From the IMG/VR virus record IMGVR_UViG_3300033571_028151, positions 22,708-86,707 of that record: a DNA stretch of 64,000 nt. One strand, given 5' to 3'. The notes under the pieces are model-generated. The model saw only the letters and a program-made list of their open reading frames with translations, searched no databases and was not told the origin of the DNA. Of this stretch, positions 1 to 64,000 are shown in pieces (position 1 is the stretch's first letter; every line of letters begins with the position of its first letter). The translations under genes and the position numbers were made by a program. The stretch comes from a virus.

Positions 1-1
1 A

Positions 2-307
2 GCAAAGACAAAGCATCAGTATTTGTCGTTACAGGAGGCCGAGAATATTGTCCGAGAGCACAGTTTTGTGAGCGATGACGGTTACGCCGTTGGCGGTGAC
101 ACGAAAGAAGAAGCCAAGAAAAAGATAAATGAACTGCTCGCCGCGCTCATGGATCGCATTATGTCGAACGTCTTGCAAGAAGGCGTAAAACAAAACCTGC
201 TAGACTGCCAGTATGACGTAGACAATAACGATTTTACATTCTCCGTTACCGACGAGGGGAAGCAGAAAGTTGACGAAATCAGACACGCAAGAGAAAACAA
301 TAGTTGA
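2..307 (+). CDS. Hypothetical protein, 5' partial
   Basis: The frame is open from the first bases of the window, so this is probably the 3' end of a gene that starts upstream. A TTG at 23 could serve as a start but has no Shine-Dalgarno sequence. The visible part is about 100 residues, highly charged and mostly helical in character, with no motif I recognise. Its last 38 bases overlap the next gene in another frame, as in translationally coupled phage genes. Confidence 0.6.
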   Translation, partial: AKTKHQYLSLQEAENIVREHSFVSDDGYAVGGDTKEEAKKKINELLAALMDRIMSNVLQEGVKQNLLDCQYDVDNNDFTFSVTDEGKQKVDEIRHARENNS

Positions 308-617
308 AGCCGTAGCCGAAGAAATCAAAAAGTTTGAAGCCGTCCAAAAAAAGTACAGGGAGTTCGGCGCCTACGACACTGAGCCAGACGGCGTTTTTCA
401 GAAAATTGTAGACGACGCGGTAAAAGGTAGTGCACCGGCCATTCCGCGCGACGGAGAAAATTGGCAACTGTACGCGAGCAGCATGGACTGTTCGGAGGCT
501 GCGAACGCGTTGCACGATCAGGCGTTGGCAGTCGTTCGAGCAATCGAGAGTTGCCCAATTCGCGACATCGCCCGTCTTCGTGCAAAATTAAAAGACTACT
601 GCTGGCGGTTGTATTAA
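270..617 (+). CDS. Hypothetical protein, TTG start
   Basis: 115 residues. TTG is chosen because GAGGGG lies about 10 bases upstream and no other start occurs early in the frame. The N-terminal half is rich in Glu and Lys and probably helical. The C-terminus is short and basic. Its stop overlaps by 4 bases the stop of the terminase gene, which runs towards it from the other strand, so the two transcripts converge. Function unknown. Confidence 0.6.
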   Translation: MTKSDTQEKTIVEAVAEEIKKFEAVQKKYREFGAYDTEPDGVFQKIVDDAVKGSAPAIPRDGENWQLYASSMDCSEAANALHDQALAVVRAIESCPIRDIARLRAKLKDYCWRLY

Positions 618-2539
618 TAACCGCCAAAGTAACTGTTGCCGATAGAGTCGTCGGCCCAGTCAATGTCGCGTTCTTGTGCCACCTGTTTTGCGGTAATCCG
701 CCCGACGCCGGCCAGTTGCGCAAAATTAGGCCACGCTTGGCACACGTGCCACAACGCGCACGCACCAAGATTGACAGCCTGCGCAAAGTCGTCAGTCAGC
801 AGCGTGTTGCGCGTAATAGTATAGATGTCGCCGCCAAGTCGCGACTCTGTCTTGTTTTCGACCAACGCCAGAAAGTCAGCAACAATTCCGGGCGCATCTT
901 GCGATGACCAGTCGTATTGAAAAAATCGCAGTTGTTTCATTTTGATCGCTTGGCATGTGTACAGCAGACTGCGCGTCTTGTCGAGGCTGTAATGCTGCCG
1001 ATGATTAATCGGTGTCGGCTCTTTGTAGACAATGATGTCTTGCGCTGCTGAGCGGACGAGACGCATTGCCATGACGCGGTCAAGATTGAAACCGGCCTGC
1101 ACCATCACCGTCTCGCGCACGGTGCCGGCGCCGGTATAGTCGTGGGCTACAAGATCGCACTTAAACTTGTTGCACCACTTCATGCACTCGATGGCTTCCT
1201 GCAAATGATCACCGCCGATGAGCAGGCGTTTGCCCCACAACACATCGATTCTGCCGTCTGGTAAAAAACCCATCACGGCAATCGCGGTGAAACTAACGCC
1301 TTCTTCGCCGCCACCGCCCCAGTCGATTGCCAAGACGCGGTGCCGGTACTTCATCAGGTTTTGATAGCATTGTGGGTCTGGTTCTTTCTTGTTCTCCCAC
1401 TTCAACAAGCACGCGCCCTTTAAATCAGTCTCACTGACGAGTTTTTGACCAGTGTCAATACTCTCGCCCATGACTTCGTTGTAGAACTGGGCCTGCGTCA
1501 TGTTGCCAAAGCCTTCGCGCTTCAACAGCAGCGTCGTCCACTTGTCGGGATCGGAGAAGTGCAGCGGCAAGATAATCTGCGGAACGTGGTAGCCGGCAAA
1601 CTGCCAACGCCGCTCAGGATAGCGATGCACCCACCGACCGTGCCGCGGGCTGATGGGTTTTTGACACTTTGCGCACACGGTGCCGGGATACTTCTCGCTA
1701 ATGTGCGGCGACCACGGGCCAATCATCGCGTCAAGATCGTGTTCGAGCGCCGGGATGTTCCAGTGCCGGCACGAGTGACACGGTATAAACCATTCCGCTT
1801 GCGACGAACGTTTATACAAACCGTAAATTAAATTGTCGAAGGTCTTCGGCGTTCCTGTGAAATACATGGTCCCCCATTTGGAGTACGACATGGTTTCTTG
1901 AATGATAGGAACGTGATCGGGGTCCATGTCCTGCACTTCGTCGATGCACACACGGTCAGCAGACACACCACGGACGCGGTCAGCGTCAAGCAACGCAAAT
2001 GAGAACAACATCATTGAGTTGTTTTTGAACGAACGTTGCAGAACTGAGTTTTCGGTCGTCGTGCCTGACCATAACACCTTTACTGGTGATTGATCGATGA
2101 AAGGTCGGACATAGTTATTTGAAAACCGACGAATCTGCTCGTACAACGGCGTGATGAACAACGTTTTGAAAAACGGAATGGAGTTCGCCACCACAACGCC
2201 GTGCGCGGCCAGACTCGTAGACTTCGACACCTGACGGCCCGTGCACCACACCTGATTCTTCGGTGTCAGGCAACGAAAAAGTGGGGAAAACGGGTAGTGA
2301 TTATCTAGAGTGTACGGCTTACCGTTTAGGTTCAACACCAACGGCAGTAGCGGCTCTAAAGACGAAAATACACGTTGCTGCGCAAGAGCACCTAACACGC
2401 GACAGCGTGCTTGCGCGGCTTTCTGATCCGTGGCGTTAATCGACGCCAGTTCTTCCAGCAGCGACCGAACGCCAAGATTCGCGACTTCGATCGCTGCTGT
2501 GTTATTTGCAGGCAAGTCCTGCGTACTATTAGGTGCCAT
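614..2539 (-). CDS. terL: Terminase large subunit (DNA-packaging ATPase/nuclease)
   Basis: 641 residues. The motor cuts concatemeric phage DNA and pumps it through the portal. Visible motifs: Walker A GRQVSKST (about 101-108), Walker B VCIDEVQDM (about 197-205), coupling motif TGTP (about 228-231), a zinc-ribbon insertion with C254xxC257 and C289xxC292, then an RNase H-like nuclease domain with D406 (LAIDWGG), HD at 466-467 and DD at 583-584 (TDDFAQA). A zinc insertion between ATPase and nuclease recalls the GpA-like branch. It is the only convincing - strand gene here. Its start codon abuts the start of a + strand gene at 2540, and its stop overlaps the stop of the gene ending at 617. Confidence 0.95.
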   Translation of the reverse strand: MAPNSTQDLPANNTAAIEVANLGVRSLLEELASINATDQKAAQARCRVLGALAQQRVFSSLEPLLPLVLNLNGKPYTLDNHYPFSPLFRCLTPKNQVWCTGRQVSKSTSLAAHGVVVANSIPFFKTLFITPLYEQIRRFSNNYVRPFIDQSPVKVLWSGTTTENSVLQRSFKNNSMMLFSFALLDADRVRGVSADRVCIDEVQDMDPDHVPIIQETMSYSKWGTMYFTGTPKTFDNLIYGLYKRSSQAEWFIPCHSCRHWNIPALEHDLDAMIGPWSPHISEKYPGTVCAKCQKPISPRHGRWVHRYPERRWQFAGYHVPQIILPLHFSDPDKWTTLLLKREGFGNMTQAQFYNEVMGESIDTGQKLVSETDLKGACLLKWENKKEPDPQCYQNLMKYRHRVLAIDWGGGGEEGVSFTAIAVMGFLPDGRIDVLWGKRLLIGGDHLQEAIECMKWCNKFKCDLVAHDYTGAGTVRETVMVQAGFNLDRVMAMRLVRSAAQDIIVYKEPTPINHRQHYSLDKTRSLLYTCQAIKMKQLRFFQYDWSSQDAPGIVADFLALVENKTESRLGGDIYTITRNTLLTDDFAQAVNLGACALWHVCQAWPNFAQLAGVGRITAKQVAQERDIDWADDSIGNSYFGGY

Positions 2540-2746
2540 ATGCGCGATTATGACGGTCGGATAATTGTGCCTTACGAACAGCCCGGTAACAGAAACTTAC
2601 CAGATGACGAGCCTGAATTGCAGTGGTTGGAAGATGGCGTCAACTACTTGTGCGGGTTAGTCTTTGAAGTAGTTTCCAAAACTTTTGTTTTGCTCATACT
2701 TACCGGCGTTCGTTTATTTCAAGCGTACCGCGAATGGCGGGCGTAG
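2540..2746 (+). CDS. Small predicted membrane protein
   Basis: 68 residues from ATG 2540. AGGTG about 5 bases upstream is a possible ribosome site lying inside the start of the divergent terminase gene. The first half is hydrophilic and acidic. The second half has one hydrophobic stretch (about residues 38-60), suggesting a single membrane span near the C-terminus. The divergent starts leave no room for a conventional promoter between this gene and the terminase. Function unknown. Confidence 0.55.
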   Translation: MRDYDGRIIVPYEQPGNRNLPDDEPELQWLEDGVNYLCGLVFEVVSKTFVLLILTGVRLFQAYREWRA

Positions 2747-2805
2747 TTCCGACGTGCAGCGGCGAGTATACTAAACAGTATCTTGCCGCTGTATTGGAGT
2801 ACACT

Positions 2806-3036
2806 ATGCCACAATTCGGAAAAAGCGCAAAACTCTACATGGAGCGCCGACTGCCTGCGTACCAGAATACGTTGCGCGGCCCGGCTCCTCAAGCGTACCT
2901 GCCCGATAACCCTGTAAATCATCTAAAATTAGAGGCACCATTGCCCCTGCCCAAATTCCTGTACGCACGAAAGTACGTCGACGGAGGAAAGACGCAACCA
3001 TGGCCTAGCGGGGTTTGCACAGAATGTGATCAATGA
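2806..3036 (+). CDS. Hypothetical protein
   Basis: 76 residues. ATG 2806 is preferred because TGGAG ends 6 bases upstream. An in-frame ATG at 2734 would add 24 residues and overlap the previous gene without a visible ribosome site. Proline-rich, with one CxxC near the C-terminus (VCTEC). The stop overlaps the next start as ATGA. Function unknown. Confidence 0.6.
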   Translation: MPQFGKSAKLYMERRLPAYQNTLRGPAPQAYLPDNPVNHLKLEAPLPLPKFLYARKYVDGGKTQPWPSGVCTECDQ

Positions 3037-3224
3037 GTGACAGCCCAGACGTCAACAAGACTTTTGTTCAGATCGCCGCGTTTGTTCTAGCCGGCGGTCT
3101 GATTAGTTCATACACTGTTGGCGGCTACAGCATGCTGGCGGCGCTTGTCGCTTGCTATTTTATGCTGGTCGCTACCAATGCTATTAAACGCGGAGAAAAT
3201 TCCCGCAAGCGAAAGGGTTCATAA
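3033..3224 (+). CDS. Small two-span membrane protein
   Basis: 63 residues, overlapping the preceding stop by 4 bases. Two hydrophobic segments (about residues 12-28 and 32-48) are separated by a short Gly/Tyr turn, and the tail is strongly basic (Lys/Arg). This is the pattern of a small inner-membrane protein with the tail in the cytoplasm. The next gene starts directly after the stop and also encodes a membrane protein. Function unknown. Confidence 0.65.
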   Translation: MSDSPDVNKTFVQIAAFVLAGGLISSYTVGGYSMLAALVACYFMLVATNAIKRGENSRKRKGS

Positions 3225-3575
3225 ATGAACGCGCTCGACTTCGTTGCAGTCGTGTTTGCTTCCGGCGCAATCATCGAGGTCTGGCACAAGGGTTCCATAT
3301 TTGAAACCGCCCGCGCGTACGTGCAGGCGTGGCAGGACGTCTCAGCGCCGGAGTCGGCAAAGGGTCGCCTGTGGGAACTCATTATGTGCCCGTTTTGCAA
3401 GAGTTATCATATCCCAATCTACTTGTTCCTGCTCCTCTTGGCAGGCGACACGTTCGGCGGTACGATAGCCGCACTCGTTCGCGTCGTGGTGTACGGTTTG
3501 GCCGCAACACGAATCGGAAACTTAATCGACGGCCTTGTGCCGAGCCGAATGCGATACGATCCCCCCATCCTTTAA
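3225..3575 (+). CDS. Membrane protein, possibly DUF1360-like
   Basis: 116 residues with hydrophobic segments near residues 4-18, 65-80 and 83-98. Between the first two is a CPFCKSYHIP stretch. A CPxCxSxxxP-type motif next to membrane spans is typical of the small phage and bacterial DUF1360 membrane proteins. The similarity is from memory of the motif, so the family call is tentative. It starts on the base after the previous stop. Confidence 0.55.
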   Translation: MNALDFVAVVFASGAIIEVWHKGSIFETARAYVQAWQDVSAPESAKGRLWELIMCPFCKSYHIPIYLFLLLLAGDTFGGTIAALVRVVVYGLAATRIGNLIDGLVPSRMRYDPPIL

Positions 3576-3588
3576 TTTGGAGAAAAGC

Positions 3589-3987
3589 ATGGAAGCCCAA
3601 CCGGCCCCAGCCACTGAAAACGCAGCCGTTCAAACTCGTTTACCGTTTGACGCCGAGTTTTTCAAACTCGTAGAAGCGTTCACAGTTGAAGCGCTGACCA
3701 AGGTGCCGGAACTGCACGGAATTGCACTCATCCCGCTCTGGGTCAACCAGCCCGAAAACGCTCCGTCTGGTTTGCTGCGGCTTCGCGATGCGACGCCGCC
3801 GTACATGGCGAGCCTGCTGCGCCTGCTGACACGCCTCGCGGCGTTCAACGTAGAAGTCAACCGAGACCTGATTAATCAGATCAAGATGTTTGACACGTAC
3901 GCGGCGCAACTGGCCGAAACAATCAAAGAACGCACAGAGACCATCAACAATTTGCCAAAGCAAGACAATCCAACAACAAATGGATAA
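3589..3987 (+). CDS. Hypothetical protein with C-terminal helix
   Basis: 132 residues. ATG 3589 follows GGAGAAAAG at a good distance. The last 45 residues have a heptad-like pattern (IKMFDTYAAQLAETIKERTE), suggesting a coiled coil. The stop lies 8 bases inside the next gene. No family recognised. Confidence 0.65.
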   Translation: MEAQPAPATENAAVQTRLPFDAEFFKLVEAFTVEALTKVPELHGIALIPLWVNQPENAPSGLLRLRDATPPYMASLLRLLTRLAAFNVEVNRDLINQIKMFDTYAAQLAETIKERTETINNLPKQDNPTTNG

Positions 3988-4291
3988 GACGAAGATTGCG
4001 CCAAATACAGATATTGAAATCGTCGCGTCCCAGCAGGGCGTAGCGCGCATTTTGGCGGCGCAATACGCGCACATGAGTTCAGACGAGGCAAAGGCCGCGC
4101 TGGCGCGGACAAATAACCCTGTCTGGTCTAACGACGAACTCATGGAAGTTTTCGAAGTTTCGCACTTCGATCCGCCGTATGTGCATGTAATTAAAAAGGC
4201 CGACGGCACCCGCGGCACCGTGGCCTTCATCGACACGCCGCGACTTTATTTTGCGTTTCAGGAAGAAACCAATGACGCAAGAACGCCGTGA
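3980..4291 (+). CDS. Hypothetical protein
   Basis: 103 residues from ATG 3980, overlapping the end of the gene before. The N-terminal half resembles a small helical domain (SQQGVARILAAQYAHMSSDEAKAAL). The C-terminal half is a probable beta domain (PPYVHVIKKADGTRGTVAF). No family recognised. The next gene starts 20 bases before its stop. Confidence 0.65.
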   Translation: MDKTKIAPNTDIEIVASQQGVARILAAQYAHMSSDEAKAALARTNNPVWSNDELMEVFEVSHFDPPYVHVIKKADGTRGTVAFIDTPRLYFAFQEETNDARTP

Positions 4292-4748
4292 GTATGACAC
4301 AGGCGCAGTTCGCAGCGCCGACTGCGAGCAAACACGTTACGACCTGATCACGCCGATCGGGTTGCGACGGTTAGCAGAAACATACGCTGAGGGTGCTGCG
4401 AAGTTTGGCCAGTTTAACTGGGAAAACGGCATGCCCGTCACCGACCTGCTCAATCACGCAATTGCGCATGTCTACAAGTTTCTCGGCGGCGATAGAAGCG
4501 AAGATCATCTCGCGCACGCCGCTTGGAATCTTCTCGGCGCCATCCACTCTATGGAACAGTGGCCCGAGTTAAATCAGCAGTGGCTCCGCGGAGCAAACTG
4601 CACTATTCCGCCGGGGGCTTCGGCGCCCACGACACCACCCGCAGCGATCGATATTGCGGGAGAGGAAGTCGCCCCCGGAATCTTCGCCGTCAGCACGGCT
4701 GACGAAATCGAGAAGTTGCGGAAAACGATTCTCGGCAAAAGCGGCTAA
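4272..4748 (+). CDS. dATP/dGTP diphosphohydrolase-like protein (DUF5664 type)
   Basis: 158 residues from ATG 4272, with GGAAG 6 bases upstream. The sequence carries the pattern of the phage DUF5664 / dATP-dGTP diphosphohydrolase N-terminal family: RYDLITPIGL (about 23-32), GAAKFGQFNWENG (about 41-53) and a His/Asp/Glu-rich helix pair LNHAIAHVYKF...EDHLAHAAWN (about 60-86) that would bind metal and triphosphate. Family members cleave purine dNTPs to monophosphates, and some occur in phages that replace adenine in their DNA. The C-terminal 60 residues are Pro/Ala-rich and look unstructured. The family is fairly secure; the substrate is inferred. Confidence 0.75.
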   Translation: MTQERREYDTGAVRSADCEQTRYDLITPIGLRRLAETYAEGAAKFGQFNWENGMPVTDLLNHAIAHVYKFLGGDRSEDHLAHAAWNLLGAIHSMEQWPELNQQWLRGANCTIPPGASAPTTPPAAIDIAGEEVAPGIFAVSTADEIEKLRKTILGKSG

Positions 4749-4790
4749 CGCTCGCTTTTCAGCCGGTTTTCATTGCGCCGCAGAAAAAAA

Positions 4791-4828
4791 TTGACAGGGG
4801 GATTGATTTTTCTTTCCCCCCGTATATC
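4791..4828 (+). promoter_or_regulatory. Possible promoter/hairpin before the acidic protein gene
   Basis: A perfect -35-like TTGACA (4791-4796) is followed by TATATC at 4823-4828, but the 26-base spacer is far too long for an ordinary sigma-70 promoter. The spacer contains GGGGGA and TCCCCC, which can pair and would bring the two boxes closer. It could instead be a small terminator. Weak evidence. Confidence 0.25.
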
Positions 4829-4894
4829 GTGCATTCAAGACGCGTTTAAAGACCCGAAACGGTCGGCGTCGGCGCGTTACTGGAGAGAGGATTT

Positions 4895-5803
4895 ATGGCA
4901 AAGAAATTGTCGACTGGTGGACTCATCAGTCCGACCAACTTGTGGGGCAAGCCGCTTCCAACTACGAAGCAGCCAACTTCCAAGCCAGCCACGGAAAAGG
5001 TTACAGGGAAGATGACCAATTCAGACGATGTCATGGACGACGAAGAAATAGATGTCGATGCCGAGTTGGCCAGCGCAGACGTCGATGATGACGAACTCGC
5101 GGCTGTCGAAGCAGAAGACGCGTCCGAAGTAACCGGCGAACTCGAAGGCGACGATGACGACGGCGACGAAGAAGCCGAAGAAGACGAAGCCGACGATGAA
5201 GAACCGGATTACGAGGATGGCGACGTCGATGACGAAAGTCAGAACGTTGTCGAAGACGATGCAGAGGTCGTCACCGCTGTGGCTGACGACGAAGAAGAAG
5301 CCGGAGACGAGGAAGTCTCCGATACCACTGAGGATGATGTTGTCATGGCAGAAAAGATGAGTTTGTCGGATCACGTTCGGGCTGAGATTGCTCGCCGGCA
5401 CAAGGTCGGTGAGTCGCTTCGTGGCAAGGACATCGTCGATACGCTGGCTAAGAAAAAGATCACGGTCAGCCCGGCGCAGGTCAGCCAGTTGCTGAAGAAA
5501 GCCGGACTGGGCGGCAAGACTCGTGGCCGTCCTGCGGCGACCACGGCGACTGCGTCGACGCCCGAGAAGAGCCGGTCGGCCCTGAAGGCCAAGAAGCGTG
5601 ATGTCACCACGGCGGCTGCGCCGACCGCAGCACCGCGCCGCGAGGCCAACAAAGCCCGGCCCACAACCGCGAACGGCTTCAAGGTGCCGATGTCGCAGTT
5701 GCAGGCTGCCGAGGCTTTTGTTGAAGCCTGCGGCGGTTCTTTTCAGGCTGCTGGCCGCATCCTGACCGCGGCTGAGCAGTTGTCTCAGACGTTCGGTAAC
5801 TGA
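4895..5803 (+). CDS. Acidic/basic DNA-binding-like protein
   Basis: 302 residues from ATG 4895 after GGAGAGAGGA. A short basic N-terminus is followed by a very acidic low-complexity region (about residues 46-150, almost all Asp, Glu, Ala and Val). A compact helix-turn-helix-like segment (about 150-205, LSDHVRAEIAR...VSPAQVSQLLKKAGL) leads into an AT-hook-like TRGRP (about 208-212) and a Lys/Arg/Ala-rich stretch. A helical C-terminus ends in AEQLSQTF. The acidic arm next to a basic DNA-binding half resembles nucleoid-associated or DNA-mimic proteins. Abundance, structure or a regulatory role cannot be told from sequence. A large hairpin follows the stop. Confidence 0.65.
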   Translation: MAKKLSTGGLISPTNLWGKPLPTTKQPTSKPATEKVTGKMTNSDDVMDDEEIDVDAELASADVDDDELAAVEAEDASEVTGELEGDDDDGDEEAEEDEADDEEPDYEDGDVDDESQNVVEDDAEVVTAVADDEEEAGDEEVSDTTEDDVVMAEKMSLSDHVRAEIARRHKVGESLRGKDIVDTLAKKKITVSPAQVSQLLKKAGLGGKTRGRPAATTATASTPEKSRSALKAKKRDVTTAAAPTAAPRREANKARPTTANGFKVPMSQLQAAEAFVEACGGSFQAAGRILTAAEQLSQTFGN

Positions 5804-5811
5804 TTTGTCTA

Positions 5812-5866
5812 GCCTCCCGCCCACGGGGTCGGTCGCTGCGCTGCGGCCGGCTCCGGGCGGGTAGGC
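5812..5866 (+). terminator. Large GC-rich stem-loop after the acidic protein gene
   Basis: An 11-bp stem of GCCTCCCGCCC (5812-5822) with GGGCGGG-T-AGGC (5855-5866), one bulged T, encloses a partly paired 32-base loop. It lies 9 bases after the stop. There is no T-tract, so it may be a terminator of another kind or an RNA-stabilising or leader structure for the genes that follow. Confidence 0.5.
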
Positions 5867-5871
5867 ATCTA

Positions 5872-5909
5872 GGCGCGCTTGCGCCCGTGCGAGACCACTC
5901 TGGTCGCGC
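5872..5909 (+). promoter_or_regulatory. Two further hairpins in the leader of the Ycf35-Ycf46 gene set
   Basis: GGCGC-GCTT-GCGCC (5872-5885) is a perfect 5-bp stem with a 4-base loop. GACCA-CTC-TGGTC (5893-5905) is another, extended by flanking GCG/CGC. With the larger hairpin at 5812-5866 this makes three stem-loops in 100 bases just upstream of the GGAGG ribosome site at 5916. They look like a structured 5' leader or RNA-processing sites. No known riboswitch pattern is recognised. Confidence 0.4.
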
Positions 5910-5928
5910 CAAATCCGGAGGCCATAAC

Positions 5929-6225
5929 GTGCCTGCTACTATTTGCCGCTTTGTGCGGCGCGAAAAACTTACGCCCGGGCGCACGATCATTATGCCCCGC
6001 GGCACGATAAAACGAATTCACGTAAATCAGCACATGATTCGCCGAAACAAAACCAAAGGCGAACGAAACAACGTTATCACAGTGCAGTGGCGCAACAAGT
6101 CATACCCTGTCGAAAAACTGGAAATCAAAGGACCGGCTAATGCTATTTATTCGCCGGAAAAGCCACTGAGTTGCGGCGCTCACGTGTGGGTCGAAACAAA
6201 AGCCGAAGTCATTGTCACCTGCTAA
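5929..6225 (+). CDS. Small basic hypothetical protein, GTG start
   Basis: 98 residues from GTG 5929, chosen because GGAGG (5916-5920) sits 8 bases upstream. Basic and beta-rich (RFVRREKLTPGRTIIMPRGT, ITVQWRNKSYPVEKLEI), which would fit a small SH3-like barrel binding nucleic acid. That is a guess from composition. It lies just before the Ycf35-like gene with a 12-base gap and may belong to the same transcript. Confidence 0.6.
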   Translation: MPATICRFVRREKLTPGRTIIMPRGTIKRIHVNQHMIRRNKTKGERNNVITVQWRNKSYPVEKLEIKGPANAIYSPEKPLSCGAHVWVETKAEVIVTC

Positions 6226-6237
6226 CACACATAACAC

Positions 6238-6603
6238 ATGTCACACATCGTACAAATCAAAACTGAAGTTCGTGACGCGACGGCCGTAATGTCGGCCTGC
6301 AAGCGCCTTGGCCTTGAGCAGCCCGTCGCCGGTCATCATGTATTATTTGCTGGTCAATCCGCCGATGGTCTCGCGGTCAGGTTGCCCGGCTGGTCGTACC
6401 CCGCCGTGTTCAATACGGAAACCGGAGCCGCGGCTTACGACAATTACAACGGCAACTGGGGTAAGCAGGAAGAACTCGATAAGTTTCTTCAAGCGTACGC
6501 GGTCGAAAAGGCGATTTACGAGGCACAGAAGGGTGGTTACTCGGTTTACGAAGAGACGCTGCCCGACGGTTCGATCAAACTTAACATCACGGTAGAGGCT
6601 TGA
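6238..6603 (+). CDS. Ycf35-like DUF1257 protein
   Basis: 121 residues. The start MSHIVQIKTEVRD, the central YDNYNGNWG and the ending GGYSVYEETLPDGSIKLNI match the plan of DUF1257/Ycf35 proteins, which typically begin MSHF..IKT and end in a variant of GF.v.e....dGsi.l.v. Ycf35 is encoded in plastid and cyanobacterial genomes and in some planctomycetes, and its biochemical role is unknown. The next genes are DUF2997 and Ycf46-like ATPase, its usual partners in cellular genomes, which strengthens the call. The gap to the next gene is 3 bases. Confidence 0.8.
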   Translation: MSHIVQIKTEVRDATAVMSACKRLGLEQPVAGHHVLFAGQSADGLAVRLPGWSYPAVFNTETGAAAYDNYNGNWGKQEELDKFLQAYAVEKAIYEAQKGGYSVYEETLPDGSIKLNITVEA

Positions 6604-6606
6604 TAC

Positions 6607-6798
6607 ATGAGTAAGACCATTCAGGTTGTTGTGTCGCCCACGGGCGAGACCAAGATTGAGACGTTCGGCTTCACCGGCAGTTCGTGTCAGGAGGCGTCGC
6701 GGGCGCTGGAGCAGGCTCTGGGCGCCAAGACGGACGAGACCCTGACCGGCGATTACTACGCGGCGTCCAATGAGCAGCAGATTGAAACCCAAAACTGA
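6607..6798 (+). CDS. DUF2997 protein
   Basis: 63 residues with the DUF2997 pattern: a beta-strand start (IQVVVSPTGETKIET), then GFTGSSC (21-27) and LEQALG (34-39). In cyanobacteria and planctomycetes this small protein is commonly encoded beside DUF1257. It is of unknown function, perhaps an adaptor. It is 3 bases after the Ycf35-like gene and 1 base before the GNAT gene. Confidence 0.75.
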   Translation: MSKTIQVVVSPTGETKIETFGFTGSSCQEASRALEQALGAKTDETLTGDYYAASNEQQIETQN

Positions 6799-6799
6799 G

Positions 6800-7240
6800 A
6801 TGAAACCGGATTTCTCGCCGTTCACTGGCGGGTACAGTCCGTTCATCCAAACTAAACGTTTTGATATCTTTCACCACTGCGTCGTGCGCAACCCTAATGC
6901 AGGGTATCCGCGCGAGTTATTTACGGTGTGGGGTCGCAACTACGACTCGCCGCCCCGCCCAGTATGCGAAGTGGTTTTATGGCCCAACCCGTACAGCCTG
7001 TACGTCGAGTGGGTCCACGTTGACGAGCAGCATCGTCGACAAGGAATAGCCACCGAAGTTCTTCGTGCATTGCGCGAGAAACTTGGAAAACTTGATATGA
7101 CCGGCGCGACAGACGAGGGCGAAGAGTTCGTCGCGGCGCGGGTTGATCGTATTAATGCGCCTGTCAAGAAACAGGCGCGTGTTGCACCCAAAAAGAACAT
7201 AACAAAGAAGGCAAAGCGTGTCTCTCGAAAAAGAAATTAA
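6800..7240 (+). CDS. GNAT-family N-acetyltransferase-like protein
   Basis: 146 residues from ATG 6800; an in-frame ATG at 6770 is possible but would sit inside DUF2997. The strand VEWVHVDEQHRRQGIATEVLRALREKL (about 69-95) is motif A of GNAT enzymes, with RRQGIA (79-84) as the acetyl-CoA pyrophosphate loop. The tail is strongly basic (KKQARVAPKKNITKKAKR), so it may bind nucleic acid. The acceptor is unknown. It sits within the Ycf35-Ycf46 set and overlaps the ATPase start by 23 bases. Usual sets in cells do not, to my knowledge, include a GNAT. Confidence 0.75.
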   Translation: MKPDFSPFTGGYSPFIQTKRFDIFHHCVVRNPNAGYPRELFTVWGRNYDSPPRPVCEVVLWPNPYSLYVEWVHVDEQHRRQGIATEVLRALREKLGKLDMTGATDEGEEFVAARVDRINAPVKKQARVAPKKNITKKAKRVSRKRN

Positions 7241-8711
7241 AGAACTTGTGTGCGCCGGCTTTTCCGGCGTTTGGGTCGAGTCGCTGGAGTGCGACGACGC
7301 TGTTAAGACTATTCGTGCGCTGGCCGAAGAGCGCAAGTGGGGCTTCGACGTCTGGGATATCGACCAGCAGTTGGAAAGCGGTATGGTCGCCGCACCCGGC
7401 CCGCTTCAGGCGATCCGGTCGATGGACCTGCCCAAGACAAACGAGACGCAGATTCTCGTGCTCAAGAACTTCCACCGGTACCTGCCCAACCCCGAGGTTT
7501 TGCAGGCGCTGGCCAACCGCGTTGTCCGCGGCAAGGGTGAGGGCCGTTACGTTGTGATCGTTGCGCCGACGGTTGCGCTTCAGCCCGAGATCGAGAAGTT
7601 GTTTACGGTCGTTCATCACGAACTGCCGGACGAGACGCAGTTGAAGGACATCTGCAACGATCTGTTCGGCGAGGGTTCGGCGTTTGAGAAGCCGACCGAC
7701 GAACAGGTGGGCAGCGTTGTTGACGCCTCCCGCGGCTTGACCCGGCAGGAGGCCGAGAACGCCTACGCGCTTTCGCTGGTGCGCAACAACAAGTTGGAGC
7801 CGGACACGATCTGGGGTATCAAGGCGCAGACGCTCGAAAAGAGCGGCACCATGACTCTGTATCGCGGCGACGCCAACTTCGAGAACCTTGGCGGCCTCGA
7901 AAACCTCAAGCAGTTTTGCATCCGCGCCATGAAGCGGCAGGGTGAAAAGAACGTCGATAAGCGACCCAAGGGCGTGCTGCTGCTGTCGCCTCCGGGCTGC
8001 GGCAAGTCCCAGTTCGCCAAAGCGCTGGGCAACGAGGTCGGCCGCCCGACCGTGATGCTCGACTTCGGCAGCCTGATGGGCAAGTTCGTGGGCGAGTCCG
8101 AGGGCAACATGCGGCGCGCCCTCAAGCAGGTCGACGCCATGGCGCCGTGCGTGCTGTTCGTCGACGAGATCGAGAAGGGTCTTGCTGGCGTCGGTTCGTC
8201 CGGCCAGACCGACAGCGGCGTCTCTGCCCGGCTGTTCGGTACGCTCCTGACGTGGCTCAACGACCACACGTCGGACGTGTTCTTCATCGGCACCTGTAAC
8301 GACGCCAGCCAGTTGCCGGCGCCGTTCGCCCGAGCCGAGCGTTTCGACGGCGTGTTCTTCGTCGACCTGCCCGGCGACGACCAGCGGCAGCGTATCTGGG
8401 ATATCTATCTAAATCACTTCGGCATCGACAAAGCGCAGCAGCGTCCGGACGATACCAACTGGACTGGTGCCGAGATCAAGTCGTGCTGCCGTCTGGCGGC
8501 GCTTCTGGACATCCCGCTCATCGAGGCGGCCCAGAACGTCGTGCCGGTGGCTGTGACCAGCGCCGAGCAGATCGAAAGCCTGCGCAAGTGGGCCGAGGGT
8601 CGGTGCCTGTCGGCGGATAACCCGGGGTTGTACTCGCGCGTGGGAAAAGCCCGTCCGGCGCCCGTCGCAAGCGGTCGCCGTAAGATTTCCGCTTCCCCGA
8701 GCGAAAACTGA
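7218..8711 (+). CDS. Ycf46-like AAA+ ATPase
   Basis: 497 residues. The N-terminal 210 residues follow the Ycf46 plan: KELVCAGFSGVWVESLE, then FDVWDI, then a helicase-like strand ILVLKNFHRYLPNPEVLQAL and IVAPTVALQPEIEKLF. The AAA+ module has Walker A SPPGCGKS (257-264), Walker B CVLFVDEIEKG (311-321), sensor-1 N361 (GTCND) and arginine-finger candidates R372/R375. Ycf46 proteins occur in cyanobacteria, plastids and planctomycetes, and I know of no settled biochemical role. The last 25 residues are basic and Ser/Pro-rich. The stop lies within a terminator-like hairpin, and the eight-hairpin array follows. Confidence 0.8.
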   Translation: MSLEKEIKELVCAGFSGVWVESLECDDAVKTIRALAEERKWGFDVWDIDQQLESGMVAAPGPLQAIRSMDLPKTNETQILVLKNFHRYLPNPEVLQALANRVVRGKGEGRYVVIVAPTVALQPEIEKLFTVVHHELPDETQLKDICNDLFGEGSAFEKPTDEQVGSVVDASRGLTRQEAENAYALSLVRNNKLEPDTIWGIKAQTLEKSGTMTLYRGDANFENLGGLENLKQFCIRAMKRQGEKNVDKRPKGVLLLSPPGCGKSQFAKALGNEVGRPTVMLDFGSLMGKFVGESEGNMRRALKQVDAMAPCVLFVDEIEKGLAGVGSSGQTDSGVSARLFGTLLTWLNDHTSDVFFIGTCNDASQLPAPFARAERFDGVFFVDLPGDDQRQRIWDIYLNHFGIDKAQQRPDDTNWTGAEIKSCCRLAALLDIPLIEAAQNVVPVAVTSAEQIESLRKWAEGRCLSADNPGLYSRVGKARPAPVASGRRKISASPSEN

Positions 8712-8750
8712 GTTTTTCGCTAATCCTTGCGATTTCACTACGAAGTGAAA
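8701..8750 (+). terminator. Paired hairpins at the end of the AAA+ gene
   Basis: GCGAAAA (8701-8707) pairs with TTTTCGC (8714-8720) across the stop codon. A second perfect hairpin TTTCACT-ACGA-AGTGAAA spans 8733-8750. Neither has a classical T-tract after it. They probably mark the transcript end or protect its 3' end. A run of A/G-rich GTGAAAAGCGA-like repeats follows before the large array. Confidence 0.4.
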
Positions 8751-8780
8751 AGCGAGTGAAAAGCGACCGAAAAGCAAACT

Positions 8781-9047
8781 TTGACTGCCACGTGACGGCA
8801 GTCAATTTTGACTCCGGCAAAACCGGGAGTCAGACTCCCCCAAACCCGGCAGTCAATTTTGACTCCGGCAAAACCGGGAGTCAGACTCCCCCAAACCCGG
8901 GAGTCGATTTTTGACTGCCACGTGACGGCAGTCAATTTTGACTGCCACGTGACGGCAGTCAATCTGGTCGGCCCAATGTCGAGTTTTGTTGCAAAAAAAC
9001 ATGACACAGCGCCGGCGCCCGTACTGACTGCCGCGTAACGGCAGTCA
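8781..9047. repeat. Array of eight short inverted repeats in a gene-free gap
   Basis: The 354-base gap between 8711 and 9065 has no credible gene. It holds three hairpin types. Type A, TTGACTGCC-ACGTGAC-GGCAGTCAA, occurs at 8781-8805, 8911-8935 and 8938-8962, with a variant at 9025-9047. Type B, TGACTCCGG-CAAAA-CCGGGAGTCA (one bulge), is at 8809-8832 and 8860-8883. Type C, GACTCCC...GGGAGTC, is perfect at 8884-8905 and has one mismatch at 8833-8854. Types B and C form a 51-bp tandem repeat (8801-8851, 8852-8902). Stems are conserved although loops differ, which suggests that structure or protein binding is selected. The role is unknown: terminators, an origin, binding sites or a structured RNA are all possible. 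Confidence 0.9.
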
Positions 9048-9064
9048 AAATTCCGGAGACGACT

Positions 9065-9376
9065 ATGTCTGACATTGACAAGATGCTTGAAGACGGATAC
9101 GCGGTTATCCTCTACCCAAACCGCTTAGGCACCGCCACGATGGCGTTCATTGACGGCGAAGACTGGACAGCCGTTCAAGCGGTGATCGACGACCTGCCAG
9201 ATGAGCAAGTCCTAGACATTCGCCGCCCTGTTGCGCCAGAAAGCGTCAACGAGGGCGTAGCGCGCATTGGCCGCAAGATGCGCCGCGAGGGCGAATATGA
9301 AAACTGGGACGAGAAGATGAAATCGTTTGGTTTACCAAACGCGTCTGAACGACCCTCACAACACGTGAAAGATTAA
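9065..9376 (+). CDS. Hypothetical protein
   Basis: 103 residues from ATG 9065, after GGAG at 9055. An acidic N-terminal half (EDGYAVILYPNRLGTATMAF) looks alpha/beta. The C-terminal half is charged and helical. It is the first gene after the hairpin array, whose last repeat lies just upstream of its ribosome site. No family recognised. Confidence 0.65.
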   Translation: MSDIDKMLEDGYAVILYPNRLGTATMAFIDGEDWTAVQAVIDDLPDEQVLDIRRPVAPESVNEGVARIGRKMRREGEYENWDEKMKSFGLPNASERPSQHVKD

Positions 9377-9402
9377 CACACTCATCCCGCAGTAACGCGA
9401 AC

Positions 9403-9618
9403 ATGGCACTTCCAAAAACAATCTGCACATCGTGCGGCGAGATTATTGACGAAAGCGACGACCAGTGCCGGCCTGATCCGGCATGGAAAATTGACGGACA
9501 GCCAAAGTGCAAAGACTGTTATTTGGAGTTGGCGTGTGGGCGCATAGTGGCCCCGCAACCGTCGCACAAACCTCCGCACGAAAATTTAACGCCACGACAA
9601 AGGACGAAACTCAACTAA
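9403..9618 (+). CDS. Small zinc-ribbon protein
   Basis: 71 residues. Two CxxC pairs, TSCGE near residue 10 and KDCYLELAC near residue 37, would hold one zinc ion. The tail is basic and Pro-rich. Small proteins of this kind often bind nucleic acid or protein partners. It has no strong ribosome site. Confidence 0.55.
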   Translation: MALPKTICTSCGEIIDESDDQCRPDPAWKIDGQPKCKDCYLELACGRIVAPQPSHKPPHENLTPRQRTKLN

Positions 9619-9620
9619 AC

Positions 9621-10571
9621 ATGTCAACAGAAACAGAAAACACGATTGAAGTAGCGAACGAAGGTGTCGTCGAAACGGCGAATGAACTGCGCCAGACGAT
9701 GGGCGCCGTCAAGTTGTCGTTCTCGTGGCTGGGCACGCAGCGCAAGTTGTCCGACACGCAGACCAAGCAGGCGGCCGATACTTTTCACGCGGCCACTGAT
9801 CTGGTTACCGCGTCCAAGCGGCTGATCGACACCAAGAACAACACCTACCGCGTCCTGACCGCAATCAAGAGTCAGGCGTCGAGTTATTGGCGCAGCATGA
9901 CCCTGCCCTATCCGCAGGAAGGTATTCGGTTGATCAAGCAAGACGAGATCGCAGCATTTGAAGCGAAGATGCGGGAGTTCAAGGAGCAACTTGCCGCAGC
10001 GGCTGCCAACCTCCAGTTGGAGTACGAGTCCATCAAGGAAGCGGCACGGGAAAAACTGGGTGACCTGTTTAATCCCAACGACTACCCGCCTACCCTTGAA
10101 GGCGTCTTTGATATCAAATGGGAGTATCCGCCTGTCGAGCCGCCGAACTACCTGATGACGTTCAACCCCGAGTTGTACACGCAGGAGCAGTCACGGGTTC
10201 AGCAGCGGTTCGAGACTGCGGTTATCATGGCCGAAAACGCGTTTGCTGAGCAGTTGCAGGAAATGATCGCGCATCTGGTCGAGCGGCTGACCGACGAGCC
10301 TGATGGTACTAAAAAGACGTTCAAGGCGTCGGCGATTGAGAACTTCAAGGAGTTCTATGAAAACTTCCGCCGCATGAACGTGCGATCCAACGCGCAGTTG
10401 GAAGGGTTGATTCAGCAGGCAAATGACCTTGTCGCTGGCATCGACGCCAAGGACTTGCGCAAAAACAATGACCTGCGGCAGAACCTGACGCAGCAGATGA
10501 CGACGGTCAAGACGGCGCTGGACAGTTTGATCACGAATGCCCCGAGGCGGCGCGTGCTGCCCATGAGTTGA
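9621..10571 (+). CDS. Helical protein, possibly DUF3150-like
   Basis: 316 residues from ATG 9621, 2 bases after the previous stop. Mostly helical, with long charged stretches around residues 100-150 and 230-310. The layout, a helical start followed by a REKLGDLFNPNDYPPTLEGVFDIKWEY-like central strand pair, resembles DUF3150 proteins of phages and plasmids. I am not certain of this. DUF3150 genes often lie near AAA+ ATPase genes. The role is unknown. Confidence 0.6.
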   Translation: MSTETENTIEVANEGVVETANELRQTMGAVKLSFSWLGTQRKLSDTQTKQAADTFHAATDLVTASKRLIDTKNNTYRVLTAIKSQASSYWRSMTLPYPQEGIRLIKQDEIAAFEAKMREFKEQLAAAAANLQLEYESIKEAAREKLGDLFNPNDYPPTLEGVFDIKWEYPPVEPPNYLMTFNPELYTQEQSRVQQRFETAVIMAENAFAEQLQEMIAHLVERLTDEPDGTKKTFKASAIENFKEFYENFRRMNVRSNAQLEGLIQQANDLVAGIDAKDLRKNNDLRQNLTQQMTTVKTALDSLITNAPRRRVLPMS

Positions 10572-10573
10572 AA

Positions 10574-11584
10574 ATGACAGAAATCGTAGAAGCACCTCCT
10601 GTAATCACACCTCCAATTGAGCAGTTGGAGGAAATAAAGGTTATCAAGAAACGAAAACCAAGGCAGCCAAAACACGATTTCAAAGACGGTTCTGGCCGCG
10701 TGCCCGCGCACAAGCACGACAACGGCGGCGGCTGGGTTGCAGACACCGCGGCAGTCGACGACTGTGTTTATATCGGCCGGCGATGCGAGATATTTAACCG
10801 CGCGACAGTCAAGGGGCCTGTGCGCCTCGAAGGCACGTCCCGTATTTCTGGCAGCGCCGTCGTATCGGGCGGCGTTACGCTGCGCAACAGCGGCCAGATA
10901 TACGGCAAAGCAGTTGTACGCGACACGACAATCGTTGAGGGCAACGCGCGCATTTTTGGTCAAGCGCACGTGTCTGGTACAAGCCGGCTTTATCACACGG
11001 CGTACGTAAACGAAAGCGCGCAAGTATTTTCAACGACGATGACGGGCGACGTCCGTATCGGCGGCAATGCGCTGGTTGTGCGCAGCACGCTAGACGGCGG
11101 GTCCGTCGGCATGATCGAGATTAAAGGCGATTGCTCTGTCATCCACGGCATCATTCGCGGCCGCGCGCTGGTTGAAAATCAAGCCCAACTAATCCGTAGC
11201 CAGATCAACAATCACCACCAGACCGCGGCCGTTAATTTGCGAGACTTTGCCGTAGTCGCCGATCAGTCGTCTATTTCGTACCCGATTGTGCTGCGAGATC
11301 ACGTCGTGCTGATTCACTCTATCTTTTCTGTTGAGTACGGCGATTACCACACCATGGCTGACAATATTGTTACGCTAAACCAGCGCAGCGTGTTTCAGCA
11401 TCAAGAATTTCGCACGCGGGCAAGTTTGCAAAACTATTTAAACCTGCTGGCACAATACGGCGGCCGACTTGGTGCTGCCCAGATTATGCCAAATGGCCAA
11501 GTTGCCAACTTCCCAGCCCGACGAATTTCCGCAGAACCCGCCGGACCGCGGCGACTTATGCGCTTGCAAGAGGCCACGTCATGA
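10574..11584 (+). CDS. Left-handed beta-helix (hexapeptide-repeat) protein
   Basis: 336 residues from ATG 10574. After a charged, Pro-rich N-terminus, residues 55-210 contain repeated short strands with the hexapeptide rhythm (SGSAVVSGGVTLRNSGQIYG, GNARIFGQAHVSGTSRL), typical of left-handed beta-helices. Such folds occur in acyltransferases, polymer-forming proteins and phage structural or accessory proteins. No catalytic His typical of acyltransferases is obvious. It might scaffold or bind glycans. Confidence 0.65.
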   Translation: MTEIVEAPPVITPPIEQLEEIKVIKKRKPRQPKHDFKDGSGRVPAHKHDNGGGWVADTAAVDDCVYIGRRCEIFNRATVKGPVRLEGTSRISGSAVVSGGVTLRNSGQIYGKAVVRDTTIVEGNARIFGQAHVSGTSRLYHTAYVNESAQVFSTTMTGDVRIGGNALVVRSTLDGGSVGMIEIKGDCSVIHGIIRGRALVENQAQLIRSQINNHHQTAAVNLRDFAVVADQSSISYPIVLRDHVVLIHSIFSVEYGDYHTMADNIVTLNQRSVFQHQEFRTRASLQNYLNLLAQYGGRLGAAQIMPNGQVANFPARRISAEPAGPRRLMRLQEATS

Positions 11585-11844
11585 ACCTATACTTCCGCCC
11601 CGACGGTTCAGCGCAGTGCCTATACGGTGAAAGCATCGCGCTGGCAGAACTTGGAGCACTCGACATCAAGCGCGCCAGCCACGTCGAACCAGACCAGCAC
11701 AAACCCGGCACATGGTATATCGACCTTGCGCCAGTCGGCGGCCCGCGCGTAGACGGGTTTGCATCGCGCGCCGACGCCCTTGCGGCCGAGGAAGCGTGGC
11801 TCAACCAAAAGATGCGCAACGAACATGTGCAGGTGGTCGAATGA
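11581..11844 (+). CDS. Hypothetical protein
   Basis: 87 residues, overlapping the previous stop by 4 bases (ATGA). A beta-strand half (MNLYFRPDGSAQCLYGE) precedes an alpha-helical end (RADALAAEEAWLNQKM). No family recognised. Confidence 0.6.
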   Translation: MNLYFRPDGSAQCLYGESIALAELGALDIKRASHVEPDQHKPGTWYIDLAPVGGPRVDGFASRADALAAEEAWLNQKMRNEHVQVVE

Positions 11845-12203
11845 CCAACTGGATTCCGTGGGATATCGACGACGATGACGGCGAAAACCCCCTAGGAAAA
11901 CCGGGCACGTTTGAGTTCAATGTCGAATTCGACTACGATCCCGGTGACCCGGGTTGCCGTTATGACTACAACGGAGACGGTTATCCGAGCCACGACGCGC
12001 ACGCTATCGTGACCGGTGCCGAATGCAAAACTATAAAGTTGGAAGACTTGCCGCAGCGGCCTCCAACCGAAAACGAAATCAAACTGCTGGAGGATTGGTT
12101 CTTGTCGATGCTCAGCAAAGACAACCGACTCCGCCGGCAGATTGAGTCGTGCGGTCTCGACCAAATGTGCGTCGAGCCGGACGAGGATGATTGGGACGAT
12201 TGA
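11841..12203 (+). CDS. Acidic hypothetical protein
   Basis: 120 residues from ATG 11841, overlapping the stop before. Very acidic at both ends (DIDDDDGENP and EPDEDDWDD), with an Asp/Gly/Tyr-rich middle (DYDPGDPGCRYDYNGDGY) that could bind calcium, and a helical segment near residues 80-105. No known family. Confidence 0.6.
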   Translation: MTNWIPWDIDDDDGENPLGKPGTFEFNVEFDYDPGDPGCRYDYNGDGYPSHDAHAIVTGAECKTIKLEDLPQRPPTENEIKLLEDWFLSMLSKDNRLRRQIESCGLDQMCVEPDEDDWDD

Positions 12204-12206
12204 CCC

Positions 12207-12222
12207 GTAGGCTTTTGCCTAC
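12207..12222 (+). terminator. Short intergenic hairpin
   Basis: GTAGGC-TTTT-GCCTAC is a perfect 6-bp stem with a 4-base loop, starting 4 bases after a stop. It has no T-tract. It may slow polymerase or protect the RNA end before the secreted-protein gene. Confidence 0.4.
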
Positions 12223-12242
12223 CTAACAAGGAAGAGGATTAA

Positions 12243-12584
12243 ATGCGTTACGCATTTATCGCGTTTGTTCTGTGTGCTTGCAGTGTTGTCCGCGGAGAGG
12301 ATGCCGCCAACAACGCCCCTAGCGTTCTCAACCACGGCCAGCCCACTGCGGCGGCTACCTCGCAGGCAGACATCGTGTCCGCCCCGGCGACGGTAACAAC
12401 GTGCGAGAACGGAACCTGCACCACGGAGCGGTCTTGCCGCTCGTCGTGCCGTCAGGGCCTGTTCGGCCGCACGATCGAGCGGACGCGTGAGGTGACTCGC
12501 GCTGTCGTCGAGGTGCCGGTGCAGGTGGTCAAGGCGCCGGTGCGGGTTGTCCGCGCTCGCCGCGGCTGCTGCAACTGCCGCTGA
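12243..12584 (+). CDS. Secreted Cys/Arg-rich protein
   Basis: 113 residues from ATG 12243 after AAGGAAGAGG. Residues 1-18 (MRYAFIAFVLCACSVVRG) form a signal peptide, with likely cleavage before Glu-Asp. The mature part has Cys-rich stretches (CENGTCTTERSCRSSC, and CCNC at the end) around a Val/Arg repeat (VEVPVQVVKAPVRVVRARR). Small secreted proteins of this make-up, ending in Arg-Arg-Gly-Cys-Cys, recall those of planctomycetes, which hints at the host. It is followed by a strong terminator, so this is probably a separately expressed exported protein. Confidence 0.6.
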   Translation: MRYAFIAFVLCACSVVRGEDAANNAPSVLNHGQPTAAATSQADIVSAPATVTTCENGTCTTERSCRSSCRQGLFGRTIERTREVTRAVVEVPVQVVKAPVRVVRARRGCCNCR

Positions 12585-12608
12585 TTTGTCGTAATTAATC
12601 ACCGCCAC

Positions 12609-12646
12609 GGAGGGCGTCGGGTATGTACTCGGCGCCCTCCTTTTTT
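12609..12646 (+). terminator. Intrinsic terminator
   Basis: GGAGGGCG (12609-12616) pairs with CGCCCTCC (12633-12640), with a 16-base loop, followed directly by six T (12641-12646). It ends the transcript carrying the secreted cysteine-rich protein. Confidence 0.85.
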
Positions 12647-12660
12647 ATACAGAGGAAAAA

Positions 12661-12888
12661 ATGCCCTACTTCAATGTGCACATTACCGAAAGTGTCAACA
12701 AAGAATTTGTCATCTGCGCACCGGATCGCGACAGCGTTGAAGAAGTTCTTGCTGCCGCCATCGCCGCCGAGAAGTTTGACAACAAGAAAATTATTCACCT
12801 GCGCACAAACAGCGATAGCGCCATGAGCGTTTACGACGGCGAAAAGGCTAATTGGACCGACGCACTTAAGCACTTAAAGGCCAAGTAA
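12661..12888 (+). CDS. Hypothetical protein
   Basis: 75 residues from ATG 12661 after AGAGGAAAAA. Alternating strand and helix (FNVHITESVN, EEVLAAAIAAEKF) suggests a small alpha/beta fold. First gene after the intrinsic terminator. Function unknown. Confidence 0.6.
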   Translation: MPYFNVHITESVNKEFVICAPDRDSVEEVLAAAIAAEKFDNKKIIHLRTNSDSAMSVYDGEKANWTDALKHLKAK

Positions 12889-12889
12889 C

Positions 12890-13393
12890 ATGGGAATCGA
12901 CATCTACCTCAAGTGGGATGGGATGACGGAAGAAGACCAGAAACGCCAGTACACCGGCTTCGATACGACGTCTGGCAGTGTCGGCTATCTCCGCGAGTCT
13001 TATCACGGCGGGCCGTACGCCACCAAAATCCTCGTCCGCGAAGCGTTCGAAGCCGACAACTGCGAGGCTGAAATTCCAGCCGCTATTTTGCGCGAACGCC
13101 TGACATCCGTTACAGAGCCGGCGACAGGCAAGGATGGCGGTCACAACGTCGCGGTTTTGTTATCTGAACTCATGAAGCAATCGGGCGTGGTTATTGACGG
13201 GCCGGTCATGAGCGGGCTGACGACGCCTATGACCGTCGAGGAAGCCTGTTACGCGCGTTGTTCAAATTTGTACCCTGACGACGGCCCGGAGTACGCCCAA
13301 AAAGTCGTACAGTCGTTTCGAGACTTTGTCGCGCTGGCGGAACAGAAGGAGCAGGAGACAGGAAAACCGTGCACCGTTTACGCATCTTACTAA
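12890..13393 (+). CDS. Conserved hypothetical protein, GIDIYLKW type
   Basis: 167 residues. Begins MGIDIYLKWDG and continues with VGYLRESYHGGPYATKILVREAF (about 33-55). I recall the combination of GIDIY and VGYLREAYHGGPYAT from other phage and bacterial hypothetical proteins, so the family seems widespread, but I know no function. It starts 1 base after the previous stop. Confidence 0.65.
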   Translation: MGIDIYLKWDGMTEEDQKRQYTGFDTTSGSVGYLRESYHGGPYATKILVREAFEADNCEAEIPAAILRERLTSVTEPATGKDGGHNVAVLLSELMKQSGVVIDGPVMSGLTTPMTVEEACYARCSNLYPDDGPEYAQKVVQSFRDFVALAEQKEQETGKPCTVYASY

Positions 13394-13396
13394 TTA

Positions 13397-13900
13397 ATGG
13401 CAGAAGAACCAGCCCCGCGGCAAAGCGTCGACCAAATATTTGACTGGCTCCGCAACCCGAAAAAAACACGCAACGACATGGTTGAAAGCATCAAACAATT
13501 CTGCAAACTTCTTTCCGCGCATAATGTTATTCGCGTCGAAGCGTACTACGACGGCTGCGGCGATTCCGGCGATCTTGAGACAATCAGCGTCGTGTCGTAC
13601 ATGACGCCGGCGCAAATTGAAGCCAACGTACAACACTCAAATAATCCCGCCGTTACGTCGCAAGAAATCAGAAACGACTGGAATCGCTGGGTAGAGAAGG
13701 TCACCAAAGAACCAAACAGCCTCATTACCCGCGAGGCGTGCGACAACTTTGTTGACGACCTTTTTGCGCTGCTTCCCGGCGGCTGGGAAATCGATTCGGG
13801 CAGTTACGGCGACATTGCCGTTACTATCGCCGACGAAAAGATCACAATCGAGCACAACGAACGATACACCGAAGTCAGAACCGAAAACTTTACGTACTAA
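13397..13900 (+). CDS. DUF6878-like protein
   Basis: 167 residues. The C-terminal third (LLPGGWEIDSGSYGDIAV, then ITIEHNERYTEV) matches my recollection of DUF6878 proteins, which end in a GWEinxGSyG block and an IEHneR block. These are small proteins in phages and plasmids with no known role. The N-terminal half is helical. Family assignment is by pattern only. Confidence 0.6.
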   Translation: MAEEPAPRQSVDQIFDWLRNPKKTRNDMVESIKQFCKLLSAHNVIRVEAYYDGCGDSGDLETISVVSYMTPAQIEANVQHSNNPAVTSQEIRNDWNRWVEKVTKEPNSLITREACDNFVDDLFALLPGGWEIDSGSYGDIAVTIADEKITIEHNERYTEVRTENFTY

Positions 13901-13902
13901 CG

Positions 13903-14154
13903 ATGAGCGTACGCGGACGATCAATGTGGGCGTGGGAATACGCCACGTACACAAACTTTGGCACAAACCGAAAACGCAAAATATCAAAGCATTTTTCTCT
14001 TGCCGCAGCCAAACGCGCATTTAAACGTTTGCGCAAAATTTACAGTCACGAAGGACGCGAACGCGGTCACGAAGAGTGGCGTTGCTGGCAAGAAGACCGT
14101 AGCGGGCAGATTATCAACGACACCAAAGAAATAGATAGGGCAGTCTATGTCTAG
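13903..14154 (+). CDS. Basic hypothetical protein
   Basis: 83 residues, very rich in Lys and Arg (NRKRKISKHFSLAAAKRAFK) with aromatic residues. Such a composition would suit nucleic-acid binding. It overlaps the next gene by 8 bases. No family recognised. Confidence 0.55.
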   Translation: MSVRGRSMWAWEYATYTNFGTNRKRKISKHFSLAAAKRAFKRLRKIYSHEGRERGHEEWRCWQEDRSGQIINDTKEIDRAVYV

Positions 14155-14380
14155 ACTTGGCCGTGTTTCATTCAAAGTCAACTACGTAGTTGATCTCGAC
14201 AATCAAGAAATGGTTGACGAGGCAAAACAGTGCGTCTTTGAAGACGTCATGAACGCCGTCAAGTACGACGAAGTACCCGCGCACATCACCGTCGAGTACG
14301 ACCCCGCCGCAAAACGTGAAGACATTCCAGAATTCCTTCTCGAAGTAACAGACGAAAATGAAGAGAGTCCGGCTGAATGA
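14147..14380 (+). CDS. Hypothetical protein
   Basis: 77 residues with the pattern strand-helix-strand (VSFKVNYVVDLDNQEMVDEA, AHITVEYDP), compatible with a small ferredoxin-like fold. Acidic tail. Overlaps both neighbours. Confidence 0.6.
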   Translation: MSRLGRVSFKVNYVVDLDNQEMVDEAKQCVFEDVMNAVKYDEVPAHITVEYDPAAKREDIPEFLLEVTDENEESPAE

Positions 14381-14591
14381 AGAAACTGACGCCGAAATGT
14401 CTTCCGCAGCCGAGTCCACGTGGGTCGGTGTCGGTCGAGACTTTTCGGTCTATATCAAGAAAACTGACGAAGGCGTCGCGGTAGATATCTACGCCCGAGG
14501 TTTTGAAGACTGTAACGCTTTGTCTTCGTGCTACGCGACGCACGATGACGTAGAAGAATTCCGGGAGGAACAAGACCTTGAAGTGGACTGA
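14358..14591 (+). CDS. Hypothetical protein
   Basis: 77 residues, overlapping the previous gene by 23 bases. ATG 14358 has no clear ribosome site; ATG 14397 is an alternative start that would shorten it by 13 residues. Mixed strand and helix, acidic. No family recognised. Confidence 0.5.
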   Translation: MKRVRLNEETDAEMSSAAESTWVGVGRDFSVYIKKTDEGVAVDIYARGFEDCNALSSCYATHDDVEEFREEQDLEVD

Positions 14592-14928
14592 AATTGATCC
14601 CAAGATCGTGCTCGCCGCCGCTGACATTTGCGACGGGCATACGATTTTCAAGCCAGAAGCGTTTATTGAAGTGGGCGTGCCGCAGGAATTAGTCGACCGC
14701 TGCACCAACATTTACGAAAGCGACTTCAGCGACCCGAAGCACACCATCAGCGGGCCGGACGGTACACCTGTCAACCAGATGCGAGGCATCTACGGCCTCG
14801 ACGCGCTGGAAAGCATGGTGCGAGATTTTGAACTGCCGCACGACGTCAAGTTTGGCCGCGGGTTTCAGGCCCGCATTTATCAGGAAGCGCTGCATAAGCA
14901 CCTCGTCGAAAAGGCTGGCACAGCATGA
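14578..14928 (+). CDS. Hypothetical protein, TTG start
   Basis: 116 residues from TTG 14578, preceded by GGGAGGAA about 10 bases upstream. It overlaps the end of the previous gene by 14 bases and the next by 4. Alpha-helical character (FIEVGVPQELVDRCTNIYE). No family recognised. Confidence 0.55.
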   Translation: MKWTEIDPKIVLAAADICDGHTIFKPEAFIEVGVPQELVDRCTNIYESDFSDPKHTISGPDGTPVNQMRGIYGLDALESMVRDFELPHDVKFGRGFQARIYQEALHKHLVEKAGTA

Positions 14929-15143
14929 CAGTTGACGAGGCCATCAAAGAACTAAAAGCCGCCAAGAAAAGCGGCGTCAAAAATATCATTGCCGCGTGGT
15001 GGTTTGCCGATCAGTTTCAACGCGCCGACGACGATGTATGGGCGGAAGCCGCAGAACGGGTCGAGCGAAAAATGGACTGGTCCTATACGCATGACGATAT
15101 CCGCGAATTGCTCGAACTCTACACAGGGCCGACGGGTGAATAA
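14925..15143 (+). CDS. Hypothetical protein
   Basis: 72 residues beginning with the ATGA overlap. Helical and charged, with a Trp-rich patch (AAWWFADQF). No family recognised. Confidence 0.55.
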   Translation: MTVDEAIKELKAAKKSGVKNIIAAWWFADQFQRADDDVWAEAAERVERKMDWSYTHDDIRELLELYTGPTGE

Positions 15144-15427
15144 TGGCAGACAACATTGAATGCGACAAACTGTTTACCGTTAAATTGTCGTTAATGCACT
15201 ACGACGAAATAATGGAAGAAACAGTACAAGAAAAACTGTTTTGGACTGCCGGTGAACAGGCCAATATCGGTTGGTGTGCAGGAGTGCATATTGCCGCGGC
15301 CATTGATCGGTTATTTCCCGGCGTGCACGAAGCCAGCGAACGACGAGATTGTTTTCGCGCCATCGAAGATCGCTTTGCCGGCGACACCTCCGCGGGCGAC
15401 TACAAACACCTTGAAGACAAGGAATAA
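15143..15427 (+). CDS. Hypothetical protein
   Basis: 94 residues. It starts on the last base of the preceding stop and ends on the first base of the next gene's ATG, so the three genes form one translationally coupled run. No recognised motif. Confidence 0.55.
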   Translation: MADNIECDKLFTVKLSLMHYDEIMEETVQEKLFWTAGEQANIGWCAGVHIAAAIDRLFPGVHEASERRDCFRAIEDRFAGDTSAGDYKHLEDKE

Positions 15428-15801
15428 TGGCGCACCCTTATCACCACGCGCTCTCTTCTGTACAGAAATGGGGCGGCTGCGTCGAAGACTACCAGCCGAT
15501 CCACGACTGGTTTGATGAATCCAAAGCCCATATGGCTGACTTCCGTCACCGCGCTCTGCGCCACCACAGCGAGGGCATTTTCATGGCGGAAAAGATATTT
15601 GGAACGACGATCACGAACTCTGACGGCCGCGTCGTTCCCGTGCGCTACATCGGCGAACAGCACGTAAAAGAAGACCTTGGGCTTATTCCCACGATGGCCG
15701 ACTGGTTTGAATGCATTAAGCCCGAGCATTCGTGGATGTTTGGCCGCGGCAAAAACCTAGAAAAAGAACTGGAGCAGCAAGACGCCGCAGTTGGCGTCTA
15801 G
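15427..15801 (+). CDS. DUF6915-like protein
   Basis: 124 residues. MAHPYHHALSSVQKWGG, then YQPIHDWFDESKAHMADFRH, RALRHHSEGIFMAEKIFG and GEQHVKEDLGLIPTMADW fit the conserved DUF6915 plan I remember from phage and bacterial proteins. Many conserved His residues could bind metal, but no activity is known to me. It is among the more clearly conserved of the small genes here. Confidence 0.7.
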   Translation: MAHPYHHALSSVQKWGGCVEDYQPIHDWFDESKAHMADFRHRALRHHSEGIFMAEKIFGTTITNSDGRVVPVRYIGEQHVKEDLGLIPTMADWFECIKPEHSWMFGRGKNLEKELEQQDAAVGV

Positions 15802-15808
15802 CCTACGA

Positions 15809-16246
15809 ATGGCAACTAAGACAAAACAAAAGAAGAAACCGAACATTTGGGACGCTGCGCGAAAACTGTACGTATATCGCCGTCCGCCGGTTGTGCCGTT
15901 CTATACCGTTGAACGTATTGACCCGGGCGTGAACTATTTTGTGCTCATGCTAGAGCAACTTGGCGCAACTCCGCTTTTCAGTTGCGAAGGGCACCCGCAA
16001 GGTTTCTACGTGATGTTCGAATGCCCGCAAAAAATTGCGGAGCGCATCCATGCCTGCGGCTTTTTCACGGTAGAACTGGAGGGGCACAACCGCTGGAGCA
16101 TCCGAACGCGGGCGGTAGATGATGACGCCGATCGCAGAAAGATATTGCGGTGGGCCGCAGAAACGTGGCAAGTAAATCTGGGGCCGCTTGACCTGCGCAA
16201 GGCCAACGCGCAAAAAGTTCCAGCAAAAAAGGTTGCTCATGCCTAA
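15809..16246 (+). CDS. Hypothetical protein
   Basis: 145 residues from ATG 15809. The start is very basic (KTKQKKKPN). A core with CEGHPQGFYVMFECPQ might bind a metal. The C-terminal portion resembles the last strands of small phage proteins in which GH and Cys cluster. No family call. The next gene starts 8 bases before its stop. Confidence 0.55.
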   Translation: MATKTKQKKKPNIWDAARKLYVYRRPPVVPFYTVERIDPGVNYFVLMLEQLGATPLFSCEGHPQGFYVMFECPQKIAERIHACGFFTVELEGHNRWSIRTRAVDDDADRRKILRWAAETWQVNLGPLDLRKANAQKVPAKKVAHA

Positions 16247-16874
16247 CTGGTGCTCAAACTCTGTAACATTCTGGCACGACGACGAAAAAGAACTTCAGCG
16301 GCTCGTCGCCGCCTATAACTCCGGCGGCACAATGAGCACGCTTTGGCCGTGCCCTGCTGACCTGCGCAATACAGTGTCTGGCTGCGTAGGGCAGCCCGGC
16401 TCGCCGGAGCAAATTGAACTTGAAAAGAAGCAAGCCGAGAACATAACAAAGCACGGCGCCAAAGACTGGTACGACTGGTGCTGCGACAACTGGGGCACCA
16501 AATGGGACTTTGGCCTAGAAGACGGCAGCAACCCCGCGCAAGTCGAGACTGACGACCGCGGCCGCAGATGTGTGCGCCTTGGCTTTGATACCGCGTGGGG
16601 TCCGCCCACCGGTTTTTACGCGTATCTCGAAAACACCGCCGGCTTCCGCGTGAAGGCGTACTACTTCGAACCCGGAATGGGCTTCTGCGGCATTTACGCA
16701 AACCACAATGACCGCACGTTCAATATCACTAACTTCACGCAGGAATGGCTTGGCGACAATATTCCAAGCAGCCTCTGCGAAGCCTTCAACTTGTTTGAAG
16801 CAGCAGCGCAGCAAGAAGAGTGGTTTGCAGAACAAAACAAGAAAGCGACCGACTGCCAGTCGGATGACGCCTAG
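16239..16874 (+). CDS. Api92/YubB-like protein (DUF1281 type)
   Basis: 211 residues from ATG 16239. Begins MPNWCSNSVTFWHDDEKEL, the opening typical of Api92-like/YubB proteins of phages and plasmids. A Trp/Cys-rich part follows (AKDWYDWCCDNWGTKWDFG), then a beta-rich half (FGLEDGSNPAQVETDDR, GFDTAWGPPTGFYAYLE) that agrees with the ferredoxin-like Api92 C-terminal domain. Exact role unknown. Confidence 0.7.
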   Translation: MPNWCSNSVTFWHDDEKELQRLVAAYNSGGTMSTLWPCPADLRNTVSGCVGQPGSPEQIELEKKQAENITKHGAKDWYDWCCDNWGTKWDFGLEDGSNPAQVETDDRGRRCVRLGFDTAWGPPTGFYAYLENTAGFRVKAYYFEPGMGFCGIYANHNDRTFNITNFTQEWLGDNIPSSLCEAFNLFEAAAQQEEWFAEQNKKATDCQSDDA

Positions 16875-16885
16875 TCGATCGCGAT

Positions 16886-16904
16886 GCCGATAGAGTGTAT
16901 CGGC
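16886..16904 (+). terminator. Short intergenic hairpin
   Basis: GCCGATA-GAGTG-TATCGGC is a perfect 7-bp stem with a 5-base loop, 12 bases after a stop. There is no T-tract. It lies just before the ribosome site of the next gene and may be a weak terminator or leader element. Confidence 0.45.
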
Positions 16905-16932
16905 CGCTTATTAAACGTCCCGCAAGGGGCAT

Positions 16933-17151
16933 ATGAAAGTTAGTGTCATGTCCTATACCAATATTCCTGCTATTGATTTTGTCCTCAACTCCTGCGTCAA
17001 CCTGCTGAACATTCTCGGCAGCGCGACCGGGTTGGGGTTCTGGCCGACTACGGTACTCGTTGTGGGTGTCGTTTGGCCGGCGACCAGTCTTGTACTGTAC
17101 AAGACAGCATTTAGTGAAAAGGCAAACAATGCACCCGGATGTGTCAATTGA
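16933..17151 (+). CDS. Small membrane protein
   Basis: 72 residues from ATG 16933 with AAGGGGC upstream. A long hydrophobic stretch (about 35-57, FWPTTVLVVGVVWPATSLVL) and a preceding weaker one suggest one or two membrane spans. Function unknown. Confidence 0.6.
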   Translation: MKVSVMSYTNIPAIDFVLNSCVNLLNILGSATGLGFWPTTVLVVGVVWPATSLVLYKTAFSEKANNAPGCVN

Positions 17152-17590
17152 CAAAATTGGCTACATGATGAACCGCCTTGGAGGCGACGACGAAATCACC
17201 GTCGACGATCTTGAGGCGTTCATCACTAAGGTTTTTGTTTGCAGTTTCGAGCAGGAGCACGGCTTTGAAGCCGCTCTTGTTCGAGAACTGCTCAACGCTC
17301 GCGACGACCTGCTCGCCTTCGAATCCGAAGACGACACGGCGCCAGACCACGTCGACCGCGACAAGGTTGAAGGGCTGTATTTGCAATATCAGAAAGACAT
17401 GTACGCGCAAGCCGGATTTGATCCCGGTTATGCCGAGGAGTCCGTGTCGTGGCCGGAAGCCCTGCCGCTTGACGGCGCGTGGGATAAGAAAATGCTGCGC
17501 ACTCTCGCGCGCAAAGAAGTGGCGCACCACCTTGTCGTCATCGATCAACTTCGAGAGGAGATGACTAAACGTGTCAACGCCGATTCCTGA
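17129..17590 (+). CDS. Hypothetical acidic helical protein
   Basis: 153 residues from ATG 17129 (MHPDVSIDKIGYMM). Acidic and mostly helical. It overlaps the previous gene by 23 bases and the next by 20. No family recognised. Confidence 0.6.
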   Translation: MHPDVSIDKIGYMMNRLGGDDEITVDDLEAFITKVFVCSFEQEHGFEAALVRELLNARDDLLAFESEDDTAPDHVDRDKVEGLYLQYQKDMYAQAGFDPGYAEESVSWPEALPLDGAWDKKMLRTLARKEVAHHLVVIDQLREEMTKRVNADS

Positions 17591-18089
17591 CATGTATTAC
17601 GTCAAGTGGTACGACCGGCAAAAGAACAAGTGGTGTTACGGCGTCGCCGACCGGTTTAGTCAAGCGTCAATTCAGTATTACAACGACGGGCAGCAGGTCA
17701 TTGTCGACGACGCGGTTACCCCTGACCGCTACGTGTTAAACGTTGACGCGCTTACGGACATCCGCCCGACATTCAACCCATTAGACGAATATCATGACTT
17801 CATCGAACGAGAAAGAAACGCGGCCCTCACATACTCACGCAGTCTTCCGGCCGGGATGCATGTCGGCAAGATGTTTACAACTCCTGTGGGCGACGGATGC
17901 GCCTACTACGTCGTCACCAAAGTCAACAAAAAGACTGTCGACATCGAGTGGCGAGGATACTCCCCCGACCGCTGGATCGACTTCAGATTCGGCGGCGGAG
18001 GACGAGAAAAGCGAGAACTCATAGAACAAATGGTTAGACGAGAAGAAGGCATGGGCCGACTGTTTTCCGCGCAAAGGACTATGACATGA
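17571..18089 (+). CDS. Hypothetical protein, GTG start
   Basis: 172 residues from GTG 17571, chosen because GAGAGGAG lies just upstream. The C-terminal half (MHVGKMFTTPVGDG, AYYVVTKVNKKTVDIEWRGY, DRWIDFRFGGGG) is beta-rich and looks conserved. I do not recognise a named family. Confidence 0.6.
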   Translation: MSTPIPDMYYVKWYDRQKNKWCYGVADRFSQASIQYYNDGQQVIVDDAVTPDRYVLNVDALTDIRPTFNPLDEYHDFIERERNAALTYSRSLPAGMHVGKMFTTPVGDGCAYYVVTKVNKKTVDIEWRGYSPDRWIDFRFGGGGREKRELIEQMVRREEGMGRLFSAQRTMT

Positions 18090-18631
18090 GTGACGTTCTT
18101 CGTCGCGTTGCCGCCGTGCACCGCGAACGATTTGCCAAAGCAGAAAAAAAGCGCCTAGACGCCAAAAAGAAATTGGTTCGCGTACAGGCTTATTTCAAAG
18201 ACACTGGCCTGCCGGAAATGTGGGACGAAGTCAAAAATATTAAAATCCCAAACCCCGTCCCCGAAATTCTCGACAGCCTGACAATCACGCTTGGCGATTT
18301 GGTCGATCCGACGGCGATTGAAAATATCCAAAACACCGGGCTGACGGTGTACGGCAAAAATAACACCCAGTGCGAGTGGGTTGTTGAAGATAACAGCGCC
18401 ACAGAAAACGACGCCGGCCCTAAACATATTTATTACCGCGTGGTAGCCGGCAAAGACAATTTCTGCGTCACGCAAGACCAAGCCGACGCCAAAAAAAGGT
18501 TTGTTGATTCGTTTATCAAGTGGTTGTCCAAGTACATCACTCCACAGATGCTGGTCGACATGGACATCGACCTTGAAACGCCCAGCGTCGTGAAACGTTC
18601 CCGCAAAATCCTTCAACTGGCAGAGACATGA
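18086..18631 (+). CDS. Hypothetical protein, probable tandem paralogue A
   Basis: 181 residues. A charged N-terminal helix (RERFAKAEKKRLDAKKKLV) and short TGLPEMWDEV precede a beta-rich middle. The end has FVDSFIKWLSKYITPQMLVDMD. The next gene has the same overall plan and a similar end (WLDSFIEYIAKVCDPQAVAD), so the two probably arose by duplication. Function unknown. Confidence 0.6.
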   Translation: MSDVLRRVAAVHRERFAKAEKKRLDAKKKLVRVQAYFKDTGLPEMWDEVKNIKIPNPVPEILDSLTITLGDLVDPTAIENIQNTGLTVYGKNNTQCEWVVEDNSATENDAGPKHIYYRVVAGKDNFCVTQDQADAKKRFVDSFIKWLSKYITPQMLVDMDIDLETPSVVKRSRKILQLAET

Positions 18632-19161
18632 GCGAAGCACTTGCCCGAGTTTTTGCGCTCCAGCAGCGCGTAATCAACGAAAACGAGCGCGCCCGACAGC
18701 AGGCCGCCGCCAAACGCGAACGCGAGATCACCGCGTTCATGACGTCTGGCCTCACAGATATCTTTATCGAATTTGCCGATTTGCCGCTGAGTTTGGACAG
18801 CCAGCAGCGCCTGTACAAAAAGCAGTTTGCCGAATGCACATATCAGCACTGCGACGCACGAAGCAAACGTGTGTCAGAGATGTCTTTTTCATCGTGGGGC
18901 GGTTCCTCCGGCAGCGGCCCGCGCTGGTGGTGCACCGAAGACAAAGACAGCAGCCGCATGCTTTACCTGTACAGCGCCAACGGCTCGTACTCGCTCTCCG
19001 AGGTCCGATCGGCCGAACCCGCCGGCCCGTGGCTCGACTCGTTCATCGAGTACATTGCCAAAGTGTGCGACCCCCAAGCGGTCGCTGATAAGTTATCTAA
19101 CTCGCAGGCGAATCAGGCCCGCGAAACCCATTTCAACCGGCGCCAACTCCAGCCTATCTAA
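18628..19161 (+). CDS. Hypothetical protein, probable tandem paralogue B
   Basis: 177 residues, overlapping the paralogue before it by 4 bases (ATGA). N-terminal helix (RARQQAAAKREREITAFMTS), then TDIFIEFADL, a Gly/Ser-rich insertion with WGGSSGSGPRWW, and the shared C-terminal SFIEYIAK segment. The pair probably have related roles. Confidence 0.6.
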   Translation: MSEALARVFALQQRVINENERARQQAAAKREREITAFMTSGLTDIFIEFADLPLSLDSQQRLYKKQFAECTYQHCDARSKRVSEMSFSSWGGSSGSGPRWWCTEDKDSSRMLYLYSANGSYSLSEVRSAEPAGPWLDSFIEYIAKVCDPQAVADKLSNSQANQARETHFNRRQLQPI

Positions 19162-19451
19162 TGGTCGCATTCAACGAACTCAACATCAATCCAGATGACA
19201 CGCCGTCGCCAGCCGTAATTGCGTGGTGCGAGAATCTTGTCCGCACGATCAAAGACGGCGGCGTATGGGGTATTCCTCGCTCAGGAACCACGTTTCGCAT
19301 TGACCACACGAACAAGCGGCTGGTTTGCACCAGTCTTGGTTTCGTAGACAACGGCGACTTTTTGGCTACCAAGCAAAATTTTGCGCACATTGGCTGGGAT
19401 GTCGTAATGGAAAGCGAAAACGACAATGCCCAAAAGAAAACTGGCAATTGA
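19161..19451 (+). CDS. Hypothetical protein
   Basis: 96 residues. Pattern: helix (IAWCENLVRTIKDGG), then strands (WGIPRSGTTFRIDHTNKRL). Overlaps the following gene by 26 bases. No family recognised. Confidence 0.55.
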   Translation: MVAFNELNINPDDTPSPAVIAWCENLVRTIKDGGVWGIPRSGTTFRIDHTNKRLVCTSLGFVDNGDFLATKQNFAHIGWDVVMESENDNAQKKTGN

Positions 19452-19635
19452 CCGCAATCCACTTGCCATACTGTTCAAGATTTTGGCAAACGCATTACTG
19501 GAAGACGAACACGGCATCAACGAGACGGCGTTCAACGCGCTCTCCGTGCTCGCCGGACTAATCGATCCTGACCTGCCGGACTATCTCCACAAGCGCGTTG
19601 TCGGCCAAAACGGGCGCGTCAGGTTCGACGACTAA
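19426..19635 (+). CDS. Hypothetical helical protein
   Basis: 69 residues. Begins MPKRKLAIDRNP and continues with hydrophobic helices (LAILFKILANALLEDE, NALSVLAGLID). A soluble helical bundle or a membrane-associated helix is possible. Confidence 0.55.
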   Translation: MPKRKLAIDRNPLAILFKILANALLEDEHGINETAFNALSVLAGLIDPDLPDYLHKRVVGQNGRVRFDD

Positions 19636-19676
19636 CCCCTTGTGGTTTTTGGCGCGCGGCGTTATTCTTGCCCGCC

Positions 19677-19802
19677 ATGTCGCCATTTCTGGCAAGCGCC
19701 GTTAACGTAACAAACGGCCCAGTAAACACGCTGGGCGTAATGTTGCTGATAGCGGTGATTATTTTGTTCGGTCACCTCTTTGGCCGTTTTGAGGATTTAT
19801 GA
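19677..19802 (+). CDS. 41-residue single-span membrane protein
   Basis: A short gene not easily detected by length filters: ATG 19677 to TGA 19800-19802. Residues about 18-34 (TLGVMLLIAVIILFGHL) form a hydrophobic span, followed by a charged end. Its stop overlaps the next start (ATGA), the arrangement used by its neighbours, which supports it. No clear ribosome site. Function unknown. Confidence 0.5.
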   Translation: MSPFLASAVNVTNGPVNTLGVMLLIAVIILFGHLFGRFEDL

Positions 19803-20164
19803 ACGTTCCGGGCACGGATTCGCCGAAAAAACGTACTAATAAAATTGTGCTACTAGATGTGTTACGGTGGTGGCACGGAGAGTTGCCGACAGAAGAAATA
19901 GCCAAAAAGTTAAAAGTAACACACGCCGCGCTGCAAGAATTCGCTCGGCGAAACAAATTACCGCGGCGCACGCACGTTCCAAGACGGTCGCCGAATACCA
20001 AGATCGTCGACCCCACGCCCGAAGAGATTGCAGAACGGGCAGCAGAAGTGCGCGCCCGACGCACTGAAGCAGAAAACGAAAGACTATCGTTTTACAAATC
20101 GCACCGCGTAGAAATTAGGCAATACGCGTACAGTTCTCAAACCGGTATTTTCTCAGAAATGTAA
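19799..20164 (+). CDS. Small HTH DNA-binding protein
   Basis: 121 residues. Residues about 28-60 (GELPTEEIAKKLKVTHAALQ, then RRNKLPRR) make a helix-turn-helix of the kind seen in GcrA-like and other small regulators: an i-a-k-k-l recognition pattern then a basic arm. A helical charged region follows. It probably regulates phage or host transcription. Targets unknown. Confidence 0.65.
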   Translation: MNVPGTDSPKKRTNKIVLLDVLRWWHGELPTEEIAKKLKVTHAALQEFARRNKLPRRTHVPRRSPNTKIVDPTPEEIAERAAEVRARRTEAENERLSFYKSHRVEIRQYAYSSQTGIFSEM

Positions 20165-20174
20165 AGGAATAAGT

Positions 20175-20435
20175 ATGAGCCAAAACAACAGCGGAAACAG
20201 CGGTATTTGGTTTTTCGTGCTGATTATCGTCGGGATTACAGCAATTATAAACGCCATCACCGGCGGCCCTTCGACTAGCAGCACCACGACTTCGCCATCC
20301 GTTGATCGCGGATCGTTTGAGCACCGGTACGCAACTGAGCGCTTTAAGCAGGAAGGCTACAACTCTTCCGAAGCGCAACAAGCGGCCGATGCTGTTCTCA
20401 AGTTTCACGAAGCCCAGAAGGCCAGACAACGCTAA
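20175..20435 (+). CDS. N-anchored membrane protein
   Basis: 86 residues. Residues about 11-30 (IWFFVLIIVGITAIINAITG) form a membrane anchor, then a Ser/Thr-rich linker and a helical tail (EAQQAADAVLKFHEAQ). No signal cleavage site is obvious, so it is probably anchored. Confidence 0.6.
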   Translation: MSQNNSGNSGIWFFVLIIVGITAIINAITGGPSTSSTTTSPSVDRGSFEHRYATERFKQEGYNSSEAQQAADAVLKFHEAQKARQR

Positions 20436-20764
20436 TGCCCCGCAAAGTTAAATACCTCGACAAGCACTACCTGAAACTCATCAATCATATTTCGCACAAC
20501 GTCTTGAAATACAATCGGACGTTGCCTGAGTCTTTGATTGACGCGCTCCCTGACGACAAATATTTCCCCATCATGTTTACGATGATGCACGAGCACAAGG
20601 CTGGTGTTCCGTGTGACCCTCATGTCCGTTGCATTATCGCGGTACCTAGAAATACAGTGCCCGACATGACGCAGATTATTCTGGACATGGACTCTTCGAT
20701 TTTCGACGTGTTGCCAGAAGTAGAATTACCTGATCACGAAGAAGAACCAGCAGGCGCAACGTGA
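20435..20764 (+). CDS. Hypothetical protein
   Basis: 109 residues, starting on the last base of the previous stop. Helical N-terminus (YLDKHYLKLINHISHNVLKY), then a region with HEHKAGVPCDPHVRC that has four potential metal ligands. Acidic tail. No family recognised. Confidence 0.6.
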   Translation: MPRKVKYLDKHYLKLINHISHNVLKYNRTLPESLIDALPDDKYFPIMFTMMHEHKAGVPCDPHVRCIIAVPRNTVPDMTQIILDMDSSIFDVLPEVELPDHEEEPAGAT

Positions 20765-20958
20765 CCGCTAGAAAGTCGGGAATGATATCAAAATCAGACC
20801 TAGAGCAGGTTGAAAGCGTTTTGACCGGACTGAAGTACGGGTTACTAGGTTTGACGCTTCAGGTTGAAGAATCCCTGAATGCGATCAAACGAATCACGAA
20901 GGCATCTGAATCGCCTTCTGCCTCTTCCCCAGACGGGAGTCTCTTTCCTACGAAGTAG
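20761..20958 (+). CDS. Small hypothetical protein, GTG start
   Basis: 65 residues from GTG 20761 in a GTGA overlap with the previous stop. A single long helix (QVEESLNAIKRITK). The stop is inside a perfect hairpin (20945-20961). No family recognised. Confidence 0.5.
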   Translation: MTARKSGMISKSDLEQVESVLTGLKYGLLGLTLQVEESLNAIKRITKASESPSASSPDGSLFPTK

Positions 20959-20961
20959 GAA
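20945..20961 (+). terminator. Hairpin at gene end
   Basis: TTCCTAC-GAA-GTAGGAA, a perfect 7-bp stem with a 3-base loop over the stop codon. The CTACGAAGT core is shared with the hairpin at 8733-8750. The 190 bases before the next gene also contain A/T-rich runs but no gene. Confidence 0.45.
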
Positions 20962-21090
20962 GTAGTTCGGTCAAAACGAACATTTTTGAAGATTTTTTTG
21001 CCGTAACCCGCGATAAGACAAGGACTTGCGTCAAAAAAAAATCTGCGTCATTTTTCAGATTACCCCCGTTTTTCTCGGGAAATACCTGAC

Positions 21091-21123
21091 TTGACCTTTT
21101 TGGTCTACTCGGTAGGCTATGCT
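21091..21123 (+). promoter_or_regulatory. Possible promoter for the four-gene unit
   Basis: TTGACC (21091-21096) is a -35-like box. TAGGCT (21113-21118) is at a 16-base spacing, and TATGCT (21118-21123) at 21 bases. The former is a poor -10 match and the latter is too far away. It lies in the gap before the four overlapping genes that start at 21148. Low confidence. Confidence 0.3.
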
Positions 21124-21147
21124 CTTCGCCAAAGCACGGAGGCTCAC

Positions 21148-21630
21148 ATGCTCAAGCGCGGGATTGGAACCCGTCGTAATGACCGCTGTATTTGCGGCAG
21201 CGGCACGAAGTACAAGTACTGCTGCTCACCTAACGCCGTACAGCAACCGGACGCGCCGGGCAAGAAAACGCACTACATTGACACCGGTGAAGTTCCGGTG
21301 CGCTATGTCATCACGGACGAGAAGGGCACCAGTTTCTTCTCGACTAAAGAAAACCAAATCATCGTATTCCAGAATCGCGCCGATGCGATTGCAATCGCCA
21401 CGTTAGACGAGTTTGCCGCGGCGAAAGTCGGGGAGATTAACGTAGCCGGCGTAGGCGAGACAAAATGGAAGCATCTGCAAGAGAAACTTCCGTTTGTTGA
21501 AGTTGAAAGCGCTGACGCTGCGGCGACTCTTATTCGCGATCGCATGGAGCACATCAAGGCGTCGCTGGCTGCCGAGGCCGAGGTCGCCCCGGTTGAAACG
21601 CCTCCTCCGGATGCGCCGGAGAATGCGTGA
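21148..21630 (+). CDS. SEC-C zinc-motif protein
   Basis: 160 residues from ATG 21148, after a strong CGGAGG. Residues 10-26 (RNDRCICGSGTKYKYCC) are a SEC-C motif, the metal-binding module of the SecA C-terminus, with C14, C16, C25 and C26 as ligands. The rest is alpha/beta with no known family. SEC-C proteins usually act in protein interaction. It opens a unit of four overlapping genes. Confidence 0.75.
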   Translation: MLKRGIGTRRNDRCICGSGTKYKYCCSPNAVQQPDAPGKKTHYIDTGEVPVRYVITDEKGTSFFSTKENQIIVFQNRADAIAIATLDEFAAAKVGEINVAGVGETKWKHLQEKLPFVEVESADAAATLIRDRMEHIKASLAAEAEVAPVETPPPDAPENA

Positions 21631-22703
21631 TGTCCGTCGGACTCGATGTTTTCGACAGCGCCTATCAAAAGGCTGTGCGGTGGTCGTTGCCTATTGTCGG
21701 CTATCGGTCCCGCAATCCGTGTCTTGCCGCCATCGCCGCCACGTACGATTTGCCTGACGGCGACCACAGCCTGCCAACGATGCGGGCGTGTGTTAACTTT
21801 CGCCGCGTGCAGTTTTTAACGCGTGCTTACGAACTGGCCAAGTACGATAAGTACTTTCTCGTTCGCGGCATTATTCCAAATCAACATTACTTTGACGCCC
21901 AGCGGGCTATTGGCGCGTTTGAACTGTGCGCCAGTTGTTGCCCAACGGTGATGATATATCCGCCGGCGTTGCAGAACGTCCGCAAGTTTAAATCGTGCGG
22001 GCACTCGAACTTCTGCCCGTCGTGTTGGTGCGCAGTCGCCATGCGGCAGTACCAGCAGATGCGGCTGGTGATTAACGCGTTTCTTCGGCAAGGAGCCGCA
22101 GGACGCATTTACGTGACACCGTACATCACCGAGCAGTTTGTTCCGGCGCCGCGTATATCTTCGACAAACCACGCCAGTGCCGACGACGCGGCCGAAGCGC
22201 TGCTCATCATCCAGCGTGAAACGCAGAGATACAAACGGCTGATCCAACAACGTAGTCGGCAATTGCGTATACATCGCAACACAGTTGCTGCGTACTGGCG
22301 GCTTGTGCCTATCCCGGTCGACGGCGGTTGGCGGCTCCAGTTTCGGCAACTGTTTGTTTCGCTGCCCGAGCAAAAGTCACCCGTTGAGCGCATCAATTTC
22401 CGTGGCACAAAAATCTTGAAGCACAAACGGTTGTTGTTGTCTGGCGGTAAGAACTGGCAGGAGCGATGGCTGGACGAGACAGAAAATAAACTCGACACGT
22501 TAATGCTGTCGTTTTTGCGCTATCCGTCAGAACTGTTGACTGAAGACATTGACCTGACCGCGGCGGCATTGAACGCTACGGCCAAGCAGCGCATGATTGG
22601 CGGCTACGGCAAGTTTAGAAGCGCGGGGAGCGGGTTGCTCAAGAAGATGCGGCAGCAAGATCAAGAGCGACAGGAAAACAATGGTCAACAAAAGCGGGCG
22701 TAA
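21630..22703 (+). CDS. Cys-rich protein, Rep-like in part
   Basis: 357 residues from ATG 21630. GTG 21627 is an alternative start. Residues about 99-132 have a dense Cys/His cluster (CASCC, then FKSCGHSNFCPSCW), forming one or two zinc fingers. The C-terminal part (AKQRMIGGYGKFR, about 318-330) and overall plan recall plasmid rolling-circle Rep proteins, but the HUH motif and catalytic Tyr are not visible. I cannot support a nicking role. It overlaps both neighbours. Confidence 0.5.
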   Translation: MSVGLDVFDSAYQKAVRWSLPIVGYRSRNPCLAAIAATYDLPDGDHSLPTMRACVNFRRVQFLTRAYELAKYDKYFLVRGIIPNQHYFDAQRAIGAFELCASCCPTVMIYPPALQNVRKFKSCGHSNFCPSCWCAVAMRQYQQMRLVINAFLRQGAAGRIYVTPYITEQFVPAPRISSTNHASADDAAEALLIIQRETQRYKRLIQQRSRQLRIHRNTVAAYWRLVPIPVDGGWRLQFRQLFVSLPEQKSPVERINFRGTKILKHKRLLLSGGKNWQERWLDETENKLDTLMLSFLRYPSELLTEDIDLTAAALNATAKQRMIGGYGKFRSAGSGLLKKMRQQDQERQENNGQQKRA

Positions 22704-23910
22704 AAACCGTGTGCGGCGCGATAAAGCCGCCATGGAAAAGTACGGGCAGAACAAGAGGCAGGTTTGGCACGAGTATCCTGCCGTCAAAGCCCGACTTGCA
22801 TATGCATGCAACGCGTTGTTCCACGGTGATTCACACGCGATGGCCGCAGCGGCTGGTGTCTGCTACCGCCACATGTACCGCGTGCTCTACGGCCATTCGC
22901 GGCTGTCGATCAACATGGCCGCGCAGATCGTGACCAAGATCGGTATCCGCGCGGAGTGGTTGCTGTGCGGCGTCGGCAACATTATGGAACTTCCTGCTGG
23001 CGAACCAGACCGGCTGTCATTGCCGCCGCAGATGCGCAGCAACCTCTGTTTGTTTGACGCTGTCACACACAATCCCGGCACTGAGTTTTTTCCGCCGGAG
23101 CGCGTATCGTTTACAGAACCCGCCATCCAAGATGTAAAACCCTACGAAGACGCTGCTAGGGTTGTGTATTTGGCGCATGCAAACAAAAAACCAGTTGGTT
23201 TTTTTTTAGGTAACGAATCAACCGGCGTCCCGCTGGCGCAAATACTGCTGCCGTTTTTTCAGGCGCAATACGTAGACTTTCTAATCGCTACGCTGACCGC
23301 GGCGTCGCACGACGTCTACGCTGCGCACCCGCAGCCGCCTATTGATATCAATTCCGTTGCTCGCTTTGCTGCCGAGCGCGGAATGGGCTACGGAGAGGCG
23401 ATTGGCCTCGTTGGCTTTGCCGCTGACGCTGACAGGCAGAAGAGTCTGCTAGCCGGCGTACTTGATTTGGGGCTGCCAGCCCTTGTAGCCGCCGAGATTG
23501 GCGAGATCGGCCGGCACACCGCGCCTAACATTCGTGGCGCTGAGATTGGCGCCGCTGTTGGCGCCGCGGCATACGTAGACCTATTCGCCTACACCGAACA
23601 ACTTCGAAACTTTTTTGGCACTCCCGGCGGCGTGATGATCGTCGCCGGCGAGTGTCAGCGCGGAGTGCGACTGTTTTTGGAGCGCCTTGAAACGCTTCGG
23701 ATGGTCGAGCCGCACCAGACTGGATTCACATTCGTTCTGTTTTCAAAGCCGGACGACACCCTTCAAACAGAGATTCAAATCCGCGGCGGTCACGTCATCT
23801 TTTTAGACCAACCAACAATAACGACGTTCAGTCAGTTATTTCAAACATGCAACGACGTGTACGCGGGCAAAATTACCAATGAGCGACAATCACCTGACAG
23901 AACCGTTTAA
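22681..23910 (+). CDS. HTH plus deoxyhypusine-synthase-like domain protein
   Basis: 409 residues from ATG 22681. Residues about 50-100 (AMAAAAGVCYRHMYRVLYG, ending EWLLCGVGN) resemble an XRE-type HTH with its WLL-G-G tail. Residues about 145-400 follow the deoxyhypusine-synthase family plan: GFFLGNESTGVPLAQ with VDFLIATLTAASHDV (174-212), LPALVAAEIGEIGRHTAP (265-282), GAEIG...D (286-300) and GGVMIVAGECQRGVRLFLERL (316-336). In family members the last block reads GGV..N.GSAV..PEvFLKA. Key residues of that block, including the Lys, are replaced, so it may be non-catalytic. Pattern-based call. Confidence 0.5.
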   Translation: MVNKSGRKNRVRRDKAAMEKYGQNKRQVWHEYPAVKARLAYACNALFHGDSHAMAAAAGVCYRHMYRVLYGHSRLSINMAAQIVTKIGIRAEWLLCGVGNIMELPAGEPDRLSLPPQMRSNLCLFDAVTHNPGTEFFPPERVSFTEPAIQDVKPYEDAARVVYLAHANKKPVGFFLGNESTGVPLAQILLPFFQAQYVDFLIATLTAASHDVYAAHPQPPIDINSVARFAAERGMGYGEAIGLVGFAADADRQKSLLAGVLDLGLPALVAAEIGEIGRHTAPNIRGAEIGAAVGAAAYVDLFAYTEQLRNFFGTPGGVMIVAGECQRGVRLFLERLETLRMVEPHQTGFTFVLFSKPDDTLQTEIQIRGGHVIFLDQPTITTFSQLFQTCNDVYAGKITNERQSPDRTV

Positions 23911-25018
23911 CAGTTTTCTAGAGAACATCTCTGGCCATCCGCCGGCGGACAAGTTATTTCTGACGGCCGGCCTTGTAGAACTTCTTCGGCACTCGAAGTC
24001 CTGCAACACCGGGTTTGCAATCGCCGAGTTATTGGCGAGCCTGCCCGAGATCGAATGGAGTCGAATTCCCTTTTCTATTACCAAGGCTTTGTTATCTGAA
24101 AAGTACAAAGCCATCGTGACCAAGAGCGGCGTGCCGGCTGAAATGGTCCCGGAAATCTTGCTGGCAAGTCTGTTGGCGTTTATCGGCCTGATGGGGCGCG
24201 AGAAGCCGCTGACCGAAGAAACGCTGCAAGAACTGGTACAGAGCCTTGCGGACGAACTAGCCGAGGATGCTGCCCCGGCTAAGAAACCGGCGGCGCCCCC
24301 GGAACTTTTTAACCACTGGCTCGTGAAGCGAGTATTTGAACCGGAAAATATTACCGACGACGTGCTTTCTAAGTTAGACGCAAAGTTGGTGTACTTTTCG
24401 GCGACACTTGGCAACTCGCAGCGCGGGCCAGAAATTCGCGGGCTGGCTTTTGACAACGGCACGAACCGGTATTTCGTGCTGCTCGAAAGCGGCGAGTTTG
24501 TTTGTGTGCCCAAAGACTACGAACATCTGCGCATTGTAAAAACAGAAGTACTGTGCCCAGATATTCCGACGGCGTTGTTTCTTGCGTTGTGCGTAGTTGC
24601 ACAGCAACTGGATATTTACGCTGTGATTTCAAAGCCGCAGTTTGAATACATTGCGGCTGGTAACTTAGGCAAACCGCTCAAGCCAATCGTGCAAGCGGTT
24701 GCTGATGTTGAAGACATCGCGGCACTTGAACACGTGTTTGACATGGGTCGAGAATCTGTTAGGATCGGCGTCACCGGCGCAACTGGTCCCGTAGGGGCGA
24801 CAGTTCGGTTTCCGATTCCCGAGACTGATCTTCTTGTTGTGTTAGACGCCAACCAAGATACTCTCGGCCCATACAGCACTGCACGCCTTGTTCGGGAAAC
24901 CGAGACGGGTGAAGACATCGTGCTCATGCGCCACGAAACTCCGCGCCTCTACTCTTTGCGCGGAGTGTATTTGTTCCCGTTGAAAGACCGATTGATTTCA
25001 CTCACCGTTATTTTTTGA
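23879..25018 (+). CDS. Hypothetical protein, last of the four-gene unit
   Basis: 379 residues, overlapping the gene before by 32 bases. Residues 1-140 are helical and hydrophobic-patterned (NTGFAIAELLASLPE), followed by an Ala/Pro-rich linker and an alpha/beta second half (SATLGNSQRGPEIRGLAFDN, FVCVPKDYEHLRIVKT). No family recognised. Its tight overlap implies it works with the HTH/DHS-like protein. Confidence 0.55.
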   Translation: MSDNHLTEPFNSFLENISGHPPADKLFLTAGLVELLRHSKSCNTGFAIAELLASLPEIEWSRIPFSITKALLSEKYKAIVTKSGVPAEMVPEILLASLLAFIGLMGREKPLTEETLQELVQSLADELAEDAAPAKKPAAPPELFNHWLVKRVFEPENITDDVLSKLDAKLVYFSATLGNSQRGPEIRGLAFDNGTNRYFVLLESGEFVCVPKDYEHLRIVKTEVLCPDIPTALFLALCVVAQQLDIYAVISKPQFEYIAAGNLGKPLKPIVQAVADVEDIAALEHVFDMGRESVRIGVTGATGPVGATVRFPIPETDLLVVLDANQDTLGPYSTARLVRETETGEDIVLMRHETPRLYSLRGVYLFPLKDRLISLTVIF

Positions 25019-25024
25019 GTGGTT

Positions 25025-25300
25025 ATGACAAACGCAGATTTTGCTGATTTTGATGACTACGAACCGACAGCCGACGGTTTTGAGCCGTACGAGGCTTATC
25101 TGTCTGTACGTGGGCTTTTATGCATGAGGTTCGGCAAGGAGCATGGTGACGAGATATACGCGTTGCTGCTTCGTGCCGCCCACGCTGCCGCGGAAGACAT
25201 CCCGGCGCAGACAACGCCCGGCATCATCTTCAACGAAGAAGGTGGTGAGTTTGTGGGGTTTGAGGGCAACCCCGAAGAAACCGAAGAGCACTTCAACTAA
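25025..25300 (+). CDS. Small acidic hypothetical protein
   Basis: 91 residues from ATG 25025; GTG at 25019 is an alternative start. Very acidic at the start (NADFADFDDYEPTADG) and at the end. One helix in the middle (ALLLRAAHAAAED). The next gene begins on the last base of its stop. No family recognised. Confidence 0.55.
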   Translation: MTNADFADFDDYEPTADGFEPYEAYLSVRGLLCMRFGKEHGDEIYALLLRAAHAAAEDIPAQTTPGIIFNEEGGEFVGFEGNPEETEEHFN

Positions 25301-25878
25301 TGTACCTGTTCGTCGACACGGAAACAGGCGGTCTGACGCCGCAGCACAGTTTGCTTACTGTGTCTGCGATTTGCGTCGATCCAGATTTTAATATCATTCC
25401 CCGCGATAACGGCGAACACGGGCTTTATTTGAAGATCAAGCACGAAGAGTATGCGCTTACAGCAGGCGCGCTCTCCGTGAACAAAATCAACATCGCTGAA
25501 CACGACGCCACGGCGATCCCCGCGCAAGAGGCCAGCAATCAACTCTGCTCGTACATCGAGGCGATGATTCGCAAGTCTGGCAAGGCGCGGTTAATTCCGG
25601 CCGGACACAACGTCGCGTTTGACGTCAGTTTCTTGCGGGCTTATTTACTCGACAACAGCACGTGGGACATGTACTTTACGTACCCGGCGTTTGACACCGC
25701 GGCAATTGCGCGGTTTTTGAACGCGGCGGGAAAACACTCCGGCGGTTATTCGCTGACGCGGTTGCGTGATTTGTATGCGCCGCACATGGGCGGACAGTTG
25801 CACAACGCGGAGGTAGACAATTTAACGACAATCGAGTTGGCTAAGAGATTCGTGACAGCCGTAGCGAGACAAAAATAG
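25300..25878 (+). CDS. DEDDh 3'-5' exonuclease
   Basis: 192 residues. Exo I FVDTETGGL (D6, E8), Exo II AGHNVAFDVSFL (D108) and Exo III HNAEVDN (H168, D173) make the complete RNase T/DnaQ-type DEDDh active site that removes nucleotides from 3' ends with two metal ions. It starts on the last base of the previous stop. A separate proofreading-like nuclease next to a polymerase that has its own exonuclease domain suggests a repair or RNA-processing role. Confidence 0.85.
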   Translation: MYLFVDTETGGLTPQHSLLTVSAICVDPDFNIIPRDNGEHGLYLKIKHEEYALTAGALSVNKINIAEHDATAIPAQEASNQLCSYIEAMIRKSGKARLIPAGHNVAFDVSFLRAYLLDNSTWDMYFTYPAFDTAAIARFLNAAGKHSGGYSLTRLRDLYAPHMGGQLHNAEVDNLTTIELAKRFVTAVARQK

Positions 25879-26058
25879 CAGGGCAGGTTGGTGCCCAGCG
25901 TCGCGACGTCGCAAGGCGTTGAAAGCCGCTCTAATCGACGGCGGTCCAACACCCTAGTCGGCCGTGGGTTTGTAACGCCGAAGCCGACAACGTTTAAACA
26001 AAGAGGACTCCTTTCGAGCGTGTGTCGGAAGTCGTCAACGCAGGGATGCAAGCGCAGT

Positions 26059-26129
26059 TGCCCGATGGTGTAACGGTAGCACAAGGGATTTTGGTTCCCT
26101 TTGTCTAGGTTCGAATCCTAGTCGGGCAT
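26059..26129 (+). tRNA. tRNA-Gln (anticodon TTG)
   Basis: Acceptor TGCCCGA (26059-26065) pairs with TCGGGCA (26122-26128). The D-arm is GTGT/GCAC, the anticodon stem AGGGA/TCCCT with loop TTTTGGT and anticodon TTG (26091-26093), and the T-arm is CTAGG-TTCGAAT-CCTAG. No CCA is encoded. The 180 bases upstream hold no gene but include a GTCGGC/GCCGAC inverted repeat (25957-25988). The tRNA would read CAA codons. Confidence 0.9.
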
Positions 26130-26162
26130 TCGGAGGCTGACGTATGAGTTACGGAGTAATTT

Positions 26163-26327
26163 ATGGCCAACATGCACATGACGCTTGACGATTTGCGCAA
26201 GTCACTAAATAACTTTATGCCTGTATGGTTTGAGATTGAGCAGGAAGACGACGGCGAGATCGTAATTCGCACCGGGCTGGTCGAAAACGCCGACGGGCAG
26301 TTGGTGTCAATGGAAGACGAGAAATGA
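26163..26327 (+). CDS. 54-residue acidic protein
   Basis: ATG 26163 follows GGAG at good spacing, and the stop overlaps the next start (ATGA). Helical start (MTLDDLRKSLNN), then strands (VWFEIEQEDDGEIVIR). Too short for usual length filters, but coupling and ribosome site support it. Function unknown. Confidence 0.6.
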   Translation: MANMHMTLDDLRKSLNNFMPVWFEIEQEDDGEIVIRTGLVENADGQLVSMEDEK

Positions 26328-26545
26328 GCGCCGACATTGTGCACCGATTGACGCTGTGGGCTGCCGGCCGGCCGCGTGCTGACGGAGCGCAATTAGCGTT
26401 AGAAGCCGCAGCGCACATTGAATCTCTTCGCCGCGAGGTACGAACTCAACGTGCAGAGATTGCGCAGCACATCAGCGTACGCAACGCGATATTAGATACG
26501 GACAATCCGCCAGAGCACGGAATTATTTCATTGGAGGATAAATGA
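26324..26545 (+). CDS. Coiled-coil hypothetical protein
   Basis: 73 residues with a long charged helix (HIESLRREVRTQRAEIAQH) that looks like a coiled coil. Overlaps both neighbours by 4 bases, in the same translational run as the MazG-like gene. Confidence 0.55.
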   Translation: MSADIVHRLTLWAAGRPRADGAQLALEAAAHIESLRREVRTQRAEIAQHISVRNAILDTDNPPEHGIISLEDK

Positions 26546-26847
26546 CGTTTCAAGAACTGGAAGAGAAAGTTTTGCAGTGGGCGCGAGACCGTCAAATTAT
26601 TTCGAACAGCAATACGACCGCGCAACTCATGAAGACAATGTCCGAGTTGGGCGAACTGGCGGACGCCACGCTCAAACGCGACGACGACGGCATTATTGAC
26701 GGCATTGGTGATGTGCTTGTGACGCTGATCTTGTATTGCGAACTGTACGGGACCGATTTGACGGAATGTCTTACTTACGCGTACGACACGATTAAAGATC
26801 GTAAAGGCACGCTGACACCCGAGGGTATTTTTGTAAAAGAAACATGA
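26542..26847 (+). CDS. MazG-like nucleotide pyrophosphohydrolase
   Basis: 101 residues. QLMKTMSELGELAD (28-41) supplies the ExxE pair (E35, E38), and DGIGDVLVTL (53-62) with D57 supplies the second acidic cluster typical of all-alpha NTP pyrophosphohydrolases. The end (DRKGTLTPEGIFVKE) agrees with short phage MazG proteins. It would hydrolyse (d)NTPs to monophosphate and pyrophosphate, either cleaning the nucleotide pool or affecting the host alarmone response. It is one of three nucleotide-pool genes here. Confidence 0.8.
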   Translation: MTFQELEEKVLQWARDRQIISNSNTTAQLMKTMSELGELADATLKRDDDGIIDGIGDVLVTLILYCELYGTDLTECLTYAYDTIKDRKGTLTPEGIFVKET

Positions 26848-27080
26848 ACACTATGCCGCACCTCAGTGAGATATTTATTGATCCCGACATTATTGGCGAG
26901 TCGGAATACCGGATTCTTTACGAATTGCTGGATGACGTTTTGCACGACATGGCCAGCGACGAGGAGACGTATTCGCCAGACCAGCAGGCAGACCAGTTGC
27001 TTGCTGTGCTGAACGAGGTTGTCAACAGCGCCGAGTCGATGAAGCGTCGGCTTAGAGTTTGGAAGCAGAAAAATAGATAA
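26844..27080 (+). CDS. Hypothetical helical protein
   Basis: 78 residues, overlapping the MazG-like gene by 4 bases. Acidic and helical (YRILYELLDDVLHDMAS), with a basic end. No family recognised. Confidence 0.55.
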   Translation: MNTMPHLSEIFIDPDIIGESEYRILYELLDDVLHDMASDEETYSPDQQADQLLAVLNEVVNSAESMKRRLRVWKQKNR

Positions 27081-27107
27081 CCTGCTGGTTGCGGCACGGA
27101 GGCCGAC

Positions 27108-27305
27108 ATGTTTGACGGAAAGTACCGTGTCGGCGACAAAGTTCTGGTGCGTATCGGCGACCGGCCGTTAATTCATTTCACGATAGTGGAGTGTGTAAAC
27201 AGAAAAAACCCACACTACAAATTCGACTGGGCGGAACACGGATTTAATGCTATCTTAAACACGGTAGCGATCCCCGAGGTTTCGATCGTCGGCCCAGCCC
27301 TGTAG
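27108..27305 (+). CDS. Small beta-rich hypothetical protein
   Basis: 65 residues from ATG 27108 after CACGGAGG. Strand-rich (KYRVGDKVLVRIGD, HFTIVECVN), consistent with a small SH3-like barrel. No family recognised. Confidence 0.55.
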   Translation: MFDGKYRVGDKVLVRIGDRPLIHFTIVECVNRKNPHYKFDWAEHGFNAILNTVAIPEVSIVGPAL

Positions 27306-27318
27306 TGCGCGGTGCGGC

Positions 27319-27969
27319 ATGCAATTTTCGGCTATGACGCCGTCGGAGATGCAATTCATCCGGCTGTACGTCACCACACTTCGCCGCGAATACTATTTGC
27401 TGCGGTCGGTGCTGGACTTGATGCACCCGAACGGTTTGGGTGTGAAAAGTTTTATTGACGCAACAAAAATGGCTTTGGCGCTGGAGGGGATGCATCAGGA
27501 TTTCGATAGCGCGCTCAGTCGGGTTCAGAAAAAAGACAAGATTCGAAAAATCAAAGTCGCGACTGGTCCTACGATGGACGAGTTAGCCGACATGTTTTCG
27601 TTGTCGTTCTTCAAACTGGTGACAGTCGAGGAGGGGCCGGAAACCAGTAAAAAAATCAAGACTGACGACGGCTGGTTTAGCGGAAAACCGACAGAGTGGA
27701 AAAAGACGCTGGCGCTGTACAAGAACACGCCCAAAAACGATTTACATTCTCTGCCGGACTTGGTGTCAAACTTTTTCAACACGCTGCTGAAGTTTTTCCC
27801 GTTTGAGAAATACCACAAGAACTGGCACGAAGGTCCGTTCGGTCCGACCAAAAAACTCTGGCCGCCCGAAAATAATTATGATGAAGACGCCCAGTATTTT
27901 GACGACGATGACGATGATAATGGCATGTCGCAGTTCGACATGTTTTTTAAACCAGACAATGATGAATAG
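27319..27969 (+). CDS. Hypothetical protein with acidic tail
   Basis: 216 residues. A helical N-terminal half (FIRLYVTTLRREYYLLRSV), a Trp/Phe-rich middle and an Asp-rich tail (FDDDDDDNGMSQFDMFF). An acidic tail ending in aromatic residues resembles the tips of phage ssDNA-binding proteins, but nothing else supports that. Its stop is followed by the strong AGGAGG of the SbcD-like gene. Confidence 0.55.
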   Translation: MQFSAMTPSEMQFIRLYVTTLRREYYLLRSVLDLMHPNGLGVKSFIDATKMALALEGMHQDFDSALSRVQKKDKIRKIKVATGPTMDELADMFSLSFFKLVTVEEGPETSKKIKTDDGWFSGKPTEWKKTLALYKNTPKNDLHSLPDLVSNFFNTLLKFFPFEKYHKNWHEGPFGPTKKLWPPENNYDEDAQYFDDDDDDNGMSQFDMFFKPDNDE

Positions 27970-27980
27970 GAGGTTTTTGC

Positions 27981-29159
27981 GTGGAGCCGCTTTTTGTGTT
28001 TAGCGCCGACCTCCATCTGGAGGACGGGGCTTGGTCAACCAAGCCGGGCATTTACGGCGATGCCTATTACAGTTTTGCGCAGATTATTGACTACTGCATT
28101 GCGCACCGGTTGCCGCTGATTCTTGGCGGCGACGTACTAGAGAAGAAACAAAACCTTGCCCGCCCTATCGCCAAGTTGTGCGAGGGGCTATCGCGCATGC
28201 AGGCGGCGCAACTGAACGTGTACTACATTCAGGGCAATCACGAATACGATCGCAACGCGCCGTGGCTGAGCATCCACCCGTGGCCGATTCACTTGCACAA
28301 CATTAGCGCCGATTTTGGCGCTACCAGCATTAGCGTGCGGGGACTCGACTGGCTTCCTCGCGGCGAGATTCAGGCGGCGTTTCAAGCCGTACCCGAGGAT
28401 ACAGATATCTTGGTGACCCATCAGGTCTGGAAAGACTTCATGGGCGAGATCGGCCGCACGGAATGCGAACTGACCGATGTGCATCATGTGCAGACCGTGC
28501 TTGCGGGCGACTTTCACGTGACCAAAGTGGCTGAAGGTGTCAACGCGCAGGGCAAGTCAATCAAGATGCTTTCGCCCGGCTCGACGGCTATGCAAGATAT
28601 GGGCGAGCAGCCGGCGAAGTTTTTCTTTGTTATCTCCGCGCACAACGGCGAGATTATTTTTGAAGACAAGCCGCTGAAAACTCGCGGCACGTTGAGTTAC
28701 GTCGTAAAAGACGTTGAGTTGCTTGACGAATTGTGCGCGGGCAGACTGGCGCGAGAGATTGAAAAGTTGATCTCAGACAGTAAGTCCGCCGGGCACCACC
28801 ATGATATCCACAAGCCGCTTGTTCGAGTTAAGTTTGACAAACGGCTCCCTGATGCTTTTTTGCGCATCACAACCGTGGTGTCTGATTCGGCGCACTTGTT
28901 TTGCGAGGCGCTGACCGACAAGATGGCTCCGCGGCAATCCCAAAACCGCGATTCGGTTAAGAACGATCTATTGTCCGCGTTGTCCGATTTAATCGGCGAC
29001 GATAACGAGTCATACAAATTGGCTTCTGCTCTTTTGACGGCGGACGACCCGGCAAAGGAATTGGAAGCGCAGTTTTCTAAGTTCATGAACGAGGAACCCA
29101 ATGCAACTTCTGAAACTGGAAGTGAGGAACTGGGTTCACCATCGACAGCGGACGTGTGA
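27981..29159 (+). CDS. sbcD: SbcD/Mre11-like nuclease subunit
   Basis: 392 residues from GTG 27981, which has a perfect AGGAGG upstream. Metallophosphoesterase motifs: D10-L-H12, GGD51, GNHE (85-88) and AGDFHVTK (about 174). This is the Mre11 pattern of the SbcCD or T4 gp47 complex, which trims DNA ends and hairpins. The gene overlaps the SbcC-like gene by 59 bases. A hairpin-cutting complex is notable in a genome with a long hairpin array. Confidence 0.85.
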   Translation: MEPLFVFSADLHLEDGAWSTKPGIYGDAYYSFAQIIDYCIAHRLPLILGGDVLEKKQNLARPIAKLCEGLSRMQAAQLNVYYIQGNHEYDRNAPWLSIHPWPIHLHNISADFGATSISVRGLDWLPRGEIQAAFQAVPEDTDILVTHQVWKDFMGEIGRTECELTDVHHVQTVLAGDFHVTKVAEGVNAQGKSIKMLSPGSTAMQDMGEQPAKFFFVISAHNGEIIFEDKPLKTRGTLSYVVKDVELLDELCAGRLAREIEKLISDSKSAGHHHDIHKPLVRVKFDKRLPDAFLRITTVVSDSAHLFCEALTDKMAPRQSQNRDSVKNDLLSALSDLIGDDNESYKLASALLTADDPAKELEAQFSKFMNEEPNATSETGSEELGSPSTADV

Positions 29160-31257
29160 ATTTACACGCGGCCTCGTTGCCATTCTTGGTGAAAACGGTT
29201 CTGGCAAAAGCAGTCTTTTCGGTGCCATCCGCTGGCTCCTTACGGGCGAGAATCCCAACTTCGGCGTGAAGGCTGACAACATCAGCCAGTACGCCAAGGA
29301 AGGTGAGCCGTCCTACGCGACCCTTGAGTTCGAGCACAACGGCCACATTGCCGTCGTGACGCGATACCTGCTGCCGGAGAAAGAGCAGTCTATTTTGACT
29401 GTTGACGGCAAGGAAGTTGCGCGCGGGGATAAGGCGGTAACGGCTGGGGTCGAAAAACTGCTGGGTGTGGACGCCAAGTTCATCAGCCGGTTTATCATCG
29501 TCTCCCAGACCGAAATATTCTCATTTATTGACGACAACCAGACGGACACGGACAAGTTTTTTCAGCGGCTGTTCAATACGTCAAAAGCCGACAAGTGCCA
29601 AGACGTAATTGGCAAAGGGCTGCTGAAACTCAACGTGCCTGAAATCGTAAAGTCCAGTTCGCAAATACTTCTGGAACAAGCGGAGATCACCAAACAAATC
29701 GACGACCTGACGGACCAGATCAAAAAACTGCCGTCACTCGATGCCTTTCTACAGGTACAGGAGCGTGATCAGAAACTTATCCAGCAATGGGAAGCCCGAG
29801 AAAAAGCAGGCGCAGAACTGCAACGGCTAACCCAGCAAGCAACTGAGTACGAGCGTGAAATTGAAGAGTCGGAAGAAACCTGTCGACAGTACGAAAAAGA
29901 CCTAGACGCATTCTCGGCGGCTATCAACGGTAAAGAAGCCAATCATCGTGAAGCCAAGATTGCGCTAGGTCATTGGGAAAACTACAAGAACATTGCAAAG
30001 GTTAAGACCAAGATTCAATCGCAGCGCGACGAGATTGCTGAAGAGCGCGCTAGGAATCCAGAACCGCCAACCCCAAGTGGCCAGTCGGCTGCCGATTGGC
30101 AGCGGAATGTGGAGGCAGTGCAACGTCAAATCAAAGACGCCGAACGGTTCGTTGCCATGTTTACTGAGGCCGGCGTGGTCGAGTGTCCCACTTGCCACAC
30201 CCCCTCATCCCAATTAGCGTCGCAGGTTAGTGAGCAACAGGCGCAAATTCCTAAATTGCGTGAACAGTTATCTGAACTTCAAACTGCGGTGGCAAACGCC
30301 GCCGCGGCAGAAAAACTCCGCAGCCAGTGGGAAACGTTAAACGAGAAATTGACTGCCCGCGAACGCCATCTCGACGACTCCGAGCGCGACCTGACAATTG
30401 TCAAGCCGCCGGAATCTACCGAAGAGGAACTTCAGCAGGCGGTCTCTGACTACGAGGATTTTGAAGCGGCCCAGAATGAGTTGGCGCCGCTGATGCAAAA
30501 GACTCGCGAGCACATCGCCAAACTGAACGGCGCGGTAACCGCTGTTCGTGAGCGCATGGAAAAGTTGGCTGAAGATATCAAAGCCATCACGACAACCGAA
30601 GCCGACGCCCACTTGGCGACGGCGCGGCTGACCGAACTGCGGACGCAGTGCTCAAACAGGCAGGTTCTCGAACGGCAAAAGATTGAATTGACCGCAGACC
30701 ACCGGCGGCTACAGGAGCAATACGAAGCGGCAGTTAAGCAAGAAAGTGACGCTGTTAAACTGCGTAAGTGGTCGACTTTGGCTGAGCAAGCCCGGGAGGC
30801 CTTGAAAAATGCGCCCCGGATTGTTGCCCAGCGAAATTTGCAGCGGCTGGAAACGGCTATTAATGAATTGTTGCAGATATTCAGTGTAAACTTTCAGGTA
30901 AGAGTGGCCGGAGATGGTGCCCCAAACTTTATCGCCGAGTTTTACGATGGTCGACGACAACCCGCGCAACGATTGTCCATTGGACAAAAGACAGTCTTGG
31001 CACTTGCGTTTCGAGTCGCCGTCAACGCGATGTTTGCAGAAGAGATCGGTCTACTCGCTTTGGATGAGCCGACTGCGTCGTTGGATCAACCGCGCATCCA
31101 AGCGTTAGCGCCCGTGCTCGAAAAGTTAAGAGACCTCTCGACAGCAAAAGGGTTACAATGTCTACTTGTAACCCACGCTTCAAGCCTGTCGCATTTGTTT
31201 GAATCAACTATCGAGTTGGAACCGCCGGAGTTGCGCAATGTTCGTACCGCAGGATGA
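29101..31257 (+). CDS. sbcC: SbcC/Rad50-like ATPase subunit
   Basis: 718 residues. Walker A GENGSGKSS (30-38) at the N-terminus, long coiled coils (about 180-360 and 375-560) joined by a zinc hook CPTC (about 362-365), then the signature SIGQKTVLA (about 625) and Walker B LALDEPTASLD (about 650-660). This is the Rad50/SbcC plan. With the upstream nuclease it would act in DNA end processing and replication. Confidence 0.9.
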   Translation: MQLLKLEVRNWVHHRQRTCEFTRGLVAILGENGSGKSSLFGAIRWLLTGENPNFGVKADNISQYAKEGEPSYATLEFEHNGHIAVVTRYLLPEKEQSILTVDGKEVARGDKAVTAGVEKLLGVDAKFISRFIIVSQTEIFSFIDDNQTDTDKFFQRLFNTSKADKCQDVIGKGLLKLNVPEIVKSSSQILLEQAEITKQIDDLTDQIKKLPSLDAFLQVQERDQKLIQQWEAREKAGAELQRLTQQATEYEREIEESEETCRQYEKDLDAFSAAINGKEANHREAKIALGHWENYKNIAKVKTKIQSQRDEIAEERARNPEPPTPSGQSAADWQRNVEAVQRQIKDAERFVAMFTEAGVVECPTCHTPSSQLASQVSEQQAQIPKLREQLSELQTAVANAAAAEKLRSQWETLNEKLTARERHLDDSERDLTIVKPPESTEEELQQAVSDYEDFEAAQNELAPLMQKTREHIAKLNGAVTAVRERMEKLAEDIKAITTTEADAHLATARLTELRTQCSNRQVLERQKIELTADHRRLQEQYEAAVKQESDAVKLRKWSTLAEQAREALKNAPRIVAQRNLQRLETAINELLQIFSVNFQVRVAGDGAPNFIAEFYDGRRQPAQRLSIGQKTVLALAFRVAVNAMFAEEIGLLALDEPTASLDQPRIQALAPVLEKLRDLSTAKGLQCLLVTHASSLSHLFESTIELEPPELRNVRTAG

Positions 31258-32179
31258 AAATATTATTAAACTTCACACTGCGGATGACGGCAAAGTCTGG
31301 TACGCCCGCGGTATTAGTTCTGTAAAAAACTCAGAACAGATAGCCGACAGTTTTTTGTTGTCGCCTATTGTTTCTGGAATTGGACTGACGTTCCGCGTGC
31401 TGGGCGTTAAACAAAATGCAGAACTAATTTGTGCGCTCTACCATCGCCGATACAGGGGCGAAGTCCGGTCGGTTGAAATTGCCGGACCGAACATTCTGGA
31501 CAGCCAGTATGAACTGAGCAGTCCGGAACTGGTCTTGCAACGCATGCGGACGGCTACTGTAGCCCCCGCGTGCGGCGGTTGGCATCAATTAACAATGCAC
31601 GACTACCCGGCGTACGCGATGCTTGCGCGGATGCTGCGCACGAATTACGACTACGACGAATCCGTCCAGCAGTATTTCCAGATGCATCCCGCGCACAAAG
31701 CGCTAGGTTTTATCCCTACGCTTGATCCGGCGTCCGCGGCCAAGATGCTCATCTACATTGTCGACCCGCGGTGGTATATCGATCGCCGCCGGCCGGAACG
31801 TATCAAGAAACTTGAACTGTTTCTCGGCCTTACGCCGGCAATCCAGCAAAAAGTTTCAAATAGCAAAAAACTGCTGACCAAGGCGCGCGAGTTTCGTTGC
31901 GCTTCTGTTTTGAATAGTTGGAAGACGCAGCCGGTAGGGCGCGTCGATTTAAAAAACCCGGCTAACTTTTTGTATCGCATTCATCAGGCGGCGGGAAGTG
32001 GCCCAAAGGGCGACTTACGGGCATCACAAGCGTTTATTCGTTACGTCAACGACAACTGGCTGTCAGGGCTGGAAAACCGCAAGGGTGCGCGCGACGGGCT
32101 GTTTGCGCCAAACCTGTTTTTCAAGACGCCGGCGGAATGTGGGTCGTACGAATACCACATGAATCCGCCAAAGAAATAG
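31238..32179 (+). CDS. Hypothetical protein in the replication block
   Basis: 313 residues from ATG 31238, with CCGGAG upstream. Overlaps the SbcC end. An alpha/beta N-terminal half and a helical second half with basic patches (IDRRRPERIKK, NSKKLLTKAREFR) could bind DNA. No family recognised, but the position suggests a replication or recombination accessory. Confidence 0.55.
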   Translation: MFVPQDENIIKLHTADDGKVWYARGISSVKNSEQIADSFLLSPIVSGIGLTFRVLGVKQNAELICALYHRRYRGEVRSVEIAGPNILDSQYELSSPELVLQRMRTATVAPACGGWHQLTMHDYPAYAMLARMLRTNYDYDESVQQYFQMHPAHKALGFIPTLDPASAAKMLIYIVDPRWYIDRRRPERIKKLELFLGLTPAIQQKVSNSKKLLTKAREFRCASVLNSWKTQPVGRVDLKNPANFLYRIHQAAGSGPKGDLRASQAFIRYVNDNWLSGLENRKGARDGLFAPNLFFKTPAECGSYEYHMNPPKK

Positions 32180-32180
32180 C

Positions 32181-32678
32181 ATGCAAGAAATTACGGTCAC
32201 AATTCGCTTCAATCGCGTATGCCTTGGTGCGGCTAAAAAGCGGCGGCACGGACAGGTCATATTCTGCTTCGAGCGCGACCCGAGTGACCGCGTAATGTTC
32301 ATGTCGTCAGCGTGGTTGGCCTGCATGCGTCACGCGGCGAAGATCGCTAATCGTCACCATTCGGAGGTCAAAAAGATTGATTGGTGTCCTGTGATTGTCG
32401 GCGAGCCGCGCAATGACTGGCGTCGAACGATCCTGACACCGAATCAAAACAACGACGGTATGCGCAGTCACTACGCGCTGCATGAGGCGTTTCGCCCGGG
32501 GGACACGGTAGTCGTTTCCGCCGTGCTCCCCGATGAGATATCATTGGCGGACTTCAACCACTTGCTCACACTCATCGGCAAGTACAGAGGATTTTCGCCA
32601 TTTAACAACGCACAAGATAAATATGGGACATTTGAAGTCATATCAATCGAACCAGTCGCAGGCCCGGGAAGCGACTAA
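32181..32678 (+). CDS. Hypothetical protein
   Basis: 165 residues. Beta-rich, with a central HHSEVKKIDWCPVIVG segment. No known family. It lies between the SbcC-associated gene and the helicase, one base from each, so it is likely co-expressed. Confidence 0.6.
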   Translation: MQEITVTIRFNRVCLGAAKKRRHGQVIFCFERDPSDRVMFMSSAWLACMRHAAKIANRHHSEVKKIDWCPVIVGEPRNDWRRTILTPNQNNDGMRSHYALHEAFRPGDTVVVSAVLPDEISLADFNHLLTLIGKYRGFSPFNNAQDKYGTFEVISIEPVAGPGSD

Positions 32679-32679
32679 C

Positions 32680-34212
32680 ATGAATTTCGCTGGATATCCG
32701 GTGGTTATTAACCGCACCGGAAACGTGCTCAAGATTACGGGCGCCGGCGGAACTGCCCTGAATCCAGAACTGACCACTCGGCTGACGAAAGACCTCCGCT
32801 ACGAGCACGTCGAACAACTTCATGGGCAGTCTCGCAAGAATCCGATTACTGGGCAGCGGATTTTCTTTCAAACGCGCGAGTACAAACTGTATCGCGTTGA
32901 AAACGGTCATGTTGTGCTGCTCAGCGGCTACATGGCGCGCATGGTTAACAGGCTCAAGAAACTGGGCTGCGCGCTGACCATTATCGATTCGTCTCCGCAA
33001 CGCAAACGCCCCGATTGTTATGTGCCGCGGTGGGAGAACCTGTCCGGCAAGATCGAGTTCCGCGCTCGACAGGAAGAATGCCTGCGACTAATTTCGCGTG
33101 TTCCGTGCGGCATCATCAAAGCCGTGACGGGCTTCGGCAAGACGACCCTGATTGGCGCCGCCTCGCAATTGTTTCCAGACGCCCGCATCGACGTAGTCAC
33201 CAAGTCCGTCGACGTGGCGGAGCGTATCGTGCGCAGCCTCCGGCGGTTTGTACCGAAGGTGGGCATGATCGGTGACGGGTGGAAACAGCGCGAGCGAGTC
33301 ACCGTCATTACGGCTGGAAGCCTGCAACACGCTGACGGCGAAGCAGACTTCATGTTTGCCGATGAAGTTCACCAACTTGCCACAATTAACTTTTCGACGG
33401 CGTTGGCGGCGCGGTATAGAAACAGCCGCAACTTCGGCATGTCTGCCACGCCGTATGCGCGCATGGACAACGCTCACGCGATTTTGGAGCCGCTGTTCGG
33501 GCCGATGATCTTCGACCTCCCGTACCAGCAAGCGGTCGAACTGGGCCTCGTGGTGCCGGTCAAAGTGCGCTGGCTGCCAATCCGCTTGACACACAACCCC
33601 GCGGAGAGGTACAAGCACCGCGTCGCGCGCAAGCGCTACGGCATCTGGACGAATCACGCCCGCAACAGCCTTATCGCCGACGCTGTGCGCGAATACCCCG
33701 AAGACTACCAGATTCTCATTCTGGTTGAGACCATTGAACATGCGGTGCATCTTGGTTCGCTTCTGCCCGAATTCACACTCATGTATTCGCAGATGGCGCC
33801 GTACGATTGCACAGCGTACAAGCGGCTTAAACTTTTGCCGCAAGACTATAAACCGCTTACAGACGTACAAAAGCACGATATGCGATCTGCGTTTGAAAGC
33901 GGCGCTTTGCGACGCGTCATCGCCACCGACGTGTGGTCGACCGGCGTTGACTTTGAGCAGTTAAACGTTCTTGTACGGGCCGACGACCGCGACAGCGACA
34001 TCGTGGACGTACAGGGGCCGGGGCGCGTAAGTCGAACTTACACATCACCTGACGGGGTCAAGAAAGAGTTCGGCGAAGTTATCGACTGTATGGACACATT
34101 CGACCCGACGTTCTATCGCAAGAGCACCGGCCGCCGCGATAGTTACAAACTGTTGGGATGGGAGCAAGATTGGAATGATGCCGCAAGGAGTTGGCGAACA
34201 AAAGACCGATAA
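32680..34212 (+). CDS. SF2 helicase, UvsW-like
   Basis: 510 residues from ATG 32680. The N-terminal 120 residues look like a beta-rich accessory domain. Walker A VTGFGKTT (about 149-156), a DEVH box (about 228-231), SATP (about 254-257) and the terminal QGPGRVSR (about 445-452) are the SF2 set. The plan resembles T4 UvsW and related RecG-like annealing helicases that act on branched DNA. Ends inside the next gene by 38 bases. Confidence 0.8.
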   Translation: MNFAGYPVVINRTGNVLKITGAGGTALNPELTTRLTKDLRYEHVEQLHGQSRKNPITGQRIFFQTREYKLYRVENGHVVLLSGYMARMVNRLKKLGCALTIIDSSPQRKRPDCYVPRWENLSGKIEFRARQEECLRLISRVPCGIIKAVTGFGKTTLIGAASQLFPDARIDVVTKSVDVAERIVRSLRRFVPKVGMIGDGWKQRERVTVITAGSLQHADGEADFMFADEVHQLATINFSTALAARYRNSRNFGMSATPYARMDNAHAILEPLFGPMIFDLPYQQAVELGLVVPVKVRWLPIRLTHNPAERYKHRVARKRYGIWTNHARNSLIADAVREYPEDYQILILVETIEHAVHLGSLLPEFTLMYSQMAPYDCTAYKRLKLLPQDYKPLTDVQKHDMRSAFESGALRRVIATDVWSTGVDFEQLNVLVRADDRDSDIVDVQGPGRVSRTYTSPDGVKKEFGEVIDCMDTFDPTFYRKSTGRRDSYKLLGWEQDWNDAARSWRTKDR

Positions 34213-34927
34213 CGGACCACCGCTTGATCCGGAGTGGTATCGGCAATTGAGCGACAAACAACTAGCGGCTTACGTGCGCTACTTGTTTATCTATTTTTGC
34301 GAAGGCACGATCGACTGGGACGCAGACGCCCACACAATTGATCGGCCGCACTGGGACGGCGGGCGCGACAGGTACGGCACCAACCACAAATCGGTTTGGA
34401 GCAAAATCGTACCGCTGATCAAGCGTCACGACGCCAGCCCGGGTATTTGGGTTGCCGCGCACTTCTCGCCGTCACTGCACGCAGCGAGGATCGCAGCCGG
34501 CAAAAATGTTATTAACAACAAGCCGGAAATTCTTAGCAGTCCAATTTCGTTTGATGTTTACAACGATTATTTACGAACCTTTGACACGCAGGTTCAACAA
34601 CAATATGCTTCGGCTGAGGCGTCTATTTCTACTCGTTACGCAATCACTGAGGCGTTTAATCTGCCTGAAGACGATCAGGTGCTGCTCGTACTGTGCGACA
34701 AGTCTCACGTAAATGCGCCGCCGTTTTTGCGGCACGCCTTTGCGGCTGAATTGCAGTGCCAGCGGGCTGTAAACAAGTTTATCTGGCCTGCTGCGATAGA
34801 GTACGAAACGAAACAAGCGCTATACGACAAGTTCATTGAGGCCAACCCGGAACTCGATTGGTTTGTCCCGCCCAGTCTAAAAAAGTTTGTCGCAGGTATT
34901 CGGAAGCATTGGAGGCGGTATGCCTAG
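34175..34927 (+). CDS. Hypothetical protein before the replicative helicase
   Basis: 250 residues; ATG 34175 or 34178. A helical N-terminal segment (LAAYVRYLFIYFCEG) and mixed remainder. No motif recognised. It is directly upstream of the DnaB-like gene and overlaps it by 8 bases, so a role in helicase loading is possible but not shown. Confidence 0.55.
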   Translation: MMPQGVGEQKTDNGPPLDPEWYRQLSDKQLAAYVRYLFIYFCEGTIDWDADAHTIDRPHWDGGRDRYGTNHKSVWSKIVPLIKRHDASPGIWVAAHFSPSLHAARIAAGKNVINNKPEILSSPISFDVYNDYLRTFDTQVQQQYASAEASISTRYAITEAFNLPEDDQVLLVLCDKSHVNAPPFLRHAFAAELQCQRAVNKFIWPAAIEYETKQALYDKFIEANPELDWFVPPSLKKFVAGIRKHWRRYA

Positions 34928-36617
34928 TTATGGAAGATTCAACGACACACCCACTGACGATATCGCCCTCACGTTCGCCGAAATCAAAGCACTTGTGCGG
35001 GGTTTGATCCGGTTTCCAAGCCTGCTTAAGTCGGCGTTACGGGTGAGTTTTGCGCCAGCGCTATTCAACGGGGCAGACGAGCAGGGTCTGCACCTGTTCA
35101 TGCTGATCTACGTCAGCCTGCACGACCGGCACGGAGTCGTGACGAAGGACATGTTCTTGTCCGAAATCGAATCGATGTCGCAATTGCATACGATTGCGAT
35201 GGGGCCGAACGAAGCGGACTTCCTCTTTGGTGAAAGCCCCGAAGCGGAAGGTTTTATTGATTTTGCCTTTGCGCCGCCGGCCCGCGAACTAGAACCTGCG
35301 GAGCACAGAGCCGAACGAACGTACGTCACAAACATTATTCGTCGGTTTTTAAATGCTCGGTTTTTGAAGCAACGGCTCAGAACGTTGATCGGGCAGAGCA
35401 ACGACAACACGTCGCCGCTGGAGTTCCAGCAGTTGTTGTCAGAGTTTAACACGCAAGCGCAGGCGATTAAATTTCTCGGCAACGAGGCGGTGAATTCCGC
35501 CGTCATGCCCGATTTCGGCGACGAACTTGTTTTGCCGCCCAAGTTTGAACCCACCACGATTGCGTGGATTGATAACTTTATAAGCGGCTTTCGCGAGGGC
35601 GACGTGATCGGCATGCTTGGCCCGTATGCCGGCGGAAAGACCACCATGCTTACCACCGTCGCAATTCGGATGGCCCAGCAGTATGCGGCGAACAACCAGA
35701 ACAAACTGGCGGTTTACATCTGCTACGAGGACGGCGCGCAAAAGTTGAACTACACGTTCTACTCTGCCGCGGCGCACATCGAACGTGCGGCGTTTATCAA
35801 CAAGTCGTCCGAAGAGGTGTGGGCTGGGCTGTCGACGCGCGAGACATTGAAACCGTACGAGCGGCACATTCCAGTTAACGCAAATTCTGAAATCCTGTTG
35901 TGCGAGCGGGACCGTTGGTCTGCGGTGCAGCAGTGGTACAACTCAAACTTTGTGTTTCTCGATTTTTCAGCAAACCCGGACACCGGCGGTCGCGGCAACG
36001 GCGGCGTCCACGAAATCGTGGCCACGCTGGAAAACCTCGTCGCGCAGACTGGGATGCAGATTGGCGTGGTGTGCATCGACTATGCCAGCATCATGCTCAA
36101 TCGTGAAATGGCGCAGAACACAGCGACAAAGTACCAAGAACAGATTTGGCGACAGTTGCAAATGTTGCCCGACGAGTTGAAGACTGCGGTTGCTATCCCG
36201 TTCCAGTGCGCGATTTTCTTGGCGCATCAGTTGGCGGGTAGCGACATCAAGAACATCCCGCCTTATCGGCACGTGACGCATTTTGACGCGCAGGGTTCAA
36301 AAGCCTTTGCCGAGAATTTGCACGCCTGCATCTGCCTCAACCGGCCCGATCCGGAATCGCGCGTGTCGACGATCAACTGGTCGAAGATTCGTTTCGGGCG
36401 GCCAGCGTCACCGTACGGGCTGGTTCAGATAGATGAAAACGTTGTCGATGTACGATCGGTCGACGACGAATATTACGTCAATGAATTAGGCAAAAAGATC
36501 ATGCGTCGCGATGACACGGCTCCGACGTCACACAACAACGTCGTTGTGGCGCCGGGCGATGTTCAGCGCCGCCGCGTGATGCCAAACATTGATACGTTCG
36601 GAAGCGACATGCTGTAG
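34920..36617 (+). CDS. DnaB-like replicative helicase
   Basis: 565 residues from ATG 34920 after TTGGAGGCGG. The RecA-like core has Walker A GPYAGGKTT (about 234-242) and a Walker B-like VCIDYAS (about 384-390). The N-terminal 200 residues are helical, as in DnaB/gp41 helicases. The C-terminal extension includes a Pro/Asp-rich tail. It would unwind DNA at the fork, paired with the primase encoded 8 bases downstream. Confidence 0.75.
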   Translation: MPSYGRFNDTPTDDIALTFAEIKALVRGLIRFPSLLKSALRVSFAPALFNGADEQGLHLFMLIYVSLHDRHGVVTKDMFLSEIESMSQLHTIAMGPNEADFLFGESPEAEGFIDFAFAPPARELEPAEHRAERTYVTNIIRRFLNARFLKQRLRTLIGQSNDNTSPLEFQQLLSEFNTQAQAIKFLGNEAVNSAVMPDFGDELVLPPKFEPTTIAWIDNFISGFREGDVIGMLGPYAGGKTTMLTTVAIRMAQQYAANNQNKLAVYICYEDGAQKLNYTFYSAAAHIERAAFINKSSEEVWAGLSTRETLKPYERHIPVNANSEILLCERDRWSAVQQWYNSNFVFLDFSANPDTGGRGNGGVHEIVATLENLVAQTGMQIGVVCIDYASIMLNREMAQNTATKYQEQIWRQLQMLPDELKTAVAIPFQCAIFLAHQLAGSDIKNIPPYRHVTHFDAQGSKAFAENLHACICLNRPDPESRVSTINWSKIRFGRPASPYGLVQIDENVVDVRSVDDEYYVNELGKKIMRRDDTAPTSHNNVVVAPGDVQRRRVMPNIDTFGSDML

Positions 36618-36625
36618 GAGTTTTT

Positions 36626-37705
36626 ATGGCAATGACACACTCGTCAATGCCTAGAGTAAATCCGTTAAACCCCAACTTGTATGCGCTGCTGGAACACAAG
36701 TTTGGCGAAGTGAAGATCGCAAACGCCGGATCATCGGCGAATATCCAGCGGTTTCCAGACCCGCTCCGTCCCGGGCGCATTATCACCCAAGCGCACTGGT
36801 GGGGCGAATACTACTGCGTGAACTGCCCGTTCTGTAACGATGTCGGCAACAAGTTGTGGATTAATCATCTGTACGGCGCAGATTACGATCAGCGAACCGG
36901 CAGACGGACTGACACGTTTCTCGCGACATGCTACAAAAACGGCTGCATAGCGACCCCGGGCCGAGCGGAACAATTAGAAGACATGATTTTTGGCCCCGGC
37001 AAATGGGCGAACCGCAAAATGGCGATTCGCTCCGGCGATTTGTCGATAGCCCCGGAAACGATTGATGTTCCCGGTGAAATCATTCCGCTGAAAGATTTGC
37101 CGGCGCAACACCCCGCAGTCGAGTACTTAACCGACCGCGGATTTGATATCAATGAACTGTCAGATGTTTTTCAGGTCGGCGTCTGCACCGCCGCCACGAC
37201 ACGCTACCGAATCATGAACGGTCGAATCTATATTCCGTCGTTCTTTAACGGGAAGTTGCTGGCGTGGCAGGGCCGTTTAACTCGCAACCCAGCGAGCAAG
37301 CAGGAACCCAAGTACTACACGCAGGGGCGCAAAAGCCGCGCACTGTATAACTACGACAACGCTTGCCGCGAACGCACTGCCGTGATTGTCGAGGGCGCTC
37401 CAAGCGTCTGGCGGATTGGGCGGGCTGGGGTGTCTATCTTCGGTAAAACTTTGTCCTACTGGCAGGAAAACACGATTGCAACGACGTGGGCTGGAAAGCC
37501 GGTCTTCGTTGTGCTAGATTGCGACGCCCAAAAGGAGTTGGAGCACGTGGTCACGCAGTTGTGTCAACACAATTTGCATGTCGTGCCCGTAGTGCTGCCG
37601 GACGAACGCGATCCGGCCGACTACTCGCGGGGTGATTTGCGTGACATTCTTTCGGCTGCGGCTTCCGCAGTAAACGTCAAGGCTGATTTGTCTTTCTTAG
37701 AGTGA
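36626..37705 (+). CDS. DNA primase with zinc-binding and TOPRIM domains
   Basis: 359 residues. C64, C67, C70, C102 and C107 (YCVNCPFC...TCYKNGC) form an N-terminal zinc-binding domain. The TOPRIM region has AVIVEGAPS (about 251-260) and VVLDCDAQ (about 295-300). It synthesises RNA primers for lagging-strand replication. Start ATG 36626 follows GGAG. Gene order helicase, primase, polymerase is normal for a phage replication block. Confidence 0.8.
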   Translation: MAMTHSSMPRVNPLNPNLYALLEHKFGEVKIANAGSSANIQRFPDPLRPGRIITQAHWWGEYYCVNCPFCNDVGNKLWINHLYGADYDQRTGRRTDTFLATCYKNGCIATPGRAEQLEDMIFGPGKWANRKMAIRSGDLSIAPETIDVPGEIIPLKDLPAQHPAVEYLTDRGFDINELSDVFQVGVCTAATTRYRIMNGRIYIPSFFNGKLLAWQGRLTRNPASKQEPKYYTQGRKSRALYNYDNACRERTAVIVEGAPSVWRIGRAGVSIFGKTLSYWQENTIATTWAGKPVFVVLDCDAQKELEHVVTQLCQHNLHVVPVVLPDERDPADYSRGDLRDILSAAASAVNVKADLSFLE

Positions 37706-37708
37706 ACA

Positions 37709-40700
37709 ATGGCCCACGCTGTGTCTTTAAATCACAGGCATGCCAGCGCACTTTACGACGACACAGGGGCGGAACTAACCGCCGACCTGTTTCCGATGGT
37801 TGCGCTTGATTCTGTCGGCATGCCTCCAGCAGGCGCCGACTTTATTGCTCACGCCGTGGCACTAGGTGACGACCCCACGGTTGTGAACGTCAAAAACAAA
37901 AAGAAACTACCGGTGGGCGAAAAACTCGTCCATCTTTACCGAGCCGCGCTGTATGACCCGGCGTTCTCGATGCCGATCACGCTCAAGGGCGGCGCTGAGA
38001 TTGTGCAGTTCCTGCCCGGTCATTTGATGAAGTACGGCACCGGTGACGACCCCGTCTACGGCCCGAAGCCGGCGCGCGTAATGATCGTCGGCAAGATTCC
38101 GGGCATTAACGAGTTGAGCGACCGCAGCGCGATCACCGGCCCTGTGATGGAACCGCTGTTCAAAGCGCTGCGGCAGTGCGGGTTCAATACGCAAGACTAC
38201 CGCGAGTGGTACATTACGCACGCGTGCAAGTTCGGCTCTCCGACGCCCGACACTACCGCAGTTCCTGCGGCGTGGATTAAAAACTGCGCGGTTTTACTAG
38301 CGCAGGAAATCAGGCTTGTCAAACCGGACTATATTCTGTGTCTTGGTAACGAGGCCACGAAGGCTGTTTTAAATACTAATGCCAGCGTGTCTGATCTTGC
38401 CGGCCGAGCGACGCCGCTGAAGACATACGACGCCGACGGCCACGAGCGTGAAATTCGCGTCATGTCTGTGATGCATCCGGGCTACGTTCTCCGCAAGCCC
38501 GAGGTGTACGAAGACTTTTGCGGGCAGTTGGCGCGGTTCAAAGACTTGGTCGAAAACCGCGAGACAATCGTTGAAGAGGTCGATCACGCCGACATCTACA
38601 CGGAAGACGCCCTGCGTGAAACCGTGGACGCAATGCTGGCCGATCCAGACCCGAGTGCCAACATTATCGCCGTCGACTGCGAGTGGCACGGCGACTACCC
38701 GACAGAAGAAAGTGCGTATCTTCGTACTGTTCAGATATCAAATAAGGATAAGTGGGCGCGCACAATTGTTCTGCGCCATCAAGGAGGTGCAGATGCTTTT
38801 AAACCTAATCTGGAGGCGGCACGGTTGCAACTCGCCCGGTTGCTCAAAAGTACGCCGGAAAGGCATGTCCGTGTCGGCGGTCACTTTTTCCGTGCTGACT
38901 TGCCATGGCTGTTTGCTTTTGGCGTGGATGTGCGCCCGGAGTATGCTCCCGCCACCGACCCGGACGACCGAACCCACGGCGGCTGGGACACCAGCCTCAT
39001 GTACCACGCGGTTAATGAGTGCGCCAAATATGGCCTCGACGTCTGCTCCATGCGATTCACCAGTGCGCCTACATACTGGGACGAACTGAACGAGTGGCGT
39101 AAACGCTATCGCGCCGAGAACAAGTTAAAAGCCGGCGATATGGAGGGCTACGGAGATTGCCCTGCCCACGTGCTGCATCCTTACGGCGCATACGACGCTG
39201 ACGTCACGCGCCGAATCATGATGCATTTTTACGGCACTAACGGTAAAGACGGCGCTCTCGCCCGTGACCAACACGGCCACGATTGCTGGTTGCCGTACTG
39301 GACAGCGCACCGGGCGTCGTTGTCGTTTCTGGAAATGGAAATGACCGGGCTTGTGATCGACCGCACACGCGCCGACGAACTGACAACGTTATTCATGAAT
39401 ACTCAAGAACGACTGTTGGCAGAGATTCGCGCAGAATTAAACTGGCCGGATTTCAACCCAAAGAGCCAGCCGCAGTTGTCGGTCGCTTTATTTGGCGAAG
39501 CGTTTTCAAATAGATATACCAATCCGCCAAACGTCCCGGAAGGCGCGCAGTTGCTGAACCTGCGGCCAGTTAAGACAACCGGTAAGCGGCCGGTTCTGTG
39601 GAACGAAATGAGTTGGCGGGGTGTGAATCCTGATACGGCTACGCCCAGCACCGACAAGGAAAGCCTTGGCATTCTCGGGCACATAAATCCCACCGCGGCT
39701 AAAATCCGGGACTACAAGTTTATCAGTCAGGTTTTGCAGTCGGTGTTGCGTAAGCCTTCTATCACGGATGACGGAGACTACGAAGTCGATGAAAACGGTA
39801 ATTACTCGTATGAAAAAGGTCTTGTCGGCTGCGTTCACGCCGACGGTCGGGTCCGTACTCACTTTTTCCAAACTAAAGAAACTGGTCGTGCGTCTTCCTC
39901 GCGACCCCCACTGCAAAACCTCAGTTCCAGACGAGAAAACGACTACGAACGAATTCTTGGCGAACAATACCAACATCCGGTTCGCTCAATATTGCGCGTC
40001 CCGCCCGGCTACGTCGGGATTGAAACAGACCTCACTGGTGCGGAATTGGCGGTCCTCGCGTGGTTGAGTCAAGACGCAGACATGATCGAACACGTGCGGC
40101 GTAACCTGCTGCCGGAAAGCCACCCCGACCATTACGACATCCACAGCCAACAGGCAATTAAAACGTTCGGCATTAGCGACGTTGAGCCGACAAAGAAGGG
40201 GCTGGAGAAAGCCGGCAAGAAAGGTTTACGTATCGCGGCCAAAAACGTGAACTTCGGTATTCCCTACGGTCGCGGCGCCGAAGCCCTTGCGCGACAGTGT
40301 AAAGAAGAAGGCGTCGATGTTACGGCCGATCAGTGCCAAGCGATGATCGAGGCGTATTTTGCGTCCTATCCTCGCACGCGTCATTTCTTGGCTGAGTGCC
40401 GCGCCCGATCGCAAGACCCGGGTTGGCTCATGGGACCGTACGGGCGCATGCGGCGGTTTGTGCCGTCAAAAGATCGCGCCATCAGAGGCGAGCAGGAGCG
40501 GCAAGCGCAGAACTTCCCGATTCAAGGCGGCGTGGCCGATGCCGTGTCTATTGCCTTGTCTAATTTCCAGCGTTACCGCGACGAGCACCCAGAAATCGAT
40601 TACCGAATTGGGTTGCAGATTCACGACGCCATTGTGTTAATTGTGCCGATTGAGCACGCTGAACAGGTGTACAAAGAGGTGGTGCCCAAATGCATGATCG

Positions 40701-40858
40701 ATGCTGTGCCGTTTTATCCGCGACGGTTGGATGGTGGTTTGATTGATGCTGGTCCGTATCGCTTCGGGTCTTCTCGCGAGGTGTTCGTCCACTGGGGCGA
40801 GACACTGAGCGATGACGAAGCCAAGGCGCTCGGATTGCACTGGTTGGCCGAGAAATAG
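37709..40858 (+). CDS. polA: UDG-like / 3'-5' exonuclease / family A DNA polymerase fusion
   Basis: 1049 residues, longer than usual phage Pol A. Residues about 120-285 have the family 4 uracil-DNA-glycosylase plan: VMIVGKIPGINELSDRSAIT, a CKFG...LCLGNEA region and MHPGYVLRKP (about 254-263). The catalytic Glu of GEAPG is Lys here, so activity is doubtful. The exonuclease has D323-x-E325 and Y492...D496 (DEDDy). The polymerase has motif A ETDLTGAEL (D774), motif B LRIAAKNVNFGIPYG (about 840-854) and motif C IHDAIVL, with Asp 973 kept but the usual Glu replaced by Ala 974. UDG-like domains on phage Pol A occur, to my recollection, in SPO1-type phages. Confidence 0.85.
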   Translation: MAHAVSLNHRHASALYDDTGAELTADLFPMVALDSVGMPPAGADFIAHAVALGDDPTVVNVKNKKKLPVGEKLVHLYRAALYDPAFSMPITLKGGAEIVQFLPGHLMKYGTGDDPVYGPKPARVMIVGKIPGINELSDRSAITGPVMEPLFKALRQCGFNTQDYREWYITHACKFGSPTPDTTAVPAAWIKNCAVLLAQEIRLVKPDYILCLGNEATKAVLNTNASVSDLAGRATPLKTYDADGHEREIRVMSVMHPGYVLRKPEVYEDFCGQLARFKDLVENRETIVEEVDHADIYTEDALRETVDAMLADPDPSANIIAVDCEWHGDYPTEESAYLRTVQISNKDKWARTIVLRHQGGADAFKPNLEAARLQLARLLKSTPERHVRVGGHFFRADLPWLFAFGVDVRPEYAPATDPDDRTHGGWDTSLMYHAVNECAKYGLDVCSMRFTSAPTYWDELNEWRKRYRAENKLKAGDMEGYGDCPAHVLHPYGAYDADVTRRIMMHFYGTNGKDGALARDQHGHDCWLPYWTAHRASLSFLEMEMTGLVIDRTRADELTTLFMNTQERLLAEIRAELNWPDFNPKSQPQLSVALFGEAFSNRYTNPPNVPEGAQLLNLRPVKTTGKRPVLWNEMSWRGVNPDTATPSTDKESLGILGHINPTAAKIRDYKFISQVLQSVLRKPSITDDGDYEVDENGNYSYEKGLVGCVHADGRVRTHFFQTKETGRASSSRPPLQNLSSRRENDYERILGEQYQHPVRSILRVPPGYVGIETDLTGAELAVLAWLSQDADMIEHVRRNLLPESHPDHYDIHSQQAIKTFGISDVEPTKKGLEKAGKKGLRIAAKNVNFGIPYGRGAEALARQCKEEGVDVTADQCQAMIEAYFASYPRTRHFLAECRARSQDPGWLMGPYGRMRRFVPSKDRAIRGEQERQAQNFPIQGGVADAVSIALSNFQRYRDEHPEIDYRIGLQIHDAIVLIVPIEHAEQVYKEVVPKCMIDAVPFYPRRLDGGLIDAGPYRFGSSREVFVHWGETLSDDEAKALGLHWLAEK

Positions 40859-40863
40859 GGGGC

Positions 40864-40891
40864 TTGATTCTTCCGCGCGGTCTGCTACACT
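40864..40891 (+). promoter_or_regulatory. Possible sigma-70 promoter with extended -10
   Basis: TTGATT (40864-40869) and TGC-TACACT (40883-40891) at a 16-base spacing match -35 and extended -10 boxes at about four of six positions each. It lies in the 124-base gap after the polymerase stop and would drive the next gene, suggesting separate high-level expression. Confidence 0.4.
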
Positions 40892-40982
40892 GCAAGCAAC
40901 AACGCGGGAGCCTAATCAGCATCCCGTACTTTATTAACAACGCTGGGTACGATACCTAGCACAACAAAGAAAGAGGCTTAAA

Positions 40983-42362
40983 ATGCCCCGTTATGATTCT
41001 GAAAATCTTGCTGCCATCGACCCCGAGTTCCGCCGGCAGCACAATCTTGACAACGGTCCCCGCAAGAACAGCCCGTACACGTACGGCAAAAATGTTCTAA
41101 TCGCTGCGGGTAACGAACTCATGGCCAACGGCTTGTGCCTGCGGCTGATGCCCATGTACGAAGAGGGCAACGGCCAGCGCCAGTTTGTCAACTTCCGAGA
41201 GGGCGCTGACGACGTTGCTATCGGTGACTGGTGCCGTTTGCGGACCGTTGCGCACTGGGTCGGTAATCCCGGCGTGTGCGTAATTCTGACGGACGGGTCG
41301 CCAGAAATGGACCTGCGCGAGAATCCGTACAACTTGTTGTACAACGTCGCGTGGAAGAACAAGGAGACCCCGGGTATCGGCCGGCTCTACAGCGAACTGC
41401 TTCAGAAGCCGAAGGTCATGAAGTCGCACATCGGCTCGTTGACCAAGCCTGAGAAGATTCTGTTTGTTTCGGCCAGTATCGTCGGCACTGACGACCGCGG
41501 GCAGATTGTGTTGAGCCAATTCCTCGATGATCCGAAGAAGAACGCTCGCGTAATCGGCCTCAAGTTCAGCGCGCTCCAGTCGCTGTTCTCGATTCTGAAG
41601 GTTCGTGACCCGGATACTAACGAGTACCTGACCGGCGATATGCTGTCGTTCGATTCGGCTAAGTTGCTCACCATCCTGCCCGAGGCTTATCAGAGCAAGG
41701 AGCAGAAAGTGATGGGCATCGGCGCCGACGGCCCCGAGACGTTCTTCTGCCCGAAGTACGCTCGTGGCCCGAAGGACTCGCAGTACATCGTCGGCTACCC
41801 GCCGCCTGACCGGCGCAGCGCCTTCACCCACTTCGCGATTGTGCACGACACGTATAACGGCCAGCAGATTTCGCTGGAGCCGTATGCGGATCGTATTGCG
41901 GAGGAAGGTCAGTCGTGGGACCAGATGCTCAACGTGCTGTCGTACGAAGAGCAGGCTGAAAAGTTGGCCGGGGCTTTCCCGCGCGAGGCGCTTGAGTTCG
42001 CGTGGCGTGAGTATCCGCAGTATTTGCGGACGCTTGGTCGTAGTTCTTCGTCTTCTGCGCCGGCCGCTTCGGCGTCCGAGTTTATTGACGACGAGAACGA
42101 CGAGGCCGTACAGGCTTTCCAGCAGCGCCCAGCGGCTCCGAAGCCCGTGACGCCGCCGGCGCCCAAGGCGGCGGCGCCTGTGGCTCCGTGGGAGGCTGAG
42201 TCGCCCACGGGCGAGATCAGTCCAGAAGAGGCCGCCGGTGTCGGTGATCTGTTTTCTGGCGCCCCAGCCGAGGCTCCCGCGCAGGAGCCGGCGGGTGACA
42301 AGTTGAAGCCCGCTGACATTCTTGCGCGTGCTCGCGCTAAAGCGGCCAAGTTGAAGAAGTAG
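40983..42362 (+). CDS. Replication-associated protein, SSB candidate
   Basis: 459 residues from ATG 40983 after AGAAAGAGG. Alpha/beta core to about residue 350, then a long Ser/Ala/Pro-rich disordered tail with acidic patches and a basic end (LARARAKAAKLKK). It lies between polymerase and RecA-like genes with its own possible promoter and a strong downstream hairpin, as expected for an abundant ssDNA-binding or scaffold-like protein. No family motif is visible, so the SSB idea is inference. Confidence 0.6.
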   Translation: MPRYDSENLAAIDPEFRRQHNLDNGPRKNSPYTYGKNVLIAAGNELMANGLCLRLMPMYEEGNGQRQFVNFREGADDVAIGDWCRLRTVAHWVGNPGVCVILTDGSPEMDLRENPYNLLYNVAWKNKETPGIGRLYSELLQKPKVMKSHIGSLTKPEKILFVSASIVGTDDRGQIVLSQFLDDPKKNARVIGLKFSALQSLFSILKVRDPDTNEYLTGDMLSFDSAKLLTILPEAYQSKEQKVMGIGADGPETFFCPKYARGPKDSQYIVGYPPPDRRSAFTHFAIVHDTYNGQQISLEPYADRIAEEGQSWDQMLNVLSYEEQAEKLAGAFPREALEFAWREYPQYLRTLGRSSSSSAPAASASEFIDDENDEAVQAFQQRPAAPKPVTPPAPKAAAPVAPWEAESPTGEISPEEAAGVGDLFSGAPAEAPAQEPAGDKLKPADILARARAKAAKLKK

Positions 42363-42371
42363 TTTCTTTTG

Positions 42372-42422
42372 CCGTCACGGGGCCGAGGGCAGCGCGCGCT
42401 TTTCGCCCCGGCCTCGTGACGG
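42372..42422 (+). terminator. Long inverted-repeat terminator
   Basis: CCGTCACG (42372-42379) pairs with CGTGACGG (42415-42422), extended inwards by GGGCCG/CGGCC. The loop is 20-odd bases and T-rich sequence follows. It follows the SSB-candidate gene and is a likely terminator. Confidence 0.6.
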
Positions 42423-42466
42423 TTATTCGGTTGTTCTTACCCCCCTTCATAAAGGATTGCAGCGTT

Positions 42467-43468
42467 ATGGCCAAGTCCCGCTCCTCTGCGACCAAGACGG
42501 TCAAGAGTGCGAAGAATTTAAAACTTAAGCCCAAGATGATTGACGTCACGGGTCTTAAGAGTGTTTACATGTCGGCTGCGGACTGGATCAAGGTTCCGCC
42601 AAATCCAATTCAAAAATCAAATCGAGCGACGCGCCGCCGTACCGATCACTTGCGTACGTTCAATGATTCGCACGCTCGTGTCCACATGGCCGAGTATCCC
42701 GACGGCCGCCGGTGCAAATTAGACGGCCACGGCCGGTCACATGTTTGGGAGAACGGTCTGAGTGACTTTATCCCGCGGCGTGTGCAGGTCTTTATTGTGC
42801 CCGTTCGCAACGATGCCGAAGCGGAAAAACACTTCCGCTATTATGATAGTCTTGAGGCCAAAAAGAACGCGTCGGATAACGTACACGGCGCGCTCAAGCA
42901 CCACCGTGTTCCGACAAATTCTGCTTTGTTTCAAAGCAGCACCGGCATCGCCACACCGCTCGGTTACGCGTTTGAAATATTCAATGCTGCAACCAGCACT
43001 ACAACACACGTTGCCACCTCAAAGGCGACCGTGTATGACCACATCAGTGCGTTCAAGGAACAACTGGCCGCGCTCGACGATTTTGCGTACCGCTGCGGCA
43101 CTATTAAATCGCCGATGATTGCGGCGTTCGTGCTCGCACACATGAAGCACGGCGACAAAATAGTCCCGTTCTTCGAGCGAGTTTGCAAAAAGGCCGGCGT
43201 AAAGCGCGGCCGCAAGATGGACCCCGTTTTTGCTGTTGAAAAGATGCTCGCCGAGCGCCGCGGCACGGCTCGCGAGGAGCATCTTGAGTGCGTGGCGCAG
43301 ATTCTGGGCGCACTCGACACTTACATGCTCGGCCGGTTTGAACAGCCGGATTACGAGCCGAAAGTGAACATGCAGCGAATCATGTCCGTGGATTTGAGGC
43401 AATACCTGCTTGCCGAAAAGTCGAAGCGTACTGGTGCAGGCCGCGGCCGTAGTCGTATTATTCGCTGA
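42467..43468 (+). CDS. ParB/sulfiredoxin-like fold protein
   Basis: 333 residues from ATG 42467; a longer GTG form is unlikely because it would start inside the terminator. Residues about 75-150 (KLDGHGRSHVWENG, FIVPVRNDAEAEKHF, YDSLEAKKNAS) fit the pattern DGxxR...W.....P....vy.v of the ParB-like/Srx fold seen in many phage proteins. The basic C-terminus (KSKRTGAGRGRSRIIR) suggests DNA binding. Role unknown. Confidence 0.6.
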   Translation: MAKSRSSATKTVKSAKNLKLKPKMIDVTGLKSVYMSAADWIKVPPNPIQKSNRATRRRTDHLRTFNDSHARVHMAEYPDGRRCKLDGHGRSHVWENGLSDFIPRRVQVFIVPVRNDAEAEKHFRYYDSLEAKKNASDNVHGALKHHRVPTNSALFQSSTGIATPLGYAFEIFNAATSTTTHVATSKATVYDHISAFKEQLAALDDFAYRCGTIKSPMIAAFVLAHMKHGDKIVPFFERVCKKAGVKRGRKMDPVFAVEKMLAERRGTAREEHLECVAQILGALDTYMLGRFEQPDYEPKVNMQRIMSVDLRQYLLAEKSKRTGAGRGRSRIIR

Positions 43469-43475
43469 TCAATTA

Positions 43476-43514
43476 GCCCGGGCGGCAGTAATGTTGCTAC
43501 CGCCCGGGCATTTT
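43476..43514 (+). terminator. Intrinsic terminator
   Basis: GCCCGGGCGG (43476-43485) pairs perfectly with CCGCCCGGGC (43500-43509), a 10-bp stem followed by ATTTT. Ends the ParB-like gene transcript and separates it from the RecA-like gene. Confidence 0.8.
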
Positions 43515-43531
43515 AACTATAGGAAGAACAC

Positions 43532-44908
43532 ATGGGTCGTAAGAAAAAGAACGAAGATAATGATGTCAGCGTGTTCGACGTTAACGGCGAGCACCCTGTA
43601 ATCACCGAAGTCCTCAAAGCGAACGCCGAGGACAACGACCCGCTCATCGGGTTGCCGTTGCCGACTTTAGCCGCGCGTTATTTGCTGCAAGCCAATATCT
43701 TTCCGTTGTCGCGGTTTACGCAACTCCGTGGCGAGTTCAGCGCCGGCAAGTCGGCGTTGCTGTTGGAAATCATGCGGTGGTTCCACGTTTACGGTGGCGG
43801 TGCCATTCTTATCGACACCGAGAACAAGGGCAGCCCGACAATGCTGGCGGGCATGCTGGGGCATAACCCGCAGCACATCGCCCGCACCAAGGTCACGACT
43901 GCGGCCAGCGTGGAAGAGTGGCAGAGCAAGTACATGGGTTTCTGCAAGGCTATTCACTCGCAGATTGACGCGGCCAACGCCCCGGACCGGGTTATTCCTA
44001 TTTGTATCGGCGTCGACTCTATCTCTGCTGTCGAGGTAGATCGTCGCGTTGAAAAGGTGGCGGAAGAGGGTCATGCAGCCGCGGGCCATCCGTATTTGGC
44101 GCGCAACTTGTCGGATTTTATGCGCACGGCGTTAGTGCCCACTCTTCGGCACTACCCAATCGCACTTATTGCGACAAATCATCTCAAAGAAGAAATCAAC
44201 AGCATGGGCTTCGGTCCGCCGAAGAAGTACGCTCCGGGCGGCGCCAGCCTCGATTACTATCCGACGCTCATCATCGACATGCAAAAGGCGTCGCGTAACA
44301 ACATCGTGGCTGGCCGTGCCGAAGGACAGGCAGTACGGCTTATCGCGACCAAGAACAACCTTGGCGCGCCGGGCCGCAAACTGGTTGTCAATCTTATGTG
44401 GTACAACGACATCATTTCAGCAAAGGACGCTGAAGGAAATGAAAACTACAGAAATCAGCAGTATCACTACTGGGACTGGCATACGGCGTCTATCCGCCTG
44501 CTCATGGACTTGCAGGCGGCCGACAAGAAGCCGCAGCCGGGCATTGATCCGAAACTGCCAGCGTTGGTACGACAGGTTTGTGACTTGGAGTATAAACACG
44601 GCACTAAAAATGCAGACACGCCGCTCGTCTATTCCACGGCTCTCGGTATCTCGAAGCAGAGTGCGCTCTCCGAAGTTGAAGCCTCAGTGGCGCTCGAAGA
44701 AAACAAAAAGGTGCTCGGTGTTCTCCACGGATTGCTCGGCGTCAACGAGTACGTTATTTGTGACCCGGCTAAAAAGTATCGCGCTCAAGTTATGGAGCAG
44801 TTGAAGACGCAGCAGATGACAGACGTGCCCGAGTTGATGGCTGCGGCCAGCATGTCGGGCGACAGCATCATCCCAGAAGATTTCGATCCGCTTGGGCAGG
44901 TAGACTGA
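43532..44908 (+). CDS. RecA/UvsX-like recombinase
   Basis: 458 residues. Walker A GEFSAGKS (67-74), a Walker B-like strand CIGVDSISAV (about 156-165), ALIATNHL (about 211-218) and a RecA-type segment APGGASLDYYPTLII (about 234-248). It forms filaments on ssDNA for strand exchange. With SbcCD, UvsW-like helicase and RuvC-like resolvase it completes a recombination-dependent replication set. Separately transcribed after a terminator. Confidence 0.85.
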   Translation: MGRKKKNEDNDVSVFDVNGEHPVITEVLKANAEDNDPLIGLPLPTLAARYLLQANIFPLSRFTQLRGEFSAGKSALLLEIMRWFHVYGGGAILIDTENKGSPTMLAGMLGHNPQHIARTKVTTAASVEEWQSKYMGFCKAIHSQIDAANAPDRVIPICIGVDSISAVEVDRRVEKVAEEGHAAAGHPYLARNLSDFMRTALVPTLRHYPIALIATNHLKEEINSMGFGPPKKYAPGGASLDYYPTLIIDMQKASRNNIVAGRAEGQAVRLIATKNNLGAPGRKLVVNLMWYNDIISAKDAEGNENYRNQQYHYWDWHTASIRLLMDLQAADKKPQPGIDPKLPALVRQVCDLEYKHGTKNADTPLVYSTALGISKQSALSEVEASVALEENKKVLGVLHGLLGVNEYVICDPAKKYRAQVMEQLKTQQMTDVPELMAAASMSGDSIIPEDFDPLGQVD

Positions 44909-44932
44909 CGTTATTTACGAAAGGATTCGTCA

Positions 44933-45466
44933 GTGATTGTTATTGATTTAGAAACATGGGAATATGAGCGCGCGTCAGACGTAGGCATTCGGCGGTACAC
45001 GGCGAACTGGGGACGAGAAGACGCGCCGTGGTACCAAGACCCGACGCGGTTAGAAGACGACCGAACTGCGAGTGTCGCCGCAGCAATTAGTGAACTTGCT
45101 GTTGCTAAATATTTAAACAGGTATTGGCACGGCCACGTCTGGCACGCGTCAGAGCACTACAAATACGACATGTATCCTGACGTTGGAAACAACACTGAAG
45201 TCCGAAGAATTCGTGTGAGCGAAGGCGTGCCGATTCGCTATCATCAAAATTCTATTTCTGACTTAATCGTGTGGGCCGCGTTTCCGAGGCCACGCGAGTT
45301 TAGGCAGGTCGAGATTCTTGGCTGGGTACATCAAGAAATCGGGTGGCGCGACGGGGTGTACGCCGATTACGATAAAAAACGTTTAACTCGGTTGTTTTCA
45401 ATAGATAAACTCAACCCGCCGACGCAAAAAGTGACAAAATGTCTTCCCGCGGTATTGACATCATAG
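44933..45466 (+). CDS. Possible PD-(D/E)XK nuclease
   Basis: 177 residues from GTG 44933, with AAAGGA upstream. Residues about 48-62 (AAISELAVAKYLNRYW) and about 78-95 (YDMYPDVGNNTEVRRI) have the spacing of small phage restriction-fold nucleases, with E (SELA), D (PDV) and E-x-R. The catalytic Lys is replaced by Arg, so activity needs testing. Overlaps the next gene by 28 bases. Confidence 0.5.
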   Translation: MIVIDLETWEYERASDVGIRRYTANWGREDAPWYQDPTRLEDDRTASVAAAISELAVAKYLNRYWHGHVWHASEHYKYDMYPDVGNNTEVRRIRVSEGVPIRYHQNSISDLIVWAAFPRPREFRQVEILGWVHQEIGWRDGVYADYDKKRLTRLFSIDKLNPPTQKVTKCLPAVLTS

Positions 45467-45888
45467 TGCAATTAGAGGCGTCGGTTACTCAGTGTCGCGC
45501 ACTAGACCGATCTGAACTGCTTCGCGCAGCAGCCGCCGAAATTCGTCAATTACGCGAAGTGATTGCGGGCCTACGGGCTGAACTGGAGTTGTGGCAAACC
45601 ACGAGATACAACATGGCAGACATCGACATTGACGGGTTGCGGCTTGTCTGCACGTGCAGTGCCTGCCCGGAGCAGTACGACGTGTTTGATAAAAATAATG
45701 ATCAGGTTGGTTATCTGCGGTTGCGGCATGGCTATTTCCGGGCCGATGTTCCGGACTGCGGCGGCGAAACTGTCTACGAGTCTGAAACCAAAGGTGACGG
45801 GATATTCGACGATGACGAGCGGCTGTTCGAGTTGACCAAGGCTGTCAAGGCAATCAAAAAACACATCAAGAAAAATAAACGTGCGTGA
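45439..45888 (+). CDS. Hypothetical protein, coiled coil plus beta half
   Basis: 149 residues. The first 50 residues form a coiled-coil-like helix (LLRAAAAEIRQLREVIAG). The remainder has CTCSACPEQY (Cys cluster) and strands. An in-frame ATG at 45613 could start a shorter form. No family recognised. Confidence 0.55.
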   Translation: MSSRGIDIIVQLEASVTQCRALDRSELLRAAAAEIRQLREVIAGLRAELELWQTTRYNMADIDIDGLRLVCTCSACPEQYDVFDKNNDQVGYLRLRHGYFRADVPDCGGETVYESETKGDGIFDDDERLFELTKAVKAIKKHIKKNKRA

Positions 45889-46481
45889 TGGATCGCGATC
45901 AGTTCTTTAACAATTTGTTTGACGAAAACTCGCGGGCGCAGACCGATGGGTTTCAGCGGCAGTTATCGTACGAGAGCCGCATCGTCCGCCGCGTATTCAA
46001 CGAGTGCGGCGTCAAACCCAGAAGTTGGGGCCGGCTCGTCAACCTATGCCGAGACGCGACCGGGACGCACGAGATGAGTTGCGCGTGGTTCAACTCAGCG
46101 TTCCCCCAGTTCCCCGCGACGCTGTGCGGCAAGCGAATCGGTTATTGCGGTTATCGGCGCGACGACGCTGGAAATAAAGCCAGCCTGTCGCTGTATCAGT
46201 TAACGATTAGCGATTTGTTATCTACAAAAAACAACATCTTGATGCGCACGTTGTCAAAAGCCCTGCATGGTTTTGCAGTCAGCCTAGACCGCCCATTTGT
46301 GTTCGTTTTTCCGGTTGTCAGAAAGTTCTTCGTGGCGCATAATATGGACCTTCCCGTACGGCCAGCCACCGACGTCCCATGCGTACGCTGGACGTTCGGC
46401 GCGCCGGAAGGCGGCGTGATCCATGTTGAGCCGTCTGCGGCCTTCTTCGGGGGCATAGGCGGCGACTGGTTCGAAGAGTAG
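45888..46481 (+). CDS. Hypothetical protein
   Basis: 197 residues from ATG 45888; GTG 45885 is an alternative. Begins with an acidic helix. The rest is alpha/beta. No family recognised. It overlaps the previous stop by 1 base. Confidence 0.55.
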   Translation: MDRDQFFNNLFDENSRAQTDGFQRQLSYESRIVRRVFNECGVKPRSWGRLVNLCRDATGTHEMSCAWFNSAFPQFPATLCGKRIGYCGYRRDDAGNKASLSLYQLTISDLLSTKNNILMRTLSKALHGFAVSLDRPFVFVFPVVRKFFVAHNMDLPVRPATDVPCVRWTFGAPEGGVIHVEPSAAFFGGIGGDWFEE

Positions 46482-46493
46482 GAGGCTCGCGTC

Positions 46494-47633
46494 GTGGTTA
46501 GGCCGTCGGCACAGCAGTCGCGCAGCGTGTTTGCGCCTGTACCCGCGCTGGCGTTTAACGCAGCGCAGTTCGCCGATTGCCGCGACTTCCTCGCCAAGCG
46601 CAGCGCCGACACCGAGTCGATCCCGATTGTCGACGAGGCGCAGTTGTCCATGGCCGCCGACGGCCGGATTGCCGAGAACAACTACCGGTTCAACGCGATC
46701 GGGTTTTCGGCCGTGGCGAACGCCCTCGCCGCCGGGCTGAACAGCGTGTTCAACGAACTCGCCGGCGAGACGCGCGGCAAATACAGCGTTAGCCTCGACA
46801 ACGGCGACATCGCCACGGCCGTGGGCATCTACAACGCTGTGCTGCGGTCACGCTTTGAACTGCTTCGTGAGCGTACGCTGCTCGTCGATCACAACTCCAA
46901 GACAATCGAAGGTTTCCTTGGTCTTGACCACCGCCTGCTCGACAACGCTGTCTTTTTCAACATGGTGGCTGACGAGATTCAAGCCAAGCAACCTGCGGCA
47001 GAGTTTTACCGGGCTGAGTTGGTCGGCCGCGAGTTGCGCATTTACTACATCGACACAAATAGCAAGCGCAATGATATCTATACCGACCGGCGGCACATCT
47101 TTGCCGGTGGATGGTATTTCTCGAATCGCGAAGACAGCGGCTTCGCCATGCGGGCTGCGCTGTGCATCATGACCAAGTTCGGGCCGGCAATCGAGCATCG
47201 CCGGAAGGGCTTTCATATGCGGCACATCGGCGCCGACCTGCTAGGCCGCGCGGCGATCATGATTAGCAAGACGGTAACCCGAGAAATTGACATGGGCGTT
47301 GTAGCCAAAAACGTCAATAGGTTGATGGCTACGTCGTTGAATTTCTCGGATTCAAAAACCGTGCTGGACGCAGCCACAGCGAACTGGATCGACTACCTTG
47401 GGCGGTTCAAAGTTACACGGGATGATGCGCGGCAGATATGCAAAAACGCGGCTATGGTCGGCGCCGACATTGATCCGCGAAATCCAATTGACGTGTACAC
47501 GCGTGAAGTCATGAACTCGCGATCGCTGTACGACATGTTTTGTTCAATTCTGCGGTATTCCCGCAACCAGTATTACACGACACGAGACGCGTTACAGAGC
47601 GCTGCCATGAAGTTATTGATTCCAAACAGTTAA
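46494..47633 (+). CDS. Hypothetical protein, GTG start
   Basis: 379 residues from GTG 46494, preceded by AGGAGG. Largely helical, with motifs such as DRRHIFAGGWYFSNREDSGF. No family recognised. Length and position suggest a conserved phage protein. Confidence 0.55.
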   Translation: MVRPSAQQSRSVFAPVPALAFNAAQFADCRDFLAKRSADTESIPIVDEAQLSMAADGRIAENNYRFNAIGFSAVANALAAGLNSVFNELAGETRGKYSVSLDNGDIATAVGIYNAVLRSRFELLRERTLLVDHNSKTIEGFLGLDHRLLDNAVFFNMVADEIQAKQPAAEFYRAELVGRELRIYYIDTNSKRNDIYTDRRHIFAGGWYFSNREDSGFAMRAALCIMTKFGPAIEHRRKGFHMRHIGADLLGRAAIMISKTVTREIDMGVVAKNVNRLMATSLNFSDSKTVLDAATANWIDYLGRFKVTRDDARQICKNAAMVGADIDPRNPIDVYTREVMNSRSLYDMFCSILRYSRNQYYTTRDALQSAAMKLLIPNS

Positions 47634-47651
47634 CCATCACAGGAGGAAGTT

Positions 47652-48560
47652 ATGGGTCGCAAATCCAATGCGATGTCGATTATGCAGGCTGACTTTGTTC
47701 AAGGCGCTGAAGGCGCGGAGAACGTTGCTGACCGCCTGAATGAGCACACGCTGACAAACGAACTGCGCGACGTCGTCGCGGAGATCGATCAGATTTTCGG
47801 CGACGTACAGGTTGCGAGCCTGACGGCGTTTTGGCGGGTCGGCAAACTGATTACCGACGTCAAGAACGACCCCGAAACGTATTTGACCGACGAGCAGCGG
47901 GCGTCGCACATTGACGGCGCGTCGCTCATTATTTCAATCTTCGCGCCCGTCTACACCGCCGACCAGTTGCGTGGCGCCGTGAATTTTCACGAGCGGTACC
48001 CCAGCGAGCAGGAGATCACCCGCTTGCTGGCGTTACGTTGTCCGGAACGGCCGCGTTGGCGGATGACGGTGTCGCACGTCCAACTGCTGTCGCAGGTGGC
48101 CGACGAAGACCAGCGAAACGTGCTGGAGGGTAAGTGCGCAGAGGAAGCCCTGACAGCGCGCAATCTGGCGCTTGAACTTCAAGAGATTCGCGGCAAGAAG
48201 AAGAACAGCGGCCGTACGCATCAGGCGCCCAAGGGCCTGAAGCAGCAACTGCTCGATCTGATTAACCACCAGAAGCGGTTTATCGCCCGTTCCGAAAAAC
48301 TCTGGCTGGCGGAAGATACAGATAACATTTACGACGACGTGGCAAACGCGTCCCCCGAGCGCCTTGACGAAATCATCATTGGCCTGTTCGCTGAAATGCG
48401 GCAGAACTTTGACATGATGTCGGACATGGTGGCGGATCACATTGCCATGTGCAACAAGGTTCACGAGGAAGTTATCTCGCAATTGGACAGTGCCGACGAG
48501 GCGGATGACGAAGAAGAAGAGTCGACCACCCCCAAGCGCAAGTCCGATATTACACGATAG
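47652..48560 (+). CDS. DUF1016-N-like protein without nuclease half
   Basis: 302 residues from ATG 47652, with AGGAGG upstream. Residues about 50-180 (FWRVGKLITDV, LIISIFAPVYTADQLRGAVNF, VSHVQLLSQVADEDQRN) follow the plan of the DUF1016 N-terminal domain found in YhcG-type PD-(D/E)XK proteins. The nuclease half is missing and an acidic, Lys-rich tail follows. It could act as a DNA-binding or decoy form. Similarity is by eye. Confidence 0.5.
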   Translation: MGRKSNAMSIMQADFVQGAEGAENVADRLNEHTLTNELRDVVAEIDQIFGDVQVASLTAFWRVGKLITDVKNDPETYLTDEQRASHIDGASLIISIFAPVYTADQLRGAVNFHERYPSEQEITRLLALRCPERPRWRMTVSHVQLLSQVADEDQRNVLEGKCAEEALTARNLALELQEIRGKKKNSGRTHQAPKGLKQQLLDLINHQKRFIARSEKLWLAEDTDNIYDDVANASPERLDEIIIGLFAEMRQNFDMMSDMVADHIAMCNKVHEEVISQLDSADEADDEEEESTTPKRKSDITR

Positions 48561-48570
48561 AAAGGCACCA

Positions 48571-49119
48571 ATGCTTGCAATCCGCAATGTACCCGTAGTC
48601 GTCGAACCCGGCGTTCCAGCCATTGAAGCCGAGTTCGCCGTAATGGGGCCGCCCAAGAAACGGCGGTCTTTTCCGGTACAGTTGTTTCGCGTTGCGTTGG
48701 ACGGCGACAAGTTATCGAAACTGCCGTTTATTCCGGCAACAAAAATGCCCCATGTGTTTTCACTCACGCAAGACCCGGACGAATCTGTGACGCTCGTTGT
48801 ATACGACAATCACGGCCGGCTTGCGGTAATTTACATTCGTGACGAAACAGGCAAAGCATGGGAACGACGAGACGTTGCCGACGAGCACGCCGGAAAGACT
48901 GTCACGCAGTTTTCAGTTCGGTTTTCTTTTGGCTCTGAACGGTCTCGTGATGACTTTATGCTGGCCATCGATCGCGTGTTATCGCAGATGCACTCTGATG
49001 TGCCGCCTAACAAGAACGATGTGAATACGATATTTAAACTTTTGTCGCTCTCCCGCGTAGCCCCGGTAGTGCTGCCGGTTGCGGTAGCCAAGAACAGTCT
49101 CAAGCAGGTAAAGATATGA
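48571..49119 (+). CDS. Hypothetical protein
   Basis: 182 residues from ATG 48571 after AAAGGCACC. Mostly beta-strands, consistent with a compact beta domain. Overlaps the next gene by 4 bases. No family recognised. Confidence 0.6.
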   Translation: MLAIRNVPVVVEPGVPAIEAEFAVMGPPKKRRSFPVQLFRVALDGDKLSKLPFIPATKMPHVFSLTQDPDESVTLVVYDNHGRLAVIYIRDETGKAWERRDVADEHAGKTVTQFSVRFSFGSERSRDDFMLAIDRVLSQMHSDVPPNKNDVNTIFKLLSLSRVAPVVLPVAVAKNSLKQVKI

Positions 49120-49544
49120 AAGCCGCGATTGCCAAAAAGTGGGTCAAAGCCCTGCGGTCGAAGCGGTACAAGCAGGGCCGCGGGGCGTTGAAGGTAAAAA
49201 CAAAAACCGGCATTACCAAGCATTGTTGTTTGGGCGTGCTGTGCGATCTTTATCAGAAAGAACACGAACACAAAATTCGCGTTCGCGCGCGTAAAGCCGG
49301 CGCCGGCGAAAATGTTTCTGCCGGCCATACGATTTTTGGATTCGACGCACGAAATGTTTGGACGCCTGAAGAATACTCTTTGCCCGACCCCGTGCGGCGT
49401 TGGTCTGGGATGGAGTCAGATGATGGTTACTTTGGCCACGAAGTTGCCATCAAACAAGAAACCACGCTTATGGCGTTAAACGACAGCGGCACGTCGTTTG
49501 CGAAGATTGCTGCCGTGATTGAGGAACATTTTAAAGCCCTCTAA
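49116..49544 (+). CDS. Conserved phage hypothetical protein
   Basis: 142 residues. KKWVKALRSKRYKQGRGALK, CCLGVLCDLY, a middle with PDPVRRWSGM and the end LMALNDSGTSFAKIAAVIE recall a common phage family of unknown function with the same order of blocks. Cys-Cys near residue 37 may bind metal. Role unknown. Confidence 0.6.
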   Translation: MKAAIAKKWVKALRSKRYKQGRGALKVKTKTGITKHCCLGVLCDLYQKEHEHKIRVRARKAGAGENVSAGHTIFGFDARNVWTPEEYSLPDPVRRWSGMESDDGYFGHEVAIKQETTLMALNDSGTSFAKIAAVIEEHFKAL

Positions 49545-49559
49545 TCGAACGGATTCGAT

Positions 49560-50261
49560 ATGGCGGATGGAGCCGCTGACGTCTGTATCTGCGTGTTGTT
49601 TTACGGCGCAGAAGAACAACACTTCAAACTCGCGCAGCGGGTGCTGAATGACCCTATGCGTTGCCTAGCCAAGCGGAATATTGAATTCCGTTTTGGCTGC
49701 AACGCTGTGGGGCCAGACACGGCGTCATTTTTGCAGCGGCAGATTGCGGATCACTTTCACAGCACCGTCTTGTTCCATAGCGCGAACAACATCATGAAAT
49801 ACCCCATGATGCGTCAAATGTTTCACGAGCCGGCGATCAGGGCGCCGATTACAATGTGGTTTGATCACGACTCGTATCTGGAGCCGAAAGAGTGTACGGT
49901 TGAAGACTGGCTGGAACGCGTCATAAAAAGCGTCAATGGCTGCAACCTGATTGGGTCTGTCCAGAAGGCGAAACTACCGGATGCGCAACTGGCGTGGGCG
50001 TCGCAGCAAACGTGGTTCAACCCTGAGCAGGACAACACTTACTTGCCATACGTCATCAGCGGTTGGTGGGCGATTAAGACAGAGTTGCTGCGTCGCTTTG
50101 ACTTTCCGTCTCCAGACTTCCAGCAGAAGAACGGCGACCGTATTCTCGGGGCAGCCCTAAAGCATCAAAACATTCCTCTGTGTCATTTCCGCGACGGTGT
50201 GCGAATCAACGTTAACGACAGCGGCGTCGAGGCTGTTGTAGCCCGGACAATTGAACTATGA
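49560..50261 (+). CDS. GT-A fold glycosyltransferase-like protein
   Basis: 233 residues. A GT-A pattern: a Rossmann-like start (CICVLFYGAEEQHF), then a DxD-like metal site FDHDSYLEP (D102, D104). It would transfer a sugar to phage DNA, a virion protein or a host surface component. Its acceptor is unknown. It may act with the second glycosyltransferase near 59 kb. Confidence 0.6.
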   Translation: MADGAADVCICVLFYGAEEQHFKLAQRVLNDPMRCLAKRNIEFRFGCNAVGPDTASFLQRQIADHFHSTVLFHSANNIMKYPMMRQMFHEPAIRAPITMWFDHDSYLEPKECTVEDWLERVIKSVNGCNLIGSVQKAKLPDAQLAWASQQTWFNPEQDNTYLPYVISGWWAIKTELLRRFDFPSPDFQQKNGDRILGAALKHQNIPLCHFRDGVRINVNDSGVEAVVARTIEL

Positions 50262-50665
50262 AAATTGTTGTATCGCGTTTAGATATGAAAGCCACGCGAG
50301 AGAACTGGCCGTCTGATAAGCCGTTCTCGCCCGCGCTTATTCACGCAAAACAACCCGGGCTGCCAGAAGACTGGTTTGTTATTGATGCTCGCGTAGACGC
50401 TGCCTCTCCGCCGAGCATTGCCTTGACTACCAACGATCAGTATTTACGGATACCGGTATTTGAGTACCTGCTAAGCCCCAAAGCAGACCTCGCGTTTGCC
50501 GCTGTCATTCAAATCGGTATCGCCTGCGTTGGGTATGTGGCGAAACCGGTTAGAACGTTGCACGTGGTCACTGGAAACCCTGTTGACTTAATTTACGGAG
50601 ACGATATAAATACGGCAGTAGGACTTCGCTACTGGTTTGGATTCGCCATCGCTACGGAGAGATAA
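50258..50665 (+). CDS. Hypothetical beta-rich protein
   Basis: 135 residues, overlapping the glycosyltransferase by 4 bases. Beta-rich (ADLAFAAVIQIGIACVGYVA) with a central hydrophobic strand. No family recognised. Confidence 0.55.
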   Translation: MKIVVSRLDMKATRENWPSDKPFSPALIHAKQPGLPEDWFVIDARVDAASPPSIALTTNDQYLRIPVFEYLLSPKADLAFAAVIQIGIACVGYVAKPVRTLHVVTGNPVDLIYGDDINTAVGLRYWFGFAIATER

Positions 50666-50667
50666 AC

Positions 50668-51309
50668 ATGGCCGATAAGCCCACAATTGTTGACGCTCAA
50701 TCTGTGACCACTACCGGCCCGAACGTGCAGAACGTCCCTGTGCGCTTAAATACTGCACAGATGGAGCAGGCCATCAAGGAAATGGCTGCCAAAGCGATGA
50801 CTGCCGCCAGCGTCCCGGGCATTCAAATGGAAACACCGTCGGTCGAGCGCATCAATCCCTCGACGTTTATGCGAGACATGACGCAAGAGATGGAGCGTTT
50901 GTATCAGCGTTTTGACACGCTGAAGATTTTGGCTGCGGAACTCAACGGGCGTTCAACCGACGAGCCGCTGCCGCCGCAGGTTATCTTCAAAGGTCTGACG
51001 CTCGATTTTGCTATCAGCAAAGGCGACAAGACAGTTGACCACAGCGTCAAGATGCAGACGCTTTCGTGCATTGGCGACCTGTCGACACTGATTACGAACG
51101 AGTTTGGTTTTATTATTGTCTCCCTTCGTGAGTTGTCCAAGCAGGTTGCTGACTTGGCGCAAAAGACCAACGATCGTTGTGTCACTGCGTTCAAGGAGTG
51201 GGAAACCGCTAATAAAAACAAGCAGGTTGTGACTGACACGACAACCGCACCAGCAGATAACTCGCCCGACATTTCGTCGGCTGCCCCCGTTACCCTACAG
51301 ACACAATGA
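50668..51309 (+). CDS. Hypothetical helical protein
   Basis: 213 residues from ATG 50668 after GGAGAGA. Helical, with a Thr/Asp/Ala-rich disordered tail. No family recognised. It overlaps the next gene by 4 bases. Confidence 0.6.
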   Translation: MADKPTIVDAQSVTTTGPNVQNVPVRLNTAQMEQAIKEMAAKAMTAASVPGIQMETPSVERINPSTFMRDMTQEMERLYQRFDTLKILAAELNGRSTDEPLPPQVIFKGLTLDFAISKGDKTVDHSVKMQTLSCIGDLSTLITNEFGFIIVSLRELSKQVADLAQKTNDRCVTAFKEWETANKNKQVVTDTTTAPADNSPDISSAAPVTLQTQ

Positions 51310-52151
51310 CGGCGAAAAAATTTAGCCGGAAACAGATTTTTACCCGCCGAGCGCAGTTGTTTGAAATACTCCGCGGGCACATTGATCAATCGATTGTCGG
51401 AAACACTATTTACGAAATCACTGACAGTTTGTGTTCCGCGCTGCCGCCAACGGTGTCGCGGAACGCTGTTTTTGAGACGATACGTTTAATGGCGGGAACG
51501 CAGTTAACCGCTAAGCCTGCGGCAAAACTTGCGTGGCGGCTGGCCGGCAATATAGACCTCCTGATCGCCGGCGAACCCGTTGTGCCTTGGACGCGGCAGA
51601 TGCGCGACGAGATCGTGCCCATCTGCGTCGAAAAAGTTGTGCCGATGAAACGGAAAGACAAGCACGGATTTTTGTTTCATTGCCGCGCGCTGGCCGGTAC
51701 GCCATGCGCCGAGTTATTTACGCAGTTTTTCTCTGCTAACAGTTGTCGCGCCATCTCGCGAATCGTCGGTTTCTCGACGAACTCGTGGGGGCCGTACCAG
51801 TATGCCGGCATTGGCATGCACTTTGTTAACTTGATGTTCTTCGCCCACGTCGAAGCCGACCGCTCCCGTGACAGGCCGTCGTTTCATCGCGTAAGCATTA
51901 CCAGTAGCATGCTCAAGGCTAACAAGTCGTTGCTAGAGGTGCGCTGCCGGGTCAAACCCTGCCCGAATGAATTTCAGCACTCTTGCGTCAATTGCCCCGT
52001 CGGATATAACGAGTGTTCTTACGCGACGCACGCCAAGACGTACGTTGAAACGCACTGCCGGATATGCAACACCATCGCGTTTTTTGATCCAGAAAACCCG
52101 GCGGCGATGTGCGTCAACTGTTGCAAATCAAATAGGCACATTGCCAATTAG
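51306..52151 (+). CDS. Protein with C-terminal zinc-finger cluster
   Basis: 281 residues. The N-terminal 200 residues are mixed, and the last 70 have a dense Cys/His cluster (CPNEFQHSCVNC, ETHCRICN, MCVNCC) that likely binds two zinc ions. Such proteins often bind RNA or DNA. No family recognised. Confidence 0.6.
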   Translation: MTAKKFSRKQIFTRRAQLFEILRGHIDQSIVGNTIYEITDSLCSALPPTVSRNAVFETIRLMAGTQLTAKPAAKLAWRLAGNIDLLIAGEPVVPWTRQMRDEIVPICVEKVVPMKRKDKHGFLFHCRALAGTPCAELFTQFFSANSCRAISRIVGFSTNSWGPYQYAGIGMHFVNLMFFAHVEADRSRDRPSFHRVSITSSMLKANKSLLEVRCRVKPCPNEFQHSCVNCPVGYNECSYATHAKTYVETHCRICNTIAFFDPENPAAMCVNCCKSNRHIAN

Positions 52152-52175
52152 CGCAGCCAGTTCAAGGAGGAACAG

Positions 52176-52844
52176 ATGGGTGACATCGGCTATCGGCAAA
52201 AGGGTGACACCGGCCCTATGTACAATCCCGAGCGGGATTACGCATACATTACGCCGACGCTCATGCGCATTGCGGTTGAAAACCTAGAAGTCAACGAGCC
52301 GGCTGATCGAGCACAGTGGCGCGAGAAGCAAAATATCACGGCTGACGAAATCAACGCCGCATTGACCGCGTTCGCGAGCGCTCAGCGTGATTTCGTCAAC
52401 GGCGCTGACCCGGTGTTAAGTTTTGAGCAGGCGTTGCTTCGGTACGATTTTCATAACTCGCGTTACGCCGTGCGGCAGTTTATCTTCGCGACGATTGGAG
52501 AAGTGTTTTGTGCGGCGTGGTTTATCGCCGTGCGTGAGGTATCTATTGTTGGTGAAGAATCTCCCGCCCACACGGATATGGCGCGGTTTTGCGCGACGGT
52601 GCGTGAGTTTGTAAACCACACAAAAGGCGTCACGTATGACGCCAATTTTATGGCAGAACATCTGCGCATGTATCAAGATGTATTGCAAACTCGAATTCAG
52701 AAATTGCTGACCGAACTGAAGGCTCGCTCTTCGGAGTTGGGCAAATGCAGCGAAGAGGTTCGCAAACTTACAGCGACCTTAGAGCCGCCAGTTAAAAAAT
52801 CGTGGCTCCGCCGTTTGTTTAACGTTTTTAGAAAGACGAAGTAA
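52176..52844 (+). CDS. Hypothetical protein
   Basis: 222 residues from ATG 52176 after AAGGAGG. Helical, with long heptad-like segments (about 160-205) and a basic C-terminus (SWLRRLFNVFRKTK). It may form a coiled coil. It ends on the first base of the RuvC-like gene. Confidence 0.55.
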   Translation: MGDIGYRQKGDTGPMYNPERDYAYITPTLMRIAVENLEVNEPADRAQWREKQNITADEINAALTAFASAQRDFVNGADPVLSFEQALLRYDFHNSRYAVRQFIFATIGEVFCAAWFIAVREVSIVGEESPAHTDMARFCATVREFVNHTKGVTYDANFMAEHLRMYQDVLQTRIQKLLTELKARSSELGKCSEEVRKLTATLEPPVKKSWLRRLFNVFRKTK

Positions 52845-53482
52845 TGCCGAAGTACAGGATGTACAAGGACCCGGAGACGTTTGCCTCCAAAGTGGGTCCG
52901 TGTCCGGATGACGCAACGCGATTCCTTGGCCTCGACTTGGGCAGTAATTGTGGCGTGGCAGTGTACGACTACATTCCGGGCAAAAAGTTGTTGCAGGAAA
53001 AACTGCAACTGTTTCAGTGGGACTTGTCGCCGCAGGGCCTTGAGTCCGGCGCCGCACGGTTTGTGCGGCTGCGTGCGTTTTTAAACGTAACGAAACCTGA
53101 AGTAATCGGTTACGAAGATGTCAAATATTCTCCACCCAAGGAATTCTTCGTTAACAAAAAATTTGGCATTCCAGCCGTATTGTCTCGCGTCGCCACGGCG
53201 TCTGAGGTATTGGGCGGTATGAAGGTGACGGTGGCTACATGGGCGGAAGAACACAACTTGGTGTCGAACGGTTATGCTATTTCAACAATCAAGAAGTACG
53301 CGACGGGTAACGGCAAGGCGAGCAAAGAAGAAATGATCATTGCCGCCAACAAAGCGTTAGGCGCTGCGTTCGACACGTCGAAGTACAAATCTACGGGTAT
53401 CGACAACGTAGTGGACGCGGCGTTCGTGTTACTGTTGCTTATTCAAAAAGTTCACGCCGGCATGCCGCAACCAAAGAAATGA
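52844..53482 (+). CDS. RuvC-like Holliday junction resolvase
   Basis: 212 residues. Acidic residues D31 (FLGLDLGS), E91 (GYEDV), and D187 and D191 (GIDNVVDAAF) match the RNase H-fold RuvC site. It would resolve branched DNA before packaging. The basic segment KKYATGNGKASKEE is typical. Works with the RecA-like recombinase and SbcCD-like proteins in this genome. Confidence 0.85.
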   Translation: MPKYRMYKDPETFASKVGPCPDDATRFLGLDLGSNCGVAVYDYIPGKKLLQEKLQLFQWDLSPQGLESGAARFVRLRAFLNVTKPEVIGYEDVKYSPPKEFFVNKKFGIPAVLSRVATASEVLGGMKVTVATWAEEHNLVSNGYAISTIKKYATGNGKASKEEMIIAANKALGAAFDTSKYKSTGIDNVVDAAFVLLLLIQKVHAGMPQPKK

Positions 53483-53483
53483 C

Positions 53484-54128
53484 ATGGTTCTTCCGCCCTC
53501 TTTTACGCGTGTCGATGAAGTCACAAACGCTGACGATATCGCAGCGCGGTCATGCTCCGAGTCGCTTCGCGGGCTGAACAAACAAATATCTTTGTTCACC
53601 CCTGCGCTGCTGATCACATCCGGGCGCTTTGATCGAGACCCCATAATTGAGTTCGACGCGCGCTTCCCGGCCGAGTCCGCTGATCTGCGGCCGTTCTGCA
53701 TTGACTTGAAACCTGACACTAACGAAGTGTTCTTTTCTGGTCTTGGGCAGCACGCGCTCCCCGGCCGCCAGCGCCCGGTGAACTGGGACAAGAGGTTGTA
53801 CGGCATCGCCCAGCAGCGCGAAGAAGAATGCTTTGCCTTTTTATCTGGCATTGCGTTTTCTGAATCGCGCAGCGGATATTTCGCGAGCACCTTTGCTTAC
53901 GATATCTCTATTCCGGACCCCACGTCGCGGTTTAACGAGATACTGCAAGTAAAGGTGTTCGGTATCATTTCAAATCGATTCATTGCCATGCTGGAGAAAC
54001 GCATGGCCGGCCCGCCAGTTGTGCGCCACGTACCCGTACCGAACGAACAAGCCGCTTTAAACTTCTTGCAGCAAAACGGAATTCTCAGTCCGTTTGACGG
54101 CAACGACCCCCTCATCGTGTGCGAGTAA
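53484..54128 (+). CDS. Hypothetical protein
   Basis: 214 residues. Alpha/beta, no recognised motif. It starts 1 base after the resolvase stop. Confidence 0.55.
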   Translation: MVLPPSFTRVDEVTNADDIAARSCSESLRGLNKQISLFTPALLITSGRFDRDPIIEFDARFPAESADLRPFCIDLKPDTNEVFFSGLGQHALPGRQRPVNWDKRLYGIAQQREEECFAFLSGIAFSESRSGYFASTFAYDISIPDPTSRFNEILQVKVFGIISNRFIAMLEKRMAGPPVVRHVPVPNEQAALNFLQQNGILSPFDGNDPLIVCE

Positions 54129-54129
54129 C

Positions 54130-54543
54130 ATGACTGAAGAAAACAACACAGACTTGTTTCACGTCGTCGTCCTTCAGGCCGACGGTTCTTTTGCCGCAGA
54201 AGTGTTCAACACTGCTGAAGAACTTGCCGCCCGCCTGAAAGCGCTCATCAATCACGACGTATCCGTAGCCTGCTACCAAGGTAAGCGGTTAAACATATCA
54301 AAACCCCCGATGCGCCACCTGATGACGCCGACTGGCAACATCCCGCTCTTCGACACGGCGCAGGAGATCGAACCAGACGACACCGGCTACCTCGGCGTCG
54401 ACCCAACACACCTTGAAGACCCGCCGCAACTGAACGCCCCGTCACCGCAAAAGTCGGGTGTCTCTCCGGATGAGTTTTTCTCCGACGAAGACGGCGAAAC
54501 GATCAACATTTTCGACAGCGCGCTGCCCGATCCAGACAACTAA
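54130..54543 (+). CDS. Acidic hypothetical protein
   Basis: 137 residues from ATG 54130. The N-terminal half is alpha/beta. The C-terminal half is acidic and disordered (SPDEFFSDEDGETINIFDSA). No family recognised. Confidence 0.55.
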   Translation: MTEENNTDLFHVVVLQADGSFAAEVFNTAEELAARLKALINHDVSVACYQGKRLNISKPPMRHLMTPTGNIPLFDTAQEIEPDDTGYLGVDPTHLEDPPQLNAPSPQKSGVSPDEFFSDEDGETINIFDSALPDPDN

Positions 54544-54612
54544 ATTTTTCGCAAAAACGTGGCATATTTACAGCACCCCCATTTTCTAGGGCGTGCTAGT
54601 AAAGAGGGTCAC

Positions 54613-54798
54613 ATGCGTGTTGTTACTTTTCGTGGTAGCGCGGTCAAGCGCCAGCGAAAGATTGGGGACGACAAAATTCTATTGGTGTTCTACTCGCGAC
54701 CACCAATTGTCGTCACTCCACAAGAATGGGAAGTAGAAAAACAGAACACTTATTATGACGCTGGCGTACGTCGCCGCGATGTAGTCCGAAGCCTGTAA
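54613..54798 (+). CDS. Small beta-rich basic protein
   Basis: 61 residues from ATG 54613, with GAGGGT upstream. Beta-rich and basic (RVVTFRGSAVKRQRKIGDDK). The 70 bases before it have a stem GCAC-C-CCC/GGG-C-GTGC (54573-54596) but no secure promoter. No family recognised. Confidence 0.55.
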   Translation: MRVVTFRGSAVKRQRKIGDDKILLVFYSRPPIVVTPQEWEVEKQNTYYDAGVRRRDVVRSL

Positions 54799-54807
54799 AG
54801 GACGCCC

Positions 54808-55872
54808 ATGACAATTGCAGCAGAAAATACGAATACTGGAACCGCCCAGAAGGTGACCGCGGTAATCGCTCAGCAGCGTCGACTGCTGAAACGGTGGGAG
54901 AACGTTTCCCACTATCTTGACGGCGTTGTTGCCGGGTTGTATCTGCCCGGCATCGACCAGACGTTCGACAAACCTGTGCGGCGTATCACCGGCCGCCGAC
55001 CCCCGCTGCTGACGCTCGAAGGCGAGTCGTTGAACTTCACCGGCGCCATCAGCCGACAGCAGAACGACCGGCTTGTGTACACGCCGATCTTTAGTTACGA
55101 CCTGACGATGCCCTACACGCCGCGAGGTGGCGGCCGTACGCTACCGGCGAACAACGTCGTACTTGCCCGCCGCGCAAACGAACTGCTCGCGAATCTTGTC
55201 GCGTACGGGCAGCGCGTGTCGTTTGGCGTACACGAGAATCTGTCGGTGTTTCGGTTTCCGGAAGTTGTTCGCAATGAGCACGGCAAGATTGTCGCTGAAG
55301 ACTATTCTGGCGTGCTTGGCTTTGAGTTGGAAAACCCGGCGGCGACTTTGGGTCAGGTGTCCGTCAGACGGCCCAATCCAGCCGCGAAGATTTTGGCGCG
55401 ACACGGCATCGAGTTCCCGATGTCGGTTGGTACGGCTGAACTGGACAACCTTGTCTCTGAATTCCGCGCGGAGTTCGGCGGCGTCGAGGTTGAATGGGCA
55501 ACTGCTGTTGACGCGTTGCTCTTCCAGCGCGACCACTGCACGTTTTCGTTGCCGTTTGACGAGGCTGTCGTCGCGGTACCGGACGCGGCCGTAGCGGCGA
55601 TGCGCGCAGCGCTTCCGCCAAAGTATCAGTGGGAGGCGTCTTTTAATGACCTGCTGCTGGCAGCGAAGAATCCTTCGCAACCGGTGCGCGTCAGTCGATT
55701 GTCTGCCTTACAGGTGTTTCCGCTCGAAACGGTGCAGGACATGCCGGAAGATTACGCCGGAACTGTGCTGTCGCCCGTGGACTGGTCGCCGCCGCCGAAC
55801 AACTCTGGGCCGTTTGCTGCGCCAGTGGCGCCCGACACCAAGCCCTCGTTCCCTGCGGCCAAGATCGCATAA
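54808..55872 (+). CDS. Hypothetical protein, possibly structural
   Basis: 354 residues. Mixed alpha/beta with a Pro-rich tail (SPPPNNSGPFAAPVAPD). It lies near the portal gene, which would fit a virion or assembly role, but no motif supports this. Confidence 0.55.
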   Translation: MTIAAENTNTGTAQKVTAVIAQQRRLLKRWENVSHYLDGVVAGLYLPGIDQTFDKPVRRITGRRPPLLTLEGESLNFTGAISRQQNDRLVYTPIFSYDLTMPYTPRGGGRTLPANNVVLARRANELLANLVAYGQRVSFGVHENLSVFRFPEVVRNEHGKIVAEDYSGVLGFELENPAATLGQVSVRRPNPAAKILARHGIEFPMSVGTAELDNLVSEFRAEFGGVEVEWATAVDALLFQRDHCTFSLPFDEAVVAVPDAAVAAMRAALPPKYQWEASFNDLLLAAKNPSQPVRVSRLSALQVFPLETVQDMPEDYAGTVLSPVDWSPPPNNSGPFAAPVAPDTKPSFPAAKIA

Positions 55873-55877
55873 CAACC

Positions 55878-56159
55878 ATGCGCTACTTCCTTAAACCCGA
55901 AAAACCAATTTTATCGTGGTTACTCGACTACGACGCAAATCCTCGTATCTTGCCGGTTTTTCCGGAAGACGACGATTCGGGTTTAGTGGTAGCGCATCTG
56001 TTGTCTGGCGGAGTTTTTGCCGAAGTAATTACGTCGCCGGAGCGCGTCACTGAAGTGTGCGGCGCCGGCGTGCCACTCGGCAGGTTGTATTTTCAGATTC
56101 AGAAAAGTCTGTTATACAGTGTGTGTGACGGACTCCGCCCCGAAAACTTTGGGGGTTAG
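55878..56159 (+). CDS. Hypothetical protein
   Basis: 93 residues. Alpha/beta; the last residues (DGLRPENFGG) overlap the intrinsic terminator. No family recognised. Confidence 0.55.
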   Translation: MRYFLKPEKPILSWLLDYDANPRILPVFPEDDDSGLVVAHLLSGGVFAEVITSPERVTEVCGAGVPLGRLYFQIQKSLLYSVCDGLRPENFGG

Positions 56160-56186
56160 CGCTACGCAGCGCGCCCCTTTTTTTTT
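56151..56186 (+). terminator. Intrinsic terminator
   Basis: GGGG...GCGCT-ACGC-AGCGC...CCCC followed by nine T (56178-56186). The stop codon of the upstream gene is within the stem. It separates the accessory block from the portal region. Confidence 0.8.
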
Positions 56187-56200
56187 AGATATCAGAGACT

Positions 56201-57136
56201 ATGTACAAAGACCCTTCTGAAATCCAGATGGAAAACGGGCGCACAATGGCGGACTACATCCGCCGTGGCCCGGCTGGTCTGCGCGGCGTAGTTGTCGGTA
56301 AAGCCACTGCGGGCGGCACGCCGGTGAACTACGATCCTCACGATATGTCAAAAGTGCGTATAAACATCGTGGACCCAAATGGCAAAAATACTAGCGATGT
56401 GGCGCTGAGTGAGTTTACGTCGGATCGTTTAAACGTGGCGATGGCGAAAGCCAATGAAATAATAGTCGGTGACGATATTGACTCGATACGGGAGCGTGCC
56501 GCAATGGTTTTTGAAGAAATGGCAAAGATGGCAAAATCCGGCGTTCAGCGCGTACCGGCGAAGAAAACAAACGCGCTCGTCTCGCCTGCGCAGCCGCCGG
56601 TAGAAGAAGACTTTGACGAGATTGAAATTGTTAACGAATTAGAAGAGGAGATTCGCGGCGTCACTCCTCCGCCTGTTCCGCCCGGGCCGCCGCTAGAAAA
56701 AATTGACCGCAACTACAGCCCGATGGCCGCATTTGGCTTGAAAAAGAAACCGCCGACGCAGACGCAAAACGCTGCGGGCGCTATCGGTCACGCGCAACGT
56801 GTCGGTCCGCCGCAAAAACTTGTGTACTTTGAAAAAGAGGGTATCGGGACTGTTCCGGCCTTCTTCCACGACGTTATCGTCTCGCTGACCGCTACCGACG
56901 AGTACGGGCTGGAAGAAAGCGGGTTTATTGTGTTAATTTACGATTTGCGTTTTGACCAGAATGCTGCGCGCTGGTTTCCGCCCGCTAATGATCCGTATCA
57001 ACGCCCGTGGGCCGCACAAATCAGCGATGACAAACGGCTTTATCTTGTGCATACGACCGGTTTTCAGTATGTTTATGACAGCCGCGAATATTGTGTTTTG
57101 ACGGTCGAGCGCGCGGTGACGTCAACAGGGCTGTAA
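56201..57136 (+). CDS. Hypothetical protein upstream of the portal
   Basis: 311 residues. Alpha/beta N-terminal and C-terminal parts joined by a Pro/Glu-rich middle (about 130-170). It is the first gene after the terminator and precedes the portal gene. A head or assembly role is possible but unproven. Confidence 0.55.
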   Translation: MYKDPSEIQMENGRTMADYIRRGPAGLRGVVVGKATAGGTPVNYDPHDMSKVRINIVDPNGKNTSDVALSEFTSDRLNVAMAKANEIIVGDDIDSIRERAAMVFEEMAKMAKSGVQRVPAKKTNALVSPAQPPVEEDFDEIEIVNELEEEIRGVTPPPVPPGPPLEKIDRNYSPMAAFGLKKKPPTQTQNAAGAIGHAQRVGPPQKLVYFEKEGIGTVPAFFHDVIVSLTATDEYGLEESGFIVLIYDLRFDQNAARWFPPANDPYQRPWAAQISDDKRLYLVHTTGFQYVYDSREYCVLTVERAVTSTGL

Positions 57137-57139
57137 CTT

Positions 57140-57301
57140 ATGGAAAAGCACGGCGTTATTAAAGCCGGTATTACCCCGCCCGAACACGAGCCTGAAAAGA
57201 CGGCGGCTCAAATAAATAACAAAAAGCCGTCGGCCGCCGAACTGGACGATGACTTTCGCAAGCGGGCGGCTGAAGCAGCACATAACACCAACCAAAAGTA
57301 G
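57140..57301 (+). CDS. 53-residue helical protein
   Basis: ATG 57140 to TAG 57299-57301. Charged and helical (AAELDDDFRKRAAEAAH), with an Ala/Glu/Lys bias typical of disordered or scaffold-like peptides. Lies 3 bases after one gene and 8 before the portal start. Short but well placed. Function unknown. Confidence 0.5.
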   Translation: MEKHGVIKAGITPPEHEPEKTAAQINNKKPSAAELDDDFRKRAAEAAHNTNQK

Positions 57302-57309
57302 GTGATTTG

Positions 57310-59241
57310 GTGAGTACTGCCCCTACCGCAGATTTAGGTTACAACTCGCTTGGCAAAGGCGTAGCCGCTGATGAGCGGTTCCCGGACCCGTTCTGCGATA
57401 TTGCCAGCCTGTCTATGCCCGAGAGTATTCAGACAGCCTTGCGCTGGACTGAGTACGTCATGAACGCCAACGGCCCTTACCGGCAAGCCATCGACCGGGT
57501 GGTGTCGTACTTCATCACGGACGTCGAAGTTTACGACATTGGTGAAAATACGACCGGCCGGGAAGAGAAGGAAAAGTTCCGCGTGTTTCTCGACGACACG
57601 CTAAGCATCAAAAATACACTGCACAGCATCGGCTTGGATTACATGGCCTATGGCAACTCGTTTACGAGTTTGCTGGTGCCATTTCGCCGGTATCTGTCGT
57701 GCAAGCGCTGCGGCCTCGAAATGCCGCTCGACAAAGTACACAACTCCCCGCAGTGTGATTTCAAGTGGCAGAACTTTCAGTTTCACGCCACGTGCCCCAA
57801 GTGCAAAGTAACCGGCGAATGGAAGCACATCGACCGCCGTAGCGGCGACTCGGACCAGATGCACGTCAAGCGTTGGAGTCCGCACGAAATAGATATCTTA
57901 TGGGACCCCTACAGCAACGAGTGCTCGTACGTTTGGAAGATTCCGCAGGACTACCGCACGCTGATCAAGAACGGCCACTTGCATCACCTTGAGCGCGCGA
58001 GTTGGGAAGTTATCCAAGCGATCAAGAATGAACAGAACCTGATGTTCGACAAAGGCGTGATCTACCATCTCAAGGAAGACGCGCTGGCAGGCATGCGCAA
58101 TCGCGGTTGGGGTATCTCTCGCGTGCTGACGAATTTTCGGCAGGCGTGGTATTACCAAATTCTGCATCGATACAACGAAGCCGTCGCGCTCGACTACGTG
58201 ATTCCGTTCCGCGTAATCACGCCGGCGCCCCGCGGTGGTGACGCACAATCGAGTGACCCCGTCCACACGATCAATCTTTCGAACTTCACGGCCCGCGTGA
58301 ACTCCATGCTCCGTGCCCGCCGCACGGACCCAGCCCGCTGGAACGTGCTGCCGTTTCCGGTCAACTATCAGGCGCTCGGCGGTGACGCCAGCCAATTGGC
58401 TCCGCGCGAACTTTTGGATCAGGGTTTGGAAACGCTGCTGAAGTGCATTGGCATGCCGGTTGAGTTGTTTAACGGCACACTGCAACTTCAGGCTGCTCCT
58501 GCCGCGCTTCGTTTGTTTGAAGCCAACTGGAGCCATCTGCCGCATAACATGAATCGCTTCCTGACTGATCTCGCCGGCAACATCGCCAAGATCATGTCGT
58601 GGGAGCCTGTGGGCGCCAAGTTAATGCGCGTTACACACGCCGACGACCTCAACCGGCAGATGGCGAAACTACAACTCATGCAGGGCCAGCAGATCAGCAA
58701 GACGACGGGCCTTAAGTCGGTCGGCTTGGATTACGAGGAAGAGACAAAGCGGATGTTGGAAGAAGAGCGTATCTACGCCGAAGAGCAAGAGCGCATGCAG
58801 AAGGAGATGGAACAGTCTCAGCAGATGAAGGACCTGTCGCAGCAAGCCGAGATGATAGGTGGCGTAGGGCAGCCCGGTGCCGGTGCGACCGGTATGCCGC
58901 AGCAAGGCGGCGCACCAGCAGCACCGGCGGGTCCGCCGGGAATGCCAGCCCCGGGCCAGCCCACGTCCGTCGATCAGTTCCTCATGCAGCGGCAAAACTC
59001 TGGCAGCATTCCGCGTACACCGGAAGACCTCCAGCAACAAGCGCAACTCATCGCGAATCAGTTGCTGTCTATGCCCGAGTCGCAGAAAGATTCGGAACTT
59101 ATCAAACTCAAGCGCGGCGACAACACCATGCACGCGCTCGTAACTAGCATTATTGATGACATCCGGCAGCAGGCCCGGTCACAAGGCGGCGCCATGGTTA
59201 TGCAGCAGCAATATGGACAGCCGGCTCCCGCAGGCGGGTAA
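57310..59241 (+). CDS. Portal protein with zinc-binding insertion
   Basis: 643 residues from GTG 57310; TTG 57307 is the alternative. The start (TALRWTEYVMNANGPYRQAI, DRVVSYFITDVEV) and the region PVELFNGTLQLQAAPAALRL fit the portal plan, with a helical Gln-rich C-terminal part (about 440-500, 575-640). C131, C134, about C149 and C161/C164 form a zinc-binding insert near the N-terminus, which I consider unusual. The portal is the channel through which the terminase packages DNA. A Gly/Pro-rich linker separates the core from the tail. Confidence 0.7.
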   Translation: MSTAPTADLGYNSLGKGVAADERFPDPFCDIASLSMPESIQTALRWTEYVMNANGPYRQAIDRVVSYFITDVEVYDIGENTTGREEKEKFRVFLDDTLSIKNTLHSIGLDYMAYGNSFTSLLVPFRRYLSCKRCGLEMPLDKVHNSPQCDFKWQNFQFHATCPKCKVTGEWKHIDRRSGDSDQMHVKRWSPHEIDILWDPYSNECSYVWKIPQDYRTLIKNGHLHHLERASWEVIQAIKNEQNLMFDKGVIYHLKEDALAGMRNRGWGISRVLTNFRQAWYYQILHRYNEAVALDYVIPFRVITPAPRGGDAQSSDPVHTINLSNFTARVNSMLRARRTDPARWNVLPFPVNYQALGGDASQLAPRELLDQGLETLLKCIGMPVELFNGTLQLQAAPAALRLFEANWSHLPHNMNRFLTDLAGNIAKIMSWEPVGAKLMRVTHADDLNRQMAKLQLMQGQQISKTTGLKSVGLDYEEETKRMLEEERIYAEEQERMQKEMEQSQQMKDLSQQAEMIGGVGQPGAGATGMPQQGGAPAAPAGPPGMPAPGQPTSVDQFLMQRQNSGSIPRTPEDLQQQAQLIANQLLSMPESQKDSELIKLKRGDNTMHALVTSIIDDIRQQARSQGGAMVMQQQYGQPAPAGG

Positions 59242-59243
59242 CA

Positions 59244-60287
59244 ATGAGCGTCGGCATCTACACGCATTACGCACAATGCGATCAGGCATATCTCGCAGTG
59301 CGTCTGGCTGATTTTCTGCGCAATCAGGGCGTAGATTTTTCTATTTATAGCGACAATCAGCCGCCGAAGATCAAGACCGCTTACGATAACGTTGTCGTCT
59401 ACAAAAGCAAGCAACGGTACAGCGACTGGGTGAAAAAACATCACGTCGTTGTGTGGACGCATATTCCCAAGATTGAACAAATTAACATCGCGAAACGTCA
59501 CGGCGCTACGACAGTGATTGCCCCCATGTGGCAAGAACTGAATCCGCCGTTCCGCAAAGCGGCCCGACAGGCAGACCACCTAATCGCCATGTCGACAGAG
59601 TGCCGCGAACTATTTCATGGCGTTTACAAGTTTCGAAACGTAACGCTGATTCCGTTCGATGCCGGCTTACCGCCGACCAAGAAAGATACGGCGGTCAACC
59701 CACGTAAGATAAAACTATTTTTACCGTGGTTCGATCGAAACGCGCGTTGCTCGCAAAACTATTTTTTGGATCAACTGGAATACTTGCTGACGCACATGCA
59801 CGAAATTCACCTCACGGTCGCGATCTCGTCTAGCAAGTTTTCGCCGTCTATCGCCAAGTTTTTTCAGCGGCTTGGCCGTAAAACTGACGGCCGCGTCGTT
59901 TTAAAGCGAAACATTCCAATTCCTGCTCGTGCTGGTTTTTACGCATCTCACGATTTAACTGTCTTCCCGGCCGAGTGCGATAACTACGGTGTTTGTAGCC
60001 TGACATCTATCTGCTGCGGTACGCCGGTTGTCACGCTCGCAGTTTCGCCGCAAACAGACTTTGTGTATCCAGACGCAAATGGCGTACTAGTAAAAACAAA
60101 AATAGACTACGACGAAAACGGCGTTCCGCACGCCAATGCTGATTACGACTTGTTTGGTGAAACATTGCAAGCCCTTGTCGCCGAACCGCGACACATCGAC
60201 GCAATGAACAAAAAAATCAATTACAACTTAAACTCGCGCCGCAAATCGTTTGAACTGGGCTGGCAATCGGTTTTGCGGCTTGTATGA
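59244..60287 (+). CDS. GT-B fold glycosyltransferase
   Basis: 347 residues. The C-terminal domain has FPAECDNYGVCSLTSICCG (about 239-257) with the Glu-x6-Gly pattern of GT4-like sugar binding, followed by TPVVTLAV. The N-terminal domain is Rossmann-like (IYTHYAQCDQAYLAVRLAD). It may glycosylate virion proteins or phage DNA. Placement next to the portal suggests a structural target, which is inference. Confidence 0.7.
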   Translation: MSVGIYTHYAQCDQAYLAVRLADFLRNQGVDFSIYSDNQPPKIKTAYDNVVVYKSKQRYSDWVKKHHVVVWTHIPKIEQINIAKRHGATTVIAPMWQELNPPFRKAARQADHLIAMSTECRELFHGVYKFRNVTLIPFDAGLPPTKKDTAVNPRKIKLFLPWFDRNARCSQNYFLDQLEYLLTHMHEIHLTVAISSSKFSPSIAKFFQRLGRKTDGRVVLKRNIPIPARAGFYASHDLTVFPAECDNYGVCSLTSICCGTPVVTLAVSPQTDFVYPDANGVLVKTKIDYDENGVPHANADYDLFGETLQALVAEPRHIDAMNKKINYNLNSRRKSFELGWQSVLRLV

Positions 60288-60309
60288 AATCCGGTGCACG
60301 GAGGCACCC

Positions 60310-61083
60310 ATGAAAAAAGCCGACGACTTATCGTTAGAAAAAACATTGATATTTGCCCGACAATGCTACGAGGCGCGGCAGACCAACTCTGGCGAAGACG
60401 TATTAGCCCATTGCAAACGAGTCGCTAGTCAGGCCGAAGTCATTGCGCAAAAACTGTATCAAGACCTGCGCGCGGACTATGTGCCTGAAAACGTCAAAGA
60501 CACGGTGGCCGCGATTGTGCATTGTAGTGTGCTCCATGATGTCTTGAACGTCCACGCCTGCGCCTTCGAGCATATTGCCGAGATCGCCAACGTACAGATT
60601 GCCGCGATGGTAGCCGCCTTGAGCCGCGATTTCCGCTTGGTAGAGACAAAGCGCGATATGGAGTTTCGCGGGCGGCTTAGCCAGAGCGCGGTTGGAACTC
60701 AGATTGTTGCCGTGGCTGACATTATCTGTACCGCAAAAGAACTTGCCAAAGGTTTAGATTTGCTTGGCATGGCGGTCGTGCCCAAATCTAAAAAAATGCT
60801 GGCTCAGTTAGACGGCGACTTGCTGTCAGTGCACGCCGCGAACAAGTACTACATGCTGCGCCTTTACGTGCATGCCGCGCGCAACCTATTGTCTGACGTA
60901 AGCCAAAAAATCAAAGCGTGCAGGCAAAAAGCCAAGGCTGAAAAAGCGGCTATGCAGTTGACGAAGAAGGTGCAAGAATCTATCGCCGCGCGTGAAAAAG
61001 AAGCGAAACCTGTTAAGCCTAAAGAAAAGAAAGCCGAAGTGCGTTATGCAAGAAAACGAAATATTCGATCAGATGCTGAGTGA
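60310..61083 (+). CDS. HD-domain hydrolase, SpoT/Mesh1-like
   Basis: 257 residues from ATG 60310 after GGAGG. HD ligands H34, H76-D77 (CSVLHDV) and D137 (VAVADII) fit the SpoT/Mesh1 branch, which removes pyrophosphate from (p)ppGpp or related nucleotides. A Lys-rich C-terminal tail (AKAEKAAMQLTKKVQE) follows. It may blunt a host starvation response. Other HD enzymes act on dNTPs, so substrate is unproven. Confidence 0.6.
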   Translation: MKKADDLSLEKTLIFARQCYEARQTNSGEDVLAHCKRVASQAEVIAQKLYQDLRADYVPENVKDTVAAIVHCSVLHDVLNVHACAFEHIAEIANVQIAAMVAALSRDFRLVETKRDMEFRGRLSQSAVGTQIVAVADIICTAKELAKGLDLLGMAVVPKSKKMLAQLDGDLLSVHAANKYYMLRLYVHAARNLLSDVSQKIKACRQKAKAEKAAMQLTKKVQESIAAREKEAKPVKPKEKKAEVRYARKRNIRSDAE

Positions 61084-61366
61084 TTACATTGCCCAAAACC
61101 CCAAAGCGGCGAAGGGCAAAGTATTGCAAGATTTTTGCGCATACGCTAAAAACTGGTTCGTTGAGAAGGGCGCAATTGGGGTTGCACAGTCGCCGACGGC
61201 TAACGGCATTGCTTTGCGATTCAAAGACGGCACTGAACGCCTGCTGTTTTCGTACAACAACGAACCTACTTTCAACCAGCCGGCTATGGCGATTTCTGGA
61301 ACCGCGGGCGGAAACATTCGCGCGTCTGGCCCGGTAGCCGACACCTCTATTCGAATCACTGGCTAA
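61046..61366 (+). CDS. Hypothetical protein
   Basis: 106 residues from ATG 61046, inside the end of the HD gene in another frame (38-base overlap). Helical first half, Gly/Ala-rich second half. No family recognised. Confidence 0.5.
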   Translation: MQENEIFDQMLSDYIAQNPKAAKGKVLQDFCAYAKNWFVEKGAIGVAQSPTANGIALRFKDGTERLLFSYNNEPTFNQPAMAISGTAGGNIRASGPVADTSIRITG

Positions 61367-61386
61367 ATCCTTCAGGAACACTTTCT

Positions 61387-62064
61387 GTGTTTATTTGCTT
61401 CGAAGGGATCGACGGTGCCGGCAAGAGCACGCAGGCCCGTATGCTTCAGCAATCTCTTGCTGCGGCTGGCTACAAAGTCGAACTCGTGGCTGATCCCGGC
61501 ACGACCAAGATCGGCACGGCTATCAGGCAGTTGCTCCTCGACAATGACGGGCCGATTACCCCCTTCGCGCAGATGCTTTTGTTCTCAGCCGGTCGCGCAG
61601 AGTTGTCGGCATACGCAGCCAAACAAATCAAAAAGCAAACCGTCATCATCTGCGACCGTTGGTTCTTGTCGACGCTGGTGTATCAGGGCGTCATGAACGA
61701 CATGCCCGAAAACGTGCTTTTTGATATCTTTGAACTCTCAAACTGCATCGTTCCTGACATTTGCTTTTTGCTTGACCTTGCGCCGGCCAAAGCCAAGAAG
61801 CGCATGGGAAAGCCGCGGGATCGTTATGAGCGGCGCTGCATGGAAGATCGCAAGATCATGCGCGAAGCCTATCTCGAATTTGCCGGACAGTATACCGCCG
61901 AAGTGACCGAAGTCATTGACGCGTCGCAGCCGCCGGACGTAACGCACCGCCAGATTTACACCATTGTTGAATCTGCACTGGAGGATCGCGGTATCAAACC
62001 CCGAAGGGAGTCTAAAAATGCCCGTGCTCGCTCAAGATCACGATCAATTAAATCAAGAACGTGA
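61387..62064 (+). CDS. tmk: Thymidylate kinase
   Basis: 225 residues from GTG 61387. P-loop EGIDGAGKST (6-15), DPGTT, an NMP-binding region and DRW...S (about 93-99) make the dTMP kinase pattern. It phosphorylates dTMP to dTDP for dTTP synthesis. An Arg/Ser-rich tail (RARSRSRSIKSR) is an extra. The next gene starts 47 bases before its stop. With the MazG-like and dATP/dGTP-hydrolase-like genes it shapes nucleotide pools. Confidence 0.9.
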   Translation: MFICFEGIDGAGKSTQARMLQQSLAAAGYKVELVADPGTTKIGTAIRQLLLDNDGPITPFAQMLLFSAGRAELSAYAAKQIKKQTVIICDRWFLSTLVYQGVMNDMPENVLFDIFELSNCIVPDICFLLDLAPAKAKKRMGKPRDRYERRCMEDRKIMREAYLEFAGQYTAEVTEVIDASQPPDVTHRQIYTIVESALEDRGIKPRRESKNARARSRSRSIKSRT

Positions 62065-62521
62065 TTACTCGTTATTTGTTGCTCGCAAAGAAGTGCAACA
62101 AATCGAGCGCCAGTTGCTCATCAGCCCGGCTAATAAGACCGTTAATTCTGCGCTGCGCAACGTGGCTTTTCTGCTGCTAGACCTCGCGCAAAAATATGTC
62201 CCGCATACTCCCGCTAATTTTACAGACCACAACAGTCTGGCCCACTGCATTAAATTGTTACAGGAAATGGGGCTTAAGCCGGAAATTCTCGCCCGGCTTG
62301 ACCGGACAGTAGCCGGCGTTAGTGTAGATTTAATTCGCAATTCCTTTGAATACCGACAGTTGCGCAATAAAATAAAGGCATGTCTGGCGGTAATTGCAGA
62401 CCTGACGGAACGGCCTGCGGCGCCCGGCACCTACGACTATCAAAAAGGCATTCGCGAGGGATACCGGCGCGCCAGTGATATCGCCGTGCTGTTCCTCGAC
62501 GACATTGACGAAAACTTGTAA
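62018..62521 (+). CDS. Hypothetical helical protein
   Basis: 167 residues from ATG 62018, after GGGAG, overlapping the kinase end. Helical (NSALRNVAFLLLDLAQKY, NKIKACLAVIADL). No family recognised. Confidence 0.55.
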   Translation: MPVLAQDHDQLNQERDYSLFVARKEVQQIERQLLISPANKTVNSALRNVAFLLLDLAQKYVPHTPANFTDHNSLAHCIKLLQEMGLKPEILARLDRTVAGVSVDLIRNSFEYRQLRNKIKACLAVIADLTERPAAPGTYDYQKGIREGYRRASDIAVLFLDDIDENL

Positions 62522-62523
62522 GC

Positions 62524-62787
62524 ATGGACGCTCAACGAGTTGCCGCCGCGCTTGGCGACCTCAACCCCGAAGCCGTGTTTTTAGAAAACATGCATTCGGC
62601 GTTGGTGGGGGTTGGTTACATTGGCCACCACGATCCGGTCGCCGTGTACAGCAAGACAAAGATTTACGAGAAACTTTTCTCTGACGGGTTTTCGCAAGAA
62701 GACGCCGACGAGTATTTCGGTAAATTTGCCAACCTCTGGTCTGGCTCGTACACCCCGGTAATTCTTGACGACCTTTCGGAGCAGTAG
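62524..62787 (+). CDS. Hypothetical protein
   Basis: 87 residues. Alpha/beta, no recognised motif. Starts 2 bases after the previous stop. Confidence 0.55.
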   Translation: MDAQRVAAALGDLNPEAVFLENMHSALVGVGYIGHHDPVAVYSKTKIYEKLFSDGFSQEDADEYFGKFANLWSGSYTPVILDDLSEQ

Positions 62788-62790
62788 ATT

Positions 62791-63093
62791 GTGGCCACGA
62801 TTGTTGAAAATCGCCCGGATAGTATTCAGTTCGTAAATTCTTCCGTAGCCGGTAACAAGGACGCGCCGACGCTGGCCATACAAGCCGGCGACTGGCAGGT
62901 AGACGATCACGTGGAGTCAGGAATTGTTTTCGATGTTTACGGCAATCAGCCGCCCATTCTGACAGCAATTGACGCACGTAAACTAGCCAAATGGCTCAAT
63001 CGCGCGGCGGACAGTTTGGATGGCGTAAAGCATTCTGATAAAAAGAACAAGCACCGCCACCACTACGAGCAGGACGATATCGACGAATACTGA
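62791..63093 (+). CDS. Hypothetical protein, GTG start
   Basis: 100 residues from GTG 62791. Strands, then a charged helical tail (KKNKHRHHYEQDDIDEY). The tail is His-rich. No family recognised. Confidence 0.55.
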   Translation: MATIVENRPDSIQFVNSSVAGNKDAPTLAIQAGDWQVDDHVESGIVFDVYGNQPPILTAIDARKLAKWLNRAADSLDGVKHSDKKNKHRHHYEQDDIDEY

Positions 63094-63101
63094 GGCCCGC
63101 C

Positions 63102-63473
63102 GTGAAAAACTTGTTGCTCTGCCTGCTTCTACTGGTGGCCGCGGCTAACGTAGAGGCGGCAGAGTTGCTTATTTTTACAGCCCCTTGGTGCGGCCCCTGT
63201 CGGCAGTTCAAAGAAGACATTAAAGCCGACCCCTCAATTGTCGAAGATTACGAGTGGGGCTATATTGACTTCGACAACGAAAAAGAACTTGTCAAATTGC
63301 ACGATATTAAAAGTGTGCCCACTTTTCTTATACTAGAGGGCACTACTGTTGTTGCCCGGCAGGTCGGGTATCAGGGGCCAGAAAAGTTGAAAAACTGGCT
63401 GCAACGGCACAAGGCTAGATCACTCAGGCGTGACTCATGGCAACCAACAAAAAGATATCTCAACTTCCGCTAA
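63102..63473 (+). CDS. Exported thioredoxin
   Basis: 123 residues from GTG 63102. Residues 1-20 (MKNLLLCLLLLVAAANVEAA) are a signal peptide with cleavage after an AxA. The active site is WCGPC (C30, C33) and a cis-Pro SVPTF follows. It would act in the cell envelope on disulfides, perhaps of phage tail-fibre proteins or host envelope proteins. Lies directly before the tail-fibre genes and overlaps the next gene by 37 bases. Confidence 0.8.
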   Translation: MKNLLLCLLLLVAAANVEAAELLIFTAPWCGPCRQFKEDIKADPSIVEDYEWGYIDFDNEKELVKLHDIKSVPTFLILEGTTVVARQVGYQGPEKLKNWLQRHKARSLRRDSWQPTKRYLNFR

Positions 63474-63670
63474 AAGACGAACCGTTGCCGACCGATGTGG
63501 TTCCTCTGGTTGACACAGGCGTCACGCCGATTAGCACGAAACGTACGATGCTGTCAAGCATCATTGCCGTGTTTCGTGGTGTGGCCGGCGGTGTAGCCAG
63601 TTTGGATGCAAACGGCAAACTTCCGTCACTACAACTGCCGGACGAAATCGACGGCGGCACATACTCGTAA
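63437..63670 (+). CDS. Short tail-fibre-associated protein
   Basis: 77 residues. KKISQLPLKDEPLPTDVVPL, then GVTPISTKRTM, recalls N-terminal tail-fibre or baseplate-attachment segments of phages. Short and placed between the thioredoxin and the collagen-like fibre, so it may be an attachment or head-fibre piece. Tentative. Confidence 0.5.
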   Translation: MATNKKISQLPLKDEPLPTDVVPLVDTGVTPISTKRTMLSSIIAVFRGVAGGVASLDANGKLPSLQLPDEIDGGTYS

Positions 63671-63692
63671 GTATTAAACAGGAAAATTCACA

Positions 63693-64000
63693 ATGTCTAA
63701 CAAAATTCGCCACAAGCGCAGTGACGTTCCCGGTTTAGAGCCAGCCGCCAGCGACCTCGTCCCCGGCGAGTTGGCGCTGAATCTTGCGGATAAGAAAATC
63801 TACGCGTTAGACGCGGACGGTAATGTTGCGAACTGGTCTACTGGCGGCGGTGGTAGTGGCGTTGGAGTTACAGGCGTCACGGGCGCCACAGGCGTTGCTG
63901 GTCCAGCCGGCGTCACGGGCGCAACAGGCGTTGCTGGTCCAGCCGGCGTCACGGGCGCAACAGGCGTTGCTGGTTTAGACGGCGCCACGGGCGCCACAGG
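63693..64000 (+). CDS. Collagen-like tail fibre, 3' partial
   Basis: The window ends inside the gene. The start is [17 protein letters not shown] (about 29-45), a common phage fibre N-terminal block, then a Gly-Xaa-Yaa region ([16 protein letters not shown]...). Repeats typically trimerise into a rod. The real length and tip are off the window. Confidence 0.75.
63873..63980 (+). repeat. 36-bp tandem repeat coding collagen-like triplets
   Basis: Three near-identical 36-bp copies (63873-63908, 63909-63944, 63945-63980) each code 12 residues of Gly-Xaa-Yaa. Variation is mostly at third positions. Such repeats expand or shrink, changing fibre length. Confidence 0.8.

Follow-up and report, generated by a model that had tools for sequence, protein, structure and literature searches.

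A candidate AAA+ protein-remodelling module of five genes in a lineage of large phages, with relatives on plasmids and in planctomycetes

We found that an AAA+ ATPase encoded in a 64,000-nucleotide stretch of viral DNA (the window; 64 of the 86.7 kb of IMG/VR virus record IMGVR_UViG_3300033571_028151) belongs to a constant module of five genes, encoding DUF1257, DUF2997, AAA+ ATPase, DUF3150-like and p85 proteins. With moderate confidence, we regard this as a protein-remodelling module that is core equipment of a large-phage lineage. A preliminary description of the window had recognized four adjacent genes for DUF1257, DUF2997, GNAT and AAA+ proteins. Their coordinates hold: the four open reading frames all lie on the plus strand, adjacent or overlapping (Table 1), and every product except DUF1257 passed its Pfam cut-off. 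The DUF1257 protein matched PF06868 with E=4e-4 and 20.9 bits, just under the gathering cut-off of 22.2; it also matched PHROG_20456 (4e-5), and an iterated profile grouped it with plasmid and phage relatives that others had annotated as DUF1257. The remaining matches were to PF11211 for DUF2997 (E=9e-15; 54.7 bits, cut-off 24.1), PF00583 for GNAT (E=6e-5; 23.8 bits, cut-off 20.7) and PF00004 for the ATPase (E=1.5e-27). Structured DNA had been noticed on both sides of the set. It was found downstream, where a 34-nt palindromic unit (TGACTGCCACGTGACGGCAGTCA) occurs four times, and not upstream, where positions 5780-5960 held no repeats.

Table 1 Features of the module and its surroundings in the window
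Feature	Positions	Strand	Family match and status
DUF1257 (Ycf35-like), 121 aa	6238..6603	+	PF06868, PHROG_20456; constant member
DUF2997, 63 aa	6607..6798	+	PF11211; constant member
GNAT-family acetyltransferase (predicted), 146 aa	6800..7240	+	PF00583; optional cargo, DUF2997/AAA junction
AAA+ ATPase, Ycf46-related, 497 aa, GTG start	7218..8711	+	PF00004; constant member
Intergenic repeats	8780..9056		34-nt palindromic unit x4 + 51-nt tandem pair
DUF3150-like coiled-coil protein, 316 aa	9621..10571	+	iterated family; constant member
Left-handed beta-helix/bactofilin-like protein, 338 aa	10568..11584	+	weak PF04519; near phage clade only
p85 family, 87 aa	11581..11844	+	family recurrence; constant member

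The neighbourhood search that the preliminary description had proposed returned a recurrent association. Relatives of the ATPase were encoded by 64 viral loci, some on contigs of 198-205 kb, and 48 of these loci formed a near clade. DUF1257, DUF2997 and AAA genes occurred together in 47 of the 48, and the last one ends prematurely at its 5' side; this co-occurrence is far beyond chance. A DUF3150-like gene followed the ATPase gene in every near viral locus with enough sequence, and p85 was present wherever the contig extended far enough. The GNAT gene was found in only 7 of the 48 loci, and in most of the others DUF2997 directly abuts the ATPase gene. We therefore describe the module as five genes, two of which (DUF3150-like and p85) lie outside the coordinates originally given, and we ruled out GNAT as a fixed member. 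It is a lineage-specific, optional cargo gene, and its product, which carries the acetyl-CoA motif RRQGIA in agreement with RxxGxA / (R/Q)xxGx(G/A), is a predicted acetyltransferase. Several planctomycetes have another gene at this junction; at six loci it belongs to an unknown family, for which TOPRIM is a guess by eye.

The two downstream constant members were placed by family recurrence. The window DUF3150-like protein scored 15.0 bits against PF11348, under the cut-off of 24.9; the label was given because a plasmid member of its iterated family matches PF11348 with 1e-8 and 35.3 bits. Its AF2 model (pLDDT 85, pTM 0.74) consists mainly of long helices, and our literature search found no paper naming DUF3150. 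The p85 protein has no Pfam match, and its family also occurs in planctomycetes, Manganitrophus plasmids and a Pseudomonas phage (8e-18), and weakly in Rhizobium phages. Between these two genes lies that of a beta-helix protein, which matched PF04519 weakly (9e-4); it was present in 37 near viral loci and had no clear match in bacterial or plasmid loci.

More distant copies showed that the module is not the oddity of one phage: it is nearly universal in its phage lineage and present in other phages. Genes for AAA, DUF1257 and DUF2997 proteins occur in isolated phages that infect Rhizobium, Agrobacterium, Aeromonas and Pseudomonas and on plasmids of Bacillus, Nostoc/Trichormus and Thermovibrio, and Ca. 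Manganitrophus plasmids have the order AAA-DUF1257-DUF2997-DUF3150-p85. The suggestion of a transferable system was thus borne out by module genes in phages, plasmids and chromosomes. DUF1257 and DUF2997 were already annotated in Rhizobium phage RHph_I4, and the families are known, unnamed, in other phages as PHROG 8638, 20456 and 23133; we found no paper on a phage Ycf46/DUF1257 module.

The ATPase has the Walker A, Walker B, sensor 1 and arginine finger elements of AAA+ proteins, and an alignment of 16 diverse members showed invariant K263 (Walker A), D316/E317 (Walker B), N361 and R372/R375. An N-terminal, degenerate AAA-like domain (~34-187) precedes the active AAA domain (~222-470). When the N-terminal 205 residues were compared with the AAA core by hhalign, they aligned with 89% probability (P=2e-6) over 149 columns that stay in register between the Walker B strand and the lid, while 30 column-shuffled controls gave at most 0.7% and three unrelated alignments 0.9%. 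From this alignment we infer a tandem AAA protein with a dead first domain and a second domain with intact catalytic residues. Among solved structures, the core is most closely related to Cdc48/VCP (1e-81), a likeness that covers the AAA core common to many AAA proteins.

A maximum-likelihood tree grouped the window ATPase with proteins of planctomycetes, plasmids and other viruses, in a sister clade of canonical Ycf46 (SH-aLRT 100), within which the near phage ATPases were monophyletic (support 100). A Fer4_12/radical-SAM protein adjoins the ATPase in 27 of 59 canonical Ycf46-clade loci, and no radical-SAM relative was found at near phage, planctomycete or window loci. By these two observations the ATPase is a relative of Ycf46 and not a canonical Ycf46; the family assignments made in the preliminary description are otherwise supported. 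To our knowledge, no member of its clade has a tested function. The tree was built by a quick method with a midpoint root and some long branches; since the outer branches of the clade are mostly viral and plasmid, it hints that the clade arose on mobile elements.

DUF1257 and DUF2997 appear to work as a pair. The two window genes share a reading frame with a single TGA between them, and at two Clostridia loci (L110 and L124) they are naturally fused, in that order, into one open reading frame, which implies a physical link. The window pair, modelled by AF2 as a TGA read-through, gave a pLDDT of 88 and a pTM of 0.82. Cys27 and Gly13 of DUF2997 were invariant in an alignment of 18 diverse members. 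No significant sequence relatives of the DUF1257, DUF2997 and DUF3150-like proteins were found in the PDB, and Foldseek searches with the AF2 models of the DUF1257-DUF2997 pair and the DUF3150-like protein returned no usable match (best E 0.007 and 0.2, query TM <0.5).

The ATPase gene is interrupted after about residue 319 at six near loci. Rfam searches identified a group I intron in four of four interrupted genes tested (69-73 bits, gathering 50), which excluded an intein; the exon joint falls at LFVD/EIEKG, inside Walker B, and an HNH-like reading frame lies within the intron. Homing introns usually occupy conserved, needed sites, and the position of this one in Walker B suggests that the phage probably needs the ATPase gene.

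The nearest bacterial ATPases are planctomycete (47-58% identity), and planctomycete loci have the order DUF1257-DUF2997-[extra gene]-AAA-DUF3150-p85, as in the phage. The preliminary description had called its gene order one known from cyanobacteria, plastids and planctomycetes. This was upheld for planctomycetes and failed for cyanobacteria and plastids, where the cyanobacterial cluster is DUF2997-ycf35-fed7 without Ycf46 (PMC4284462) and the window ATPase falls outside canonical Ycf46. Downstream of p85, several planctomycete loci encode a ThiS-like small protein (1e-4), a Prok-JAB peptidase (2e-6), a ThiF E1 (4e-21) and an E2/RING-like protein, recognized by inspection and without a Pfam match, that has an HPHV...Cys motif and many conserved cysteines in its tail. 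We predict that these genes form a ubiquitin-like set (Ubl, E1, E2/RING-like and JAB). Among 119 evenly drawn Planctomycetota genomes, DUF2997 was found in 18 and the E2-like family in three. In all three, the E2-like gene has a DUF2997 gene on the same strand at a distance of 4.3-6.7 kb. Two of these three genomes (L172 and L173) were independent of the discovery set and the third came from within it; both independent genomes had the module with Ubl, E2 and E1, and one also had JAB. Three other planctomycete modules (L166, L167 and L171) lacked Ubl genes. A JAB protein encoded beside the module on the Manganitrophus plasmid was rejected as support for the Ubl link because it is RadC. No ThiF over the cut-off and no Prok-JAB were found in 12 virus records, most of them ~200 kb, and the E2-like profile had no match in 16 virus records, so the phage appears to carry the motor and its partners only. 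In the literature available without subscription, we know of no description of the Ubl link.

AAA-based remodelling, proposed in the preliminary description, remains the best mechanism class. The ATPase would assemble into a ring and would unfold or separate a protein complex in the manner of Cdc48 or NSF; as a Cdc48-like tandem-AAA segregase, it would be expected to form a hexamer and to thread its substrate. DUF1257 and DUF2997 could act as a single adaptor unit that recruits the substrate or caps the ring, and the coiled-coil DUF3150-like protein together with p85 may tether the machine to its target. These partner roles are read from gene neighbourhood and one fusion. The phage would act on its own or host complexes in replication, gene expression or assembly; host control, also suggested earlier, is possible. 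Tagged proteins are a plausible substrate in planctomycetes, because there the machine is linked to a pathway predicted to conjugate a ubiquitin-like protein.

Core remodelling of phage or host complexes is the explanation that we rank highest, with about an even chance of being right; counter-defence and the remodelling of DNA complexes come next, and each is unlikely. Bacterial Ubl conjugation acts against phages. Hosts might tag phage proteins with Ubl, and the phage, retaining the motor and adaptors and not the conjugation enzymes, might use its segregase to free the tagged proteins or to divert the host machine. The planctomycete module beside Ubl, E1, E2 and JAB genes, the planctomycete identity of the nearest bacterial ATPases and the absence of ThiF, Prok-JAB and the E2-like family from the sampled large phage records would all fit such a role. 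However, many planctomycete copies stand without the Ubl cluster, relatives occur in Pseudomonas, Rhizobium and Aeromonas phages, whose hosts are not known to have such a pathway, and the host of the present phage is inferred. The near-universality of the module and the intron insertion, moreover, resemble a core function rather than an arms-race gene. The ATPase might instead load or strip proteins on phage or plasmid DNA, since both plasmids and large phages carry the module. On the Nostoc and Trichormus plasmids it has dnaN/dnaX or Pol III epsilon genes in its vicinity, in Rhizobium phages a replicative helicase gene follows it downstream, and the window phage itself encodes, further along, a DNA polymerase, a DnaB-like helicase, an SbcC-like protein and a UvsX-like recombinase. 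Yet that replication block is ~20 kb away from the module, which is adjoined by a terminase gene on the opposite strand, the planctomycete module adjoins Ubl and not replication genes, and no DNA-binding domain was found among the five proteins.

Two other explanations fared worse. An auxiliary metabolic role or Fe-S/redox maintenance, suggested by the plastid and cyanobacterial names Ycf35 and Ycf46, could draw on the ferredoxin gene of the cyanobacterial cluster (PMC4284462) and on the Fer4_12/radical-SAM neighbour of canonical Ycf46; we consider it very improbable, since near phage, planctomycete and window loci have no such neighbour and the phage ATPase belongs to another clade. The probability that the genes are chance neighbours, or a four-gene set with GNAT, is negligible. 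The 3' end of GNAT shares 23 bases with the start of the ATPase gene, and this overlap may allow co-translation, as a four-gene set would lead one to expect, but the rarity of GNAT and the abutment of DUF2997 and the ATPase elsewhere contradict such a set, and chance is excluded for the other three genes.

Plastids and bacteria have conserved Ycf35 and Ycf46, for which no settled role is known to us. Our data give them a wider, mobile setting, a five-gene partner list and a predicted tandem-AAA architecture. The planctomycete Ubl/E1/E2/JAB link suggests that bacteria may have their own equivalent of the ubiquitin-Cdc48 partnership, which is open to tests in isolates such as Rhodopirellula solitaria and Neorhodopirellula pilleata as well as in the cultured phages RHph_I4 and Samunavirus. 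A bolder proposal, which we hold to be rather doubtful, is that the module is the unfoldase arm of an undescribed bacterial Ubl system that originated on mobile elements and joined E1, E2, Ubl and JAB in planctomycetes, and that phages would keep the arm alone to strip or dismantle Ubl-tagged complexes inside their hosts.

We compared the module with known systems. The window ATPase scored 54 bits against the NCBIfam anti-phage ATPase IetA, under the cut-off of 510, and the six window proteins scanned had no match to other Iet models, including the IetS protease partner; assignment to this defence system was rejected as generic AAA likeness to IetA only. The planctomycete E1 matched PRTRC_ThiF, from the plasmid Ubl/E1/E2/JAB cassette, weakly (25 bits, cut-off 145), with no match to other PRTRC models, and the phage has no PRTRC. 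Cdc48/p97 and NSF share with the window ATPase a classic AAA core and two AAA domains, one possibly degenerate; the window protein differs in lacking the Cdc48 N-domain and Walker A in its first AAA domain and in its adaptors, and it scored 88 bits against the full-length Cdc48 family model (cut-off 803). Canonical Ycf46 (SpoVK/Ycf46/Vps4-type) has a similar core and N-terminal region and often lies near DUF2997, whereas the window ATPase, from its separate clade, is partnered by DUF3150-like and p85 proteins in place of Fer4_12/radical-SAM. DUF1257 and DUF2997 are also neighbours in the cyanobacterial cluster (PMC4284462), which has a ferredoxin instead of the AAA protein, the reverse order and no DUF3150 or p85. 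RHph_I4, Pseudomonas Samunavirus and Aeromonas phage HJ05 (PHROG_8638/20456/23133) have AAA, DUF1257 and DUF2997 in common with the window, but their ATPases are ~30% identical, AAA comes first and the DUF3150 partner is distant or unrecognisable. The planctomycete cluster (L083-L096, L166-L173) shares all five families in the same order; unlike the phage module, it often continues into Ubl, E2/RING-like, JAB and E1 genes and has another gene at the GNAT position.

The junction between the DUF2997 and AAA ATPase genes is a swappable cargo position. Whereas the window locus carries a GNAT at this site, six planctomycete loci carry a protein of ~250 aa instead (L086, L088 and four others; L-numbers denote loci with relatives of window genes). 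This protein has no assigned family, contains the motif VVEG..DIEFLRR and appears TOPRIM- or OLD-like by eye. Upstream of the module, the acidic protein and the 112-aa ORF of the window were both kept throughout the near phage clade. The repeats downstream of the window ATPase gene are a 34-nt palindromic unit with the core CACGTG, present four times, and a 51-nt tandem pair.

Coordinates of features in the window and related loci
Feature	Locus	Position	Remark
Acidic 302-aa protein	window	4895-5803	weak winged-helix-like match
112-aa ORF	window	5887-6225	PHROG_8676
Repeats between ATPase gene and next gene	window	8780-9056	
~250-aa junction protein	L088	6195-6974	
~250-aa junction protein	L086	6240-6974	
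Group I intron in ATPase gene	L039	8939-9721	Rfam scan
Group I intron in ATPase gene	L042	6384-7171	Rfam scan
Group I intron in ATPase gene	L043	8508-9295	Rfam scan
Group I intron in ATPase gene	L049	8934-9716	Rfam scan
DUF1257 and DUF2997 fused, one reading frame	L110	8542-9108	Clostridia
DUF1257 and DUF2997 fused, one reading frame	L124	8567-9130	Clostridia
ATPase in two separate ORFs	L172	8369-9844 (minus)	planctomycete

The group I introns of the phage ATPase genes are inserted exactly at the Walker B codons and each contains an HNH-like ORF; among the split loci, the Rfam scan covered these four. The ATPase genes of L040 and L051 are broken at the identical position. The divided ATPase of L172 reflects a frameshift, a pseudogene or an assembly error. 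The ATPases of L097 and L098 share 69-73% identity with that of the window; the two contigs were placed in Alphaproteobacteria and Kuenenia bins and are probably misbinned phage contigs.

ATPases of the separate canonical Ycf46 clade that have DUF2997 are often adjoined by a Fer4_12/radical-SAM (NrdG-like) protein (L102, L111, L112, L129, L131, L136, L150, L154 and 19 others). In Spirochaetales L102 and L136, the ATPase also adjoins genes resembling contractile-injection-system parts.

Planctomycete loci L083, L084, L085, L086, L088, L090, L093, L095, L099, L172 and L173 harbor a predicted ubiquitin-like cluster consisting of a ThiS-like Ubl, an E2-like protein whose single chain also includes a Cys-rich tail (RING-like or treble-clef-like), a Prok-JAB and a ThiF E1. 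In some loci at least one part is missing or cut off, and no JAB was found in L172. The E1 of this cluster is weakly similar to ThiF of the PRTRC system.
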